A stretch of DNA of 57,031 nucleotides, taken from contig CASGAD010000013.1 of the NCBI GenBank assembly GCA_949299335.1, positions 1 through 57,031 of the forward strand, in the 5' to 3' direction. Made by a program: the position numbers and the translations under genes. The stretch is from an uncultured bacterium. Its GTDB lineage: Bacteria; Bacillota_I; Bacilli_A; RFN20; CAG-826. Shown one piece after another: positions 1 to 57,031 of the stretch (positions within the stretch are counted from its first letter, which is position 1; each line of letters begins with the position of its first letter). The notes beneath the pieces were generated by a model, which ran no database searches, had not been told where the DNA came from, and saw only the letters and a program-made list of their open reading frames with translations.

Positions 1-45
1 AAATAACCCATATATAATAATCTCCTAAGCAAAGATTATTATATA

Positions 46-80
46 AACGCCAATAAAATATCGCAAATTGGCGTTTTTTT
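46..80 (+). terminator. Rho-independent terminator of a gene left of the window
   Basis: The arms AACGCCAA (46-53) and TTGGCGTT (68-75) pair perfectly and are followed by a T run to 80. The T run lies on the plus side only, so it should end a plus-strand gene lying left of the window. A perfect 12-bp inverted repeat (12-23 with 33-44) sits directly upstream. Confidence 0.6.
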
Positions 81-95
81 ATGAAAAAACAAAAA

Positions 96-143
96 GGCTG
101 CTGATAACCTTTTAAATCTTAGTTATTCAACAGCCCCTTTTTT
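96..143. terminator. Bidirectional terminator hairpin
   Basis: GGCTG..GATAAC (96-108) pairs with GTTAT..CAGCC (122-135). A T run follows on the plus side (137-143) and an A run precedes it (85-95), so it can work in both directions between convergent transcripts. Confidence 0.6.
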
Positions 144-146
144 GTA

Positions 147-175
147 CAAAAAACTAGCCTTATCGGCTGGTTTTT
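147..175 (-). terminator. Terminator of the ispE operon
   Basis: Seven base pairs (153-159 with 165-171, one G-T pair) close a five-base loop. Read on the minus strand the stem is followed by a T run (147-152). It lies about 30 bases beyond the ispE stop codon. Confidence 0.6.
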
Positions 176-204
176 CACTTTTTACAAGGTTTTTGCAGTG
201 TTTT

Positions 205-1074
205 CTAAAATTTTACCTTGTCTTCTAAAAACTTTGTCGCCTCCACTTGATACCCTAATAATGAATATTTCTTCTCTGCCGTTTTCCGAACTTTTTTACT
301 TGTTGTAAATCCAAAAACACAACTTCCTGCTCCACTCATCATTACGCATCTAAAGCCATCTTCCTTTAAATTGTTGATAACTTTTTCTACTTCAGGAAGC
401 AATTTAATAGCAGGCTTTTGTAAAGTATTAAACATTGTTTTTTCTAGTTCATCTAAGTCATTATTTAAGTATGCTTCTAAAACTTTTTTAATATCTCCGT
501 GCTCTAATTCTTCTTGCATAGCATCTGCTGCACTAAAAACATCAGGCGTAGATAATCCCTCCACAGGTTTAACTAATAAAATATAAAAAGGTGCTACATG
601 ATCTAAAAATTCGAGTACTTCACCTTTTTGCGATAATATCGCTGGTCGACTAAAAACAGCCCGTGGTACATCACTGCCTATATCAATTGATAGTTTAATT
701 AATTGTTCCTTCGTAGCTTTGATTTTTAATAATTTCAAAACGGCTCTTAGCACTGCTCCTGCGTCAGCACTACCACCGCCTAAACCAGCTTGTAAAAAAA
801 TATTTTTATGCATGTTTACAGAAAATTTCTCTGTAAAACCAAACTCTTTTCTTGCAGCTTCAATAATTCTGTGGACTAAATTATACTTAGTAATTTTAAT
901 AGAAAAATCATCGCAGACAACAAAATCATCTCGTTGTGTCTTATCTATAGAAATATCAATCGTATCATGTAATTCTATTGGTAACATAATGGATTCCAAA
1001 TCATGGTATCCATCTACCCTTTTTGACTTTACATTAAGTGATAAATTAATCTTCGCATAAGCTTTTTCAATCAT
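205..1074 (-). CDS. ispE: 4-diphosphocytidyl-2-C-methyl-D-erythritol kinase
   Basis: IspE phosphorylates CDP-methylerythritol with ATP in the MEP (non-mevalonate) pathway to isoprenoid precursors, in the cytoplasm. The N-terminus has the family's AYAKINLSLNV with GYHDLES. The GHMP-kinase ATP loop AGLGGGSADAG lies near residues 96-106, and GSDVP follows near 152. At 289 residues it has the usual family length. The ATG at 1074 has a GGAGAA ribosome site just upstream. It is the last gene of a minus-strand run tatD-rnmV-rsmA-ispE and is followed by a terminator at 147-175. The presence of ispE implies the MEP route rather than mevalonate in this organism. Confidence 0.95.
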   Translation of the reverse strand: MIEKAYAKINLSLNVKSKRVDGYHDLESIMLPIELHDTIDISIDKTQRDDFVVCDDFSIKITKYNLVHRIIEAARKEFGFTEKFSVNMHKNIFLQAGLGGGSADAGAVLRAVLKLLKIKATKEQLIKLSIDIGSDVPRAVFSRPAILSQKGEVLEFLDHVAPFYILLVKPVEGLSTPDVFSAADAMQEELEHGDIKKVLEAYLNNDLDELEKTMFNTLQKPAIKLLPEVEKVINNLKEDGFRCVMMSGAGSCVFGFTTSKKVRKTAEKKYSLLGYQVEATKFLEDKVKF

Positions 1075-1083
1075 ACTCTTCTC

Positions 1084-1902
1084 CTAATGAATAATACCTT
1101 TCTCAAGCAACTTTTTAGTTAATTTTTCAAATTGTTCAATACTAAGTTGCTCTGCTCTGACTGTTTCAACTAAATCACATTCTTTTAAACAACCATTAAT
1201 TATACTTTTATTTTTTGAGATTGCACTTAAATTATTTTGAATGGTCTTTCTTCTGTTCGAAAAACAGATTTTTGATACTTTATAAATGGTTTTACCTAGT
1301 TCTTTATCTACTCCTTCTCTTGGTTTTAAAGAGAAAACGATTGATTCTACATTTGGTATAGGGAAAAAGTTTTCTTTTGTAACTTTAAAGAGTTCTTCTA
1401 CTTCATATAAATATAAAACTAAAACATTTAGTGCGTTATAATCCTTACCGCTTTTTGAAGTAAATCTTTTAAGACACTCTTTTTGTATCATAAAAACCGC
1501 TTTTTCTAAATTTGTAAAATTCAAGCAAACATATTCCACAATATCACTTGTTATATAATAAGGAAGATTACCAATTACTTTGTTATATGTGAAATCTCTA
1601 AATTTAAGAATGTTATTTTTTTCAATTTTTACATTTTTATTTTCATAAGATTTAGAAAGAAAATTTACAAATTTTTGATCGTATTCAACTAAAGTTAAAT
1701 ATTTTGTGCTATTTACTAAAAAGTCGGTTAATGCACCTAATCCAGGTCCAATCTCTAAAACTTTGTCGTTTTCCCTAATTTCTAAAGAATCAACTATACC
1801 TTTCGCAACGCTTTCATTAATAAGAAAATTCTGACCAAGCTCTTTTTTGGCGTGAGATCTTTCTAATTTAAAGAAATCTATAATTTCATCAGTCTTGAGC
1901 AT
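1084..1902 (-). CDS. rsmA: 16S rRNA (adenine1518/1519-N6)-dimethyltransferase
   Basis: RsmA (KsgA) uses S-adenosylmethionine to dimethylate two adjacent adenines near the 3' end of 16S rRNA during small-subunit assembly. The protein has the family start KKELGQNFL, the SAM-binding LEIGPGLGALT near residue 50 and the catalytic GNLPYYI near 113. I chose the ATG at 1902 rather than the in-frame TTG at 1908, because AAAGGAG lies at a normal distance only from the ATG. That gives 272 residues. It starts inside the last codons of rnmV, the classic neighbour of rsmA in Firmicutes, and ends nine bases before ispE. Confidence 0.95.
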   Translation of the reverse strand: MLKTDEIIDFFKLERSHAKKELGQNFLINESVAKGIVDSLEIRENDKVLEIGPGLGALTDFLVNSTKYLTLVEYDQKFVNFLSKSYENKNVKIEKNNILKFRDFTYNKVIGNLPYYITSDIVEYVCLNFTNLEKAVFMIQKECLKRFTSKSGKDYNALNVLVLYLYEVEELFKVTKENFFPIPNVESIVFSLKPREGVDKELGKTIYKVSKICFSNRRKTIQNNLSAISKNKSIINGCLKECDLVETVRAEQLSIEQFEKLTKKLLEKGIIH

Positions 1903-2434
1903 TAACAATCTCCTTTAATTTTTCTTTTGTAATATTTACCATATTAACTTTCTTTAAAAACGATTTAGCGTTACCAAACCCAAGGCGAAGAGTTTCAGCA
2001 ACTTTTTTTCTTAATAATGCAGAGTTTTCTTTTCCAAGCAATCCTATTTCAAATAAGTCGTTTTCTGTAACATTTTTTGTGTAGGTGTTTTTATTAAAAG
2101 TTATACAATTTGCTAAAGCATTTAGTATTTCTTCTTTAGTAGACTCAGCAACGCCTACTTTATGATTTTTAATCGAAAACTCTTTCCTTACATAAGCATT
2201 TTTTAACCCATCTATTTGTGAATTTAAGTAGTCTCTAATTTTCATTCCAGGAAAATCAGGGTCCGTTAAAACAACGATGTCAAGCGTATTTTTTGCGTTT
2301 TTCAAAAATTCAATGTCTTTTTTTGAAACTGCAGAACCATTAACTTTATAGAATTTTGCATCTATAAAACTTTCCAAATAATCTATGTCGGTTTTTCCTT
2401 CGACAACTATCAGTGCATTTATACTAGTTTTCAT
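1889..2434 (-). CDS. rnmV: Ribonuclease M5 (5S rRNA maturation)
   Basis: RNase M5 makes the final double cut that matures 5S rRNA. The 181-residue protein is a stand-alone TOPRIM protein: LIVVEGKTDID at the N-terminus carries the catalytic glutamate, and VVLTDPDFPG near residue 54 carries the DxD-type metal-binding motif. Length and position directly before rsmA match Bacillus-type rnmV. Its ATG overlaps the end of tatD by 11 bases and it ends in TGA, which confirms that TGA is a stop here. Only a weak ribosome site is visible, so translational coupling to tatD is likely. Confidence 0.93.
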   Translation of the reverse strand: MKTSINALIVVEGKTDIDYLESFIDAKFYKVNGSAVSKKDIEFLKNAKNTLDIVVLTDPDFPGMKIRDYLNSQIDGLKNAYVRKEFSIKNHKVGVAESTKEEILNALANCITFNKNTYTKNVTENDLFEIGLLGKENSALLRKKVAETLRLGFGNAKSFLKKVNMVNITKEKLKEIVNAQD

Positions 2435-3227
2435 TTTTCACGTGTAAAATTTTCAAAGAATTGGAAAAAGTTATTTCTTCTAATTTATCCAACTCTATTC
2501 CTAAAAATTCTCCTGCAAACTTGACTGTGTTTAATATATATTTAGGTTCATTTAGTTTTCCTCTAAATGGGTGTGGTGCTAAATAAGGGGCGTCTGTTTC
2601 AAACACTATTCTATCTAAAGGGACGACTTTTAAAACTTCTTTGGTTTCTTTGCTATTTTTAAAAGTTAAAACTCCTCCAAATGCTATATAGTACCCGAGC
2701 TTCAAAAATTCTTTTGCCATCTCTTTGCTGCCAGAGTAGCAGTGCATAATTCCTGCTCTTTTAACCGGATAGTTTTTTAAAATATCAAATGTGTCTTGAA
2801 TAGAATCCCTAGAATGAATTGACACAGGAAGATTTAGTTCGTTTGCTAAATTTATTTGTTCTATGAACATTTGTTTTTGCTTCGCTTTTATTTCAGGATC
2901 ATTTTCCCAATAATAATCCAAGCCTATCTCTCCAATGGCAATAATTTTTTCATTGTTTTTTGCTAAATCTCTAATTTCTTCGATTGTAGGCTTATTTTGA
3001 GAACAGCATTTTAAATTATACTGTTTATGTTCTGTTGGAATAACACCGATAGCAGCATAAATTTCTTTATATTTATTAGCTAGTTCGATTGCTAATTTTG
3101 AACTTTCTATATCATATCCGACACATAAAAATTTAGTGACTCCGCATTCTTTAGCTTCATTTAGATAGTGGGGGAGATCACTTAAAAATCTTTCATCATT
3201 TAAATGTATGTGTGTATCGAATATCAT
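2424..3227 (-). CDS. tatD: TatD family metal-dependent DNase/hydrolase
   Basis: TatD-family enzymes are TIM-barrel amidohydrolase-like nucleases with two metal ions, acting as 3'-5' DNases. Visible motifs are the N-terminal FDTHIHLN, AIGEIGLDYYW in the middle, PVSIHSRDS, GIMHCYSG and VFETDAPYLAP with the last catalytic aspartate. An upstream in-frame start at 3245 would run into mnmE. The ATG at 3227, two bases after the mnmE stop codon and with GGAAA upstream, gives the standard beginning MIFDTHIHL and 267 residues. It forms a tight unit with mnmE, rnmV and rsmA. Confidence 0.93.
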   Translation of the reverse strand: MIFDTHIHLNDERFLSDLPHYLNEAKECGVTKFLCVGYDIESSKLAIELANKYKEIYAAIGVIPTEHKQYNLKCCSQNKPTIEEIRDLAKNNEKIIAIGEIGLDYYWENDPEIKAKQKQMFIEQINLANELNLPVSIHSRDSIQDTFDILKNYPVKRAGIMHCYSGSKEMAKEFLKLGYYIAFGGVLTFKNSKETKEVLKVVPLDRIVFETDAPYLAPHPFRGKLNEPKYILNTVKFAGEFLGIELDKLEEITFSNSLKILHVKNEN

Positions 3228-3229
3228 AA

Positions 3230-4555
3230 CTATTTTCCAACACAAAATCTGGAGAATATTTCTGTTGCAATATCAAAGTCGTTATCTTCACCAGTTAAAG
3301 ACAAAACTTTTAAATACGCTTCTTTAAGTTTTGAATTAATTAAATCAATTGGTAGTTCATTTTCTGTATCTTTTTTTACAGTAGTCAAAATCTCTTTAAT
3401 GTTTTCTAAAATCCCTAATTCTCTAGTGTTAGCAATAGAAGGGTTGTCATAATTTTTCTTAGAGAGTCCTAGTCTTTTTATTATCTCTTTTTTCAAAGGC
3501 TCAATATCTTTATTAAGTGCACTAATGTATAAATTATTTGAGTCCCTTTCTTTTAATTTATCTGACTTATTGTAGACAATTATTGTATCCTTATCTTTAA
3601 CAAGATTTAATATCTCTTTGTCTTCGTTATCTAATTCAATAGAGTCAAATACAGCAATTACTAAATCACTCTTTTCTAACTTATCAACACTCTTTTTGAT
3701 ACCAATTCCTTCTACAACATCGTCGCTTTGTCTAATTCCTGCGGTATCAAAAAGATTGATGACAATTCCATTAATAATAAGTTTTCCTTCAACGATATCT
3801 CTAGTTGTACCTTTAATGTCGGTTACAATCGCTTTGTCTTCGTTTATCAAAGCATTCAAAATAGAAGATTTGCCAACATTTGGTTTACCAACAATGGCAA
3901 CAGAGATGCCATCTTTAATGATTCTTCCTTTGTTACCATTTTCAATTAAAGAACTGATATATTCAATATTTTCGTTGCAAAAGTGGAGTATTTTTTCATG
4001 ATTTGCTACTTCTATGTCTAAATACTCAGGATAATCTATATTAACTTCAATTAAACTTAGCAAATCCCCAAGATTTTTCTTTAAAGGCATAATTAATTTA
4101 CTTGTATCACCTTTTAAAGCCATCAAAGAAATTTTCTTACTCTCTTCACTTTCAGCATTTATCAAATCATTAATTGATTCAGCTTGTATCAAATCGAGTT
4201 TACCATGCATATAAGCTCTACTTGAAAACTCGCCTCCGGTTGCAAGTCTAGCTCCGTTTTTTAAAGCAACCTCAATAATTTTATTAAAAATAAGTGGTGA
4301 ACCATGGCAAATTATTTCAACACTGTCTTCGCCAGTAAATGAACGTGGTCCTTTATAAGCTAATAAAATAACCTCATCTACAATATCATCTTCATCTTTT
4401 ATATATCCATATAAAATAGTTGATTTTTCAATTGCAGTAAGGTCCTTTGTAAACATTTTATTTACAATAAAAAAACAATCATCGCCGCTAAGTCTAACGA
4501 TTGATAATGCGCTCTTTATTGGAGCTGTAGCTAAGGCAACAATTGTTTCAAACAT
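3230..4555 (-). CDS. mnmE: tRNA modification GTPase MnmE
   Basis: MnmE, with MnmG, installs the (carboxymethyl)aminomethyl group at C5 of wobble uridine in several tRNAs. The 441-residue protein has the folate-binding N-domain, G1 GKPNVGKSS (about 223-231), G3 DTAG (270-273), NKSD as G4, and the C-terminal CVGK with the conserved cysteine near 438. mnmG is not next to it, unlike in most Firmicutes. There is no Shine-Dalgarno sequence. A minus-strand TATAAT (4564-4569) ends eight bases before the ATG, so the mRNA is probably leaderless. The gene is separated from jag by a terminator. Confidence 0.96.
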   Translation of the reverse strand: MFETIVALATAPIKSALSIVRLSGDDCFFIVNKMFTKDLTAIEKSTILYGYIKDEDDIVDEVILLAYKGPRSFTGEDSVEIICHGSPLIFNKIIEVALKNGARLATGGEFSSRAYMHGKLDLIQAESINDLINAESEESKKISLMALKGDTSKLIMPLKKNLGDLLSLIEVNIDYPEYLDIEVANHEKILHFCNENIEYISSLIENGNKGRIIKDGISVAIVGKPNVGKSSILNALINEDKAIVTDIKGTTRDIVEGKLIINGIVINLFDTAGIRQSDDVVEGIGIKKSVDKLEKSDLVIAVFDSIELDNEDKEILNLVKDKDTIIVYNKSDKLKERDSNNLYISALNKDIEPLKKEIIKRLGLSKKNYDNPSIANTRELGILENIKEILTTVKKDTENELPIDLINSKLKEAYLKVLSLTGEDNDFDIATEIFSRFCVGK

Positions 4556-4563
4556 ATACTTTA

Positions 4564-4569
4564 ATTATA
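4564..4569 (-). promoter_or_regulatory. -10 box of a probably leaderless mnmE promoter
   Basis: TATAAT on the minus strand lies eight bases before the mnmE ATG. A normal transcription start 6-8 bases after the box would fall on or next to the ATG. Confidence 0.5.
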
Positions 4570-4583
4570 TATAAATTAATTAA

Positions 4584-4622
4584 TAATAAAAGCAAACTAC
4601 TAGTTTTCTTCACTAGTAGTTT
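4584..4622 (-). terminator. Terminator of the rpmH-rnpA-yidC-jag operon
   Basis: AAACTACTAGT (4594-4604) and ACTAGTAGTTT (4612-4622) form a perfect 11-bp stem with a seven-base loop. On the minus strand it is followed by GCTTTTATTATT. It overlaps the jag stop codon. Confidence 0.65.
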
Positions 4623-5274
4623 CGCTTAAATTAACATCATCATCACTTGATTGAGGTTCAATTGGGGTGTTAGAAGTGGAGACATATTTAATTACAATTC
4701 TTCTACTTTTTCCATCGCCAACTGATTCAGTTTTAATATTTTTCCAAGATGATAGAGCGTTATGAACTTTCTTTCTTTCATCTGGTGTCATTGGATCAAG
4801 GATAATATCAACGTGCGTTTTAGAAACTTCTTTAGCAGCTTTTTTAGCAACCGAGATAACTCTAAAATATTTTTTATCCTTATAATCCCCGATATCTAAA
4901 AGAATTTTGAATTTTCTTTTAAATTTAGTTGATACAGCAAGTTTTGTTAATTCATTTAATGATTGAAGTGAGGAACCATTTTTGCCAATTAATACAGAGT
5001 TGTGGTTTGTTTCAATCAAAATTTTAATAATGTCATCTCTATAGAAAGTTTTTAAACTTGCATCTAATCCTAAAGAATGACAAACATCTTTAATATAATT
5101 TTCAGCAAATTCAATAATATCTTCGATTTCTTGAACTGAAATAGTAACTTTCTTTCCAAAAAGACCCTTCTTTTCTTCATCAATAGTATAAATTAAATCT
5201 TTTACTTCGATTCCAAGATCTTTACTTGCTTCATTTAAACATTCTTCTAATGTTTTTTTAGTATACTTTCTCAT
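4600..5274 (-). CDS. jag: RNA-binding protein Jag/KhpB (Jag-N, KH, R3H)
   Basis: Jag (KhpB/EloR) is a cytoplasmic RNA-binding protein that in Firmicutes works with KhpA and affects cell elongation and division. The 224-residue protein has the Jag-N domain (KTLEECLNEASKDLG, ending with the typical KKGLFGKK), a KH domain with VLIGKNGSSLQSL near residue 95, and an R3H domain with RKKVHNALSSW near 165. A serine/glutamate-rich tail ends it. The start overlaps the yidC stop by four bases, as in the usual yidC-jag pair. A terminator sits on its stop codon. Confidence 0.93.
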   Translation of the reverse strand: MRKYTKKTLEECLNEASKDLGIEVKDLIYTIDEEKKGLFGKKVTISVQEIEDIIEFAENYIKDVCHSLGLDASLKTFYRDDIIKILIETNHNSVLIGKNGSSLQSLNELTKLAVSTKFKRKFKILLDIGDYKDKKYFRVISVAKKAAKEVSKTHVDIILDPMTPDERKKVHNALSSWKNIKTESVGDGKSRRIVIKYVSTSNTPIEPQSSDDDVNLSETTSEEN

Positions 5275-7085
5275 AATTGACCTTTCTTGGACTTTTTAAC
5301 AAACACAAAATGCATAATTAATGATTGAATAATACTAAATATAGCACCTGCTAACCAATAAACACCAAGTGCGCTTGGTAAGGTAAAGCCCATAAGTATA
5401 ATCATAATTGTCATAACCCATGAAGTAATTTTCATAGTTTTGTTTTGCTTGTCTAAAGCAGGATTAACACCAACTTTACTTACATTCTTTGTTCTTCTCT
5501 TATTTAACCATTGAGGTATAAACATAGAAAGAATTTGACCTGTACTCATTAATATAATAAGAACAAGGGCAGTCCACCATCCTGGGTTTGATGGCCAAGA
5601 AGTGAAGTTAGTTAAGGCACTCCAGATAGTGTCACTAAGTCTTAATCCTAATACAGCATCTCTTGAAAGTGATGCGCTACCACTAAATGCATTCCAAACA
5701 GAAATAAATAGTGGGAATTGAATAAATACAACAAGCAATGAACCAAATGGATGTATCTTATATTTTTTATATAAAGCCATTTGAGCTTGAGCTAATTTTT
5801 GCTTTTCGTATTGATTTGTATTTGCATTTGGATATTTTTGTTGAATTTTTGCGAGCTCTGGTTGAATAAATGTCATCTTTTGTTGACTCAAAGTAGATGG
5901 GAGTGTAATTAACATAAACAATAATCTAACAATTAAAGTTGTAATCAAAACAGCTCCGATTTGTCCATAACCATTCATTCCTAAAGAGTGGGACAAATTT
6001 TCAACTAAAGTTCCAATTGGATAAACTAATAATCCTTCTAAAACACCATGTTCAGCAAAAGCTTGACCCCATCCTTCATAGAAGTTTTCGCCTTTTCCTT
6101 CGATTAAAATAGTATCATTTAGTGGATCGTTGCTAATATGACCATAGAATCCATCATTAACTGTAATACAAGTTTTAAATGAACTAATCTTAGTATTTAA
6201 AGTTTGTTCATAATAAGATTGGAAGTTTATTGAAGGGATATCATCACCAGTGATAGCACCTTCATTAACTAATTCATTTGTCCATTCTTTAATAGTTGAA
6301 TAATAGTTAGTGCTTTCGTTAGCATCATAGAATTTAACATGACCTAAAGTTACTAAAAAACTATAATTTCTACCTGGATTAACTGAACTAGGGACCCCGT
6401 TATTTAAATCACCATCAAGCATTGAATTTAATAAATCTGTGTTGGATTCATCTTTTCTAAATTCAACTAAATCTTCATAAGAATAACCATAAATTTGATT
6501 ATATGTGATATTTTCTAAAGTTATGCCTGCTAACCATTCATAATCTTTAGCACTTTTTTGCATTTCTTCGAGAGTTTTTGTATCAAGAGCTTTAAAGTAA
6601 TCATAACTTGGAGTGATAATTCCGCTTGCTTCTGCATTTGCAATTAACGTTTTTGTAAAATTACTTAATCCAAACGTATAAGTAATATCGCTTCTATTGT
6701 TATTACTATCAACTCCTGTAGCGTTTTTTGCGACTATATCAACAGGATTTAATTTATAAAGTCCATCATTAACTTTTTCAAAAACTAAATCTGCATCATA
6801 ATTAACTTCTTCAACACTATTTGTTTCTTTATTAAAAGTTTTAATTTTAATAGTAGAAGTGGTGATGCTTTGAGTGGTATCGAAATTAGATTGGCTTTTA
6901 AAAGTTTCTAAAAGATAATCTTCACCGTGTTCGATACTGTCGAAAAAAGTCGTATTGATAGGGTCTGTGCTATATAAATAGTTGCTTTTATCTACATCAG
7001 AACAAAACGAGTTACAACTCGATAAAAGTACTGCTCCGCCCAAAACGATAAAAAGTCCGAATATTCTCTTTTTCTTTTTGTCCAT
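5271..7085 (-). CDS. yidC: Membrane protein insertase YidC, lipoprotein form with a large outer domain
   Basis: YidC inserts and folds membrane proteins with or without SecYEG. Residues 1-24 form a lipoprotein signal (KKKKR, hydrophobic stretch, LLSSC with C24 the lipidated cysteine). The conserved 60-kDa inner-membrane-protein domain occupies about residues 375-600, with five membrane segments and ITLPSTLSQQKM and KYKIHPFGSLL in its cytoplasmic loop. Between them lies an outer domain of about 330 residues. Gram-positive YidC/SpoIIIJ proteins are usually about 260-310 residues, so 604 is long. It sits in the standard rnpA-yidC-jag order. Confidence 0.93.
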   Translation of the reverse strand: MDKKKKRIFGLFIVLGGAVLLSSCNSFCSDVDKSNYLYSTDPINTTFFDSIEHGEDYLLETFKSQSNFDTTQSITTSTIKIKTFNKETNSVEEVNYDADLVFEKVNDGLYKLNPVDIVAKNATGVDSNNNRSDITYTFGLSNFTKTLIANAEASGIITPSYDYFKALDTKTLEEMQKSAKDYEWLAGITLENITYNQIYGYSYEDLVEFRKDESNTDLLNSMLDGDLNNGVPSSVNPGRNYSFLVTLGHVKFYDANESTNYYSTIKEWTNELVNEGAITGDDIPSINFQSYYEQTLNTKISSFKTCITVNDGFYGHISNDPLNDTILIEGKGENFYEGWGQAFAEHGVLEGLLVYPIGTLVENLSHSLGMNGYGQIGAVLITTLIVRLLFMLITLPSTLSQQKMTFIQPELAKIQQKYPNANTNQYEKQKLAQAQMALYKKYKIHPFGSLLVVFIQFPLFISVWNAFSGSASLSRDAVLGLRLSDTIWSALTNFTSWPSNPGWWTALVLIILMSTGQILSMFIPQWLNKRRTKNVSKVGVNPALDKQNKTMKITSWVMTIMIILMGFTLPSALGVYWLAGAIFSIIQSLIMHFVFVKKSKKGQL

Positions 7086-7418
7086 TTATTTCTCCTTAAT
7101 AGAGTTCAATAGTTTAACGAGTAAAGTTTTGTTTTTATTGAATTCTTCAGTTGAATAATTTTTGCTTATCGCGACAATGTAATCGTATTTTTCGTTTCTA
7201 TAATCCAATGCTTCGTCAATAATAGATCTGACTTGTCTTTTAATCTTAACTCTTGTGACTGCGTTGCCGTTTTTTTTAGTAACTAAGATACCTACTCTCG
7301 AGAATTCAAGCGATTTTTCTTTAAAATAGACTGAATAGATTTCGTTTCTTTTAAACTTTCGCAAATTCATAATTTCTTTGAATTCACGATATTTCTTTAC
7401 TCGATTAACTTTTTTCAT
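7086..7418 (-). CDS. rnpA: Ribonuclease P protein component
   Basis: RnpA is the basic protein subunit of RNase P, which removes tRNA 5' leaders together with the RNA subunit. The 110-residue protein shows the family pattern: N-terminal KKYREFKEIM, RVGILVTKKNGNAV and the RNR-like VTRVKIKRQVRSI helix that binds RNA. Its ATG shares one base with the rpmH stop codon (TAATG), so translation is probably coupled. Position between rpmH and yidC is universal for this operon. Confidence 0.95.
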   Translation of the reverse strand: MKKVNRVKKYREFKEIMNLRKFKRNEIYSVYFKEKSLEFSRVGILVTKKNGNAVTRVKIKRQVRSIIDEALDYRNEKYDYIVAISKNYSTEEFNKNKTLLVKLLNSIKEK

Positions 7419-7561
7419 TACTTACTGCTAACAGTTAAGACTTTTCTTCCTTTTTTACGTCTTAAAGCTAAGACTTTTCTTCCGTGTCCTGTTGCCATTC
7501 TTGCTCTAAAACCATGGACTCTAGCTTTGTGTAATTTGCTAGGTTGATAAGTTCTTTTCAT
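7418..7561 (-). CDS. rpmH: Large ribosomal subunit protein bL34
   Basis: bL34 is a small, highly basic protein of the 50S subunit. The sequence [18 protein letters not shown] is a near-consensus bL34 start, followed by [11 protein letters not shown] and [13 protein letters not shown] longer frame upstream is open, but the ATG at 7561 has a perfect AGGAGG at 7571-7576 and gives 47 residues, the family length. It is the first gene of the leftward operon, driven by the promoter at 7592-7621. Confidence 0.96.
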
Positions 7562-7591
7562 AAATATATTCCTCCTAAATATGCAATGAAA

Positions 7592-7621
7592 ATTATATAT
7601 GTATAAATACATATAAGTCAA
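7592..7621 (-). promoter_or_regulatory. rpmH promoter with a palindrome in its spacer
   Basis: On the minus strand there is -35 TTGACT (7616-7621), an 18-base spacer and -10 TATAAT (7592-7597), upstream of the AGGAGG of rpmH. The spacer holds the inverted repeat ATATGTAT-AA-ATACATAT (7597-7614), a possible operator. Confidence 0.6.
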
Positions 7622-7683
7622 TTAAATTGTCTTTTAAGAAATACAATATTTTTTCGATTATTTCAAACAATATTTATTTCCTC

Positions 7684-7708
7684 AGGCTGTGAAACAGGCC
7701 TCTTTTTC
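7684..7708 (+). other. Terminator-like hairpin inside oriC
   Basis: AGGCTGT (7684-7690), loop GAA, then ACAGGCCT (7694-7701, one bulged G), followed by a T-rich run. It lies between divergent genes, so no plus-strand gene upstream needs it. It could be the end of a small RNA or a shield against transcription into the origin. Confidence 0.35.
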
Positions 7709-7931
7709 TAGTGGAAAAGTTATAATAACGCCATAGTTATCATAGTTTTTCGTGTTTATAACTTTTTATTATGTGGAAATTTATCCACATTAAACCACAC
7801 TATCAACGTGTACAAAACTTTTCCACATAGTTTTCCACACTAAAAATGTGGATATCTTTTTTTCTTTTACTGCCATCTTTACTTTTTGGATTATTTCCTG
7901 TGGAAAAGTGATTTTTTAATTTTTTCTTATT

Positions 7932-7937
7932 TATAAT
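7932..7937 (+). promoter_or_regulatory. -10 box of the dnaA promoter
   Basis: TATAAT lies 43 bases before the dnaA ATG. A weak TGATTT is at -35 distance (7909-7914), directly beside the inverted DnaA-like box 7899-7907, which would fit DnaA autorepression. Confidence 0.45.
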
Positions 7938-7980
7938 ATAAGTGTTTTGGAATACAATATTTACGTATTATAAAGAGATT

Positions 7981-9339
7981 ATGAGTTACGCAGGAATTAC
8001 AGAAATTAACACTTTACGGACTAACGTTTTATCGACTATATCGAATGAAATTGATAAAACGATCTTTGATGCATTCTTCAAAAACACAAAAATTAATAAC
8101 GTTGATGGTGATACAATAAACGTTATTTGTGATTCGAAGTTAACGAAAACTGTTTTAGAGAATAAGTATTTAAATTTTATTGAAACTACTGTGTCTAAAT
8201 GCACATCTAGTAACTATAACGTTAGATTTTATTTAGAAAACGACAAAATTGAAACTGCTTCTAAAAATGATTTATCCACATCCCAAGAATATTTCACTTC
8301 AAACTTCATCGATCCTAACTATACTTTCGATAGTTTTGTTGTTGGAGCAAGTAACTCTGAAGCTCATAAAGCTAGTTTAATTGTCGCCACTTCTCCAGGA
8401 ACCTTATATGAAACTTTATTCATTTATGGAGGTAGTGGTTTAGGAAAAACCCACTTATTAAACGCTATAGCTAATTACATCAAAGACATTACTCCAGAGA
8501 AGAAAATTCTTATTTGCTCTAGCCAAGATTTTGTCAATGAATATTTAGATTTTGTTAATAGTGATAGTAAAAAAGAACAACTTATAAATTATATTAGAAA
8601 GTTTGATGTTTTCTTAATTGATGATATTCAAATGCTTAAAGATAAAAAGAAAACTCAAGAATTTTTCTTTAACATTTACGAGCATTTTCGTCAAAATCAC
8701 AAGCAAGTCGTCTTTACTAGCGATAAACTTCCTGGCGAATTAGATGGAATTGATTCTAGATTAATTACCCGATTTACAAGTGGGTTATCTGTTCCGATTT
8801 ATAAGCCTGACACTGAGACTTGTATAGAGATACTCAAAAAGAAAATCACTCGTGGTGGTTATAATTTATCAAATTATGATGATGAAGTAATTTTCTTCTT
8901 AGCAGATAAATTTAAGGACTCAATAAGAAGTTTAGAAGGTGCTTTAATGAGGCTTAACTTCTATGCTTCTATAAATCGAGCTGAACATATTGATATAAAT
9001 CTTGCGCTCGATGCTTTAAAAGGAATGATTGATTGTTCAGATGCTAAAACAAAAATCACCGAGCAAAAGATATTGAATACAATCGCTAATTACTATAACC
9101 TTAGCGTTCCTCAAATTACAGGAAAAATTAAAACAGCTAATATAGTAACAGCTAGACATGTGGCGATTTATCTAATTAGAACAATGCTCAACACTCCTTA
9201 TAAAAAAATTGGTGAAATTTTCTCAAAACGTGATCATTCAACAATCATGCACAGTGTTGAAAAAGTTGAAGAAACGTTGAAAACTGATACTCAATTAAAA
9301 ACTGTTGTTGATGAATTAAAAAGGCGATTAGAATCGTAA
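7981..9339 (+). CDS. dnaA: Chromosomal replication initiator DnaA
   Basis: DnaA binds DnaA boxes at oriC, melts the origin and loads the helicase. Domain I covers about residues 1-85. The AAA+ domain III has Walker A GGSGLGKTHLL (about 150) and Walker B VFLIDDIQML, with an arginine-finger region DSRLITRF. Domain IV has the DNA-binding signature ARHVAIYLIRTML and KRDHSTIMHS. An in-frame GTG at 7942 would add 13 residues, but alignment with the usual domain I favours the ATG at 7981 (452 residues), although only a weak AAAGAG precedes it. A perfect DnaA box lies inside the gene. Confidence 0.97.
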   Translation: MSYAGITEINTLRTNVLSTISNEIDKTIFDAFFKNTKINNVDGDTINVICDSKLTKTVLENKYLNFIETTVSKCTSSNYNVRFYLENDKIETASKNDLSTSQEYFTSNFIDPNYTFDSFVVGASNSEAHKASLIVATSPGTLYETLFIYGGSGLGKTHLLNAIANYIKDITPEKKILICSSQDFVNEYLDFVNSDSKKEQLINYIRKFDVFLIDDIQMLKDKKKTQEFFFNIYEHFRQNHKQVVFTSDKLPGELDGIDSRLITRFTSGLSVPIYKPDTETCIEILKKKITRGGYNLSNYDDEVIFFLADKFKDSIRSLEGALMRLNFYASINRAEHIDINLALDALKGMIDCSDAKTKITEQKILNTIANYYNLSVPQITGKIKTANIVTARHVAIYLIRTMLNTPYKKIGEIFSKRDHSTIMHSVEKVEETLKTDTQLKTVVDELKRRLES

Positions 9340-9362
9340 CAATTCAAAATTATTTAAATTTA

Positions 9363-9412
9363 AAATCCACAATTCCACAGTTTCCACATCACTTATTATT
9401 ATTACTTACTAA
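9363..9412 (+). other. oriC, downstream half: degenerate DnaA boxes and DnaA-trio-like element
   Basis: The dnaA-dnaN gap holds three degenerate boxes in a row: AAATCCACA 9363-9371, AATTCCACA 9371-9379 and GTTTCCACA 9380-9388. Immediately after comes CTTATTATTATTACTTACTA (9392-9411), a run of TTA-type triplets. In Bacillus subtilis the basal unwinding system is a DnaA box followed by such triplets (DnaA-trios, 3'-[G/A]A[T/A]-5') pointing toward dnaN. Order, orientation and place match here. Confidence 0.6.
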
Positions 9413-9447
9413 ATAAATTTAAAATTATTAAATGAAAGGCTTAATTT

Positions 9448-10566
9448 ATGAAATTTACAATTGACAGAGAAGAATTTTTAAAAGGCATAATGAATGCTGG
9501 ACGTGTTACTCAAAATAAAGTAGATCCAATTCTAGCTAATTTAAAATTAGATTTATTTGAAAATAAATTAACTATTACTGCTTCAAACGGGACCTTAGCT
9601 ATTGCTACTTCAATTCCAGCAATTTCTAATGATAAAGAAAATATTCGTAATATTATTGAAGGTTCAACTTTAGTTAACGGAAAAATTATTACTGAAATTG
9701 TTAGAAGATTAGAAGGCAAAGAAGTTTATTTTGAGATTTTAGATGATTCTTTAGCTAAAATCGAAAGTGATAATTCTAGTTTTAAAATCGGTGCAATGAG
9801 AGCAGATGAATATAGAGACTTAGACTTATCAATTGATGGAATTAAAGTTGAATTAAAAGCTAATGAATTTAACGATGCAGTTAATCAAGTTGCTTTTTGC
9901 GCAAGTGAAAAATCATCTAGACCAATCCTTGCTGCGGTCAATTTAGAATGTAATTCACAAGTTTTAACTTTTACAGCCACAGACGGAGCAAGATTAGGAA
10001 GAAAAGAATTATCTGTTACTAATACAGATTTATTTAGTGTAAATATTCCTTCTAAGTCGTTATCAGAAGCTACCAGAACTATCACAAATGAAGATACAGT
10101 TAATTTATACATCAGTGATAAAAAAGTTGTTTTTGAATTCAAGGATACAATTTTAGTAACAGCTTTAATTTTTGGTGATTATCCAAATGTTAAAAATATA
10201 ATCCCTCGTAATTTCTATTACTTCTTAGAAGTTAACGCTAATGAATTTTTAAAAGCGATTGAAATGGGTGCTATTACAAGTAATGAAAGAGAAAACGTCG
10301 TTAAAGTAATCATGGAAGAAGGCAAAGTTTCAATCACTTCGAAATCTCAACAAAACGGAAGTAGTGACATTAGATTAGATTTATTTAGATATACTGGCGA
10401 AAGATTAGAAATGTCATTTAATTGTGACTTTGTATCTACCGCGATTAGATCATTAAAATGTCAAGACGTCTTATTAAGTTTTGTTGGTGAAATGAAGCCA
10501 TTTACAGTAACAAATAATAACGATGGAACAGTAATTCAATTAATTACTCCTGTAAGAACGTATTAA
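9448..10566 (+). CDS. dnaN: DNA polymerase III beta sliding clamp
   Basis: The beta clamp is a ring dimer that tethers the replicative polymerase to DNA. The 372-residue protein has the normal three-domain length, with the family start MKFTIDREEFLKGIMNAGRV, the middle ATDGARLGRKEL and the C-terminal FVGEMKPFTV and QLITPVRTY that form the partner-binding pocket. The start has AAAGG upstream. It follows dnaA after the second half of oriC and ends in front of a hairpin terminator that also contains the yaaA ribosome site. Confidence 0.97.
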   Translation: MKFTIDREEFLKGIMNAGRVTQNKVDPILANLKLDLFENKLTITASNGTLAIATSIPAISNDKENIRNIIEGSTLVNGKIITEIVRRLEGKEVYFEILDDSLAKIESDNSSFKIGAMRADEYRDLDLSIDGIKVELKANEFNDAVNQVAFCASEKSSRPILAAVNLECNSQVLTFTATDGARLGRKELSVTNTDLFSVNIPSKSLSEATRTITNEDTVNLYISDKKVVFEFKDTILVTALIFGDYPNVKNIIPRNFYYFLEVNANEFLKAIEMGAITSNERENVVKVIMEEGKVSITSKSQQNGSSDIRLDLFRYTGERLEMSFNCDFVSTAIRSLKCQDVLLSFVGEMKPFTVTNNNDGTVIQLITPVRTY

Positions 10567-10620
10567 GCGCAAAAATAATTTCTCGTATACCTATACTAAC
10601 TTATATAAAAAACTTTAAAA

Positions 10621-10658
10621 TAAAACCCCTTTAATATATAATATTAAAGGAGTTTTTT
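10621..10658 (+). terminator. dnaN terminator overlapping the yaaA ribosome site
   Basis: CCTTTAATAT (10628-10637) and ATATTAAAGG (10641-10650) form a perfect 10-bp stem with a three-base loop. After one mismatch the pairing extends through the flanking A and T runs. The T run 10653-10658 makes it a terminator. The 3' arm holds AAAGGAG, the Shine-Dalgarno sequence of yaaA, so the same fold could hide that ribosome site. Confidence 0.6.
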
Positions 10659-10660
10659 AT

Positions 10661-10894
10661 ATGAGTAAAACAAGCAAGAAAACCATATCAATTAGCACTG
10701 AATACATAACTTTAGGTCAATTGCTAAAATATGTTGACCTTATTTCTAACGGAGCTATGGCAAAAGAGTATATTCAAGAGCACGAAATTTTTGTCAATGG
10801 CGAGTATTGCAAAATGAGAGGAAAGAAATTATATAAGGGTTACGAGATAAATATCGATAACTCCTATATTTTTGCTATTGATAATGAAGGTTAA
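10661..10894 (+). CDS. yaaA: S4-domain RNA-binding protein YaaA
   Basis: This is the small S4-domain protein normally found between dnaN and recF in Firmicutes; it is thought to act in ribosome assembly. At 77 residues it has the usual length. It begins with a short polar tail, then ITLGQLLKYVDLISNGAMAKEYIQEHEIFVNG with the S4 RNA-binding pattern and GYEINIDN at the end. AAAGGAG (10646-10652) lies eight bases before the ATG but within a hairpin arm. The stop overlaps the start of recF by 11 bases. Confidence 0.88.
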   Translation: MSKTSKKTISISTEYITLGQLLKYVDLISNGAMAKEYIQEHEIFVNGEYCKMRGKKLYKGYEINIDNSYIFAIDNEG

Positions 10895-11954
10895 ACGCTT
10901 AGAACTTATTAATTTCAGAAACTATAAATCACTCAACGTGGATTTTTATGATGGCTTTAACTATATTGTTGGAGACAACGCTAAAGGCAAAACAAACCTC
11001 GTAGAAGCCATTTACGCTTTAAGTTTTGCTAAATCGTTTAGAGCAACGCAAAACGAAGAAATGATTAATAGCGAGGCTTTATTTGCGACAATCAAGGCGA
11101 TTATTGAAAGTGGAGATGCTAGAAAAGAGATAGAAATTCAATTTAAAAAAGAGGGTAAAAGAGTTTTCTTGAACAAGAAAAATGTTAGTAAATTAAGTGA
11201 ATTAGCCGATGTAATTAATGTTCTATCGTTCATTCCTAAAGACACTTCGTTATTGAAAGATTCACCTCGATTAAGAAGAAATTTCTTAAATCAAACAATT
11301 TCAAAATTTAATAAAAGTTACCTCTACTTGTTAATTAATTATGAAAAATTACTAAAAGAAAGAAACGATGCCTTAAAAGATATTAATTTAAATCTTAATT
11401 TGATCGATGTCTTAACTAGGCAAATGGTTAAACTCTCGAAAGAGATTTATCTCGCTAGAAAAGAGTTTATCGAAGAATTAAATAAGCACTTAAGTAATGT
11501 TTATAACAAGATTTCGTTAAGTGATGAAAAACTTGTTATTAAATACAAAGCGTTTATTGATTCAGAAAGTGATTACGAAGAAAAAGCGTTAAAGATATTT
11601 GAATCCTCTTTGCCTAATGATATTAAACGAAAAATGACTTCGTGTGGTGTTCAAAAAGAGGATTTCGAAATGTATCTAAATTCACGAAATGTCGCTCTAT
11701 ATGGCTCTCAAGGAGAAAATAGAATGTCTGTAATAGCATTAAAACTCGCTCCTTATTTCTTAGTTCATAACGAGGATAAGCTGCCAGTAATTATACTAGA
11801 TGATGTTCTTAGTGAATTAGATAAAAAAAGAGAAGAGAGTTTATTAAATTTCTTAAAACAACTCAATCAAGTATTTATCACAAACACGAAAAAAAGCGAG
11901 TTTTGCAAAGATAATTACTTCATTTGCGAGGATAACGATATAAAGAAGGAGTAG
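10884..11954 (+). CDS. recF: DNA replication and repair protein RecF
   Basis: RecF is an SMC-like ATPase that helps load RecA at single-strand gaps. Visible motifs are KRLELINFRNY at the start, Walker A GDNAKGKTNLVEA, the ABC signature region GSQGENR and Walker B VIILDDVLSELD near the C-terminus. An in-frame TTG at 10872 is open, but the ATG at 10884 gives the standard MKVKRLEL beginning and 356 residues. It overlaps the end of yaaA and lies five bases before gyrB, so yaaA-recF-gyrB are probably co-transcribed. Confidence 0.95.
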   Translation: MKVKRLELINFRNYKSLNVDFYDGFNYIVGDNAKGKTNLVEAIYALSFAKSFRATQNEEMINSEALFATIKAIIESGDARKEIEIQFKKEGKRVFLNKKNVSKLSELADVINVLSFIPKDTSLLKDSPRLRRNFLNQTISKFNKSYLYLLINYEKLLKERNDALKDINLNLNLIDVLTRQMVKLSKEIYLARKEFIEELNKHLSNVYNKISLSDEKLVIKYKAFIDSESDYEEKALKIFESSLPNDIKRKMTSCGVQKEDFEMYLNSRNVALYGSQGENRMSVIALKLAPYFLVHNEDKLPVIILDDVLSELDKKREESLLNFLKQLNQVFITNTKKSEFCKDNYFICEDNDIKKE

Positions 11955-11958
11955 AAAG

Positions 11959-14064
11959 ATGGAAGAAAAAGAGACTAAAGTTGATGTCACTAAAGAAGAT
12001 GGCGAAGTAGTTGCTAACGAAAAAATAAGTGACAAAGAAGGCTTCGATGAACAAGAAAAAAATATCGATAGCAAAATCAGTGATGAAATCATTGAGGTTT
12101 CTGATGAAAAATCATTAGAAAAAGCTGATGCAAATTATACTAGTGAAAACCTTTCTGTATTGGATGGTCTTCAAGCGGTCAGAACTAGACCAGGTATGTA
12201 TATCGGTTCCACATCTTCTACTGGTTTACATCATCTTGTTTGGGAAATCGTTGATAACGGTATTGATGAAGCTTTAGCAGGATATTGTGATACTATCACA
12301 GTGTTAATCAATCCAGAAAACACCATCACCGTTATTGATAACGGTAGAGGAATCCCTGTTGACATAGTTAAAAAGACAGGATTAAGTGGTGTTGAAACAG
12401 TTTATACAGTTTTACACGCTGGAGGAAAATTCGGCGAAGGTGGTGGATATAAAGTAAGTGGAGGATTACATGGCGTTGGTGCTAGTGTTGTTAACGCCCT
12501 TTCTACTTATGTTGATGTTACCGTCCATAAAGATGGTGGAGTTTATTATATTAGATTTGAAAACGGCGGACACGCTGTAGATAGACTTAAAAGAATAGGT
12601 GATTGTACAGATCACGGTACAATCGTTACTTTTAAACCAGATCCAACCATTTTCAAAGAAACAACAGTTTTCAATTATGAAACAATTAAAACTCGTTTAA
12701 GACAAATGGCTTTCCTTAATAAAGGAATTACTATTATATTAAAAGATTTAAGAGTTACACCAAATTTAGAAGAAAAATTCAAATTTGATGGCGGAATTAA
12801 AGAATACGTTTCATATATTAATAGAAATGCAAATGTTCTATTCCCTCAAATTATTTATTCTGAAGGAGCTCAAAAATTTGATGATAATGGAGTAGAAGAA
12901 CTTATTTATTGTGAAATAGCACTTCAATATACAAACGGATATAACCATAACGTCTATTCGTATTGTAATAATGTTTCTACAGGAAATGGAGGTATGCATG
13001 AAGAAGGCTTTAATTTAGCTTTAACTCGTGTTATCAATAATTACGCTCGTGATAATAAATTTCTAAAAGATAGTGATAAAGAAAGAATCACATTAGATGA
13101 CTGCTTAGAAGGATTAACAGCTATTATTTCAGTTAAACACCCTAACCCACAATACGAAGGTCAAACAAAAGGAAAATTAGGAAATCTAGAGGTTAAGAAA
13201 ATTGTTTCTAACATTTTTGGAGAACAATTAAATAGATTTTTATTAGAAAACAAGAATATCGCTACTGAAATAATTCAAAAAGTTAAAGGAGCATATGATG
13301 CTAGATTAGCTGCTAGAGCTGCTAGAGAAAATATTAGAAGAAAAACAGGATTAGAACCAACAACTTTACCAGGTAAATTAAGCGATTGTTCATCAAATAA
13401 TCCTGAAGAATGCGAACTTTTCATTGTTGAGGGTAATTCAGCTGGTGGAAGCGCTAAACAAGGTAGAGATCCAAGAACACAAGCAATTATGCCTTTAAGA
13501 GGTAAGATTTTAAATGTTCAAAAAGCTCAAGCACATCGTATTTTTGAGAACGCAGAAATCGGAAATATGATTAGTGCGATTGGTGCTGGATTCGGTGAAG
13601 ATTTTGATATAAGTAAAATACGTTATCATAAAATCGTTATTATGACTGATGCTGATGTTGATGGTTCACACATTAGAATTTTACTTTTAACATTCTTCCA
13701 TAGATTTATGAAACCATTAATAGATCATGGATTTGTTTATATTGCTCAACCACCTTTATACAAAATCGAGTATAAAGGAAAAGCATATTACGCTTATAAC
13801 GATGAGCAACTTAATGTAATTAGAAAAACACTAGATTTAAAACCTGGATATCCATATCAAAGATACAAAGGTCTTGGTGAAATGGATCCTCAACAATTAG
13901 AGGAAACAACTATGGACCCTAAAGAAAGAAAAATGCTTAGAGTAACGGTTGATGATGCTATCGCAGCTGATCAAGTGTTTAATGATTTAATGGGTGAAGA
14001 CGTTGAACCACGTTCAACTTTTATAGAAGAGAACGCAAGATTTGTTAAGAATCTCGATATCTAA
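11959..14064 (+). CDS. gyrB: DNA gyrase subunit B with an acidic N-terminal extension
   Basis: GyrB is the ATPase subunit of gyrase, which introduces negative supercoils. The GHKL ATPase domain has EIVDNGIDEALAGY, DNGRGIPVD and GGLHGVGASVVNALS. The TOPRIM domain has EGNSAGGSAKQGRD and DADVDGSHIR, and the C-terminus has RYKGLGEM. Residues 1-60 are an acidic, lysine-rich tail before NLSVLDGLQAVRTRPGMYIG; typical GyrB has only about 10-15 residues there. The start has AAGGAG upstream. It is followed by gyrA after 25 bases. Confidence 0.96.
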   Translation: MEEKETKVDVTKEDGEVVANEKISDKEGFDEQEKNIDSKISDEIIEVSDEKSLEKADANYTSENLSVLDGLQAVRTRPGMYIGSTSSTGLHHLVWEIVDNGIDEALAGYCDTITVLINPENTITVIDNGRGIPVDIVKKTGLSGVETVYTVLHAGGKFGEGGGYKVSGGLHGVGASVVNALSTYVDVTVHKDGGVYYIRFENGGHAVDRLKRIGDCTDHGTIVTFKPDPTIFKETTVFNYETIKTRLRQMAFLNKGITIILKDLRVTPNLEEKFKFDGGIKEYVSYINRNANVLFPQIIYSEGAQKFDDNGVEELIYCEIALQYTNGYNHNVYSYCNNVSTGNGGMHEEGFNLALTRVINNYARDNKFLKDSDKERITLDDCLEGLTAIISVKHPNPQYEGQTKGKLGNLEVKKIVSNIFGEQLNRFLLENKNIATEIIQKVKGAYDARLAARAARENIRRKTGLEPTTLPGKLSDCSSNNPEECELFIVEGNSAGGSAKQGRDPRTQAIMPLRGKILNVQKAQAHRIFENAEIGNMISAIGAGFGEDFDISKIRYHKIVIMTDADVDGSHIRILLLTFFHRFMKPLIDHGFVYIAQPPLYKIEYKGKAYYAYNDEQLNVIRKTLDLKPGYPYQRYKGLGEMDPQQLEETTMDPKERKMLRVTVDDAIAADQVFNDLMGEDVEPRSTFIEENARFVKNLDI

Positions 14065-14089
14065 TTTTAGAAAAATATGAGGTATTTGC

Positions 14090-16693
14090 ATGGAAAACGA
14101 AGAAAAAAAGATAGAAAATTCTGAAAAAGAAGAAGAAAATCAAGATCAAATAAATCAAGAAAATGCTGAATTAGAAGCTGGTATAGTACCTGCTTTAGTT
14201 GATACTGAGATTGTTAACGAAGTTCAAACAGCCTTCCTTGACTACGCAATGAGCGTTATTGTTAGTAGAGCTATCCCAGATGTTAGAGATGGTTTAAAAC
14301 CAGTTCATAGAAGAGTTTTGTTTGGCATGATCGATGGAGGATATACTCCTGATAAGCCTTTCGTAAAGAGCGCTAAAATTGTTGGTGATGTTATGGGTAA
14401 ATATCACCCACATGGCGACTCTGCAATTTATATGACTCTAGTTAGATTGGCTCAACCATTCTCAATGAGATATTGTTTAGTTCAAGGGCATGGTAACTTT
14501 GGTTCTATGGATGGTGATGATCCAGCAGCTATGCGTTACACAGAATCAAGAATGGCTAAATTAGCTCTTGAAATGGTTAAAGATATTAATTGTAACACAG
14601 TTGATTTTGTTCCTAACTATGATGGAAGTTTAGAAGAACCATCAGTATTACCTTCAAGAATTCCTAACTTGTTGGTTAATGGTAGTGATGGTATTGCTGT
14701 TGGGATGGCCACTAAAATGCCACCACACAATTTAACTGAAGTTATTAATGGAATTAGGATGGTTGCAGAAAATCCTAATTGCTCAATAGAAGAATTAATG
14801 ACTGTAATTAAAGGTCCGGACTTCCCTACCGGGGGAATAATTTATGGCTTAGGCGGAATAAGAGATGCTTATTTGACTGGTAGAGGAACATTCCGTTTAA
14901 GAGGCAAAACTCAAATTAAGGAAGAAGCTAACGGAAAATCAAAAATTATTATTTCTGAAATTCCTTATCAAGTTAATAAAGCTAATTTAGTTGCTAAAAT
15001 TGGCGAATTAGCTAGAGACAAAGTTATCGACGGAATTACTTCAGTTAAAGATTTTTCTAAAACAGATGTTAATATTGAAGTCGAATGTAGAAGAGATGCT
15101 GTTCCACAAGTTATTTTGAATCAATTATTTAAAAACACTCAACTTGAGACTAGTTATGGAATTATTAACCTTTGTATTGTTAATGGAGCTCCTAAAGTTC
15201 TCGGCTTAAAAGAGTTAATTAACTGTTATTTAGATTTCCAAATTGAAGTAGTTGAAAGAAGAACAAAATTCTTAAAAGCAAAAGATGAAGCAAGAAAACA
15301 CATTGTAGAAGCTTTATTAAAAGTTCATGATATTTTAGACATCAAAAAACCAGGAGGTAAAGAAAGTCGCGATGAATTCATAGATTTAGCGACATCAAGT
15401 GCTAACCCTAATGAATTTGCAACACGCTTAATGGAACGTTATGACTTTAGCGAAGTTCAAGCAAAAGCTGTTGTACAAATGACTTTAGGAAGACTTACTG
15501 GATTAGAGACACAAAAATTAGAGGATGAAAAGACCCAATTAGAAGTCAATATTGCAAACTATAACTATATTTTAGAGTCAAGAGAACACTTACAAGAAGT
15601 AGTCCTTAAAGAACTTGATGAAGTAAAAGAAAAATATGGTGATGATAGAAAAACTGAAATTTCAAATCAAATCATGTCAATCGATGATGAAGATTTAATA
15701 CCTGAAGATAATCTTGTTATTACTCTTACTAATAAAGGATATATAAAGAGAATGTCTACCACAGAGTTCAGAGCTCAAAATAGAGGTGGTACAGGTGTTA
15801 AAGGAATGAGTGTTTATAATGACGACGAAGTTATTATGGCTATATTCTCTAAAACTCATATGGATATATTATTCTTTACAAGTTTAGGCAGAGTTTATAG
15901 AAAGAGAGGACACGAAATTCCTGAGTATAGTAGAACAGGAAAAGGAATCCCTGTAATTAACCTACTTAATTTAGAAAAGAATGAAAAAGTTGTTTCTATT
16001 ATTAATGTAGAAGAATATGAGAACCACTATTTATTCTTCGCTACTAAAAACGGTATTGTTAAGAGAACTGATTTAGAGGAATTTAGAAGAATAAATTGTA
16101 ATGGTAAAAACGCAATTACATTTAAAGAAGGAGATAATTTACTCGATGTTAAAGTAACTAACGGAAGTTGTAAGATTCTCCTTGCAAGCAACAAAGGAAA
16201 ACTTTGTATGTTTGAAGAAACAGATGTAAGAGCAATGGGAAGAACTGCTGCCGGTGTTAGAGGTATGAACCTTGAAGATGGTGCTGAACTTGTCGATTTA
16301 TCTACAGATCAATACGGAGATAAAGTCATAGCATTAAGCGAAAATGGTTTAGGCAAAATTTCTAATATAGAAGATTATAGATTAACTAAAAGAGGCGCAG
16401 GAGGAGTAATCACTATTAAGATTACAGAAAAGACCGGAAACCTTGTTGGTATGAAAGTAATTAATGGTTCAGAAGACTACATCGTTATTACTAATAACGG
16501 TCAAGTAATACGTTCACCAATTTCACAAGTAAGAATTTGTGGAAGAAATAGTAGTGGCGTAAAAATCATTAACTTAAAAGATAACGAAAGAGTTTCTAGT
16601 TTCACGGTTTTACCACCTGAAGAAGAGAACGAAACCAGCGAAACCCAAGAAACTACTGCAACAGAAAACACTATAAAAAACGAGCAAAATTAA
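14090..16693 (+). CDS. gyrA: DNA gyrase subunit A with a non-acidic residue at the quinolone position
   Basis: GyrA cuts and rejoins the DNA in gyrase. About 28 extra acidic residues precede [21 protein letters not shown]. The active-site tyrosine is in MRYTES near residue 150. The quinolone-contact region reads [14 protein letters not shown]. Ser111 (E. coli Ser83) is kept, but Met115 stands where Asp87 or Glu normally is. The C-terminal beta-pinwheel begins after QNRGGTG, a variant of the GyrA box, and the protein ends in an acidic tail rich in Glu and Thr. Total 867 residues. Its place after gyrB argues for gyrase rather than ParC. Confidence 0.95.
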
Positions 16694-16702
16694 TTAAAAA
16701 CT

Positions 16703-17752
16703 ATGCAAAACCAACTTAAAATCGATGTATTTTTGTTTTCAAAGGAGGGAAATTACTTTGCTAATGTTGAAGAAGCTAAGTTAAGAAGAAATTTAAAAAA
16801 CGCTCTTGAACTCAACGATGTAAAGTATATTAATAACCCAATTGATGATAATATAAAAATCGTCCATTTTTTAAACTACGAGGATTACAATTCCTTTAAT
16901 TATTTTAGAAATAAAAAGTTTATTAAAGTTGCCAGTGTTTTATCAACTGAAGGAGATAAAAAGGGGAGAATTTTGCATAGAACAAAAAATAAAGAATCTA
17001 AGCAATTTGAATACCATATATTAAAAAGAGATGTAGATATTTTAAATGGATTTGATTATATTATTGCCCCATCTAATAACGCCAAACTTTTGTTGGAAAG
17101 TGAAGGTATAACTACAAAAATCGAGATTCTTAATCCTTCAGTTAAGTTAAGTAAAACTAATTTAGAAAACACTGAAATCGCTAACATTGCTTATATTTAT
17201 TTTCATTTAGAAGAGGGTAGTAAATTCTTTTTAGTACCACTTGATTATACTGATGAAGAGGCTGCTTTAAAGGTTTTACAACTAGCCAGCGTGTTTAAAA
17301 ATTATCGTTTTATAGTCTACTCACAAGAACTCAGTTTGAAAGAAGCAAAAGGCGTAAAAAAGATCTTTAAAAAACACCCAGGAAACATTATTCTTGCCAG
17401 CAATTTAGAGGAAGATATTTATTATTCAACTTTATATAGATCAGCAGGAGTAATTTTACTAAATGAGACACCATTATTTTTATTAGAAATAATGGAAGCG
17501 TTTGCTTGTAAAAAGCCTGTTTTAGCGCTTAAAAACAGTGTTTTTGAAGATGTAGCAATTGATAAAATCAATAGTCATGTCTATAATGATTTTGCGCCAT
17601 TAATAAAAGGAATTAATGAATTAATTTCTGGAGAAATGACTGATTTATCAGAAAAAGAATATGAGTTTGCAATTAACAATCGTATTCAAGTAGTTGGTGA
17701 AAAGTTAGTTAAAATATACGAAAGTATGTTAAAGGAGAAAAAAAGTTTATGA
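16703..17752 (+). CDS. GT-B type glycosyltransferase-like protein
   Basis: The 349-residue protein looks like a glycosyltransferase of the GT4/GT-B fold. It has an N-terminal part with IKIVHFLNYED, DYIIAPSNNAKLLLESEG in the linker region, and a C-terminal half with SAGVILLNETPLFLLEIMEAFACKKPVLAL, the usual place of the sugar-nucleotide glutamate (LLEIMEAFACKKPVL). The substrate is unknown. No Shine-Dalgarno sequence precedes the ATG, which lies nine bases after the gyrA stop, so coupling to gyrA is likely. Its last codons overlap serS by four bases. A glycosyltransferase between gyrA and serS is not standard. Confidence 0.7.
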   Translation: MQNQLKIDVFLFSKEGNYFANVEEAKLRRNLKNALELNDVKYINNPIDDNIKIVHFLNYEDYNSFNYFRNKKFIKVASVLSTEGDKKGRILHRTKNKESKQFEYHILKRDVDILNGFDYIIAPSNNAKLLLESEGITTKIEILNPSVKLSKTNLENTEIANIAYIYFHLEEGSKFFLVPLDYTDEEAALKVLQLASVFKNYRFIVYSQELSLKEAKGVKKIFKKHPGNIILASNLEEDIYYSTLYRSAGVILLNETPLFLLEIMEAFACKKPVLALKNSVFEDVAIDKINSHVYNDFAPLIKGINELISGEMTDLSEKEYEFAINNRIQVVGEKLVKIYESMLKEKKSL

Positions 17753-19026
17753 TAGATGTAAATTACATCATGCAAAACAAAGAGCATGTTAAAGAACTTT
17801 TAAAAAGAAAGTTATATGAAGCTGATATAGATGACTTATGCAAAAACATCGAAGAAAAGCGTAAGATTCAAAAACAAGTTGAAGACAATAAAGCTGAACA
17901 AAACAAATTATCTAAGTCAGTTCCACAAGTTAAAAAAGAAGGTGGAGATGTAAATAAGATTTTTGCTAAAGTTAAGGAACTTGCTGCACAAAATAAAGAA
18001 AGCGAAGCGAAATTAGAAAAGCTTGAAAAAGAAATAAATAGTGTCCTATTTGCTTTACCTAATTTACCTGATGAAGATTTATTACCAGGTGGAAAAGAAA
18101 ATAATAAGCCTATTAAAGTTTTTAAGGAAAAACCAAACTTCAATTTTAAAATTAAAAATCATGTTGAATTAGCAGAATCTTTAGGATTAATTGATTATGA
18201 TCGTGCTGCTAAAATCAGTGGACACGGAACATGGTTCTATACTAACTTAGGTGCTAGATTAGAACGGGCTTTAATTAATTTCTTTATCAGCGAACATCTT
18301 AAAGATGGATTTACATTTATGCTCCCACCTCATTTATTAAACTATGAAAGTGGCTTTACCGCAGGTCAATTCCCTAAATTTGAAGAAGATGTCTTTGAAA
18401 TTAAAGGAATGGAACCAATGAAATTCTTACTTCCTACTGCAGAAACAGCTTTAGTCAATTATTATAGAAATGAAATTCTTAATGAAGACGAATTACCTAA
18501 GAAATTTTTTGCTTATACACCTTGTTATCGTAAAGAAGCAGGTTCTTATAGAACAGAAGAAAGAGGTATGATTAGAGGCTATCAATTTAACAAAGTTGAA
18601 ATGGTCGAATACACTAAAGAAGATGATAGTGATAGAGCTTTTGAAGAGTTAGTTCATAAAGCACAAACATTACTTGAAAAATTAGGATTACACTTTAGAA
18701 TTTCTAAATTAGCTGCTGCAGATTGTTCGCATTCTATGGCAAGAACTTACGATTTAGAAGTTTACTTACCATCAATTGATATTTATAAAGAAGTGAGTAG
18801 TGTATCTAACGCAAGAAGTTATCAAGCAAGAAGAGGAATGATGCGTTATAGAGATAAAGATGGTAAAGTCCATTATATGCATACATTAAATGGAAGTGGA
18901 CTTGCTACATCACGTATTTTCCCAGCTATTTTAGAACAATATCAACAAGAAGATGGTAGTGTTTTAGTTCCTGAAGTTTTACAACCTTTCATGAGTGGAA
19001 TAAAAGTAATAAAACCTATTAAATAA
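17749..19026 (+). CDS. serS: Seryl-tRNA synthetase
   Basis: SerRS charges tRNA-Ser (and selenocysteine tRNA where present). Residues 1-105 form the long antiparallel coiled-coil arm that binds the tRNA long variable arm. The class II core has GHGTWFYTNLGARLERAL, LLPTAETALVNYY, motif 2 CYRKEAGSYRTEERGMIRG (its catalytic arginine) and motif 3 LNGSGLATSRIFPAILE. Length 425 is normal. The start overlaps the preceding gene as ATGA with AAAGGAG upstream. Confidence 0.97.
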   Translation: MIDVNYIMQNKEHVKELLKRKLYEADIDDLCKNIEEKRKIQKQVEDNKAEQNKLSKSVPQVKKEGGDVNKIFAKVKELAAQNKESEAKLEKLEKEINSVLFALPNLPDEDLLPGGKENNKPIKVFKEKPNFNFKIKNHVELAESLGLIDYDRAAKISGHGTWFYTNLGARLERALINFFISEHLKDGFTFMLPPHLLNYESGFTAGQFPKFEEDVFEIKGMEPMKFLLPTAETALVNYYRNEILNEDELPKKFFAYTPCYRKEAGSYRTEERGMIRGYQFNKVEMVEYTKEDDSDRAFEELVHKAQTLLEKLGLHFRISKLAAADCSHSMARTYDLEVYLPSIDIYKEVSSVSNARSYQARRGMMRYRDKDGKVHYMHTLNGSGLATSRIFPAILEQYQQEDGSVLVPEVLQPFMSGIKVIKPIK

Positions 19027-19039
19027 TTTAACTTTATTG

Positions 19040-19045
19040 TATAAT
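19040..19045 (+). promoter_or_regulatory. -10 box of the SRP RNA promoter
   Basis: TATAAT lies seven bases before the predicted 5' end of the SRP RNA. The -35 region would fall in the last codons of serS and is weak (CTATTA). Confidence 0.5.
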
Positions 19046-19051
19046 AATTAA

Positions 19052-19136
19052 GCCATTGCGAGTGAATGCTTCGAACCAGGTCAGGATGGAAACATAGCAG
19101 CCTTAAGATTTCTATTCATCTGTGCAATGGTTTTTT
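19052..19136 (+). ncRNA. ffs: Signal recognition particle RNA, short bacterial type
   Basis: The RNA is the scaffold of the signal recognition particle and binds Ffh. CCATTGC (19053-19059) pairs with GCAATGG (19124-19130), closing one long hairpin. The apex has the conserved Ffh-binding pattern CCAGGTCAGG..GGAAAC..AGCAGCC with a GAAA tetraloop. The T run 19131-19136 ends it. At about 80 bases it is the short 4.5S-like form without the Alu domain found in Bacillus. serS, SRP RNA and tadA also lie together in Bacillus-type genomes. Confidence 0.93.
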
Positions 19137-19224
19137 GTTTACAAAAACACGATTTAATCGAATGAATTTAATTAATTTTAAAAAACGATGAATATTTTCT
19201 AAATAAAGATGCTAAAATTTAAAT

Positions 19225-19677
19225 ATGATTAAAGATGATGCATATTATATGAATTTGGCTCTAAATGAAGCTAAAAAAGCTATTAAATATGGTGAAGTTC
19301 CAATTGGAGCGATAATTGTTGATAATTTAACCCACAAAGTTGTTTCAAAAGCTTTTAATTTAAAAGAAACAAGAAAAGATATATCAGCTCACGCTGAAAT
19401 TTTAGCCATTAAGAAAGCTGCTAAAAAATTAAATAATTGGAGACTTGATCATCACACAATATATGTAACTTTAGAGCCGTGTTTTATGTGTGCTAGCGCA
19501 ATTATTCAATCAAGACTTGAAAGAGTAGTTTTTTCTAATTATGACCCTATAATGGGTGGCTTAGGTGGGAATATCGATTTAACTAAACATCAAACAACAA
19601 ACTTAACAATAAAACAAGGAACTTTAGAAAAAGAATGTAAAGAATTACTTAACTCCTTTTTTAAAGATAAAAGATAA
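19225..19677 (+). CDS. tadA: tRNA(Arg)-specific adenosine-34 deaminase
   Basis: TadA deaminates the wobble adenosine of tRNA-Arg(ACG) to inosine, using one zinc ion. The 150-residue protein has AHAEILAI with the zinc histidine and catalytic glutamate, and PCFMCASAI with the two zinc cysteines. The start MIKDDAYYMNLALNEAKKA is typical. There is no Shine-Dalgarno sequence. TGCTAAAAT (19210-19218), an extended -10 box, ends six bases before the ATG, so the mRNA is probably leaderless. Confidence 0.94.
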   Translation: MIKDDAYYMNLALNEAKKAIKYGEVPIGAIIVDNLTHKVVSKAFNLKETRKDISAHAEILAIKKAAKKLNNWRLDHHTIYVTLEPCFMCASAIIQSRLERVVFSNYDPIMGGLGGNIDLTKHQTTNLTIKQGTLEKECKELLNSFFKDKR

Positions 19678-19774
19678 GTAAAATTTCTTAATTAATACTA
19701 AAAATTTTAATTTTTATTAAAATTTATTTTAATAATGTTGTAATCTATTAAGGTTAGTACTTTTAGGTGGGGTT

Positions 19775-22588
19775 ATGTTAGAACTAGTCAATATTACGAA
19801 GGATTATTATGTAGATAAAAAACCATTCAAGGCTTTACGAGGAATAAGCCTTTATTTTCCAAAGCAACAATTTTGCTCGATTTTAGGAGCTTCAGGCAGT
19901 GGTAAAACCACAATGTTAAATATCATTGGTGGATTAGATAAATATACTACTGGAGACTTATTAATAGAAAAGTTATCTACCAGAACCTATGATGATAAAG
20001 ACTGGGATAATTATAGAAATAAAAGAATAGGTTTTGTTTTTCAATCATATAACTTAATTCCTCAATTAAATATTTTAGATAATGTCGCAATGAGTTTAAC
20101 TCTTAATGGCGTATTTAAAAAAGAAAGAAATAAAAAAGCAAAACTTGCTTTAGATGCTGTTGGTTTAGAAGGTTTATATAATAAAATTCCTAATCAATTA
20201 AGTGGTGGTCAAATGCAAAGAGTCGCTATCGCTAGAGCTTTAATAAATGACCCAGAAATTATTTTAGCTGATGAACCTACAGGTGCTTTAGATAGTGTCA
20301 CTAGTATTCAAATAATGGAAATTTTAAAGAAAATTAGTGAAACTAAGCTAGTTATAATGGTTACTCATAATAGAGAACTTGCTGAAAAATATAGCGATAG
20401 AATTATTGAATTTAAAGATGGACTTGTAGTAAAAGATACTTACGCAAACATTATTGGATCTATTAAAGAAAAAGAAGATAAAGAATATATAAATACAAGC
20501 TCGTTAAAAAACTTTGAAATAATCGACGAAAAAAACAAAAAAAGAAACAAAAGCCCAAAAGAAAAGAAGTCATCAATGTCTTTTAGAACTTCTTTAAAGT
20601 TGTCTTTTATAAACTTATTAACTAAAAAAGGTAGAACAATCATGACTTCTATTGCAGGAAGTTTTGGTATTATTGGCGTTGCTTTAGTTTTAAGTGTCAA
20701 TAATGGTTTTGGAAATTATATTTCTAATATTGAAAAAGAAACCGCAAGTCAAATGCCAATAAATATTTCTTCTTATTCAATCACTTATAAAAAAGATCCC
20801 GATTATGTAGCAAACGAAGAATATACTGATAAAGAGGTAGTTTTGCCTTATAAAGAAAATGTAGGAACTCCAGAAATTACATATAATAACATTACTCAAA
20901 AGTATGTGAATTATTTAGATAAATTAAAAAACGAAGAGGAAATAATTAGCGATTACATTATTTCTTATTCTGATGAGTATTCTTTTAATTTAACAACTGA
21001 AAATCCAGTTACCGAAGAGTGCTATAAAGTAACTAATGGTAGCTTTATATCTTTAGGAGATGTAATAACTTCATTTACAGGACTACCAACTAATTTTTTT
21101 CATGTCCTTTATGGAGATTTAGAAGCGTATGATGTTATTGCTGGAGAATACGCTGATCCAAATAATAAAAACGAATTAATGCTTGTGGTTGATAGTAGAA
21201 ATCAAATCCCTTTAGAAGCACTTAAAGAATTAGGCTTTTATAATAAAGATGATGATTCAATAACAGATGATTATGCTACAGAACACCCAATAAGTTTTGA
21301 TGAAATTCTTTCTAAAAAATATAAAGTCTTTGCAAATAGCGAATATTATACTGAAAATCATAAGAGTGTTCCTCTTTCAGAAAACGAAGTTTATTATTAT
21401 TCTCAAAATGACTTGGATGAATTATTTAATGATTCCTCTAAAGGTATAGAACTAAAAATTACTGGAATTTTAAGACCTAAAGAAGGCACATTAATACAAA
21501 CGATGTCTGCTGGATTATGTTATCAAAAATCATTACAAGATTATTTAGTTGAAAAGAATTCTAGTGATTCAATTTATGAAAACATTAGAAATAATGTTAC
21601 TTGGAAAGAAGGAATGTCGGCAACTGATTTTATTACAGATTTCCAAGCCTTAGCTTCTCAAATTACTGATAGTTCAAATTCTTCAACTTTCTCAAATTCA
21701 TTTAATAATCTTTTTAATAAATATTTTGATTTTTATTCTATCTTTAATGGTGAATCTTCTAGTGGAGAAAATAGTGAGTACACGATTAGTAATTATTTAA
21801 CTTGGGCTCATTCGATTGGAGCAGATATAGTTGACGACGAATTAAAAAGTGGAGGAGTAACTGCTTTAGCAGAATACTTAGAACTTTCGATTAAGTTTAT
21901 TGCTGAATATGCCTTTGGCTTAGAATCTTCACTCTATAAAGCTTATCCTTATATCGTAAGCTTAATTGGCTATATGAATAGTTATAATAACATTGAAAAT
22001 GTAATTATTTTCCCTATTGATTTATCTAGTAAAACTAAGCTTTTAGAGGCTTTAGATTCTTTTAATGAAATTGACTCCTCAGATGTACCTGATCATGCCG
22101 CAAATAGCGATGAAGTTGTTATTTATACAGACTTAATTGGTTCATTTACTTCTGGAATTACCGAAATGATTGATATTATAGCAGTAGTATTAATTGTTTT
22201 TGCTTCGATTTCTTTAGTTGTAAGTTGTGTAATGACTGGAATCATTACTTATGTTAGTGTTATAGAAAGGACTAAAGAAATAGGTATTTTAAGAGCTTTA
22301 GGAGCTAGAAAAAAAGATGTTGGAAACCTATTTGAGGCAGAATGTGTGTTTATTGGATTAGGAAGTGGTGTATTTGGTTGCTTAGTTGCTGATTTAATTA
22401 CCATTCCAATTAACATAATTATTAATGCTTTGTATCCTTCATATAATATTGGTAATATTGCTGATTTAAGTTATGGAAGTGTAATTTTATTGATTGTTAT
22501 TTCGGTAGCGTTAACATTCTTAAGTAGTTTATTACCAGCCAGAGCAGCAGCTAAAAAGGATCCTGTAATTGCGTTAAGGAGTGAATAA
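19775..22588 (+). CDS. MacB-like ABC exporter, ATPase fused to FtsX-type permease
   Basis: The protein joins an ABC ATPase (residues 1-225) to an FtsX/MacB-type permease. The ATPase has GASGSGKTT near 37, [15 protein letters not shown], and Walker [13 protein letters not shown] charged linker (about 235-265) leads to the first membrane helix (about 290-310), then an outer domain of about 400 residues rich in acidic and serine residues, then three C-terminal helices, with the FtsX pattern RTKEIGILRALGARKKDV between the first two of them. Such pumps act by mechanotransmission and often export peptides, lipoproteins or antibiotics. The substrate is unknown. AGGTGG precedes the start. It shares one base with the P-type ATPase gene. 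Confidence 0.85.
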   Translation: MLELVNITKDYYVDKKPFKALRGISLYFPKQQFCSILGASGSGKTTMLNIIGGLDKYTTGDLLIEKLSTRTYDDKDWDNYRNKRIGFVFQSYNLIPQLNILDNVAMSLTLNGVFKKERNKKAKLALDAVGLEGLYNKIPNQLSGGQMQRVAIARALINDPEIILADEPTGALDSVTSIQIMEILKKISETKLVIMVTHNRELAEKYSDRIIEFKDGLVVKDTYANIIGSIKEKEDKEYINTSSLKNFEIIDEKNKKRNKSPKEKKSSMSFRTSLKLSFINLLTKKGRTIMTSIAGSFGIIGVALVLSVNNGFGNYISNIEKETASQMPINISSYSITYKKDPDYVANEEYTDKEVVLPYKENVGTPEITYNNITQKYVNYLDKLKNEEEIISDYIISYSDEYSFNLTTENPVTEECYKVTNGSFISLGDVITSFTGLPTNFFHVLYGDLEAYDVIAGEYADPNNKNELMLVVDSRNQIPLEALKELGFYNKDDDSITDDYATEHPISFDEILSKKYKVFANSEYYTENHKSVPLSENEVYYYSQNDLDELFNDSSKGIELKITGILRPKEGTLIQTMSAGLCYQKSLQDYLVEKNSSDSIYENIRNNVTWKEGMSATDFITDFQALASQITDSSNSSTFSNSFNNLFNKYFDFYSIFNGESSSGENSEYTISNYLTWAHSIGADIVDDELKSGGVTALAEYLELSIKFIAEYAFGLESSLYKAYPYIVSLIGYMNSYNNIENVIIFPIDLSSKTKLLEALDSFNEIDSSDVPDHAANSDEVVIYTDLIGSFTSGITEMIDIIAVVLIVFASISLVVSCVMTGIITYVSVIERTKEIGILRALGARKKDVGNLFEAECVFIGLGSGVFGCLVADLITIPINIIINALYPSYNIGNIADLSYGSVILLIVISVALTFLSSLLPARAAAKKDPVIALRSE

Positions 22589-25086
22589 TGGAGATTATTA
22601 AGGGAAAATATATTCGATATTACGATGTTTCTCCTGAAAGCGGATTAAATGATGATCAGATTCAAGAAAGATTAAATCATAACGCAATCAATAAAGAGAA
22701 ACACGCAACAAAGATAAATTATTTTCAAATTATCTTTAAAAATGTATTTACCTTTTTTAATATTTTACTTTTTTGTATTGCAGCGATATTAATGTATTTC
22801 CAATTATGGACAAACTTAATATTTTTAGTTATTTTGTTTGCTAATTTAATTATTGGTTTATTTCAAGATATAAGAGCTAAAATCATAGTTGATAAATTAA
22901 CTTTAGTTCAAAAAAATAAAATCACGGTAATTAGAGAAGGAAGAAAACAAGAAGTTTATAGTGATGAATTATTTTTAGATGATATTGCTATTTTAAAAGG
23001 TAATGATTTAGTCCCTTGCGACTCGGTTGTTTTAAGTGGAAAGTGTAGTTGTAACGAATCTATATTAACTGGAGAAAGTGAAACAGTTAAAAAAGAAGTT
23101 GGGTCAACTTTATTAAGCGGAAGTTATATTACTAGTGGAGAAGTTATTTGTAGAATCGATAAAATTGCTGGTGATAATTACATTAATAAACTTCAAAAGC
23201 AATCAAGAGAATTTAAATCTTCAAGATCGCAACTTTATATTCAACTAAACCAAATTTTTAAAGTAATCACCATCTTTGTTATTATTTTAGGGGCTGCCCA
23301 AATCACAACAGGTATTATAAGGTTATTAAATTCTCACATTGAAATAACTTTTGAGTTAGTTAGTATGAATTTAATTAAGCCACTAGCTGGAGCTATTATC
23401 TCATTAATTCCTAGTGGTATGTATTTACTAGCTTCTACCTCTTTAACAGTTGGCGTTATTAATTTATCTAAAAATAAAGTCCTTGTTAATGACATGTATT
23501 CATTAGATACATTAGCTAGAGTTGACACTTTATGTATTGATAAAACAGGTACGATTACAGATGGCACAATGGCTGTTAAAGAATATATTAAAATAGATCA
23601 AAATTACCCAGTTTTGCAGGATTTTAATAACATAATGTCGTCATTTAACGCTGCACTTAACGATACAAACTTTACAGCATTAGCTCTTTTAAAACGTTTT
23701 GGAGATGAAGCGTACTATAAAAAAGATAGGGTTATAAATTTTGATAGTGAAAGAAAATATAGCGCTGCTACTTTAAAAAACTTAGGAACAATTGCAATAG
23801 GTGCTTATGGATTTATTCCTTTTCCTAAAGATGATTTTATAGAAAATAAAATCAATAAGCTTAGTGAAAGTGGCGAAAGGACTCTTGTGGTTGGGTATTC
23901 ACCAAATTCAATTGATGAAAACGATAATTTACCTAATGATTTAGTATGTATTGCGATCATAGTAATTGAAGATCATATTAAAGATGATGCAAAAGTAATT
24001 TTAGATTGGTTTAAAAATAACGATGTAGATATTAAAGTTATTAGCGGTGACAACTATTTAACTGTTCAAAAAATCGCTACAGAGGTTAAATTAAAAAATG
24101 CAGATAAAGGTGTATCTTTAATGGATAAAAGTGAAGAAGAAGTTAAAGAACTTGCTAAGCACAATACTGTTTTTGGAAGAGTTTCACCTGAACAAAAGAA
24201 ATTTATTGTTGAATCACTTAAAGAAGAAGGACATATCGTTGCAATGTTTGGCGATGGAGTTAATGATATTTTAGCTTTTAAAGCAAGCGATGTTTCAATT
24301 AGTGTGGCAAACGGAGCTGGGGCAGCTAAAGATTTAGCAAATTTAATTTTAATAGATAATATGTTTAGTTCTTTGCCTTCAATCGTTGCTCAAGGTAGAC
24401 GCGTTATTAATAATCTTCAAAGAACATGTTCTTTATTTTTAGTTAAAACTGCATTTTCAATAATTTTAAATATTTTCTTCCTAATATTTAGCTTTGCTAC
24501 TGGATATGGATGGCCATTCTCCCCATCAAGCTTCTATGCATGGGAATTCTGCTCTATTGGATTAAGTGCATTCCTTCTTGCTCTTGAGCCAAATAATGAA
24601 AGAATTAAAGGTGGGTTTATTAAAAATATTACTAAAAGAGCAATCCCTAATGCGGTAGTTTTAGCCTTAACAATTATGCTACTTTACACATATTTTGCTT
24701 ATACAGATGTATTTAATAATAACTTAAATATTTATAGATCAATTGCAACTTATGTAATTTCAATCGGATCTATGATGGTTTTATTTGAAGTGTGCTTCCC
24801 ATTAAATAAATATAGAAGTATAGTCTTCGGAATTGCGTTTTTAATGTGTATAGCTTTATTTGCTTGGTCAATTTATGGTACAAACTGGCTAGATTTATAC
24901 CCAACAACAGCCCCTAGATATTTAGGAAGTGAAGCGATTTTAACAATACTAATTGTAGTAATAATTTTATTTGTAATCTTAGTATTAAAATGGTTTATCA
25001 ATTATCTAATCACGAATAAAAATGATAATATAATTACAAGAATGTTAAAAAAGGTTAAACATGAAAAACACAGAACAAGAAATTAA
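22588..25086 (+). CDS. P-type cation-transporting ATPase, Exp7/CtpE-like
   Basis: This is an ion-pumping P-type ATPase of 832 residues. It has the actuator motif LTGES, the phosphorylation site DKTGTITDG near residue 317, and the hinge GDGVNDILAFKASDVSI. Membrane segment 4 has LIPSGMYLL instead of the PEGL of Ca pumps or CPC of heavy-metal pumps. That pattern is typical of the poorly known Exp7/CtpE group; CtpE has been linked to Ca2+ uptake. No N-terminal metal-binding domain is present. Its ATG overlaps the ABC gene stop (TAATG), so the two are co-translated. The subfamily call is inference. Confidence 0.8.
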   Translation: MEIIKGKYIRYYDVSPESGLNDDQIQERLNHNAINKEKHATKINYFQIIFKNVFTFFNILLFCIAAILMYFQLWTNLIFLVILFANLIIGLFQDIRAKIIVDKLTLVQKNKITVIREGRKQEVYSDELFLDDIAILKGNDLVPCDSVVLSGKCSCNESILTGESETVKKEVGSTLLSGSYITSGEVICRIDKIAGDNYINKLQKQSREFKSSRSQLYIQLNQIFKVITIFVIILGAAQITTGIIRLLNSHIEITFELVSMNLIKPLAGAIISLIPSGMYLLASTSLTVGVINLSKNKVLVNDMYSLDTLARVDTLCIDKTGTITDGTMAVKEYIKIDQNYPVLQDFNNIMSSFNAALNDTNFTALALLKRFGDEAYYKKDRVINFDSERKYSAATLKNLGTIAIGAYGFIPFPKDDFIENKINKLSESGERTLVVGYSPNSIDENDNLPNDLVCIAIIVIEDHIKDDAKVILDWFKNNDVDIKVISGDNYLTVQKIATEVKLKNADKGVSLMDKSEEEVKELAKHNTVFGRVSPEQKKFIVESLKEEGHIVAMFGDGVNDILAFKASDVSISVANGAGAAKDLANLILIDNMFSSLPSIVAQGRRVINNLQRTCSLFLVKTAFSIILNIFFLIFSFATGYGWPFSPSSFYAWEFCSIGLSAFLLALEPNNERIKGGFIKNITKRAIPNAVVLALTIMLLYTYFAYTDVFNNNLNIYRSIATYVISIGSMMVLFEVCFPLNKYRSIVFGIAFLMCIALFAWSIYGTNWLDLYPTTAPRYLGSEAILTILIVVIILFVILVLKWFINYLITNKNDNIITRMLKKVKHEKHRTRN

Positions 25087-25594
25087 AAAAGCGTTTATTA
25101 ATTTATTAAAAACGCATGATATAGAGTCGATTGATGTCAAAATGATTTGTGATTCATTAAATATCAAAAGGCAGTCTTTTTATTATCATTATAAAAATAT
25201 ATATGATGTTATATATTCTTTCTTTGAAAGTAATGATTTGAAAATAAATGAAACAGATGATTTTGATACCATAATTATTAACTTAATTAATTATTTATTT
25301 TTAAACGAGGATTTTAATAGAGAGATACTAAAGAGCAGTGCTAAAGATGTTTTAGAGGAGTTTTCCTTTAGTTATTTATATCGAGCTTTAAATAATTTAC
25401 TTAAAAGTTATGACTTAAGAATAGATGGAATTAAAGATATTAGTCGATACTTAAGTAAGGCTACAAGTTCACAAATTCTTTATTATTTTGGTCATGAAGA
25501 CTATTTAAAAGATGAAATATATCAAAAGATTACTTATTTAATTAATAAGGATATTATTGCTTATGTGGTTAAAAACTATAAGCAACTTAATTAA
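25061..25594 (+). CDS. TetR family transcriptional regulator
   Basis: The 177-residue protein has an N-terminal TetR helix-turn-helix: KKAFINLLKTHDIESIDVK, then ICDSLNIKRQSFYYHYKNIYDVIY (about residues 28-50). The rest is a helical ligand-sensing domain of the short TetR_C type. AAAGG lies before the start. Its first 26 bases overlap the end of the P-type ATPase gene, so it most likely controls the exporter/ATPase operon in which it lies. Confidence 0.82.
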   Translation: MKNTEQEIKKAFINLLKTHDIESIDVKMICDSLNIKRQSFYYHYKNIYDVIYSFFESNDLKINETDDFDTIIINLINYLFLNEDFNREILKSSAKDVLEEFSFSYLYRALNNLLKSYDLRIDGIKDISRYLSKATSSQILYYFGHEDYLKDEIYQKITYLINKDIIAYVVKNYKQLN

Positions 25595-25635
25595 TTATTT
25601 ACATAAGGGTTTTGGGCTTTTAAAATAAATTAAAT

Positions 25636-25662
25636 ATCAAAACTTCTTATTAGACGTTTGAT
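25636..25662. promoter_or_regulatory. Inverted repeat before the M50-like gene
   Basis: ATCAAA (25636-25641) and TTTGAT (25657-25662) are inverted arms 15 bases apart, just upstream of the GGGAGGAAA ribosome site. It could be a regulator site or a weak leader hairpin. Confidence 0.25.
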
Positions 25663-25679
25663 CAATAGGGAGGAAATGT

Positions 25680-26831
25680 ATGACAAAAGAAGATTTTTAT
25701 AGCATATTGATCTATGTATTAATGGCAATTATTGTTCTAGCGACTGGGTTTGCTGTTATTAGACCTGCAATGGAAGATGGATATCTAGCTGTTAGTGCTG
25801 GTAGTAATTTTGCTTTTTTACTTTTATCATTATTAATTGCAATTTTAATTAATGTATTTTTACTTGAGATTGGACATTATATCGGAGCCAAAATGGGTGG
25901 ATATAATGTTTTGTCTTTTAATATCCTTGGATTTTGCTTTTATAAACAAGAAGTTAATGGTAAATATGTAACCAAGTTTAAATTTAAATCATTTGATGGA
26001 TTTACTGGTGAAACAATCATTGAACCTAAAAAAGAAAAAGCTAATCCTATGTTTTATGTCTTTGTTCCATTAATTTTGCTTTTATTACAATTTGTTGCCT
26101 TATATTGTGTTTTAACATTTATAGAAAGTTCAAAAGAAACTGATTCGATTTTACTTTTTATTAAATATGGCGTAATTGTTTTAAGTGCAATTGGTGGATG
26201 TTTTATAGTTTATAATTATTTCCCAGCAAGAATTGATACATTAACTGATGGCTATAGACTAGTCTTATTAAATAAAAAAGTTAATGTTGATGCATACAAT
26301 ATGAAGTTACAAGTTGAAGCAGATAAATTCTTTAATAGAGAAAGCAAGGCGATGGAACCATTTGAGGTTATAACAGACTTTACAGCCCGTACTAATTTAG
26401 AAATCGCAACATTAAAACTAAATAATGATAACTATGAAGAGGCTCTTGCAATAATTGACAACACATTAAAAGAACCTAAAAAGATGTCACATTCAACGAG
26501 AAATTACATCTTAATGACTAAATCATATATTTATTTTTTAAGCAAAGATTTAGAAGAAGCAACTAAATTTTATATGGACACATTTAATTCAGATTTGAAA
26601 AATAAAATTAGAGCTTGCAAGGATTATCCTGAAATTAGGCTATATATTCTATATGCAGGATTAGTTGAAAAAACTATAAGCGAAATAGAGTTTGCTTTAG
26701 AAAAGAAAAAGAAAGTTGATAATCGTGTGAGTGATGGAGAAGCCGCTACCGAGGACGTCTTAATTAAAAAATCACTTAATAAAGTTTACTCAGAATACCC
26801 TGAATTAGAGGAAGTAAAAAAAGGAGCTTAG
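25680..26831 (+). CDS. M50/site-2-protease-like membrane protein with a degenerate zinc motif
   Basis: The 383-residue protein has about five membrane segments in its first 185 residues and a soluble helical C-terminus (about 200-380) that looks TPR-like. The second membrane segment carries LEIGHYIGAKMGGY (E63, H66), which matches the HExxH motif of site-2 proteases except that Leu replaces the first zinc histidine. TDGYRL (D190) stands where the third ligand, the aspartate of LDG, lies. The fold match is inference from motif order and spacing. It may be an inactive relative. GGGAGG precedes the ATG and a strong terminator follows. Confidence 0.6.
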   Translation: MTKEDFYSILIYVLMAIIVLATGFAVIRPAMEDGYLAVSAGSNFAFLLLSLLIAILINVFLLEIGHYIGAKMGGYNVLSFNILGFCFYKQEVNGKYVTKFKFKSFDGFTGETIIEPKKEKANPMFYVFVPLILLLLQFVALYCVLTFIESSKETDSILLFIKYGVIVLSAIGGCFIVYNYFPARIDTLTDGYRLVLLNKKVNVDAYNMKLQVEADKFFNRESKAMEPFEVITDFTARTNLEIATLKLNNDNYEEALAIIDNTLKEPKKMSHSTRNYILMTKSYIYFLSKDLEEATKFYMDTFNSDLKNKIRACKDYPEIRLYILYAGLVEKTISEIEFALEKKKKVDNRVSDGEAATEDVLIKKSLNKVYSEYPELEEVKKGA

Positions 26832-26844
26832 ATGGCTCCTTTTT
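26819..26844 (+). terminator. Terminator of the M50-like gene
   Basis: AAGGAGC (26821-26827) pairs with GCTCCTT (26835-26841), followed by a T run. The stop codon lies in the loop. Confidence 0.7.
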
Positions 26845-26913
26845 AAGTTGGTTAATATAATTTTAATAATTAACTCTTAGTTAATATAATAAAAGAAAAA
26901 AGTTAGGTTAAAT

Positions 26914-27477
26914 TTATTTAGTTTCTTCTTTTGTTTCTTTAGCTTTTAATGTATCTCGAATTTCTAATAAAACATCTAGTTCGGTAGGTTTTTTAGGCTC
27001 AGGCTCTTTAGTAACAGGTCTTAATTCTGGATGCTTTTGATAATACTTTTCAAGCTCTGCGGCTTTAAGTTTATCTTTTTTAGACTTTAAATATGTAAAT
27101 GTTTTTAATAGAACAAATAAGAATAAAGCAACAGCAAAGAAATTAATAATCGCGTTAATAAATGCTCCCCAATCGATAATATTTACTACATCGGCGTCAT
27201 ATGTGACTCCCCGATATTGCACTGTATTTTGAGTAGATTCAGTCACCATAGCCGCGCTAGGATTTAAAACTGTGACTAATCCATCTATGCCGCCATTAGG
27301 AATAGCGAAAGTAATAATTGGCATTAATATTCCTTTAACTAACGAATTAACAATAGCGGTAAAAGCAGAACCGATAATAACACCGATTGCCATATCAATT
27401 ACATTACCTTTAGTTATAAACTTTTTAAATTCTTCAACAAGTTCTTTTCTTTTAGCTTTCATATATCTAATTACCTC
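26914..27477 (-). CDS. mscL: Large-conductance mechanosensitive channel
   Basis: MscL is a pentameric channel that opens under membrane tension to release solutes during hypo-osmotic shock. It has the family start KELVEEFKKFITKGNVIDMAIGVIIGSAFTAIVNSLV with the first membrane helix, and a second helix near residues 90-110. An upstream ATG at 27513 is in frame, but the ATG at 27477 has GAGG upstream and gives the normal N-terminus (187 residues). The cytoplasmic tail is longer than usual and rich in Lys, Glu and Pro (PEPKKPTELDV). A TATAAT (minus strand, about 27496-27501) supplies its promoter. Confidence 0.92.
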   Translation of the reverse strand, partial: EVIRYMKAKRKELVEEFKKFITKGNVIDMAIGVIIGSAFTAIVNSLVKGILMPIITFAIPNGGIDGLVTVLNPSAAMVTESTQNTVQYRGVTYDADVVNIIDWGAFINAIINFFAVALFLFVLLKTFTYLKSKKDKLKAAELEKYYQKHPELRPVTKEPEPKKPTELDVLLEIRDTLKAKETKEETK

Positions 27478-27577
27478 GAATGAAATGCTATCAAAATTAT
27501 ACTTTCTTTTCAATCAAAAGTATCAATTAAAGCCGCATTAATGATATTATATTAATATAAATCGAAAGGAACTAATC

Positions 27578-28459
27578 ATGAATAAAATTATAATAATGGC
27601 TGATTCTACATGTGATTTAAATAAAGAATATGTAGAAGCCAATGATGTTAAGATTATACCGTTACACGTTACTATTGATGGAGATCCTAATCAATATTTA
27701 GATGGCGTAAATTTAACTAGTGAGGAAGTGTATAAGCTAGTAGAAAAATACGGCCACACTCCAAAGACCGGTGCAAGAAATGTCGCAGAATTTATTAGCG
27801 ATTTTGAACCATATATTAAAGATGGTTACGACATTATTTATACAGGTATTGGAAGTGGATTATCTTCAACTTATAATAATGCAGTTTTAGCAAGTAAAGA
27901 ATTCCCTGAAGGAAGAATAGAAGTAGTTGATAGTCAAAATTTATCAACTGGAATTGGCTTACTTGTAAATAAAATGGTCATTTATAGAAATGAGGGACTT
28001 GATATACATGAAATCGCAAAAAGAGTAAGAGAACACGTTCCACTAGTTAGCGCCAAGTTTTGTATTGATAGATTAGATTATTTATATAAAGGCGGAAGAT
28101 GCGGCGGAATGACAAAAATATTTGCTCATATGCTTAAAATTCACCCAGTAGCAAAAGTTATAGATAATAAACTTCAAGTTTATAAAAAGCCTAGAGGCGC
28201 ATATCGTGAAGCAGTGAATTTCCAAATTGATGAGTTTGTTAGAGATTTAAAAGACAAGAACATTGATTTAGATAAGGTTTATGTTACAGATAGTGGTCAT
28301 ATGGATGGCGAAGATGAATATATAATTAAACAACTCTCTAAATATATAGATAAGAATATTATTGAACATACACATGCAGGATGTGTTATTTCTAGTCACT
28401 GTGGACCTAAAACGATTGGTATTTTATATATATTAAAACATCCAGTAGAAGAGAAATAA
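27578..28459 (+). CDS. DegV family fatty-acid-binding protein
   Basis: DegV/FakB-type proteins bind a fatty acid and, in Firmicutes, present it to the kinase FakA for phospholipid synthesis. The 293-residue protein starts IIMADSTCDLNKEY with the conserved DSTCDL, then TGIGSGLSSTYNNA, DSQNLSTGIGLLV and RLDYLYKGGRCGG, and ends with SSHCGPKTIGI. All are typical. GAAAGGA precedes the ATG. It is divergent from mscL and followed by a strong terminator. Whether it is FakB depends on a fakA elsewhere. Confidence 0.9.
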   Translation: MNKIIIMADSTCDLNKEYVEANDVKIIPLHVTIDGDPNQYLDGVNLTSEEVYKLVEKYGHTPKTGARNVAEFISDFEPYIKDGYDIIYTGIGSGLSSTYNNAVLASKEFPEGRIEVVDSQNLSTGIGLLVNKMVIYRNEGLDIHEIAKRVREHVPLVSAKFCIDRLDYLYKGGRCGGMTKIFAHMLKIHPVAKVIDNKLQVYKKPRGAYREAVNFQIDEFVRDLKDKNIDLDKVYVTDSGHMDGEDEYIIKQLSKYIDKNIIEHTHAGCVISSHCGPKTIGILYILKHPVEEK

Positions 28460-28474
28460 AGTAATAGCTAAATA

Positions 28475-28511
28475 TAAAAGCAGAGGTAATCAAATCCTCT
28501 GCTTTTATATT
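28475..28511. terminator. Bidirectional terminator between degV and tldE
   Basis: Two 14-base arms (28475-28488 and 28498-28511) pair perfectly around a nine-base loop, with A and T at the outer ends, so it can terminate in both directions between the convergent degV and tldE. Confidence 0.8.
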
Positions 28512-28562
28512 GGTTAATTAATTTTTGATGTCTTTATTATAAGCCTGCAATCGAATAAATTC

Positions 28563-29882
28563 CTATTCTGCACTAACTTTTACATCAGAAACAGCAATTG
28601 AAGGAACACATGTTGCGTTAACTAAGAGCTTTGTATTATTTCCTACAGCAATTACATCATTAAATAGTTTAAATAAATTTCCACTTACTGTAATTAAGGT
28701 TAATGCGTCGCCCTTAACACCGTCTTTAATGTGGAAGCCTTCTGCTTGTAATGAGAAGTCACCACTTGATGGATTTAAGCCTGCATGTAAACCTTGTACA
28801 TCTGAAATATAAACACCATTTTTAACTTTAGTGATTAATTCTTCCTCAGTTAATCTACCTGGTTTTAAATAAATGTTAGAAAAACCAATGCCCATTTTGC
28901 TTCCAGCTCTATGGGCGTTTCCTGTTGATTCTACGCCATCTTTTTTAGCAGTAACTAAATTATAGAAATAAGTTTTCAAAACGCCTTTATCAACAATAAC
29001 TTTATTTTGAGTTGCTACACCTTCATCATCAAAATATTGATAAAAAATATTCTTTTCTAATGGTTTTTCTTCAATAGTAATTTTTGGTGAAAGAATTTGA
29101 GTGTTTAATTTTCCTGCAAATAAGGAAGATTGCTTTTGAACATCTTCGCTAGAAGCGTTAGAAATTAAAGCAGTTAATAAGCTACTAACAACATCTCTTG
29201 ATAAAACAGCTTTATAAGAATTTGGAGCAATAGTTACACCATGTAATTTTTCAATACCTTTATTAACTGTCTCTTCAACAAAAGAATCTAAATTAATTTC
29301 GGCGGGATTATTACTCAAGAATAAATTGAATGTTGATTTTACTTCATCACCATCTTTTATAGTAGCTTCAGCTCCTACATAAAAATAGTTTGTCTTATTT
29401 TTAAGGACTAGATCGTAGGAATTTGCCATTATAGACTCTTCGTTGACTTTTGAAAAATATACTTGAACATCGCTAACTCTTGAATCTTTTTCGTACATTT
29501 TTTCTTCTAAAGTAAACAAAGTTTTTAAAATATCGTCAGTTGACCAAGCTTCCAATTCTTTAGAAAAAACATTCTTTTTCTTATATTTTTCACTACCTTT
29601 AAAAATAATTGCTTCATCATCGGTTTCATTTAAAGAAGCACCTTGTTTTATTGAATTAATAATGTATAAAGGAGTATCTTTATCATCTTTCTCTGTCGAA
29701 ACAAAGCCCATTTTATCGTTATAAATTCCTCTAGCGATAATTTTGATGTTTTCTTTAATTGAATATGAAGTGATTTCTTTTTTAAAGATTTCAATGCTTA
29801 AATCACTGGATCTTCCTTCACTAATTTCGCTAACCTCAACACCGTTTTCTTTAGCTAAGGCAAAAAACTTTTTAAAATTCAT
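28563..29882 (-). CDS. tldE: TldE/PmbA subunit of the TldD-TldE metalloprotease
   Basis: TldE (PmbA) is the non-catalytic partner of TldD; together they degrade unfolded peptides and process some ribosomally made peptides. The protein shows the family fold markers: SYSIKENIKIIARGIYNDKMGF, SSLFAGKLN, DDEGVATQNK, and the end ITVSGNLFKLFNDVIAVGN. A longer frame is open to 29942, but the ATG at 29882 has AGGAGG eight bases upstream and gives 439 residues. It overlaps tldD by 11 bases, so the two subunits are made together. Confidence 0.92.
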   Translation of the reverse strand: MNFKKFFALAKENGVEVSEISEGRSSDLSIEIFKKEITSYSIKENIKIIARGIYNDKMGFVSTEKDDKDTPLYIINSIKQGASLNETDDEAIIFKGSEKYKKKNVFSKELEAWSTDDILKTLFTLEEKMYEKDSRVSDVQVYFSKVNEESIMANSYDLVLKNKTNYFYVGAEATIKDGDEVKSTFNLFLSNNPAEINLDSFVEETVNKGIEKLHGVTIAPNSYKAVLSRDVVSSLLTALISNASSEDVQKQSSLFAGKLNTQILSPKITIEEKPLEKNIFYQYFDDEGVATQNKVIVDKGVLKTYFYNLVTAKKDGVESTGNAHRAGSKMGIGFSNIYLKPGRLTEEELITKVKNGVYISDVQGLHAGLNPSSGDFSLQAEGFHIKDGVKGDALTLITVSGNLFKLFNDVIAVGNNTKLLVNATCVPSIAVSDVKVSAE

Positions 29883-31278
29883 CGATAGATCCTCCTCTTC
29901 CTCCGACAACAATTTCGTCGATTCTAATAGTAGGTTGTCCAACGTTTACAGGAATGCTTCCGCTTGAAGAACCACACATACCTTGTCCAAAAGCTAAATC
30001 GTTTCCAACCATATCAATGTGTTTAAGAATATCTTTTGCGTTTCCAACAAGTGTTGCACCTCTTACAGGCTCTAAAATTTTACCATCTTTTACAATATAT
30101 GCTTCGCTACAACCAAAGTTGAAGTCTCCAGTAGATGGATTGACGCTTCCCCCGTTGAATGAAACGGCATATAGGGCAAGTTTGGTATTTGCGATAATTT
30201 CTTCTTTGGTTGATTTACCATTAGCAATGTAGGTGTTACCCATTCTTGAAGTAGGTTCGAATTTATAGGATTGTCTACGGCAAGCACCATTTCCTTTTTC
30301 ACCCATTCTACGACCGTTAAAATCATCAACAAGGTACCCAGTTAAAACACCGTCTTTAATAAGTTCATTTCTTTCTGGGACATTACCTTCATCATCAATA
30401 TTATATGTTCCCCATTCATTAGGAATAGTAGCATCGTCATAAGCACTTACGATATCATTAGCGATTTTTTCACCTTTCATATTGCTAAATACAGAAAGAC
30501 CTTTAGCAACAGAAGTGGCTTCTAATTGATGTCCACAAGCTTCATGGAAAATAACTCCGCCCCAGCCATTACCAATAATTACAGGGAATTTACCACTAGG
30601 GCATTCTTTAGCTTCTAGCATCATAATTAATTTTGAAGCATTTTCGTGAGCAAGCTTCTTTAAATCTAATTTTTCAGTGAAGAATTCCCATCCAGCTTGA
30701 GCACCTGGTCCATCAAAACGAGTTTCCATTTTATTTCCTTCACTAGCAATACTAAGTAAAGCTAAACGACCATATTCTTTTCTATTTGGAATATATTTGC
30801 CGTTACTATTGAAAATTTCAGTGCTATTGACTTCAATAGATAAGTTAGTGGTAACTCTAACTATACGTGGATCAAAATCCTTAACATCTTTGTTTGTCTC
30901 TTTTAATAACTTAATAATATCTTCTTTAGGAACATCAGTAAGGTGAGTTTTGACTTTGCAGCGTTCTTTTGTTTTAACTTTAGTAAAGCTTTCAACTGGA
31001 GAAAGAACTCTCTCACCATTAAAAGATTTAGATAAAGTGGAAGCGAGTTTTAATAAGCTTTTTCTTGAAACATCGCTAGTTGAACCATAAACGCTGCGAT
31101 TATCTTTTAATAATCTAAGACCAACACCACTAATATTTCCATTAATGACATTATTTACTTTGCCGTTTTCTACAGAAATTATAGCTGTATATGTATCTTC
31201 ATAGAATATTTCAACGAAGTCAGCTCCAGTTAAAGAGGCTTCGTTAATAACATCTAAAGCAAGTTTTTTGTTTAACAT
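29872..31278 (-). CDS. tldD: TldD subunit, zinc metalloprotease
   Basis: TldD is the catalytic subunit of the TldD-TldE protease. The zinc site is FHEACGHQLEA (HExxxH, around residue 246). The N-terminal GVGLRLLKDNRSVYGST and the glycine-rich DFNFGCSEAYIVKDGKI and GMCGSSSGSIPVNVGQP match the family. At 468 residues it has the usual length. A strong AAGGAGG precedes the ATG, and the promoter at 31298-31325 lies upstream. Whether there is a dedicated peptide substrate cannot be seen in this window. Confidence 0.93.
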   Translation of the reverse strand: MLNKKLALDVINEASLTGADFVEIFYEDTYTAIISVENGKVNNVINGNISGVGLRLLKDNRSVYGSTSDVSRKSLLKLASTLSKSFNGERVLSPVESFTKVKTKERCKVKTHLTDVPKEDIIKLLKETNKDVKDFDPRIVRVTTNLSIEVNSTEIFNSNGKYIPNRKEYGRLALLSIASEGNKMETRFDGPGAQAGWEFFTEKLDLKKLAHENASKLIMMLEAKECPSGKFPVIIGNGWGGVIFHEACGHQLEATSVAKGLSVFSNMKGEKIANDIVSAYDDATIPNEWGTYNIDDEGNVPERNELIKDGVLTGYLVDDFNGRRMGEKGNGACRRQSYKFEPTSRMGNTYIANGKSTKEEIIANTKLALYAVSFNGGSVNPSTGDFNFGCSEAYIVKDGKILEPVRGATLVGNAKDILKHIDMVGNDLAFGQGMCGSSSGSIPVNVGQPTIRIDEIVVGGRGGSIDEF

Positions 31279-31297
31279 ATTTTATCCTCCTTAAATA

Positions 31298-31325
31298 ATT
31301 ATAAAGGGTAAATAATTTTTGTCAT
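31298..31325 (-). promoter_or_regulatory. tldD-tldE promoter
   Basis: On the minus strand there is -35 ATGACA (31320-31325), a 16-base spacer and -10 TATAAT (31298-31303), 20 bases before the tldD ATG. Confidence 0.6.
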
Positions 31326-31395
31326 TCACGATGTTTACTAAATTTTTATTTAAAGTAATAAGTTAATAAATTAATAAAAATAGGTTTATTTACTA

Positions 31396-31401
31396 TATAA
31401 T
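31396..31401 (+). promoter_or_regulatory. -10 box before the CpoA-like gene
   Basis: TATAAT lies 20 bases before the ATG at 31422, with GGGAGA as ribosome site between them. No clear -35 box is visible. Confidence 0.4.
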
Positions 31402-31421
31402 AATGAAAAAGGGAGATAAAA

Positions 31422-32432
31422 ATGAAGGTTTTATTATATTTTCAAAATTATGACATGATTACTAAAAGCGGAATCGGCAGGGCTTTAAAATTACAAATAA
31501 AAGCTTTAGAAAGTAATGGAGTAGAATATACTTTAGACCCAAACGATAATTATGATATTGCCCATATTAATACTTATTGGAAGAAATCCTATAAAGTATT
31601 AAAAAAATGTAAAAAGAAGCATATCCCAGTTATAGTACATGGCCACTCAATTGTTGAAGATATGGCAGGAAGTTTTTCTTGCTGGCAACTTGCAAACTTA
31701 TATACTAAACCTCATATTTTAAAAATGTATCGAAATGCTGACTACATTATCTCTCCTACAAAATTTTCAAGTGATGTGATAAGAAATTATAAAGGTGTGA
31801 AATGCGAAGTCACCCCGTTATCAAATGGAATTGACTTAGAAGAATACGCTTATAATGAAAATAAAATTAAAATGTTTAAAGATTATTTTAATCTTAAAGA
31901 AGGTGAAAAAGTAGTAATAGGAGTAGGGATACCTTTTAAAAGAAAAGGTTTTTTTGATTTCATTGAAGTCGCTAAAAAGATGAGTGATGTCAAATTTATT
32001 TGGTTTGGTGGATTAGAAAAAATCCTTTTGCCTAAGAAAAACGTATATTACATGAGTCATCTTCCTAAAAACATGATTATGCCTGGCTATATTGATAGTG
32101 ATGTAATTAAAGGTGCTTTTATGAGCTCAACAGCAGTCTTTTTCCCTAGTTTATTAGAAACTGAAGGAATCGTTGTTTTAGAAGCATTAGCCGGCAAAAC
32201 CCCACTAATTATTCGAGATATTCCTACTTATAGTGATTGGTTAACTGATAAAGTGAATTGTTTTAAAGGTAAAACCAACGAAGATTTTATTAATATAATT
32301 AATACAATAATAAAAGAAGACACTGCTAATATAACATTAGAAGCATATGAGATTGCTAAAGCTAGAGACATTAAAAATATAGGTAAATCTTTAAAAGAAA
32401 TATATACAAAATTAATAACTAAAGAGAATTAA
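31422..32432 (+). CDS. GT4 glycosyltransferase, CpoA/diglycosyl-diacylglycerol synthase-like
   Basis: This GT-B enzyme of 336 residues resembles the pneumococcal CpoA and Acholeplasma diglucosyl-diacylglycerol synthases, which add a second sugar to a membrane glycolipid. The supporting patterns are MKVLLYFQNYDMITKSGIGRA, YDIAHINTYW, VIVHGHSIVEDM, DYIISPTKFS and the sugar-nucleotide site ETEGIVVLEALAGKTPLI. If correct, it builds membrane glycolipids at the inner leaflet. GGGAGA precedes the start. Its 3' end overlaps the convergent next gene by 14 bases. Confidence 0.75.
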   Translation: MKVLLYFQNYDMITKSGIGRALKLQIKALESNGVEYTLDPNDNYDIAHINTYWKKSYKVLKKCKKKHIPVIVHGHSIVEDMAGSFSCWQLANLYTKPHILKMYRNADYIISPTKFSSDVIRNYKGVKCEVTPLSNGIDLEEYAYNENKIKMFKDYFNLKEGEKVVIGVGIPFKRKGFFDFIEVAKKMSDVKFIWFGGLEKILLPKKNVYYMSHLPKNMIMPGYIDSDVIKGAFMSSTAVFFPSLLETEGIVVLEALAGKTPLIIRDIPTYSDWLTDKVNCFKGKTNEDFINIINTIIKEDTANITLEAYEIAKARDIKNIGKSLKEIYTKLITKEN

Positions 32433-33561
32433 AAGTTTCATCTAAAAAACTAACCCATTTACTTTTGATTTCTTCTTCATCAAACCTTTTACTAGTTTCA
32501 TAAGTTGACTTTTTGAGTGACTCAAGTTTTTCTTTATTAGATAAAACTTCGATTATTTTATCAGCAAATTCTTTAGGTTCTCTAGAATGGATTATGTATC
32601 CGTTTTTATCTTCAATGATAAACGAAGAAGTTGGATCACCAATATCAACCCACACTAAAGGAATGCTTAATGAGTTTGCTTCGATACAAGTTAATGGCAA
32701 ACCTTCAAATTTAGAAGCCATTATGTATAAATCGCTTTTAGCATAATAAGGCGCTAAATCTTGAATTCCTTCGATTAAATGGACATTTTTAAGATTGTTT
32801 TCTTTTATATAAGCTAACATTTTTTCTTTTAAGGAACCTGTTCCATAGATGTTGTATGTATAGTTAAACTTTCTATTATCGAGTTCTTTAGCAATTCTTA
32901 ATAAAAGTAACGGATCCTTTTGAAGTTCAAATCTACAGACAGTAATTAAAGTATTGTTATGATAGTCATAATGTTCTTCACGTTTAAATCTACATGGATT
33001 TAACATTACTGCGCTAGGAGCATGGACTTTATCTTTTAAAATATCTCTAGTTGCTTCAGTTAAGAAGATAACTTTATCTGGTTTTCTAGATATTAAATGT
33101 AGAAGTCTAGAGAAAGGGTTATTATACATATTGCTATTAAAATGGAAATGATGAATTACATATCTATCATTTGGAGCACATAGCATAATTTCAGTAGAAG
33201 CGATAATTATAATGTCTTTTTTAGTAGTTAATTTAGAAATCCTTCTTTTATATTTATATCGACCAAAAGTATAAATATGAATAGTTTTAAATAGGAGGCC
33301 TAAAGCTTTTAAATAGTGTTTTTCTTTTATTTTGTTTGCAAAATTCATATCAAATTGAGAAACTTCTTTAGGAAAACCTATGTCATCGATTATGACACCT
33401 TCTGGTATGTTATAAATAATTTTACTTTTATCTACTGGAGCAAAAGGAATGATATGAATCTCATACTCTTTAGCAAGTAAACCAATAATTTGGAGTGTTA
33501 CCATTTCGGTACCGCCGATATTTTGTAACTGTTGAAAACACCAATATATTCTTTTTTTCAT
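32419..33561 (-). CDS. GT4 family glycosyltransferase
   Basis: The 380-residue protein is a GT-B glycosyltransferase. It has the N-terminal GGTEMVTLQIIGLLAKEYE typical of GT4, a middle VMLNPCRF..LITVCRFELQKDP, and the donor-binding SKFEGLPLTCIEANSLSIPLVWVD. The acceptor is unknown, probably a surface glycan. There is no Shine-Dalgarno sequence. A minus-strand TATTAT (33568-33573) ends six bases before the ATG, so the mRNA may be leaderless. It converges on the CpoA-like gene with a 14-base overlap and no visible terminator. Confidence 0.82.
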   Translation of the reverse strand: MKKRIYWCFQQLQNIGGTEMVTLQIIGLLAKEYEIHIIPFAPVDKSKIIYNIPEGVIIDDIGFPKEVSQFDMNFANKIKEKHYLKALGLLFKTIHIYTFGRYKYKRRISKLTTKKDIIIIASTEIMLCAPNDRYVIHHFHFNSNMYNNPFSRLLHLISRKPDKVIFLTEATRDILKDKVHAPSAVMLNPCRFKREEHYDYHNNTLITVCRFELQKDPLLLLRIAKELDNRKFNYTYNIYGTGSLKEKMLAYIKENNLKNVHLIEGIQDLAPYYAKSDLYIMASKFEGLPLTCIEANSLSIPLVWVDIGDPTSSFIIEDKNGYIIHSREPKEFADKIIEVLSNKEKLESLKKSTYETSKRFDEEEIKSKWVSFLDETFNSL

Positions 33562-33616
33562 AAAAATATAATATCATAACTAAGAAGAAGTAGTAAAAAT
33601 AGTTATAGGTCAAGTT

Positions 33617-34369
33617 ATGAAAATAACAAGTTATGTAGTAACACATAAAAAATGTAATTACCTTCCAGGTAAGACTTATATTGGAGTGGGGTCTAAAGAA
33701 ATTGAAGGCGTAAAAGTTTATGATAATACGAGAGACAATATCTCAAGTAAAAATAAGTATTATTGTGAATTAACCGCTTTATATTGGATATATAAAAATG
33801 ATAAAAGCGATATCATTTCTTTTGAACATTATAGAAGATATTTTTATAAAGGATTTAGTGTTAAACCTCTAAAGGAAAAATATATTCTTAGTTTATTTAA
33901 TAAAGGCTATGAAATAGTATTACCAAAAAAACATATTATCGATGTATTTAAAAGAAGAGATGTATATTCTATTTACTCTGATAATCACATAAAAGAGGAT
34001 ATGGATTTATGTGAGGAAGCTATTAAAAACCTTTGCCCAGAATATTTAGATGCTTTTAATTACACCATGCATTCTAATCATATGACTTATTTTAATATGT
34101 TTATAACTAAAAAAGAGTTACTTGATGAATATGCCAAGTGGCTATTTATGATATTTGATTATGTTGAACCAAAAGTAGATTTTGATAATCGAACTGAATA
34201 TCAAAAAAGAGTATTTGGCTTTTTGTCTGAACGTTTATTTAATGTTTGGTTAAATTATAAAAGATTAAAAACTAAGGTATTAAAGGTAACTTTTGAAGGA
34301 GAACCTGAATTAATTTGGAGAAGTAAAGAAATTAAAGAATATTTGCTTGGTAGAAGTAAGAAAAGGTAA
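33617..34369 (+). CDS. DUF4422 family glycosyltransferase-like protein
   Basis: The 250-residue protein matches the DUF4422 pattern found in capsule and exopolysaccharide clusters: ITSYVVTHKKCNYL, IGVGSKEIEG, NISSKNKYYCELTALYWIYKN, then SFEHYRRYF (HYRRYF is diagnostic) and NMFITKKELLDEYAKWLF. These proteins are thought to be sugar transferases. No signal peptide is seen. Its start lies 56 bases from the divergent GT4 gene and no strong ribosome site is visible. Confidence 0.78.
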   Translation: MKITSYVVTHKKCNYLPGKTYIGVGSKEIEGVKVYDNTRDNISSKNKYYCELTALYWIYKNDKSDIISFEHYRRYFYKGFSVKPLKEKYILSLFNKGYEIVLPKKHIIDVFKRRDVYSIYSDNHIKEDMDLCEEAIKNLCPEYLDAFNYTMHSNHMTYFNMFITKKELLDEYAKWLFMIFDYVEPKVDFDNRTEYQKRVFGFLSERLFNVWLNYKRLKTKVLKVTFEGEPELIWRSKEIKEYLLGRSKKR

Positions 34370-34426
34370 AAATCTTCTAGTTGATTTATTTATCTAAAAT
34401 CTATAAAATAATACTACATATGCTTT

Positions 34427-34451
34427 CTTTAAGAACGCATGTTTCTTAAGG
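34427..34451 (+). promoter_or_regulatory. Leader hairpin before rpmE
   Basis: CTTTAAGAA (34427-34435) pairs with TTCTTAAGG (34443-34451, one T-G pair) around a seven-base loop, just before the AAGGAG ribosome site. It may be part of autoregulation by bL31, but no proof is in the sequence. Confidence 0.35.
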
Positions 34452-34468
34452 CGGAAGGAGTTAATGAA

Positions 34469-34675
34469 ATGAAGAAAGATATTCATCCAAAGTACCAAAA
34501 GTGCAAAGTTACTTGCATCTCATGTGGACAAACATTTGAAACAGAATCTACATTAAAAGAAATCAGAGTTGATACCTGTTCAAAATGCCATCCATTCTAT
34601 ACAGGTAAACAAAGATTTACACAAGCTGATGGTAGAGTTGATCGTTTCAACAAAAAATACGGAATTAAAAAGTAG
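34469..34675 (+). CDS. rpmE: Large ribosomal subunit protein bL31, zinc-binding form
   Basis: bL31 bridges the two ribosomal subunits. The 68-residue protein begins [16 protein letters not shown] and has the four cysteines of the zinc form ([10 protein letters not shown] and [12 protein letters not shown]), then [10 protein letters not shown]. An in-frame upstream start (34439) is rejected because AAGGAG (34455-34460) is placed for the ATG at 34469. A UUCG terminator follows ten bases later, so it is a single-gene unit. Confidence 0.96.
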
Positions 34676-34682
34676 AATACTA

Positions 34683-34704
34683 AATCACCTTCGGGTGATT
34701 TTTT
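34683..34704 (+). terminator. rpmE terminator with TTCG tetraloop
   Basis: AATCACC (34683-34689), TTCG loop, GGTGATT (34694-34700), then a T run to 34704. Confidence 0.8.
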
Positions 34705-34764
34705 CTATAAACGAATGAAAAATGACTCATAAAATGGTAAATTATATTAGTTGAGGTTATTATT

Positions 34765-36363
34765 ATGGAAAAGAAAAGATTTTATGTAACTACACCAATT
34801 TATTATCCAAGTGGCAATCCACATATTGGTCACGCTTATTGTACTACTTTAGCAGATGTCTTAGCTCGTTACAAAAGAATGAGACATTATGAAGTTTATT
34901 TTTTAACAGGTACAGATGAACATGGTCAAAAAATAGAAAAAAACGCCAAATCTGCAGAGTTAACACCTAAAGAATATGTGGATAATATAGTTTCTATTTT
35001 TAAAAAACTATGGGTAGCATTAGACATTTCAAATGATGATTTTATTAGAACCACCGATGAAAGGCACATCAAAACCGTACAAAAAATCTTTTCTAAAATG
35101 TATAAAAATGATGACATTTATTTAGGAAAATATGAAGGATGGTATTGTACACCTTGTGAATCATTTTGGACTGATACTCAAGTTGGAGAAGATCATCTTT
35201 GCCCAGACTGTCATAGACCTGTAGAAAAATCTACTGAAGAATGTTATTTCTTTAAAACAAAAAAATATCTTGATAGTGTTTTAAAATGGTATGAAAAACC
35301 AAATTCAATCTATCCTGAAAGTAGAAAAAACGAAATGATTAACACGTTCATTAAGCCAGGCCTAGAAGATTTATGTGTTTCTAGAACTAGTTTTTCTTGG
35401 GGTGTACCATTACTTGAAAATGAAAAACATGTTTCATATGTTTGGCTTGATGCTTTATGTAATTACATTAGTGCGTTAGGGTATGGAACAGAAAACGATG
35501 AATTATATCAAAAGTTTTGGGCAAGTGAAGAAAGTGAGATAGTCCATATTATCGGAGCTGATATTACTAGATTCCACACAATTTATTGGCCAGAATTTTT
35601 AACTAGTATTGGTGCTAGACTTCCAGATAGAGTCTTTGTTCATGGGTTACTTATGATGAAAGATGGCAAGATGTCTAAATCTAAAGGAAATGTTGTCTCA
35701 CCTTATCCGTTAATTGATAGATATGGAGTAGATGCTGTTAGATATTATTTAGTAAGAGAAGTTGTCTTTGGACAAGATGGACAATTTACTCCAGAACAAT
35801 TTGTTGAAAGAATTAACATGGATTTAGTTAATAATTTAGGTAATTTAGTTAGTAGAACTGTTTCTATGATTGAAAAGTATCGTAATGGAGTGATACCTGA
35901 ATTTAAAGAAAACGTAAACGAAAACTTAGATAAAGAACTTGAGGAAATGTGCGCTTCAACAATTAAGAGTTATGAAACAAAAGAAGATGATTTACACGTT
36001 ACCGAAGGTTATATTGATGTAATGAATTTACTTGCTAGAGCCAATAAATACATTGAAGAAACAACCCCTTGGGCTTTAGCAAAAGATGAATCTAAAAAAG
36101 AGAATTTAGATAGCGTATTAACTCACTTAGCTAGAGTAATCTTTGTTGGAACTAAACTTTTAGAGCCAGTTTTAGTTAGAAAATCTAAAGAAATTTATAA
36201 TTCAATTGGCTTAAATGATGAAGAAACAGATTATAACAATTTAGGAAATGAACATTTATTAGACAACAAAGTTGTGCATAAAGACGGAGTATTATTCCCT
36301 AGATTAGATGTAAATAAAGAAGTCGAGTATATTAAAGGATTGATGGGCAATAATGGGAAATAA
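34765..36363 (+). CDS. metG: Methionyl-tRNA synthetase
   Basis: MetRS charges initiator and elongator tRNA-Met. The class I signature is PSGNPHIGHAY (HIGH), and the second is DGKMSKSKGN (KMSKS). The zinc knuckle is CTPCESFWTD..CPDC. The anticodon-binding domain follows WALAKDESKKEN. At 532 residues the C-terminal tRNA-binding EMAP-type domain seen in longer forms is absent. GAGG lies upstream of the ATG. The stop overlaps the next gene by 11 bases. Confidence 0.96.
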   Translation: MEKKRFYVTTPIYYPSGNPHIGHAYCTTLADVLARYKRMRHYEVYFLTGTDEHGQKIEKNAKSAELTPKEYVDNIVSIFKKLWVALDISNDDFIRTTDERHIKTVQKIFSKMYKNDDIYLGKYEGWYCTPCESFWTDTQVGEDHLCPDCHRPVEKSTEECYFFKTKKYLDSVLKWYEKPNSIYPESRKNEMINTFIKPGLEDLCVSRTSFSWGVPLLENEKHVSYVWLDALCNYISALGYGTENDELYQKFWASEESEIVHIIGADITRFHTIYWPEFLTSIGARLPDRVFVHGLLMMKDGKMSKSKGNVVSPYPLIDRYGVDAVRYYLVREVVFGQDGQFTPEQFVERINMDLVNNLGNLVSRTVSMIEKYRNGVIPEFKENVNENLDKELEEMCASTIKSYETKEDDLHVTEGYIDVMNLLARANKYIEETTPWALAKDESKKENLDSVLTHLARVIFVGTKLLEPVLVRKSKEIYNSIGLNDEETDYNNLGNEHLLDNKVVHKDGVLFPRLDVNKEVEYIKGLMGNNGK

Positions 36364-36661
36364 AGATATTAAGTTAGATTTTTCAAAAGATTTTGATTTT
36401 GATAGCAAAGAGAGCTTTTACACATATTTAAACGGGGAAAAGATTGTTTTTACATCTTTTAAAAAATATGAAGGACCTATCACATTACAATTTTTACCTA
36501 ATGGAGGAATCCAATCTTTATTCGCTTATAAATTAATTGTTAAAGTTAATAATGGATTTTTAGAAGTTGATGAATTAAAGCATGAAAATGAATTATATTC
36601 ATCGAAGTCTTTTATTAATAAGATGGGCGATGTTAAATTAATTAACCAAGTACTTGAATAA
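36353..36661 (+). CDS. Small protein resembling the C-terminal domain of Met-tRNA formyltransferase
   Basis: This 102-residue protein has no clear full-length family. Its middle and end read like the Fmt C-terminal OB-type domain: FYTYLNGEKIVF corresponds to the 'tyLnGkrlki' strand, and NNGFLEVDELKHENELYSSKSFIN to 'gdGxLxIxELQ..GKKRMSAxxFL'. The catalytic N-terminal formyltransferase domain is missing. The gene overlaps metG by 11 bases and is followed three bases later by the rRNA methyltransferase gene, so it is in a translation operon. The Fmt link is inference from the pattern. It could instead be an unrelated small beta protein. Confidence 0.45.
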   Translation: MGNKDIKLDFSKDFDFDSKESFYTYLNGEKIVFTSFKKYEGPITLQFLPNGGIQSLFAYKLIVKVNNGFLEVDELKHENELYSSKSFINKMGDVKLINQVLE

Positions 36662-36664
36662 ATT

Positions 36665-37996
36665 ATGAAAGAATTGCTTCACGTAAAATGCGTTGATTTT
36701 ACTTTTGATGGACAAGGGCTTTGTAAAGCTGGATCAAGAGTTATTTTTGTTCCGTCATTATTAATTGATGAAGAAGCAGATGTAGAAGTTTTATATCATA
36801 AAAAGGACTTTGATGTAGGTAAAATAGTTAAAATTACTAAATTTTCTGACTATAGAATTAAGCCTAAATGTTCTTGTGCGACTAGTTGTGGAGGATGTTC
36901 CTTTCAAAATTTAGAATATTCTAAAGAACTAGAATATAAAAAGAATAGAGCTCTTCAAACTATAAATAAAATTGGTGGATTTAATTTTAAAGATGCTCCT
37001 GTTTTTGGTATGGAAGAGCCTTATTATTATCGAAATAAAATTCAAGTTCCCTTTGGCTACGATAAGCAAAAACGACTTGTTTATGGATTTTATAAATTTA
37101 AGAGTCATGACATTGTTCCTATTGAAGAATGTGCAATAGAATCTAAAGAACATGTAGACATTTTAAAAACTATAAAGAAATTAATGCTATCAATGAAAAT
37201 TGAAGCATATAACGAAGACACATTTAAAGGTGATATACGCCATGTCTTAATTAGGGTAGGCAAAGTTAGTAAAGAAGTGATGGTTGTTTTTGTTGTTAAA
37301 AATTCTAGATTTAAGTCAAGAAATAATTTTATCAAAGCTTTAATTAAAGAGTGTAATAATATAACAACTGTCGTAATTAACGAAAATCCTCGCAAAACCA
37401 ATGTTATTTTAGGAGAAAAAGAAGAAGTTGCTTATGGCCCAGGTTTTATTTATGATTATTTACTAGGTGTAAAATTTAAAATCTCATCTAAGTCTTTTTA
37501 TCAAGTAAATCATGATCAATGCGAAAAATTATATTCTTTAGCTATTGAAGGAGCATCACTTAAGCCAACTGATACTATTTTAGATGCCTATTGCGGAATA
37601 GGCACAATTGGACTAATTGCTTCAAAAAAAGTAAAAGAAGTTTATGGAGTAGAAATAGTTAAAGAAGCTATTATAGATGCTAAAAATAATGCCAAACTAA
37701 ATAACATTAATAACTGTCATTATGAATGTCAGGATGCAAGCGATTACGTAGTTGAAAATAAATTTGATTGTGTTTTTGTCGATCCACCTAGAAAAGGTTT
37801 AGATGCTAATTTTGTTAATGGCTTATTAAAGAGCAAACCTGAAAGAATTGTTTATATTTCTTGTGATGTTGGTACATTAAGTAGAGACCTTTCTATACTT
37901 AAAAAAGAATACAATATTACTGGCGTGAAGTTTGTTGATATGTTCCCTAGAACGTATCATATTGAGACAGTTTGCTGTTTAGTGCTTAGAAAATAA
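36665..37996 (+). CDS. rlmD: 23S rRNA (uracil-C5)-methyltransferase, RlmD/RlmCD type
   Basis: TrmA/RlmD-family enzymes methylate a uridine of 23S rRNA with S-adenosylmethionine. The 443-residue protein has an N-terminal TRAM domain (about 1-60), an iron-sulphur motif CSCATSCGGCSFQNLEY, the SAM site LDAYCGIGTIGL, DPPRKGLD and the catalytic cysteine region YISCDVGTLSRDL. In Firmicutes one RlmCD often modifies both U747 and U1939, so the exact target is uncertain. It lacks its own ribosome site and is probably coupled to the gene before. Confidence 0.88.
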   Translation: MKELLHVKCVDFTFDGQGLCKAGSRVIFVPSLLIDEEADVEVLYHKKDFDVGKIVKITKFSDYRIKPKCSCATSCGGCSFQNLEYSKELEYKKNRALQTINKIGGFNFKDAPVFGMEEPYYYRNKIQVPFGYDKQKRLVYGFYKFKSHDIVPIEECAIESKEHVDILKTIKKLMLSMKIEAYNEDTFKGDIRHVLIRVGKVSKEVMVVFVVKNSRFKSRNNFIKALIKECNNITTVVINENPRKTNVILGEKEEVAYGPGFIYDYLLGVKFKISSKSFYQVNHDQCEKLYSLAIEGASLKPTDTILDAYCGIGTIGLIASKKVKEVYGVEIVKEAIIDAKNNAKLNNINNCHYECQDASDYVVENKFDCVFVDPPRKGLDANFVNGLLKSKPERIVYISCDVGTLSRDLSILKKEYNITGVKFVDMFPRTYHIETVCCLVLRK

Positions 37997-38156
37997 TTTA
38001 AATATTATTTTATTTACTAGTAATTTTTATTTGCTTTATTTGTTTGTTATCAAGAATTAGTCTGTAAATTTGCAGCATTTTATAGCAAAGAGTCAATAAA
38101 ATTTTAATAATTGAATTAACTGCATTAAATAAGCAACAGCAATTTTTAAAAAATAA

Positions 38157-38272
38157 ATATGCGAAATATTGCCTGATATTTCTTCTTTAAGAGTTGAACA
38201 TATTTTAGGCAGGATTTTAAAGAATCAAAAAATCTAAAATAAGCGAGGGCAAAAATACAAGGTATTATAGAA
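38157..38272 (+). pseudogene. Possible remnant of a winged-helix C-terminal domain
   Basis: The 460-base gap 37997-38457 has no intact gene. From 38157 one frame reads ICEILPDISSLRVEHILGR then ILKNQKI and a stop. A neighbouring frame then reads SEGKNTRYYRK and two stops (ending about 38272). Together they resemble the winged-helix end of Fic-type or similar proteins ('..LPDiS..TverxLxxLvxxgkI..iG.gxxTrYxxk') after a frameshift. The rest of the gap shows only short broken frames in both strands. Confidence 0.3.
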
Positions 38273-38382
38273 AATAATAATTAGGCTAATAAAGATGCAG
38301 CTTAATAAGCAAAATATGAAACAAACTAAGCTTTACTAATTGTGAAGTCGATAGACTATTTAAAAGAGACTGTGTCAGTTGT

Positions 38383-38412
38383 TTGTGATAGTTTATAAAA
38401 AATAAGTATAAT
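38383..38412 (+). promoter_or_regulatory. Promoter of the small unknown gene at 38458
   Basis: -35 TTGTGA (38383-38388), an 18-base spacer and -10 TATAAT (38407-38412), 45 bases before the ATG. Confidence 0.5.
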
Positions 38413-38457
38413 GAATTCATATATCTTTTAGGCAAAATTAAATAAGAGGATTTATAT

Positions 38458-38952
38458 ATGACAAAGAACGAAGCTTTATATTTTTTAGAATGTTTGGCAA
38501 AAGGACTTAATCCATTTAACGGAGAAAAGTTAGAGAACGAATCCATTTTTAATGATGTTAATATGGTTAGAGCTCTTTATGAAATAAGAAATTTCATGGA
38601 TTATGAAATTAAAAATAAAAAAACTAAAAAAGAACCTTTTACCCTTTTAAGAAAAGAAGGAATAGTAGACGGGCCAATGAATATTTCAACTTTTGTTAAG
38701 AAAATAAACGAGGTTAATTCTGGAACAAAAATGAAGAAATTTAATAGAAAAGTATTGATTAATTGGCTCATTCAAAATGATTACCTTTTCCTAGAAAATG
38801 GTAAAAAGCGTATCACAAATAAAGGTAAGAATTCTGGTATATATGTTTTACATAGAGTAAGTAATAATGGAAAAGCATATGATGTGATAACTTATCCTGA
38901 AAAATTTTTAAATTATATACTTGAATTAATTGGTTCAGGAAAGATCGTGTAG
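38458..38952 (+). CDS. Unknown protein with NPFNGE and TxKG..GI motifs
   Basis: The 164-residue protein is not assigned to a function. The N-terminus LECLAKGLNPFNGEKL..ESIFNDVNMVRALYEIRNFM has a pattern seen at the start or inside several bacterial helicase-associated and phage-type small proteins. The C-terminal LINWLIQNDYL..GKKRITNKGKNSGIY resembles a small winged-helix-like module. GAGG lies before the ATG and a promoter is at 38383-38412. It lies among damaged defence-type genes, so a role in defence or a mobile element is possible but unproven. Confidence 0.6.
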   Translation: MTKNEALYFLECLAKGLNPFNGEKLENESIFNDVNMVRALYEIRNFMDYEIKNKKTKKEPFTLLRKEGIVDGPMNISTFVKKINEVNSGTKMKKFNRKVLINWLIQNDYLFLENGKKRITNKGKNSGIYVLHRVSNNGKAYDVITYPEKFLNYILELIGSGKIV

Positions 38953-39091
38953 ATTAAATTACTTTTCGCTATTTATAAAAAGTATTTTATCGATGACGAT
39001 TTATTATCGAAGATACAAAAGCATTCGTAAAAATAAAATATGAAAAAATATTAAGCGCTAAGATTGTTGTATTATAAAAAGATATAAAGTT

Positions 39092-39124
39092 ATTTACCCG
39101 GCATTTACCCGGCATTTACCCGGC
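39092..39124 (+). repeat. Three perfect 11-bp tandem repeats
   Basis: ATTTACCCGGC is present three times head to tail (39092-39102, 39103-39113, 39114-39124). Its CCCGGC core is strikingly GC-rich for this genome. It lies just before the AlbA/Schlafen-type gene. The unit is not a multiple of three. Confidence 0.9.
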
Positions 39125-39132
39125 AAAATTGC

Positions 39133-40453
39133 TTGAATTTAGGCAGAGAAAACGAAAAAAATAGAATTCAAAGAGTCAACTTCTGAATTTGATAAAGCAT
39201 GTAAAGCTATAGTAGGGATACTTAATAGAGGTGATGAAGGTATCATCTATTTTGGGGTGAAAGATAACGGGGATGTAATTGGGCAAATTGTTGGGAAAGA
39301 CACTCTTTCTACTTTGACAGATAGAATTAGAAATTCTATTAGACCTTCCATATATCCAACTGTGAAAAAAGAAGAATATGATGGCAAAACAATAATATCT
39401 GTGTCATTTAAAGGAACAAATAAACCTTATGCATATAAGGGGGCTTTTTATATACGAGTAGAAGATCAAACACTTCCTATTGATCCATTAGTATTAAGAA
39501 AATTAATACAAGAAGGAAATGAGTATAACACTAAATGGGAAAATGAGTTGACCAATTATGGCATTGAAGATGTTGATGAAAACGCTTTAGAAAATTTTTA
39601 TAAGCAATCTGTAGCAATCGGGAGAATCGTAGAACATAAACATACTTCAGAAGAACTTTTAACACAATTAAATTTAATGGTTGATAAAAAATTAACAAAT
39701 GCAGGCTATTTTTTATTTTCAAATAAATCACCTTTAGTTTTAAAGGCAGCGATTTATCCTACTGAAGAACGACTAAATCCTATCTATTTAAAAAGATACG
39801 AAGGAAATATTTTTAACTTAATACACGAAGCGATAAATTATATTAATCAAAAAATGAGTTGGAAGGTTGTAGTTGACAATGTGGAGAGAAAAGAAATTCC
39901 AGAGGTTCCTGTAGTCGCACTTAGAGAAATAATAATTAATTCTTTTGTTCATTGTGACTATATTAGCGATACAGAACATCAAATAACATTCGACCCTTCA
40001 AAAATAGAAATTTATAATCCAGGAGTATTTAAAGACTATACCCCGATAGATTATGTAAACGGTACAATTCCTTCAAGAACAAAACACAAAGTAATACAAG
40101 GGATCCTTTTTAAAGCTTTTGATATTGAAACTTTAGGAAGAGGATTAAAGAGAATGGACAAATTTTGTAAAGAATCAAATGTTAAGTGGGACTATAAAAA
40201 ATATCCATTTGGCTTTACTTTTATATTTCTAAGAAATAATCTTGGTGAAGATGAAGATTCATTGTCATCTGATGCTAAAAAAATACTTGAATACATGTAT
40301 AAAAATGATGGAATTTTAGAAAGTAATGCGAAAGCATGTGAAGTTCTTAATAAAAAAGAGTGTTCTGCTCGTAAGATTATTAATGAATTAGATATGTCTG
40401 AAAAAATCAAAAGAGAAGGGACAGATAAAGTCGGATTTTGGAAACTCGTTTAA
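39133..40453 (+). CDS. AlbA_2/Schlafen-type ATP-binding protein with a disrupted 5' end
   Basis: The protein has an N-terminal AlbA_2 (Schlafen-like) domain: IEFKESTSEFDKACKAIVG, GIIYFGVKDNGDVIGQ, AFYIRVEDQTLPID. A C-terminal HATPase_c_4 domain follows (VVALREIIINSFVHCDY, YNPGVF, ETLGRGLKRM) and then a winged helix. From 39143 on the frame is open but has no ATG. The first usual start codon is GTG 39257, which would cut off the conserved N-terminus. A TTG at 39133 reads LNLGRENEK in another frame and would join the main frame if one A of the A7 run 39155-39161 were absent. So it is either frameshifted, phase-variable or a start-lost pseudogene. Such proteins are common in defence regions. Confidence 0.65.
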
Positions 40454-40671
40454 TTTAAATACAGTTTTTTGCTTTTCTAAACCACGTTTAGTTTCTTAGG
40501 GATATTTAAATAAGCAATTTCAAAGAGAAATTAACTAAAAATGTGCACACAAAAATTATTTTTGAATCTTAATAATAAAAACATATGTTGATATGCCACA
40601 ATCAATTTTATAAAGCAATACAAAAGGAAGAGTTTACTTTGTTTTATTTTTTACATTAATAAAGGTATTAA

Positions 40672-40887
40672 ACTAAATTTAGTGTACTTAAAAATAAACT
40701 TTTAGAGTCAAATAAAATCCCTGAAAATCTTGATTTTAATATCGGAATTTAAAAAATGTTAAGAGAGTAATTTGATGAAGTCGATTTTAATCAAGCGAAA
40801 AAAGACTCTAGAAAATTTATAATTAATAAAGAAAATTTAGATTTTTATTGTAAGGAATTGTTTATATATTATTTGAATAAACTTTAA
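40672..40887 (+). pseudogene. Remnant of an AbiEii-type nucleotidyltransferase toxin (C-terminus)
   Basis: The gap 40454-40994 has no intact gene. In one frame from 40672 the translation reads LLESNKIPENLDFNIGI, stop (40750), KMLRE, stop (40768), FDEVDFNQAKKDSRKF, then LDFYCKELFIYYLNKL and a stop at 40885. This matches the C-terminal pattern of AbiEii/AbiGii nucleotidyltransferases ('..FexvDfexakeDvrpFi....ldxWskexFlxli'). Two internal stops and the missing N-terminal nucleotidyltransferase core show decay. I see nothing else in 40454-40671. Confidence 0.5.
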
Positions 40888-40994
40888 ACAAGACTTATTC
40901 ATGAAAAATTGTGTTCTAAGATAAAAAAATCACTGAGTCATTTATAATTATTTCTTATAGATTATAATTAACTTAATTTAAAGGAGGTTTAGTT

Positions 40995-41498
40995 ACGAAA
41001 ATCAATATAGTTTATGCTAGTAGGACAGGTAATACAAAGTTAGTTGCTGAAGCTATTAAAGATGCTTTAAAAGACTTTGATATAGAAATATATAATTCAA
41101 CCAATGAAGTTAGAGATGGGGACATCTATTTTATAGGTTCATGGGCTGATAAAGGAAGTGAAACTATAGACATAATTAACTTTGTTAAATCATTAAAAAA
41201 CAAAAAAATTGCTATTTTTGGTACTGCTGGATTTGGTGGTAGTAAAGCTTATTTTGAAACTTTAGCTAATAGAGCATATTCCAATATTGACGAATCTAAT
41301 GAAAAATTAGGTCATTTTTATTGTCAAGGTAAAATGCCTATGAGCGTAAGAGAAAGATATGTAAAACTTATTCAAGAGAACCCTGAAGATAAGAAGCTCT
41401 TAGTTAGTATTAAAAATTTTGATGAAGCTTTATCTCATCCAGACAGTGATGATTTATTGCGTGCTAAAGAGTGGGCATTAAGTATAATTAAAAAATAA
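40995..41498 (+). CDS. Flavodoxin family protein with an apparent ACG start codon
   Basis: The frame encodes a complete 167-residue flavodoxin: KINIVYASRTGNTKLVAEAI with the FMN phosphate loop SRTGNT, then DIYFIGSWADKGS, IAIFGTAGFGG with the second FMN loop, and QGKMPMSVRERY. No ATG, GTG or TTG stands at the beginning. AAAGGAGG (40980-40987) lies seven bases before an ACG at 40995 that aligns with the family start. ACG is a rare start codon. The alternative is a recent ATG-to-ACG mutation. The SVRERY pattern recalls short flavodoxins such as BilS, but this is weak. A double TATAAT upstream could be the promoter. Confidence 0.75.
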   Translation, partial: TKINIVYASRTGNTKLVAEAIKDALKDFDIEIYNSTNEVRDGDIYFIGSWADKGSETIDIINFVKSLKNKKIAIFGTAGFGGSKAYFETLANRAYSNIDESNEKLGHFYCQGKMPMSVRERYVKLIQENPEDKKLLVSIKNFDEALSHPDSDDLLRAKEWALSIIKK

Positions 41499-41534
41499 AA
41501 TAGTATTGCAAGAAACAAAAGATAATGGTAATTT

Positions 41535-41566
41535 ATAATAGTTAGTGGAAACTAACTATTATTTTT
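41535..41566 (+). terminator. Terminator or attenuator after the flavodoxin gene
   Basis: Twelve base pairs (41535-41546 with 41551-41562) close a GGAA loop, followed by a T run. It contains GTTAG and CTAAC arms that also occur in the next hairpin. Confidence 0.65.
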
Positions 41567-41572
41567 ATGGAA

Positions 41573-41592
41573 AGGTTAGCAATAACTAACCT
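41573..41592 (+). promoter_or_regulatory. Second hairpin just before the ribosome site of the next gene
   Basis: AGGTTAG (41573-41579) pairs with CTAACCT (41586-41592), ending next to AGGTG and the ATG at 41602. Its arms can also pair with those of the hairpin at 41535-41562, so two folds exclude each other. Confidence 0.45.
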
Positions 41593-41601
41593 AGGTGAAA
41601 T

Positions 41602-41895
41602 ATGAAAGTCTCAAAGGAAAAGAAAATAGTTTATTTGATGATTGAAATCTACTCTAAACATCATGATAAAAAAGAGTTAAAAGATAATGAAGAGATGCTT
41701 CAACTATTGAATTATGCTTATAAGCGTCTTGATCATTGTCCTTTTAAAGATAAGAAATCTTTTTGTTCTATATGTAAAATACATTGTTATGAGAAAACAA
41801 TGAGAGAAAAAATTAAAAAAGTAATGAGATATTCTGGACCAAGAATTATCATCTATCACCCAATATTATTTATTAAACATCAATTTAGAGGATAA
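41602..41895 (+). CDS. Nitrous oxide-stimulated promoter family protein (cysteine-cluster)
   Basis: The 97-residue protein matches the family named 'nitrous oxide-stimulated promoter' (PF11756), whose function is unknown. It has a helical N-terminus, then YAYKRLDHCPFKDKKSFCS, CKIHCYEKTMREKIKKVMR and SGPRIIIYHP. Four cysteines in C-x(9)-C-x(2)-C-x(3)-C spacing suggest metal or cluster binding. AGGTG precedes the ATG. It lies between a flavodoxin gene and a DUF454 gene, two bases from the latter. The family call is firm, the role is not. Confidence 0.75.
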   Translation: MKVSKEKKIVYLMIEIYSKHHDKKELKDNEEMLQLLNYAYKRLDHCPFKDKKSFCSICKIHCYEKTMREKIKKVMRYSGPRIIIYHPILFIKHQFRG

Positions 41896-41897
41896 AT

Positions 41898-42305
41898 ATG
41901 AAAATTAAAAGAATTATCTATGTTTTGCTAGGTTTTATTTCGTTAGGACTAGGTATTATAGGAATAATATTACCAATTTTACCAACTGTACCTTTCTTTT
42001 TATTAACAACTTTTTTCTTCTCTAGAGGCTCAAAAAGATTTGATGACTGGTTTAAAAGTACAAAATTATATAAAAAGCATATGGAAAACTTTTTGAAAAA
42101 TAGAGTAATGACATTAAGAGGGAAAATCGTTTTACTAAGTTTAGTTTCCTTAATGTTATTTGTTTCTATGTGGTTCGTAAATAATATAGTTGTTTCGAGT
42201 GTTTTACTTCTTTTAATAGTCCTTAAATATTTGTATTTTATTTTTAAAATCAAAACAGTTAGTAAAGAAGAGTATCAAATTTTAAGAGGTAATAAACATG
42301 CTTGA
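41898..42305 (+). CDS. DUF454 (YbaN-like) membrane protein
   Basis: This 135-residue membrane protein belongs to the YbaN/DUF454 family. The N-terminal helix IIYVLLGFISLGLGIIGIILPILPTVPFFLLTTFFF is the family signature, followed by SRGSKRFDDWFKSTKLYKKH and two further hydrophobic helices (about 75-110). Function is unknown. Its stop overlaps the ABC transporter gene by eight bases, so it is co-translated with it. That physical link suggests it is an accessory part of the exporter. Confidence 0.82.
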   Translation: MKIKRIIYVLLGFISLGLGIIGIILPILPTVPFFLLTTFFFSRGSKRFDDWFKSTKLYKKHMENFLKNRVMTLRGKIVLLSLVSLMLFVSMWFVNNIVVSSVLLLLIVLKYLYFIFKIKTVSKEEYQILRGNKHA

Positions 42306-44004
42306 TAAAAACTTATTTAAACTAATAACTAAAAATAAAAGGAAATTGCTTTGGATTATTTTGACTCAAACTTTAGGACTAATAATTACTTTATTATGTT
42401 CATTAATTTTGGTGTATGTGCTTTATAAAGTAATAGAACATAAAGATTTTAATTCGCTTTATTATTTAATAGTTGTGGTAGTTTTAATTTTAATAAAATT
42501 GCAGTTAAATGGTTTAATAAATAAACTACAAAATGAAGTAAGCGAAGAAGTTGAAATAGATTTAAGAAGTAGACTTATTAATGAAGTATTACTAGATAAT
42601 GAAGTGGCGAAAAAATATAAGACTGAAGCTTTAAATCAATTATGTGTCGAAGGAATTGAGCAACTAGGTCTATATTATACGATCTATATACCTAGTTTTT
42701 TCTATGCTTTAATTTCTCCTATTATTTTATTTATTATGTATTCATTTTTTTCATTTTATATTGCATTAATCTTTTTAGCCTTTGTTCCTCTTATACCTAT
42801 TTCTATAATTTTAGTAAGTAAATTTGCTAAGCGAATCTTTAATAAATATTGGGACATATATTTATCTATGGGTGATGAATTTTTGGATAGTATAAAAGGT
42901 TTAAAAGAACTTAAAATATTTAATTCATGTGAATTACAACTACATAAAATCGATAAAAAAGCTGAAGAATTTAGAAAAATCACTATGAAAGTCCTTGTTA
43001 TGCAATTATATAGCACATCAATTATGGATTTATGTGCTTTTGGTGGTTTAGCGACAGGACTAGTTTCATCTTTACTTTTATTAAGTAATGGAATGATTTT
43101 AAGTCCTTACTTTGTCTTAATTTTTATATTAACAGGCTTAGAATTTTTTATGCCATTAAGAAGTCTAGGAAGTGCTTTTCATTTATCAATGAATGGAGCA
43201 ACCGCTGGAAGAAAGATTTTAGAAATTTTAAATTCAAAAAAGACAATAAATGCTAGTAAAGATCTTGACTACATAAAAAACATTAGTTTTAAAAATATAG
43301 ATATTAGTTATGAAAATAAAAGCGTTATAAACAATTTAAATTTATCTATAAATTCAAAAGGATTATATGGCATATGTGGCGAATCAGGAAAAGGAAAATC
43401 AAGCATCGTTAAAGCCTTAGTTGGAGAAATTCCATTAAAAAACGGCGAAATATTAATTAATAACAATAGGTTAGAAAGTTTAAATAAGACAAGTTTATTT
43501 AAGCACATTTCTTATTTATCTTATGAATCTCATATATTTAAAGGTTCGATTTTAGAAAATTTCTTGATTGTAAATGACTCGCTTTCTAAAAAAGAAATGA
43601 AAGAATATCTATTAAAAGTTAAGTTAGAAAACTTTACTCTAGATTATGAAATTCAAGAAAATGCTACAAATATAAGTGGAGGAGAAAAGCAACGTTTATT
43701 ATTAGCTTTTTACATGAGTAGAAAAAGTGATTTATATATATTTGATGAAGTGACAAGTAATATTGATTATGAATCTGAAGTTGCAATTATGAATTGTATT
43801 AAAGAGATATCTAAAAAAGCAATTGTTATATTGATTTCTCATAGACTTGAAAACTTAATAGAGGCTAACAAGGTCTGCTATATAAGTGAAAAGTGTTTAG
43901 AAATTAGTAGTCATAAAGATTTATTAAATAATTCAAAAGGCTATAGGGAATTATATTATTTACAAGCAAGAATGAAAGGTGAAAGAATTAATGAAACAAT
44001 TTAA
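42298..44004 (+). CDS. Half ABC exporter, CydD/CydC-like (first subunit)
   Basis: The 568-residue protein has a six-helix transmembrane domain (about 1-300) and an ABC ATPase. The ATPase has Walker A GICGESGKGKSSIVKAL, signature ISGGEKQRLLLAFYMSR and Walker B LYIFDEVTSNID. With the following gene, which overlaps it by 26 bases, it would form a heterodimeric exporter. The tandem order and short subunits resemble CydDC, which exports cysteine/glutathione or handles heme in other bacteria. The substrate here is unknown. Confidence 0.8.
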   Translation: MLDKNLFKLITKNKRKLLWIILTQTLGLIITLLCSLILVYVLYKVIEHKDFNSLYYLIVVVVLILIKLQLNGLINKLQNEVSEEVEIDLRSRLINEVLLDNEVAKKYKTEALNQLCVEGIEQLGLYYTIYIPSFFYALISPIILFIMYSFFSFYIALIFLAFVPLIPISIILVSKFAKRIFNKYWDIYLSMGDEFLDSIKGLKELKIFNSCELQLHKIDKKAEEFRKITMKVLVMQLYSTSIMDLCAFGGLATGLVSSLLLLSNGMILSPYFVLIFILTGLEFFMPLRSLGSAFHLSMNGATAGRKILEILNSKKTINASKDLDYIKNISFKNIDISYENKSVINNLNLSINSKGLYGICGESGKGKSSIVKALVGEIPLKNGEILINNNRLESLNKTSLFKHISYLSYESHIFKGSILENFLIVNDSLSKKEMKEYLLKVKLENFTLDYEIQENATNISGGEKQRLLLAFYMSRKSDLYIFDEVTSNIDYESEVAIMNCIKEISKKAIVILISHRLENLIEANKVCYISEKCLEISSHKDLLNNSKGYRELYYLQARMKGERINETI

Positions 44005-45646
44005 ATTAATAGGAAAATTATTGTTAGTTGTTAAAAAATTTAGCTTAATTATCTTTTTGGCTGTAATTAATGGGGTTATGGGCAACGCCTTTGCGATTAG
44101 TATTTCTACTTTAGCTGCAATTGATTTAGTGTTGCTTATCAAAGGAGAAATTAATTTTGTATTTTATTCAATAATCATAATTATGATCTCTTTAGGAGTT
44201 TTACGTGGGTTATTAAGATATTTTGAACAATATAGTAATCACTTTATAGCTTTTAAAATATTAGCTCACGTGAGGCATATAATTTTTGAAAAACTTGCTG
44301 AACTTTCACCATCTAAAATAGATTCTAAAGAAAAAGGAGCTTTATTAAATCAAATTACAAGTGATGTAGAAACTCTTGAAGTGTTTTATGCTCATACTAT
44401 ATCTCCATTATTTATTGCTTTAATAGTTAATGGAACAATTATAGTTTTAGTTGGAGTATTTTTTAACTGGTTATTTTCAATTCTATTTTTAATATCCTAC
44501 CTATTTATTGGAGCATTAATTCCTTTAAAGTACTATAGACTAGTTAAAAAAGAAGGGAAAATTTATAGGGAGGAATTAACATCTTTAAGTGCTTATTCTT
44601 TAGATGTTATTAGTGGAAGAAAAGATATAAAATTCTTAAATAAAAAAGAAAGATTTATAGATAAGTTTGATAAGGATAGTAAAAAACTAATTCAAAAGAA
44701 AAAGAGTCTAAATAAAAAAGGAATGATTGTTAAAGGTATAAATGATCTATTTATATATATCGGAGCGATTATTATCATTTTAATAAGTGTCTTTTTATAT
44801 AAGGTTATGAATTCTGACATCTATAGTTTAATAATTGTAATGGTATTATATATATCAAGTTTTGGTCCAATAATTGCTTTAAGTAATCTACCTGGAAATC
44901 TAAATCAAACACTAGCTAGTGCCAAAAGATTATTCAAACTTTTGGACGAAAAGCCTCTATTAAAACATATTAAAAATGATGTAAAAGTAGATTTTCATGA
45001 TTTATCTATTTTAGACTTAAATTTTAGTTACGAAAGCGAAAGAATATTAAAAAATGTTAGTTTTGCAGGGAAATCAAACGAAATTATAGGAATTGTAGGA
45101 GATTCTGGAGTAGGCAAATCTACTATTTTAAAGTTATTAATGAAATATTTTCCATATAATGGATCAATAAAAATAGGTGACAAAGAATTAAATACAATTG
45201 ATGATAAATATTACTATCAAAATGTTTGTATGTTTTCTCAATCAACTTATTTATTTAATACAACTATTAAAGAAAATATGTTAATAGCAAAACACGATGC
45301 AACTAATGAAGAAATAGTCGAAGCTTTAAAGAAGGCTTCAATTTATGATTTTGTATCTAATTTAAATAATGGAGTAGAAACTATAATTAGCGAAAATAGC
45401 CAAAACATAAGTTTAGGGGAAAAGCAGCGCTTAGGATTAGCAAGAATATTTTTAAGAAATCCTAAAATCCTTTTATTGGACGAACCTACTAGCAATGTTG
45501 ATAGTTTTAATGAATATATAATATTAAATTCAATTAAAACATACTGTAAAGATATGATAATTATTTTGATTTCTCATAAGGAATCTACTCTTTCAATCGC
45601 AACTAAGAAATATAGATTAAAAGAAGGTGTACTTTATGATTATTAG
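43979..45646 (+). CDS. Half ABC exporter, CydC/CydD-like (second subunit)
   Basis: The 555-residue partner subunit has a six-helix domain and an ATPase with Walker A GIVGDSGVGKSTILKLL, Walker B ILLLDEPTSNVD and a changed signature ISLGEKQRLGLAR, where Leu replaces the first Gly of the usual SGG. Heterodimeric exporters often have one weakened ATP site. It starts inside the preceding gene, with GGTGAA as a possible ribosome site, and ends inside the start of the Nudix gene, so three proteins are made from overlapping frames. Confidence 0.8.
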   Translation: MKELMKQFKLIGKLLLVVKKFSLIIFLAVINGVMGNAFAISISTLAAIDLVLLIKGEINFVFYSIIIIMISLGVLRGLLRYFEQYSNHFIAFKILAHVRHIIFEKLAELSPSKIDSKEKGALLNQITSDVETLEVFYAHTISPLFIALIVNGTIIVLVGVFFNWLFSILFLISYLFIGALIPLKYYRLVKKEGKIYREELTSLSAYSLDVISGRKDIKFLNKKERFIDKFDKDSKKLIQKKKSLNKKGMIVKGINDLFIYIGAIIIILISVFLYKVMNSDIYSLIIVMVLYISSFGPIIALSNLPGNLNQTLASAKRLFKLLDEKPLLKHIKNDVKVDFHDLSILDLNFSYESERILKNVSFAGKSNEIIGIVGDSGVGKSTILKLLMKYFPYNGSIKIGDKELNTIDDKYYYQNVCMFSQSTYLFNTTIKENMLIAKHDATNEEIVEALKKASIYDFVSNLNNGVETIISENSQNISLGEKQRLGLARIFLRNPKILLLDEPTSNVDSFNEYIILNSIKTYCKDMIIILISHKESTLSIATKKYRLKEGVLYDY

Positions 45647-46175
45647 TTTTATATTTGAATTGACTATCCCTAGAATACTAGCCTTATGTGAACTAGGTTT
45701 AGCTTTAATATTTTTATTAATAATTATTTTGCTATATATTAATAAAAGAAAGAAAAATAAAAATATGAAACATTTTGAAGTAGTTTGTGCAATTATTATT
45801 AATAACGAAAATAAAGTCCTTCTATGTAAAAGGAAAAGTAATAAAAGCCAAGGAAATAGGTGGGAATTTCCAGGTGGAAAAATAGAAAACGGAGAAACTC
45901 ATAAAGAAGCTTTAATTAGAGAAATTAAAGAGGAACTTAGTCTTATCATTGAGGTTAATGATTATATAGGTAAAAGTGAATATACATATAATAAAGGTAC
46001 TAAAGATGAATATTCAGTAACTTTGTATGGCTATATATGTAAATTAGATAGTGAACATTTAAAATTAATCGATCATAGCGAGATTAAATGGTGTAATTAT
46101 GAAGAAATAGCAAAAATGGATTTATCCGATGCAGACATATATTTTGCTAACAAAATTAGAAATATGAACTTTTAG
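45636..46175 (+). CDS. Membrane-anchored Nudix hydrolase (MutT-like)
   Basis: The 179-residue protein has one N-terminal membrane segment (about residues 4-33, LELGLAL-like stretch rich in Ile and Leu), then a basic KRKKNKN linker, and then a complete MutT-type Nudix domain: HFEVVCAIIINNENKVLLCKRK, WEFPGGKIENGE and REIKEELSL. That is a full Nudix box, so hydrolysis of a nucleoside diphosphate compound such as 8-oxo-dGTP is expected. The ATG at 45636 has AAGGTG upstream and overlaps the ABC gene. An internal ATG at 45764 would give a plain MutT but has no ribosome site. Confidence 0.78.
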   Translation: MIISFIFELTIPRILALCELGLALIFLLIIILLYINKRKKNKNMKHFEVVCAIIINNENKVLLCKRKSNKSQGNRWEFPGGKIENGETHKEALIREIKEELSLIIEVNDYIGKSEYTYNKGTKDEYSVTLYGYICKLDSEHLKLIDHSEIKWCNYEEIAKMDLSDADIYFANKIRNMNF

Positions 46176-46198
46176 AATTTTAATTTATAATTTTAACT

Positions 46199-46999
46199 AT
46201 GAAAGAAGAAGTTAAAACTAAAAGAACAAACTATCCAACGATTTTTGTTCATGGTATATTTGTAAAAGATTTTGGCTTAATTAAAGCATTTGGAAAATTA
46301 CCAAAATTGTTAAAAAAAGATGGATACCAAGCCTATTTTTCAGATGTGGATTCATTTGGAACTATTGAAAATAATGCAAACATATTAAAAGAAGAAATAG
46401 AAAAAATATTAAGAAAAACTAATTCAGAAAAAGTTAATATTATAAGTCATTCTAAAGGTGGGTTAGACTCACGATATATGATTACAAAATTGGATATGGA
46501 AGATAAAGTTGCTAATTTAATTACAATAGCGACTCCCCATTATGGAAGCTAATTAGCTGATGATATATTCAAAGCACCCAGATTTGTTTTAAAAACTTTA
46601 AACTTTTTTATTAATTTATTTTCTAAAATATATGGAGATAATAAACCTAATGCTATAGTAGCTGGAAGTCAACTTAAGGTGGACTCTATGGAAAAATTTA
46701 ATAAAGAAATCCCTCCTAGCGATAAGGTTAATTATTATTCCTATTCAACATGCCTAAAAAGAAATAGAGATGATTTTTTCTTTTCTTTAATTAGAATGAT
46801 ATTTAAAACAGTTAATAAAGAGCCTAATGATGGAATGGTTAGAGTAAGTTCCATGAAATATGGAATATATAAAGGAGATGCTATAAATAAATCAATATCG
46901 CATAGACAAATTTGTAATTATTTACATTTTAAAAATGTAGAGATTGTTAAAAATTTTTATGAAGGATTACTTGATTCGTTAATCGAAAGTGGGTATTAA
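46199..46999 (+). pseudogene. Alpha/beta-hydrolase (lipase-like) interrupted by one in-frame TAA
   Basis: The frame encodes a lipase-like alpha/beta-hydrolase: TIFVHGIFVKDFG (oxyanion region), IISHSKGGLDSRY with the nucleophile serine in SHSKG, and TIATPHYGS. A TAA at 46550-46552 follows, yet the same frame continues with LADDIFKAP, VAGSQLKVDSMEKF, DGMVRV (likely acid residue) and SISHRQIC (likely histidine) to a stop at 46997. So a single nonsense codon separates the nucleophile from the rest of the triad. TATAAT (46186-46191) ends seven bases before the ATG without a ribosome site, so it looks leaderless. Confidence 0.82.
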
Positions 47000-47001
47000 T
47001 A

Positions 47002-48480
47002 ATGAAAAGTTTATTTATCGAAGTAATTAATGTTAACAATAATATTGATACATACTTTCATAAAAGCAATGATTTTTTTAGTAGTATTTTGACTTTAAAC
47101 AACGCAAAAACCTTATGTTTTCATAATTTTAATGAAAAAAATTATGAGTTAATAAGTTCTAATGAAACTCTTAATTATAGTTTTATTCAAGAAGAAGTTA
47201 TTGAGTTAAATATAGAAAATAAAGAAATAATAGTAGCTTTAAAAGAAAAAGAAAGTAACGAAATTATATTTATTTTATTTATTAACTTTGATGAAGTTAC
47301 TTTTAATAATTTAGACTTAGGCATTTTAAATTTAATCATTAAGCCTAATAAAAAAGCTAGTCATACTGAAGAAATAAAAATAATTAAAGCTGCATTAGAT
47401 AACTTATATAAATTACGTTATAAGGTCCATTTACTAAGTGAAAATTTGTATTATGATATAAAGAAAAAATTAATCAATAATAGTCAACTTAATGAACTTA
47501 AAAAGGAAAATGATTTTAATCTTTCTAAATTAATAAAAGTAGATAATGAGCATTATTTCTATGAAGCTAAAAACTTCAATAATATTATTAATTCTTACTT
47601 AGTTAGTTTGATTGAAGAAAATTTAAGGTTATTAGAGATTAAAATATGTACCATTGCTATTTTAAATAGAATCAATAAAGTTAGTGACAAAGTTATCACT
47701 GAGTTCTTTTCTATAGCTAGTCAATATAAAGTAGATTTAGAAACTTTAAAGAGGAAATTAATAGAAGAAAAAGTAAAGCCAATTAATGATCTTACTATTC
47801 CTTATTCTTTTTTTAATGTTAACAGTTATAAAGACTATTTTTTAGAACTAATTAATAGCGGAACAATATCTTATTCAAACAAGCTAAATTCTTTTTATAA
47901 CTTTTATAATTTGAGTAAGGTAAGTAGTAAAGAATTATTTAAATTTTTAGTTCTTAAAGAAATTGAAGATAACTTTATTAAACATAATTTCATCTCTCTT
48001 AATAATACTAATTATTATTACTGCGACTACACTTTAAAAAAAGATCTCTATTTTAAAGGTAATAATTTAAAAGCAAAAATTACTATTTTGAAAAATAGAA
48101 GATATGTTCATCCTCTCAATGAGTTTAATTTTTATCCATCCTTTTTAATAGAAGTAGCAAACGAACATAATGAAAAACTCAGGAATGTTGTTATTGATTT
48201 TTCAATGGATGAAAATGATTTTAACAAAAATAAAGACTTTAAAAATTTAACTAATAATTTGCTAGTTGGCTCATTCGAATTTAAAAATAATTCTTTAATG
48301 TTAGGAGAAGAGAGAATTAATCTTTATCTTTATGTGTTTTTAAGAAAAGCAGCATTTAATAGATTAATTGATTTAAAAGAAGAAATAATAAAAAAATACA
48401 CCTTATCAATTAAGAATAATTTAAAAAGTGTATTTAGTGAATTTTTTGATGATTTGTTGTTAGGAGATGAACTTATTTAG
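47002..48480 (+). CDS. Unknown 492-residue protein (orphan)
   Basis: I do not recognise a family. The protein is rich in Asn, Lys, Ile and Leu, has no clear signal peptide or membrane segment and no known catalytic motif. It contains a predicted alternation of strands in the first 110 residues, long helices around 120-260 and a Tyr-rich region near 290-370 (SSFYNFYNL-like, NTNYYYCDY). It begins two bases after the hydrolase stop (TAATAATG) and overlaps the convergent rpiB-like gene by eight bases. The long open frame in this AT-rich DNA supports a real gene. Confidence 0.7.
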   Translation: MKSLFIEVINVNNNIDTYFHKSNDFFSSILTLNNAKTLCFHNFNEKNYELISSNETLNYSFIQEEVIELNIENKEIIVALKEKESNEIIFILFINFDEVTFNNLDLGILNLIIKPNKKASHTEEIKIIKAALDNLYKLRYKVHLLSENLYYDIKKKLINNSQLNELKKENDFNLSKLIKVDNEHYFYEAKNFNNIINSYLVSLIEENLRLLEIKICTIAILNRINKVSDKVITEFFSIASQYKVDLETLKRKLIEEKVKPINDLTIPYSFFNVNSYKDYFLELINSGTISYSNKLNSFYNFYNLSKVSSKELFKFLVLKEIEDNFIKHNFISLNNTNYYYCDYTLKKDLYFKGNNLKAKITILKNRRYVHPLNEFNFYPSFLIEVANEHNEKLRNVVIDFSMDENDFNKNKDFKNLTNNLLVGSFEFKNNSLMLGEERINLYLYVFLRKAAFNRLIDLKEEIIKKYTLSIKNNLKSVFSEFFDDLLLGDELI

Positions 48481-48916
48481 AAGATTCATAATCTTCAATA
48501 AATTTAATTCTAGAAGTATGAGGTTCACCAATGAATTTAGTGTTTAGAAATATATCTATTCGTTTAGTGGCTTCCTCAATTGTGGTAAATTTAGCTCCAA
48601 ATGCAATACAATTCGCATTATTGTGTGACTTTGCTTCTTCAGCGACCACATCATTATAAAGTAAAGCACATCTAACGCCTTTTACTTTGTTAGCAATCAT
48701 TGTTACACCTTCACCAGTGTTACAGATAACAATTCCTAAGTCCACTTTATTTTTACTAACTAAATTTGCTGCTTTTAAAGCAAATTCTGCGTAATTGCAT
48801 GGTTTTTCTTCAAAAACGCCGACATCTATGACTTCAATTTCTTTTGACTTTAAGTATTCTATTATTTGGTTTTTTAATTTAAATCCACCATTTTCGCTTG
48901 ATATTGATATTTTCAT
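48473..48916 (-). CDS. RpiB/LacA-family sugar-phosphate isomerase with altered active-site residues
   Basis: The 147-residue protein has the RpiB/LacAB fold. It keeps the catalytic cysteine (C65 in IVICNTGEGVTMIANKV), the histidine of KSHNNANCIAFGA (H98) and the C-terminal basic residues. The N-terminal motif is SSENGGFKLK, where typical RpiB has SDHAGFxLK, so the conserved Asp-His pair is Glu-Asn. Ribose-5-phosphate isomerase activity is therefore uncertain and another sugar phosphate is possible. It follows the TetR gene after three bases on the same strand. Confidence 0.78.
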   Translation of the reverse strand: MKISISSENGGFKLKNQIIEYLKSKEIEVIDVGVFEEKPCNYAEFALKAANLVSKNKVDLGIVICNTGEGVTMIANKVKGVRCALLYNDVVAEEAKSHNNANCIAFGAKFTTIEEATKRIDIFLNTKFIGEPHTSRIKFIEDYESSK

Positions 48917-48919
48917 AAT

Positions 48920-49459
48920 TTAAGCCTTTATATTTATTGAAACTAATAATTTAGCTATAACATTTTCTTTAACAACACAATCTTCGTTTAGCCAACTTTT
49001 AATAACCGCAAAACATCCTGAGATTAAAAAAGAAGTAACATATTGTTTAACTTGATCTGGCTGATCATTAGGAATCGAACTTTTAATCGCGTCATTAATT
49101 CCTTTAAGTGAAAATAGTTTTTGAGGAAAGGAAGCATCAAAGTTATTATTTAAAAGTAATTTAGAAAATTCCTTATTTTCTTTTAAGTATTTTAAAATTC
49201 TAATTAGATTCTTTTCTAAAATTTGTTCGTTTTTTTGTGGGGTTGCAAGAATTGAGTCTATGCCTTTTAATAAATTGTCTTCCATAGAGTTAAAAAGCTC
49301 AAATTGAGAATTAAAATGCTTATAAAAAGTAGAACGATTTATTGAAGCTACATCGCACAGTTCCCTAATTGAAATGTTATAGAGACTCTTTTGTTTAAGC
49401 AAACTTATTAAAGCATTTTCTAAAAGTTTTTTAGTTAAATATACTCTTTGATTTTCCAT
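48920..49459 (-). CDS. TetR family transcriptional regulator
   Basis: The 179-residue protein has a TetR helix-turn-helix at the N-terminus: TKKLLENALISLLKQKSLYNISIRE, then LCDVASINRSTFYKHFNS (about 30-50). The C-terminus is a helical sensor domain of the TetR_C type. AAGGA precedes the ATG. It is divergent from the ABC exporter genes, and the shared 120-base gap holds two inverted repeats, one over the exporter -35 box. It most likely represses the exporter. Confidence 0.85.
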   Translation of the reverse strand: MENQRVYLTKKLLENALISLLKQKSLYNISIRELCDVASINRSTFYKHFNSQFELFNSMEDNLLKGIDSILATPQKNEQILEKNLIRILKYLKENKEFSKLLLNNNFDASFPQKLFSLKGINDAIKSSIPNDQPDQVKQYVTSFLISGCFAVIKSWLNEDCVVKENVIAKLLVSINIKA

Positions 49460-49481
49460 ATTTAAATTCCTTGCAACATTT

Positions 49482-49509
49482 TTGGCTAAAGTGTCGAATT
49501 TTAAGCCAA
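49482..49509. promoter_or_regulatory. Candidate operator near the TetR start
   Basis: TTGGCTAAA (49482-49490) and TTTAAGCCAA (49500-49509) form an inverted repeat with arms TTGGCT/AGCCAA. It lies where the TetR promoter should be. Confidence 0.4.
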
Positions 49510-49525
49510 ATTTAAGTAATCAGTT

Positions 49526-49556
49526 TGTTGTTAAAGCAACACTTGTCTATTACAAT
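49526..49556 (+). promoter_or_regulatory. ABC exporter promoter with overlapping inverted repeat
   Basis: -35 TTGTTA (49528-49533), a 17-base spacer, -10 TACAAT (49551-49556). The inverted repeat TGTTG-TTAAAG-CAACA (49526-49541) covers the -35 box and is a good candidate repressor site. Confidence 0.45.
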
Positions 49557-49579
49557 TATATTACAAGAGGAATATAAAA

Positions 49580-50284
49580 ATGAAGAACATTGTTGAATTT
49601 AAGAATGTAGATAAATTTTATAAAGTTGGTGAAACAACAATTAAAGCAAACGATAACTTGTCCTTCAACATACAAGAAGGGGAGTTTTGTATTATTGTTG
49701 GACCATCTGGTAGTGGTAAGACCACACTTTTAAATTTGCTTGGCGGAATGGACTCATTAACACATGGCGAAATTATTGTCGACGGTGAAGATATTAGTAA
49801 ATATAACGATAAAAAATTAACAATGTTTAGAAGAAACTCAATAGGATTCGTTTTTCAATTTTATAATTTAATGCCTAATTTAACAGCTTTAGATAATGTG
49901 GAAATTGCAACTGAAATTTGTGAAAACCCTTTAAAATCAGAAGACGCCTTAAAAAGTGTTGGATTAGAAGATAGAATGCAAAATTTCCCAACTCAATTAT
50001 CTGGAGGTGAACAACAGCGTGTAGCAATAGCTAGAGCTTTAGCAAAAAATCCAAAGTTATTGCTTTGTGATGAACCTACTGGAGCTTTGGATTATCAAAC
50101 AGGTAAGAAGATTTTAAAAACATTACACGATGTTTGTATAAATAACAAAAAGACTGTAATTATTATTACTCATAATGGAGCCTTAACAAAAATGGCTGAC
50201 CACGTATTACATATTAAAAACGGAATGATAGTAGGAGAAGAATTTAACGAAAGCCCAATGGCGATTGAAGATATTGAGTGGTAG
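49580..50284 (+). CDS. ABC transporter ATPase, LolD/MacB type
   Basis: The 234-residue ATPase has Walker [19 protein letters not shown], the Q-loop [20 protein letters not shown], signature [15 protein letters not shown] and Walker [16 protein letters not shown]. It pairs with the FtsX-type permease that follows after one base. AGAGGAA precedes the ATG. Such pairs export drugs, peptides, heme or lipoproteins; the target is unknown. Its divergent TetR neighbour suggests induction by a small molecule. Confidence 0.9.
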
Positions 50285-50285
50285 T

Positions 50286-52838
50286 ATGAAGAAAACGCAT
50301 GTTAAATATATATTTAAATGTATAAAAGACGATTTAAGTAGATTGATTGCTATTTTCGTAATCGTTCTTTTAAGCATTGGATTTTTAACAGGCTTTATGG
50401 GTAGCCCAAAAGATTTAAGAGCAAGTTTTAATAAATATTATCACGAAACAAATTTGATGGATGTATATATTCAATCCACTATTGGCTTCTCTAATGATGA
50501 TCTAGACTATTTGCAAAATAATATCGATGGCATCAAGAAAATTGAGGATTATTATCAAATCGATGAATATTTATATTTAAATGATACAAGAATTCAAGGA
50601 AGAGTAATTTATCGTACTTTTAATAATGATAGTATTGATAAATTAACATTGGTAGAAGGTAATTTACCTACGACTGCTGAAGAATGTGTAATGCTCAATC
50701 CTAAAAATTCAATGATTAGCTACTCAATTGGCGATTCTATAAAAATTGATGATAATAGTTACACAATTGTTGGAAAAGTTAATGATCCATTTTATATTTC
50801 AAATCAACCTGAAAATACCACTATTGGTAATGGTGTTTTGGATGGAGTAATTTATTTTGATAAATCATTTGTAACGGATTATGAAGTAACTATGATTAAG
50901 ATTACTTTTAAAGAAACTGATAAGTATAGTTGCTATGATGATGAATATAAAAGTTATGTTAATACCAAAGTAGATGAAATAGAGAATGTGGCAGCCGAAA
51001 GATTAGAAGTTAGGAAAACAGAAATTAAAGAAATGTTTGTAGAACAAGCAGAAGTTGCTGCAAAAGAAGAGTTAAAAACACAAATTTTAAGTGTTATACC
51101 TAGTTTAGAAGGGACAACTATTTTAGATACAATTATCGATTATATTGCTACAACTGATATGTTTAAGGAAAATGTGGAAACAGCCACTGAAGAAGCGTTT
51201 AATACATTTATTGGTAGTACCGCTTTAAAATGGTATGTAATGACTAGAAATCAAATTCCTAGCTATTATTTGGCAAACGTAGATGTTGATAAAATTGATA
51301 CAATTTCAGGAATTTTACCAGTATTCTTTTTCTTAATTGCTTTGCTAGTTAGTTTAAGTTCGGTTACAAGAATTATTCAAAAAGATAGACCTCAAATTGG
51401 AACATTTAAATCGCTTGGTTATAATAAAACAACTATTTTTAAAAAATATTTAATTTATGGCTTGATATCGACAGTTTCTGGATGCGTAATTGGTTCAGCA
51501 TTAGGTGTTTTTATCTTGCCTTTTGTTATTATGCAGATTTATAGAAGTTTATATGATATACCATCTATGGTTTTCTTATTTGACTATACAAGCGTCTTAA
51601 TTTTCTCGTCAATTATGATTGTAATGATATTAGGATGTATCGCTTTAGTTTCCTTCTCAGTTCTTAGAGAACACGTTTCCTGCTTATTTGCAGGAAAAGC
51701 ACCTGCAGCTGGTAAAAAAATATTGCTCGAAAGAATACCATTTTTATGGAAGCATATAAGCTTTAAATTAAAATCAATGCTTAGAAACGTCTTTAGATTT
51801 AAAAAGAATCTAATTATGATGTTAATCGGAATTGGTGGATGTACAGGCATTTTATTGACGAGTTTCGGCCTAAAAGATTCGTTAAGCGTCATTCAAAATG
51901 ATCAATATAATGACATTATTAAATATGATTTAATCGTTAGTGTTAATGATATAACCCAAAATCCAATTGATGATTCTAGAGAAAGCGAGGCTATATATTA
52001 CTTTAGTGGAGAAGTATTAACTCAAGATGAAAATATAGATGTTTCAATTCTATCTTCAAACAATATACCTGATTATATAAATTTATTTGATAATACATTT
52101 ACTTCTGATTCGGTTATTGTCACTAATCAAATTGCAGATGAATTAAATCTTAAAGTCGGCGAAAATATCGTTGTTGAATGTCCAACTTTAGATATCTTTG
52201 TTCAATTAAGAGTAACAGGAATTACAACTAATTATATAAATAACTATGTATATTTAGGAGAAAGAGCTTTCCAAAATTATTTTGGGACAGTCTCAAAAAA
52301 CGCTTTCTTAGTTAAAAATAATTTAACTAATGATGAATTGAAGGCTTATATGAGGGAACTTTTAACTAATGAAAATGTTGTTTCAATTTCATCAACAAGC
52401 GATATCAAGTATACATACGAAAATATTTTAAATAACTTAAATTCTGTCGTTGCAATCTTGGTTTTATTGAGTGGAGCATTAATTGCTGTAGTTATTTATA
52501 ACTTAACAGATATCATTATTACGGAAAGAATTAAGGAAATTGCGACATTACGTGTCACAGGTTATACAAGACGAGAATCTTTGCTCTATATATTTAGAGA
52601 AATTATATTTATGACAATTTTAGGAATATGTTTAGGACTTATTTTAGGTGTATTCTTACATCAATATGTAATGATGAATATTACAAGTATTGGTTTATGT
52701 TTCGGCGAAGCAATTAATCCTTTAAGTTATTTATATACAATATTATTAGCAATGGGGTTTGTTATCATTACAACATCTTGCTTCTATCCAAAGATTAAGA
52801 GAATTCAAATGGCTGAAGCGTTAAAATCAGTCGAATAA
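50286..52838 (+). CDS. FtsX-type ABC permease with two FtsX domains
   Basis: The 850-residue permease has an N-terminal helix, an outer domain (about 45-350) with a helical stretch of Glu and Lys near 235-290, and three helices with the first FtsX domain (PQIGTFKSLGYNKTTIFKKY). A second transmembrane half follows (about 505 on) with an outer domain and RIKEIATLRVTGYTRRESL. The ATG at 50286 is used because it lies one base after the ATPase stop; an upstream TTG would overlap it. It forms the exporter with the ATPase at 49580. Confidence 0.85.
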   Translation: MKKTHVKYIFKCIKDDLSRLIAIFVIVLLSIGFLTGFMGSPKDLRASFNKYYHETNLMDVYIQSTIGFSNDDLDYLQNNIDGIKKIEDYYQIDEYLYLNDTRIQGRVIYRTFNNDSIDKLTLVEGNLPTTAEECVMLNPKNSMISYSIGDSIKIDDNSYTIVGKVNDPFYISNQPENTTIGNGVLDGVIYFDKSFVTDYEVTMIKITFKETDKYSCYDDEYKSYVNTKVDEIENVAAERLEVRKTEIKEMFVEQAEVAAKEELKTQILSVIPSLEGTTILDTIIDYIATTDMFKENVETATEEAFNTFIGSTALKWYVMTRNQIPSYYLANVDVDKIDTISGILPVFFFLIALLVSLSSVTRIIQKDRPQIGTFKSLGYNKTTIFKKYLIYGLISTVSGCVIGSALGVFILPFVIMQIYRSLYDIPSMVFLFDYTSVLIFSSIMIVMILGCIALVSFSVLREHVSCLFAGKAPAAGKKILLERIPFLWKHISFKLKSMLRNVFRFKKNLIMMLIGIGGCTGILLTSFGLKDSLSVIQNDQYNDIIKYDLIVSVNDITQNPIDDSRESEAIYYFSGEVLTQDENIDVSILSSNNIPDYINLFDNTFTSDSVIVTNQIADELNLKVGENIVVECPTLDIFVQLRVTGITTNYINNYVYLGERAFQNYFGTVSKNAFLVKNNLTNDELKAYMRELLTNENVVSISSTSDIKYTYENILNNLNSVVAILVLLSGALIAVVIYNLTDIIITERIKEIATLRVTGYTRRESLLYIFREIIFMTILGICLGLILGVFLHQYVMMNITSIGLCFGEAINPLSYLYTILLAMGFVIITTSCFYPKIKRIQMAEALKSVE

Positions 52839-52866
52839 TATCGTTTATTTATATAAAATATTAAGT

Positions 52867-53658
52867 ATGAATAAAACAAAAATTGGCTCTATAGGCGAAG
52901 TGCTATTATATTTAATAGAGAAAAACGAAAGTAATTATGAAAAAGCGTTTGATTCAAATGAAGCAAACGCTTTAAGCATGATTAAAAGCAGTAAATGCCA
53001 AAAGGAATTTATAACGATAATACCAAAAAATAGATTTGGAGATGAAGTAATTAGCTATCTAGGATCTTTAGATATTGATAAGATAAATTATCAAAGAAAA
53101 GATGGACGACAAGGTATAATTTTTGACTTTAAAGAAAGAGGAATTATATTAGATCGAAAATATAGTGCTTTCTATTTTGCTTCGGCGATGGATTTTGACT
53201 TTATAAAAATGTTAGATGAATCATATAGTTTTCATTTGAGTATGGATTCATTTTCAATTTCTATAGATTCTTATAAATATTTAGTTTCTGCATTAAAATT
53301 AGCTAAAAAGAAAGAATGTTTGATAACTTTAAGCTTCACTAGCAATAATTTCTTTCGGAACGACGAGCAATCTTTCATAGTGCTAAATCAAATAAGTAAA
53401 TATGTTAATTATTTATTTTTAGATTTTAATAGGCTTAAAAATGTTTATGCTTTTAATAAAGGCTTAGAATTTAGTAAAGAAAAACTACTAGATATCTATA
53501 AAAAATTAAAAGTTGAAGACATAATAATTTTTAATGAAGAAGAGGCTTACTTTATTAATAAAGATGATTGTTTAAACTTAGTAGATTTAGGAAAGTTCCA
53601 TAATGAAAGCGAACTAATCGCAAGATTTTATAATAAATACATTTTAAAAGAAAATTAA
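52867..53658 (+). CDS. Degenerate PfkB-family (KDG kinase-like) protein
   Basis: The 263-residue protein follows the 2-dehydro-3-deoxygluconokinase pattern: IGEVLLYLI, EFITIIPKNRFGDEVISYL, GIIFDFKERG, DRKYSAFYFASAMDFDFIKML and LFLDFNRLKNV. The N-terminal GGA..NVA motif is replaced by FDSNEANALSM. The C-terminal GAGDAF motif with the catalytic aspartate is missing: after NLVDLG it reads KFHNESELIARFYNKYI. It is also shorter than active kinases (usually 310-340). So it is probably a catalytically dead pseudo-kinase or a decaying gene. TAAAAT (52854-52859) ends seven bases before the ATG, with no ribosome site. Confidence 0.6.
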   Translation: MNKTKIGSIGEVLLYLIEKNESNYEKAFDSNEANALSMIKSSKCQKEFITIIPKNRFGDEVISYLGSLDIDKINYQRKDGRQGIIFDFKERGIILDRKYSAFYFASAMDFDFIKMLDESYSFHLSMDSFSISIDSYKYLVSALKLAKKKECLITLSFTSNNFFRNDEQSFIVLNQISKYVNYLFLDFNRLKNVYAFNKGLEFSKEKLLDIYKKLKVEDIIIFNEEEAYFINKDDCLNLVDLGKFHNESELIARFYNKYILKEN

Positions 53659-53703
53659 TGTAATTAATTTTACGAAAGTCTTTAAAAGCCTAGATAAGAA
53701 ATT

Positions 53704-53709
53704 TATAAT
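53704..53709 (+). promoter_or_regulatory. -10 box of a leaderless ZIP transporter mRNA
   Basis: TATAAT ends seven bases before the ATG at 53717, with no ribosome site between. Confidence 0.5.
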
Positions 53710-53716
53710 TTAAATC

Positions 53717-54520
53717 ATGGATCCAATTATTATTAGTGTAATTTGTTTATGTTTGATTTTTGGGGCAACAACGTTAGGCTCAAGCTTAGTTTTTGTTTGT
53801 AAGAAAACATATTCGGCTCGTACTGGTTCGATGATTGTTGGACTTGCTAGTGGAATTATGATGGCTACATCGTTTTTTGGATTATTGCTTCCTTCTATTG
53901 AAGAAAGTAAAAGTATTTATGGCGAAAAACTTGCGGTCCTGCCAGTAGTTTTAGGATTTATTCTTGGAGGAGTGCTTTTATATTTTTTAGATAAAGTTGT
54001 CCCTCATTTGCATAAAGACTCAGAGGAAGCTGAAGGTATAAAGACCGATAAAATTAATAGAAGATTTAAGTTTATTCTCGCCGTAACGTTACATAATATT
54101 CCTGAAGGCATCGCTGTAGGCTTACTTTGTGGATATGCAATAGGGGCTACGGATAATATAGAAACTGCCTGTTTAGGAGCATTAAGCTTGGCGATTGGTA
54201 TTGCAATTCAAAACTTACCTGAAGGAAGTGCAGTGAGTATCCCTTTACTTGAAGATGGTGTATCAAAGCCAAAAGCGTTTCTTCTTGGTACCCTTACAGG
54301 TGTAGTTGAACCTATTTTTGCTTTTATTGCGATATTTTTAGCAGCGTTTTTAGACTCGGCCTTACCTTATTTACTATCATTTGCAGCTGGAGCAATGATG
54401 TATGTAACAATTGATGAATTAATTCCAGAGATTAAATGTAGGCGCGAACATAGTCACTTTGGTTTATGGGCGTTTATGATTGGCTTTGCCATTATGACTT
54501 GTTTAGAAATATTACTTTAA
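53717..54520 (+). CDS. ZIP family metal transporter
   Basis: ZIP proteins import zinc or other divalent metals. The 267-residue protein has eight likely membrane segments. The metal site in segment 4 is HNIPEGIAVGLL (HNxPEG) and that in segment 5 is QNLPEGSAVSIPL, the usual pair. A cytoplasmic loop near 95-115 carries HLHKDSEE with His and acidic residues. The start lies just after a TATAAT, so the mRNA is probably leaderless. It is followed by an iron-type alcohol dehydrogenase gene. Confidence 0.88.
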   Translation: MDPIIISVICLCLIFGATTLGSSLVFVCKKTYSARTGSMIVGLASGIMMATSFFGLLLPSIEESKSIYGEKLAVLPVVLGFILGGVLLYFLDKVVPHLHKDSEEAEGIKTDKINRRFKFILAVTLHNIPEGIAVGLLCGYAIGATDNIETACLGALSLAIGIAIQNLPEGSAVSIPLLEDGVSKPKAFLLGTLTGVVEPIFAFIAIFLAAFLDSALPYLLSFAAGAMMYVTIDELIPEIKCRREHSHFGLWAFMIGFAIMTCLEILL

Positions 54521-54535
54521 TAAGGAGAAAGAAAC

Positions 54536-55699
54536 ATGAAATACGATTTTACTTTTTATAATCCAACTAAAATTTATTTTGGCAAAACAGCTTTTAAAAA
54601 TTTAAAGACTGAATTAAAAAATTATGGTCCAAACGTTTTATTTATGTTTGGAAGAAATTCAATTAAAAAAAGTGGATTATATGACAAAATTATGAATGTT
54701 TTAAAAGCAACTAATAAAAATGTCACAATTTTAGAAGGAGTAATGCCTAACCCAACTTATAAAAAGGTATTAGAGGGAGCTAAATTAGTTAGAGATAATC
54801 ATATTGATTTGATTTTAGCTGTTGGTGGAGGATCTGTAATCGATTGCGCTAAAGGAATAAGTGCAGCCGCTTATTGTAAAGAAGATGCTTGGGAAAGATA
54901 TTACATTAGGGGAGAAAAGGTTAATACTAGACTTGTTCCAATAGGTTCAGTTTTGACAATGGTTGGTACTGGATCAGAAATGAATGGTGGTTCAGTAATT
55001 ACTAACGAAGACAAGAAACTTAAAAAAGGACATGTTTACGAAAGCGTTAATTTCCCTAAATTTTCAATTTTAAATCCAGAATTTACATATACAGTCCCAA
55101 TTTATCAGATGAAATCGGGTATTTTTGATATATTCTCACATTTAATGGAACAATATTTTTCTGGTGATGATGACAATGTTAGTGATTATTTAATCGAAGG
55201 ATTAATGCGTTCATTGATTCATTCTTCAAAAGAAGCTATTAAAAATCCAAAAAAATATGAAGCAAGAAGCAATTTAATGTGGTGCGCAACCATTGCTTTA
55301 AATACATTAGTAAGACAATCTAAAACGGAAGATTGGCAAGTTCATAGTATTGAACATCAATTAGGAGCTTATACGGATTGTGCTCATGGAATGGGACTTG
55401 CTGCAATCTCAATTCCTTATTACAAGTTAGTTTATAAATATGGAGTTAAAAAGTTTGCTAGATTTGCAATTAACGTTTGGGGAGTCAGTCCGATTGATAA
55501 AACCGATGAAGAACTTGCATTATTAGGTATTGAGGCTTTAAAAAACTACATTAAAGAATGTGGAATGGTAACTTCAATTCAAGAATTAGGTGCTACTAAA
55601 GAAATGTTACCTTTAATTGCTGATTCTACGGATTTAGGAGGAGGTTATCATAATTTAACTAGAGATGAAGTGCTAACTATTTTAGAAGAGTGCTTCTAA
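54536..55699 (+). CDS. Iron-containing alcohol dehydrogenase, butanol-dehydrogenase type
   Basis: The 387-residue enzyme oxidises alcohols or reduces aldehydes with NAD(P)(H). It has YFGKTAFKNL, the cofactor loop AVGGGSVIDCAKG, TMVGTGSEMN and the metal ligands in DIFSHLMEQY (Asp and His), HSIEHQLGA and CAHGMGLA (two His). It resembles BDH/YqhD-type enzymes that make butanol or propanol or detoxify aldehydes. AAGGAG precedes the ATG. It is 15 bases after zip, so the two are probably one transcript. Confidence 0.9.
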   Translation: MKYDFTFYNPTKIYFGKTAFKNLKTELKNYGPNVLFMFGRNSIKKSGLYDKIMNVLKATNKNVTILEGVMPNPTYKKVLEGAKLVRDNHIDLILAVGGGSVIDCAKGISAAAYCKEDAWERYYIRGEKVNTRLVPIGSVLTMVGTGSEMNGGSVITNEDKKLKKGHVYESVNFPKFSILNPEFTYTVPIYQMKSGIFDIFSHLMEQYFSGDDDNVSDYLIEGLMRSLIHSSKEAIKNPKKYEARSNLMWCATIALNTLVRQSKTEDWQVHSIEHQLGAYTDCAHGMGLAAISIPYYKLVYKYGVKKFARFAINVWGVSPIDKTDEELALLGIEALKNYIKECGMVTSIQELGATKEMLPLIADSTDLGGGYHNLTRDEVLTILEECF

Positions 55700-55720
55700 T
55701 TTAGTTTATTTATAATTAAT

Positions 55721-56896
55721 ATGATTACGTTTCTAAGAAAACTATTTATTAAAAATTATCAAGATACCAATTCGCCAAAAGTGAGGGAAGCTCATGGAAT
55801 ATTAGCGTCTTGTGGTGGTGTTATAATTAACTTAATACTATTTGCTTTTAAGTTGGTTATAGGAATTATTACATTATCCATGTCTGTTATTAGTGATGCT
55901 ATTAATAACTTGACTGATTTTTTCTCTTGCATAGTTAATTTAATTGGTTTTAAAGTTGCGAGTAAACCCGCTGATAAAAATCATCCTTTTGGACATGAAA
56001 GAATTGAATATTTATCTGGATTAATAATTTCATTTGTCATTGTTGCTTGTGGTCTTTTATTAATCTATTCAAGTGTTTCGACTTTAATGGAAGGTCAAAG
56101 TGAGATTAGTATAAATATTTATACTTTTATTATTTTAGGTGTTTCTATTTTAGTTAAATTATTACTTGGATTATTTTATCGTGGACTAGGGAAGGCTATA
56201 AACTCTGTAAGTTTAAAAGCTGCAATGCAAGATTCGATAAATGATGTTATTGTTACTTCCTTTGTATTAATCTCATCAATAATTCAATATTTCTATCCAA
56301 GTTTATGGTATTTAGACGCCTCAGTATCAATCGTAGTTGCATTATTTGTTTTATTTGCAGGAGCTAAAATGATTAAAGAAACTAGTGCACCTTTAATCGG
56401 AGTAAGACCAGAAGCAAGTAATGTTTTATCTATTAAAGAAGAAGTGTTAAAAATTGATGGAGTAATAGGTGTTCATGATATGCTTTTTCATTCTTATGGC
56501 CCAACTAAAGTTTATTTAACCTTACATATTGAAGTAAACGGAAATTTAAATTTATTTAGTGCTCATGATATTGCAGACAATGTTGAACATTTTATTAAAG
56601 AGAAGTTTTCAATTGATGCTACAGTCCACATTGATCCAATTGATGTTGAGTCAAAAGAGTACCAAAAACTTTCATTAGATTTAAAAAATGTATTATTAGA
56701 TATCAATAAGGATTTTACTTTTCATGATTTAAGAATTGTTAAAACCCATGGAGGTAATAGAATATGTTTTGATATAGCTTTACCTATCGATACTAAATGT
56801 GATAAAGACAAATTGACTCAAGACATTAAAACCAAGTTAAATGGTGAATATAAAGATTACGAAATTGATATTAATATAGATGATAATTATATGTAA
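55721..56896 (+). CDS. Cation diffusion facilitator (CDF) metal efflux protein
   Basis: CDF proteins export zinc, manganese, iron or cobalt by proton exchange. The 391-residue protein has six membrane segments with SDAINNLTDFFSCIVNLIG and KPADKNHPFGHERIEYLSG (first metal site region), DSINDVIVTS in segment 5, and a long soluble C-terminus with VIGVHDMLFHSYG and THGGNRICFDI. The site residues look MntE/YdfM-like, but the metal is uncertain. TATAAT (55711-55716) ends four bases before the ATG, again without a ribosome site. Confidence 0.88.
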   Translation: MITFLRKLFIKNYQDTNSPKVREAHGILASCGGVIINLILFAFKLVIGIITLSMSVISDAINNLTDFFSCIVNLIGFKVASKPADKNHPFGHERIEYLSGLIISFVIVACGLLLIYSSVSTLMEGQSEISINIYTFIILGVSILVKLLLGLFYRGLGKAINSVSLKAAMQDSINDVIVTSFVLISSIIQYFYPSLWYLDASVSIVVALFVLFAGAKMIKETSAPLIGVRPEASNVLSIKEEVLKIDGVIGVHDMLFHSYGPTKVYLTLHIEVNGNLNLFSAHDIADNVEHFIKEKFSIDATVHIDPIDVESKEYQKLSLDLKNVLLDINKDFTFHDLRIVKTHGGNRICFDIALPIDTKCDKDKLTQDIKTKLNGEYKDYEIDINIDDNYM

Positions 56897-56970
56897 GCGT
56901 AAAAGATATACCATTATTTTCGTTCGAACACTTGAGCCTCATAATGTATTCATAAATAAAGGAGACAATT

Positions 56971-57031
56971 ATGGGAGTAATTACAAACACTTATCCTGAG
57001 GCTTTTAAAATTAGCTTAGTTAGACGTTATC
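56971..57031 (+). CDS. Start of an unidentified gene, cut by the window end
   Basis: AAAGGAGA lies before the ATG at 56971. The first 20 residues read MGVITNTYPEAFKISLVRRY. The rest is outside the window and I cannot assign a function. Confidence 0.5.
   Translation, partial: MGVITNTYPEAFKISLVRRY

What the first reader, a model, noticed from the sequence alone, without database searches (positions are those of the whole stretch)
39092..39260. Three 11-bp tandem repeats and an A7 run before an AlbA/Schlafen-type gene without an ATG
ATTTACCCGGC is repeated three times and is followed by a frame (LNLGRENEK) that would join the conserved IEFKEST only if one A of A7 (39155-39161) were removed. The unit is 11 bases, so copy number changes would shift any frame starting upstream. 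This looks like a slippage switch for a defence-type gene, or an operator array plus a frameshift.
Basis: partly seen in the sequence, partly recalled or inferred. Interest (0 to 1): 0.6.

Follow-up and report, generated by a model that had tools for sequence, protein, structure and literature searches.

The report
Schlafen-gene operator array, broken gene start
The three 11-letter repeats are probably the DNA docking array of a bacterial Schlafen-type gene whose start is damaged in this genome; related genes in several bacterial phyla carry such arrays in front, and nearly half of those carry a second copy at the gene's far end, a layout I found no description of.

Summary
The repeat and the frame break are real. 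ATTTACCCGGC x3 (39092-39124) is the strongest short tandem repeat in the window, and the exact unit occurs only here in its genome. The gene behind it encodes Schlafen AlbA_2 + ATPase-like domain + winged helix (wHTH). Here its start is broken: TTG where relatives have ATG, no Shine-Dalgarno, one base too many at A7. The 62%-identical homologue has ATG and no break, so a slippage switch is not supported. The repeats are best read as an operator array. Of 151 family genes, 106 have direct repeats (one or two helical turns apart) upstream, against 20 of 204 control genes; unit sequences differ between genes, even between paralogues in one genome. Unexpectedly, in about 24 of 54 dereplicated genes with an upstream array the same unit recurs at the 3' end: in the codons of the linker before the wHTH (either orientation, spacing a multiple of three) or just after the stop codon; none was found in 95 kb of surrounding DNA. 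I propose self-regulation by a wHTH protein bound to paired arrays 1.2-1.5 kb apart. Binding is inferred, not shown. The window's copy has only the upstream array.

The parts
39092..39124 (+). Array of three ATTTACCCGGC units, 11 bp each; proposed operator array
   Evidence: family comparison
39133..39186 (+). TTG and the short out-of-frame 5' fragment LNLGRENEK..., matching the N-terminus of relatives
39155..39161 (+). A7 run at which the frame breaks relative to relatives
39161..40453 (+). Open body of the Schlafen AlbA_2 / HATPase / wHTH gene (430 codons and stop)
39161..39481 (+). SLFN_AlbA_2 domain
39980..40180 (+). HATPase_c_4-like domain (below curated cut-off)
40232..40261 (+). Linker before the winged helix; carries the second array in many relatives, not here
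40262..40450 (+). C-terminal winged helix, proposed reader of the array
39257..39259 (+). GTG, first standard start in the open frame; would remove the N-terminal part of AlbA_2

Best explanation
The array is the operator of the gene behind it. The gene family encodes a Schlafen-type protein (AlbA_2, an ATPase-like domain, a C-terminal winged helix). I infer that the winged helix binds tandem 11-12-bp sites at its own promoter, in phase with the DNA helix, and represses it. In many members the same array is repeated 1.2-1.5 kb away at the 3' end of the gene, inside the codons of the linker before the winged helix or just after the stop codon; protein bound at both arrays could bridge them and loop or clamp the gene. 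Shown by computation: the arrays, their positions, their gene-specific sequence, the 3' copy, the near absence of copies elsewhere. Inferred: binding by the gene's own product, repression, looping. In this genome the gene keeps its upstream array and an open 430-codon body, but its 5' end is broken (TTG, no Shine-Dalgarno, frame break) and it has no 3' array, so it is probably a recently inactivated copy unless the assembly is wrong.
For: Upstream arrays: 106 of 151 family genes against 20 of 204 control ORF upstreams; in a shuffle-based test 85 of 141 against 8 of 120, spacing mostly 12, also 11 and 20-25. A -10-like element lies inside or within 12 nt of the array in 79 of 106, against 70 of 204 control spans. 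Same unit at the 3' end: of 54 dereplicated genes with an exact upstream pair, about 18 have it in the linker and 6 around or after the stop, with no hit in 94.9 kb of surrounding DNA; own linkers score 15 or more in 33%, against 3% for linkers of other genes and 0.3% for the rest of the own gene. All 44 linker arrays have a main spacing of 12, 21 or 24, although upstream arrays of the same genes may have 20, 22 or 23. Linker units are forward (GATAAG gives NDKI, GATACA NDTI, GATAGA NDRI) or reverse complement (GTGACA gives NVT, GGACA NVQ or NVH, GCCA NGT), so it is the DNA, not one peptide, that is kept. In 20 whole genomes tandem units lie almost only at such genes; in the window's genome only here. 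Paralogues in one genome differ in unit. The 62% homologue has near-identical 47-bp arrays before the gene and just after its stop, unit ATTTATTTTGC, 11 bp like the window's ATTTACCCGGC. The C-terminus is a winged helix. Unit similarity follows wHTH identity given the other domains, partial Mantel p = 0.03; other domains not significant.
Against: No binding experiment exists in what I could read. The wHTH link is weak: p = 0.03 uncorrected, and the presumed recognition helix alone shows nothing (p = 0.46); L052 and L049 share the GATAAG unit with only 32% wHTH identity. About 30 of 54 dereplicated genes with an upstream array show no 3' array by the strict test, the window's among them. The window's array is 8 nt from the TTG, closer than in most relatives, and the promoter scan finds no good promoter before it. 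10% of control upstreams also pass the lax array test.
Confidence: 0.7

Rival explanations
1. Slippage switch: changes in repeat number or A-run length turn the gene on and off.
For: Perfect tandem copies and a homopolymer at the frame break. One pair of near-identical family genes differs by a duplicated array block.
Against: Repeats not in a frame with a standard start; relatives have neither the A-run break nor repeats in frame upstream; copy number stable in most close pairs; A7 common in intact genes.
Confidence: 0.06
2. Assembly or base-calling error: the gene is intact in the organism and the extra A is a homopolymer error.
For: Open 430-codon body with codon-position GC of intact genes; extra base in a homopolymer; draft assembly in 37 contigs.
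Against: Does not explain TTG in place of ATG or the missing Shine-Dalgarno; many other A7 runs in the window sit in intact ORFs.
Confidence: 0.2
3. Transcriptional slippage or programmed frameshifting at A7 makes a small amount of full-length protein from the TTG start.
For: A7 at the joint; a weak start would fit a gene kept low. A few other members also lack a standard start codon (L063, L133, L166).
Against: No conserved slippery site in relatives; those other members differ by substitutions near the start rather than the A-run break; no Shine-Dalgarno.
Confidence: 0.1
4. The arrays are bound by a host protein (a nucleoid-type silencer or a shared regulator), not by the gene's own product.
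For: Weak link between unit and wHTH.
Against: Units differ between paralogues in one genome and are nearly confined to their own gene.
Confidence: 0.15
5. The linker copies reflect selection on the linker peptide only, and the match to the upstream unit is incidental.
For: Related genes share related linker peptides.
Against: Copies are forward or reverse complement and give different peptides; other genes have the copy after the stop codon, where nothing is translated; own linkers match far better than swapped ones.
Confidence: 0.06

Closest known systems
[quoted passage not shown]
   Same: Same domain order: AlbA_2, HATPase-like domain, C-terminal wHTH. A 41% relative in Mycoplasmopsis arginini lies between hsdS and hsdR.
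   Different: The window copy is 5'-broken, has no recognised defence neighbours, and its activity is untested. The passages I read do not mention arrays; the preprint was not available.
RptR operator (PMC12255303): repressor of a defence island bound to three direct repeats at the -10 box
   Same: Three short direct repeats at the promoter; autorepression of a defence locus.
   Different: RptR is a separate 9-kDa dimer on 9-bp imperfect repeats with a TAGCTA palindrome. Here units are 11-12 bp, differ from gene to gene, and are often repeated at the 3' end.
3lmm, DIP2311 of Corynebacterium diphtheriae (solved structure)
   Same: Best fold match (E 6.8e-22) and profile match (E 2.2e-12).
   Different: 16% identity; no function given in the entry.
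SLFN13 and SAMD9 AlbA_2 domains
   Same: Weak fold matches. A conserved Glu-x4-Glu in the family has the spacing of SLFN13 E205/E210; correspondence not checked by structure.
   Different: Eukaryotic proteins, without this winged helix and array layout.
Iteron or partition-site arrays and distant looping operators (from general knowledge, not tested)
   Same: Tandem 11-12-bp sites in helical phase; paired distant operators.
   Different: Here one array can be written inside the codons of an inter-domain linker.

Membership tests
Bacterial Schlafen (AlbA_2 + HATPase + wHTH) | SLFN_AlbA_2 domain | tested here: met
   PF04326, E 1.8e-19, residues 1-107
Bacterial Schlafen (AlbA_2 + HATPase + wHTH) | HATPase-like domain | tested here: inconclusive
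   PF13749 at 21.1 bits, cut-off 26; weak fold matches to histidine kinases
Bacterial Schlafen (AlbA_2 + HATPase + wHTH) | C-terminal winged helix-turn-helix | tested here: met
   AlphaFold model residues 370-429; family profile matches MarR/Lrs14-type regulators
Bacterial Schlafen (AlbA_2 + HATPase + wHTH) | Glu-x4-Glu of the putative RNase site in one frame | tested here: not met
   Nearly invariant in relatives; in the window the first Glu lies in the out-of-frame 5' fragment
Bacterial Schlafen (AlbA_2 + HATPase + wHTH) | anti-phage or RNase activity | not testable with these tools
   No assay data
Phase-variable contingency locus | repeat lies in a reading frame | tested here: not met
   No frame with a standard start crosses the repeats
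Phase-variable contingency locus | repeat number varies among close relatives | tested here: inconclusive
   Fixed in most close pairs of family genes, one block duplication; no strains of this species available
Programmed frameshift | slippery site and frame break conserved in relatives | tested here: not met
   Relatives read straight through
Autoregulatory operator array | tandem sites at the gene's own promoter, enriched over other genes | tested here: met
   For the family: 106/151 against 20/204; -10-like element in or near the array in 79/106. For the window itself no good promoter was found
Autoregulatory operator array | bound by the gene's own product | not testable with these tools
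   Only indirect: sites nearly confined to the locus; unit tracks wHTH weakly

The most novel reading that the evidence does not exclude
Bacterial Schlafen genes carry a self-addressed pair of operator arrays, one at the promoter and one at the 3' end of the gene, often written into the codons of the linker before their own DNA-binding domain. Each gene and paralogue has its own diversified code, and the protein bridges the two ends of its gene to keep a dangerous effector silent until phage infection disturbs the complex.
Probability: 0.35. Interest if true: 0.8.

Novelty: new variant of a known kind. Interest (0 to 1): 0.6.

Why it matters
Bacterial Schlafens are newly recognised candidate anti-phage effectors, and how they are kept silent is not described in what I could read. 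The arrays give a ready-made hypothesis and dozens of natural protein-site pairs with different codes, which makes the control of these genes and the recognition code of their winged helix directly testable. An operator written into an inter-domain linker is also an unusual case of one stretch serving as coding and regulatory DNA at once.

Tried and rejected
The exact 21-bp array pattern in IMG/VR and in 223 other genomes of the family: no match. A scan of genome contigs with the window protein alone found no relatives; an alignment of the whole family had no stretch conserved enough; a closer alignment worked. A first linker test with single 9-mers was too blunt (exact match in 27% own, 8% swapped, 5% rest of gene) and was replaced by longer ungapped matching and exact-pair tests. 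A conserved partner gene was sought among neighbours and none was found. Literature searches for arrays at AlbA_2 or Schlafen genes found nothing; the preprint on bacterial Schlafens is not in the library. PADLOC matches are partial overlaps with models of other systems and were not used to file the gene as a defence system. An RNA-level role of the repeats was considered and set aside: linker copies come in both orientations and many upstream arrays lie before or across the -10 element.

Full report
Observation. The finding is in the sequence as described. ATTTACCCGGC occurs three times without a mismatch at 39092-39124. It is the top-scoring tandem repeat of the window, and its 23-base self-match at lag 11 was not approached by 40 shuffles (maximum 15). 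In the whole genome the exact unit occurs only here; the other matches, with one mismatch, are at the level of the reversed-pattern control. The downstream gene is open from 39161 to 40453 (430 codons). TTG 39133 begins NLGRENEK in another frame, and the two do not join at A7.

What the gene is. The open body matches SLFN_AlbA_2 (E 1.8e-19) and, below its cut-off, HATPase_c_4. An AlphaFold model from 29 homologues (mean pLDDT 89, pTM 0.58) has a C-terminal winged helix at 370-429 after a low-confidence linker at 361-365. The family profile matches MarR/Lrs14-type regulators there; the best solved relative is 3lmm. [quoted passage not shown] that paper cites a preprint on their anti-phage role.

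The broken start. Of the family genes that could be scored, 152 have an ATG near the conserved N-terminus, 6 GTG and 1 TTG; only five loci have no standard start in frame: the window, L063 (ACG), L133, and L094 and L166, which show the same sequence. The closest relative, L163 (62% identity over 430 residues; same order, another family), begins ATG after GGAG and has no frame break. The window has TTG, no Shine-Dalgarno, the array only 8 nt before TTG, and an extra base in the A run. The body keeps the codon-position GC of intact genes (0.41/0.30/0.18 against 0.40/0.30/0.18), so the damage is recent, or partly an assembly error. Runs of seven or more A occur 23 times in 35.8 kb of intact ORFs, so A7 is not special.

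The repeats are a family feature. The upstream DNA of relatives holds direct repeats of other sequences in the same style: GTGACATTTATA, GGGACATTTCTA, CCGACATTTATT, GATAAGATAAAT, GATACAATAAAT, AATGGTACTTTG and others. Against shuffles 85 of 141 genes are significant, compared with 8 of 120 upstreams of other ORFs on the same loci; lag 12 dominates. With an exact 8-base test the numbers are 106 of 151 against 20 of 204. A -10-like element lies in or within 12 nt of the array in 79 of 106, against 70 of 204 control spans. In many Lachnospiraceae a TATAAT-like element sits between two TGTCACTT copies about 21 bp apart. The named loci include Bacillota, Succinivibrio, Spirochaetales, Desulfovibrio and Pyramidobacter. 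Paralogues in one genome carry different units, for example in G032 and G194.

The same unit recurs at the 3' end of the gene. In the alignment the linker before the wHTH often reads NVTTNVTTNVT, NDKINDKINDKI or NDTTNDTTNDTI, and the codons of these stretches are the gene's own upstream unit, forward (NDKI, NDTI, NDRI) or reverse complement (NVT, NVQ/NVH, NGT). Among 52 genes dereplicated at 70% identity, 33% have a linker match of score 15 or more to their own upstream array, against 3% for linkers of other genes and 0.3% for the rest of their own gene (Mann-Whitney p = 5e-4 and 9e-7). Some swapped linkers share a unit class, which makes the first comparison conservative; the genes are related, so the p-values are indicative. 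In a strict exact-pair test 54 of 76 dereplicated genes have an upstream array. About 18 of these have the 3' array in the linker (17 scored there, plus L052, scored as body because its ORF runs longer) and 6 at or after the stop; none has a hit in 94.9 kb of more distant DNA. All 44 linker arrays, before dereplication, have a main spacing of 12, 21 or 24, multiples of three, while upstream arrays of the same genes can have 20, 22 or 23. L163 has two near-identical 47-bp arrays, one before the gene and one right after its stop; its unit ATTTATTTTGC has the length and outline (ATTTAnnnnGC) of the window's unit. Scans of 20 whole genomes found tandem units almost only at these genes, with a few exceptions. 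The window's gene has no 3' array.

How it most likely works. Shown: arrays at promoters, gene-specific units, the 3' copy, near confinement to the locus. Inferred: the wHTH of the protein reads the array, represses its own promoter, and in genes with two arrays bridges 1.2-1.5 kb. Support for the wHTH as reader is modest: the partial Mantel correlation of unit similarity with wHTH identity, given the other domains, is 0.13 (p = 0.03); other domains are not significant, and the presumed recognition helix alone shows nothing. Neighbouring genes are diverse, in line with a self-contained gene. One relative in Mycoplasmopsis arginini lies between hsdS and hsdR.

Slippage. Copy number is the same in most pairs of family genes that are 95-99% identical; one pair differs by a duplicated block. 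The repeats are not in a frame with a standard start, and the A-run break was not seen in the relatives compared. A slippage switch is therefore unlikely, though reads and strains of this species could not be examined.

Accessory locus. In the sister species G100, whose gene at the position of the window's 36665-37996 is 91% identical, the DNA after that gene shows no similarity to the window's, and the neighbouring flavodoxin has no match in 25 congeners. The Schlafen gene lies in a variable part of the genome.

Novelty. Operator arrays and looping between distant operators are known kinds (general knowledge; RptR, PMC12255303, is a defence-island example). I found no description of arrays at Schlafen/AlbA_2 genes, of a second array written into linker codons, or of such diversification from gene to gene, in the open-access library. 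Most subscription papers and all bioRxiv preprints are outside it, so this is absence in what I could read.

Noticed in passing
40995-41498: Flavodoxin_3 gene has ACG where ATG is expected, right after an AGGAGG; a second gene of this stretch without a normal start. No match in 25 congeners.
   Followed up: partly
38458-38952: 164-aa ORF before the array without a Pfam match, in the same variable region.
   Followed up: no
L063, L133, L094/L166: Other family genes with an open body but no standard start codon near the conserved N-terminus; L166 has six array copies.
   Followed up: partly
L021, L043, L045 (genome G032); L011, L041, L061 (genome G194): Paralogous Schlafen-type genes in one genome carry different array units, as if to avoid cross-talk.
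   Followed up: partly
L070 and L071: 98% identical genes, but the array block is duplicated in L070: array length can change.
   Followed up: no
G103:C4:26737-26768: An extra GATAAG-type array about 4 kb from its gene, a possible second target.
   Followed up: no
L161 (Mycoplasmopsis arginini plasmid 3): Schlafen-type gene with a linker array between hsdS and hsdR of a type I restriction system, with a recombinase gene nearby.
   Followed up: partly
38000-41000: DNA after the gene at 36665-37996 shows no similarity in the sister species G100: a variable locus.
   Followed up: partly
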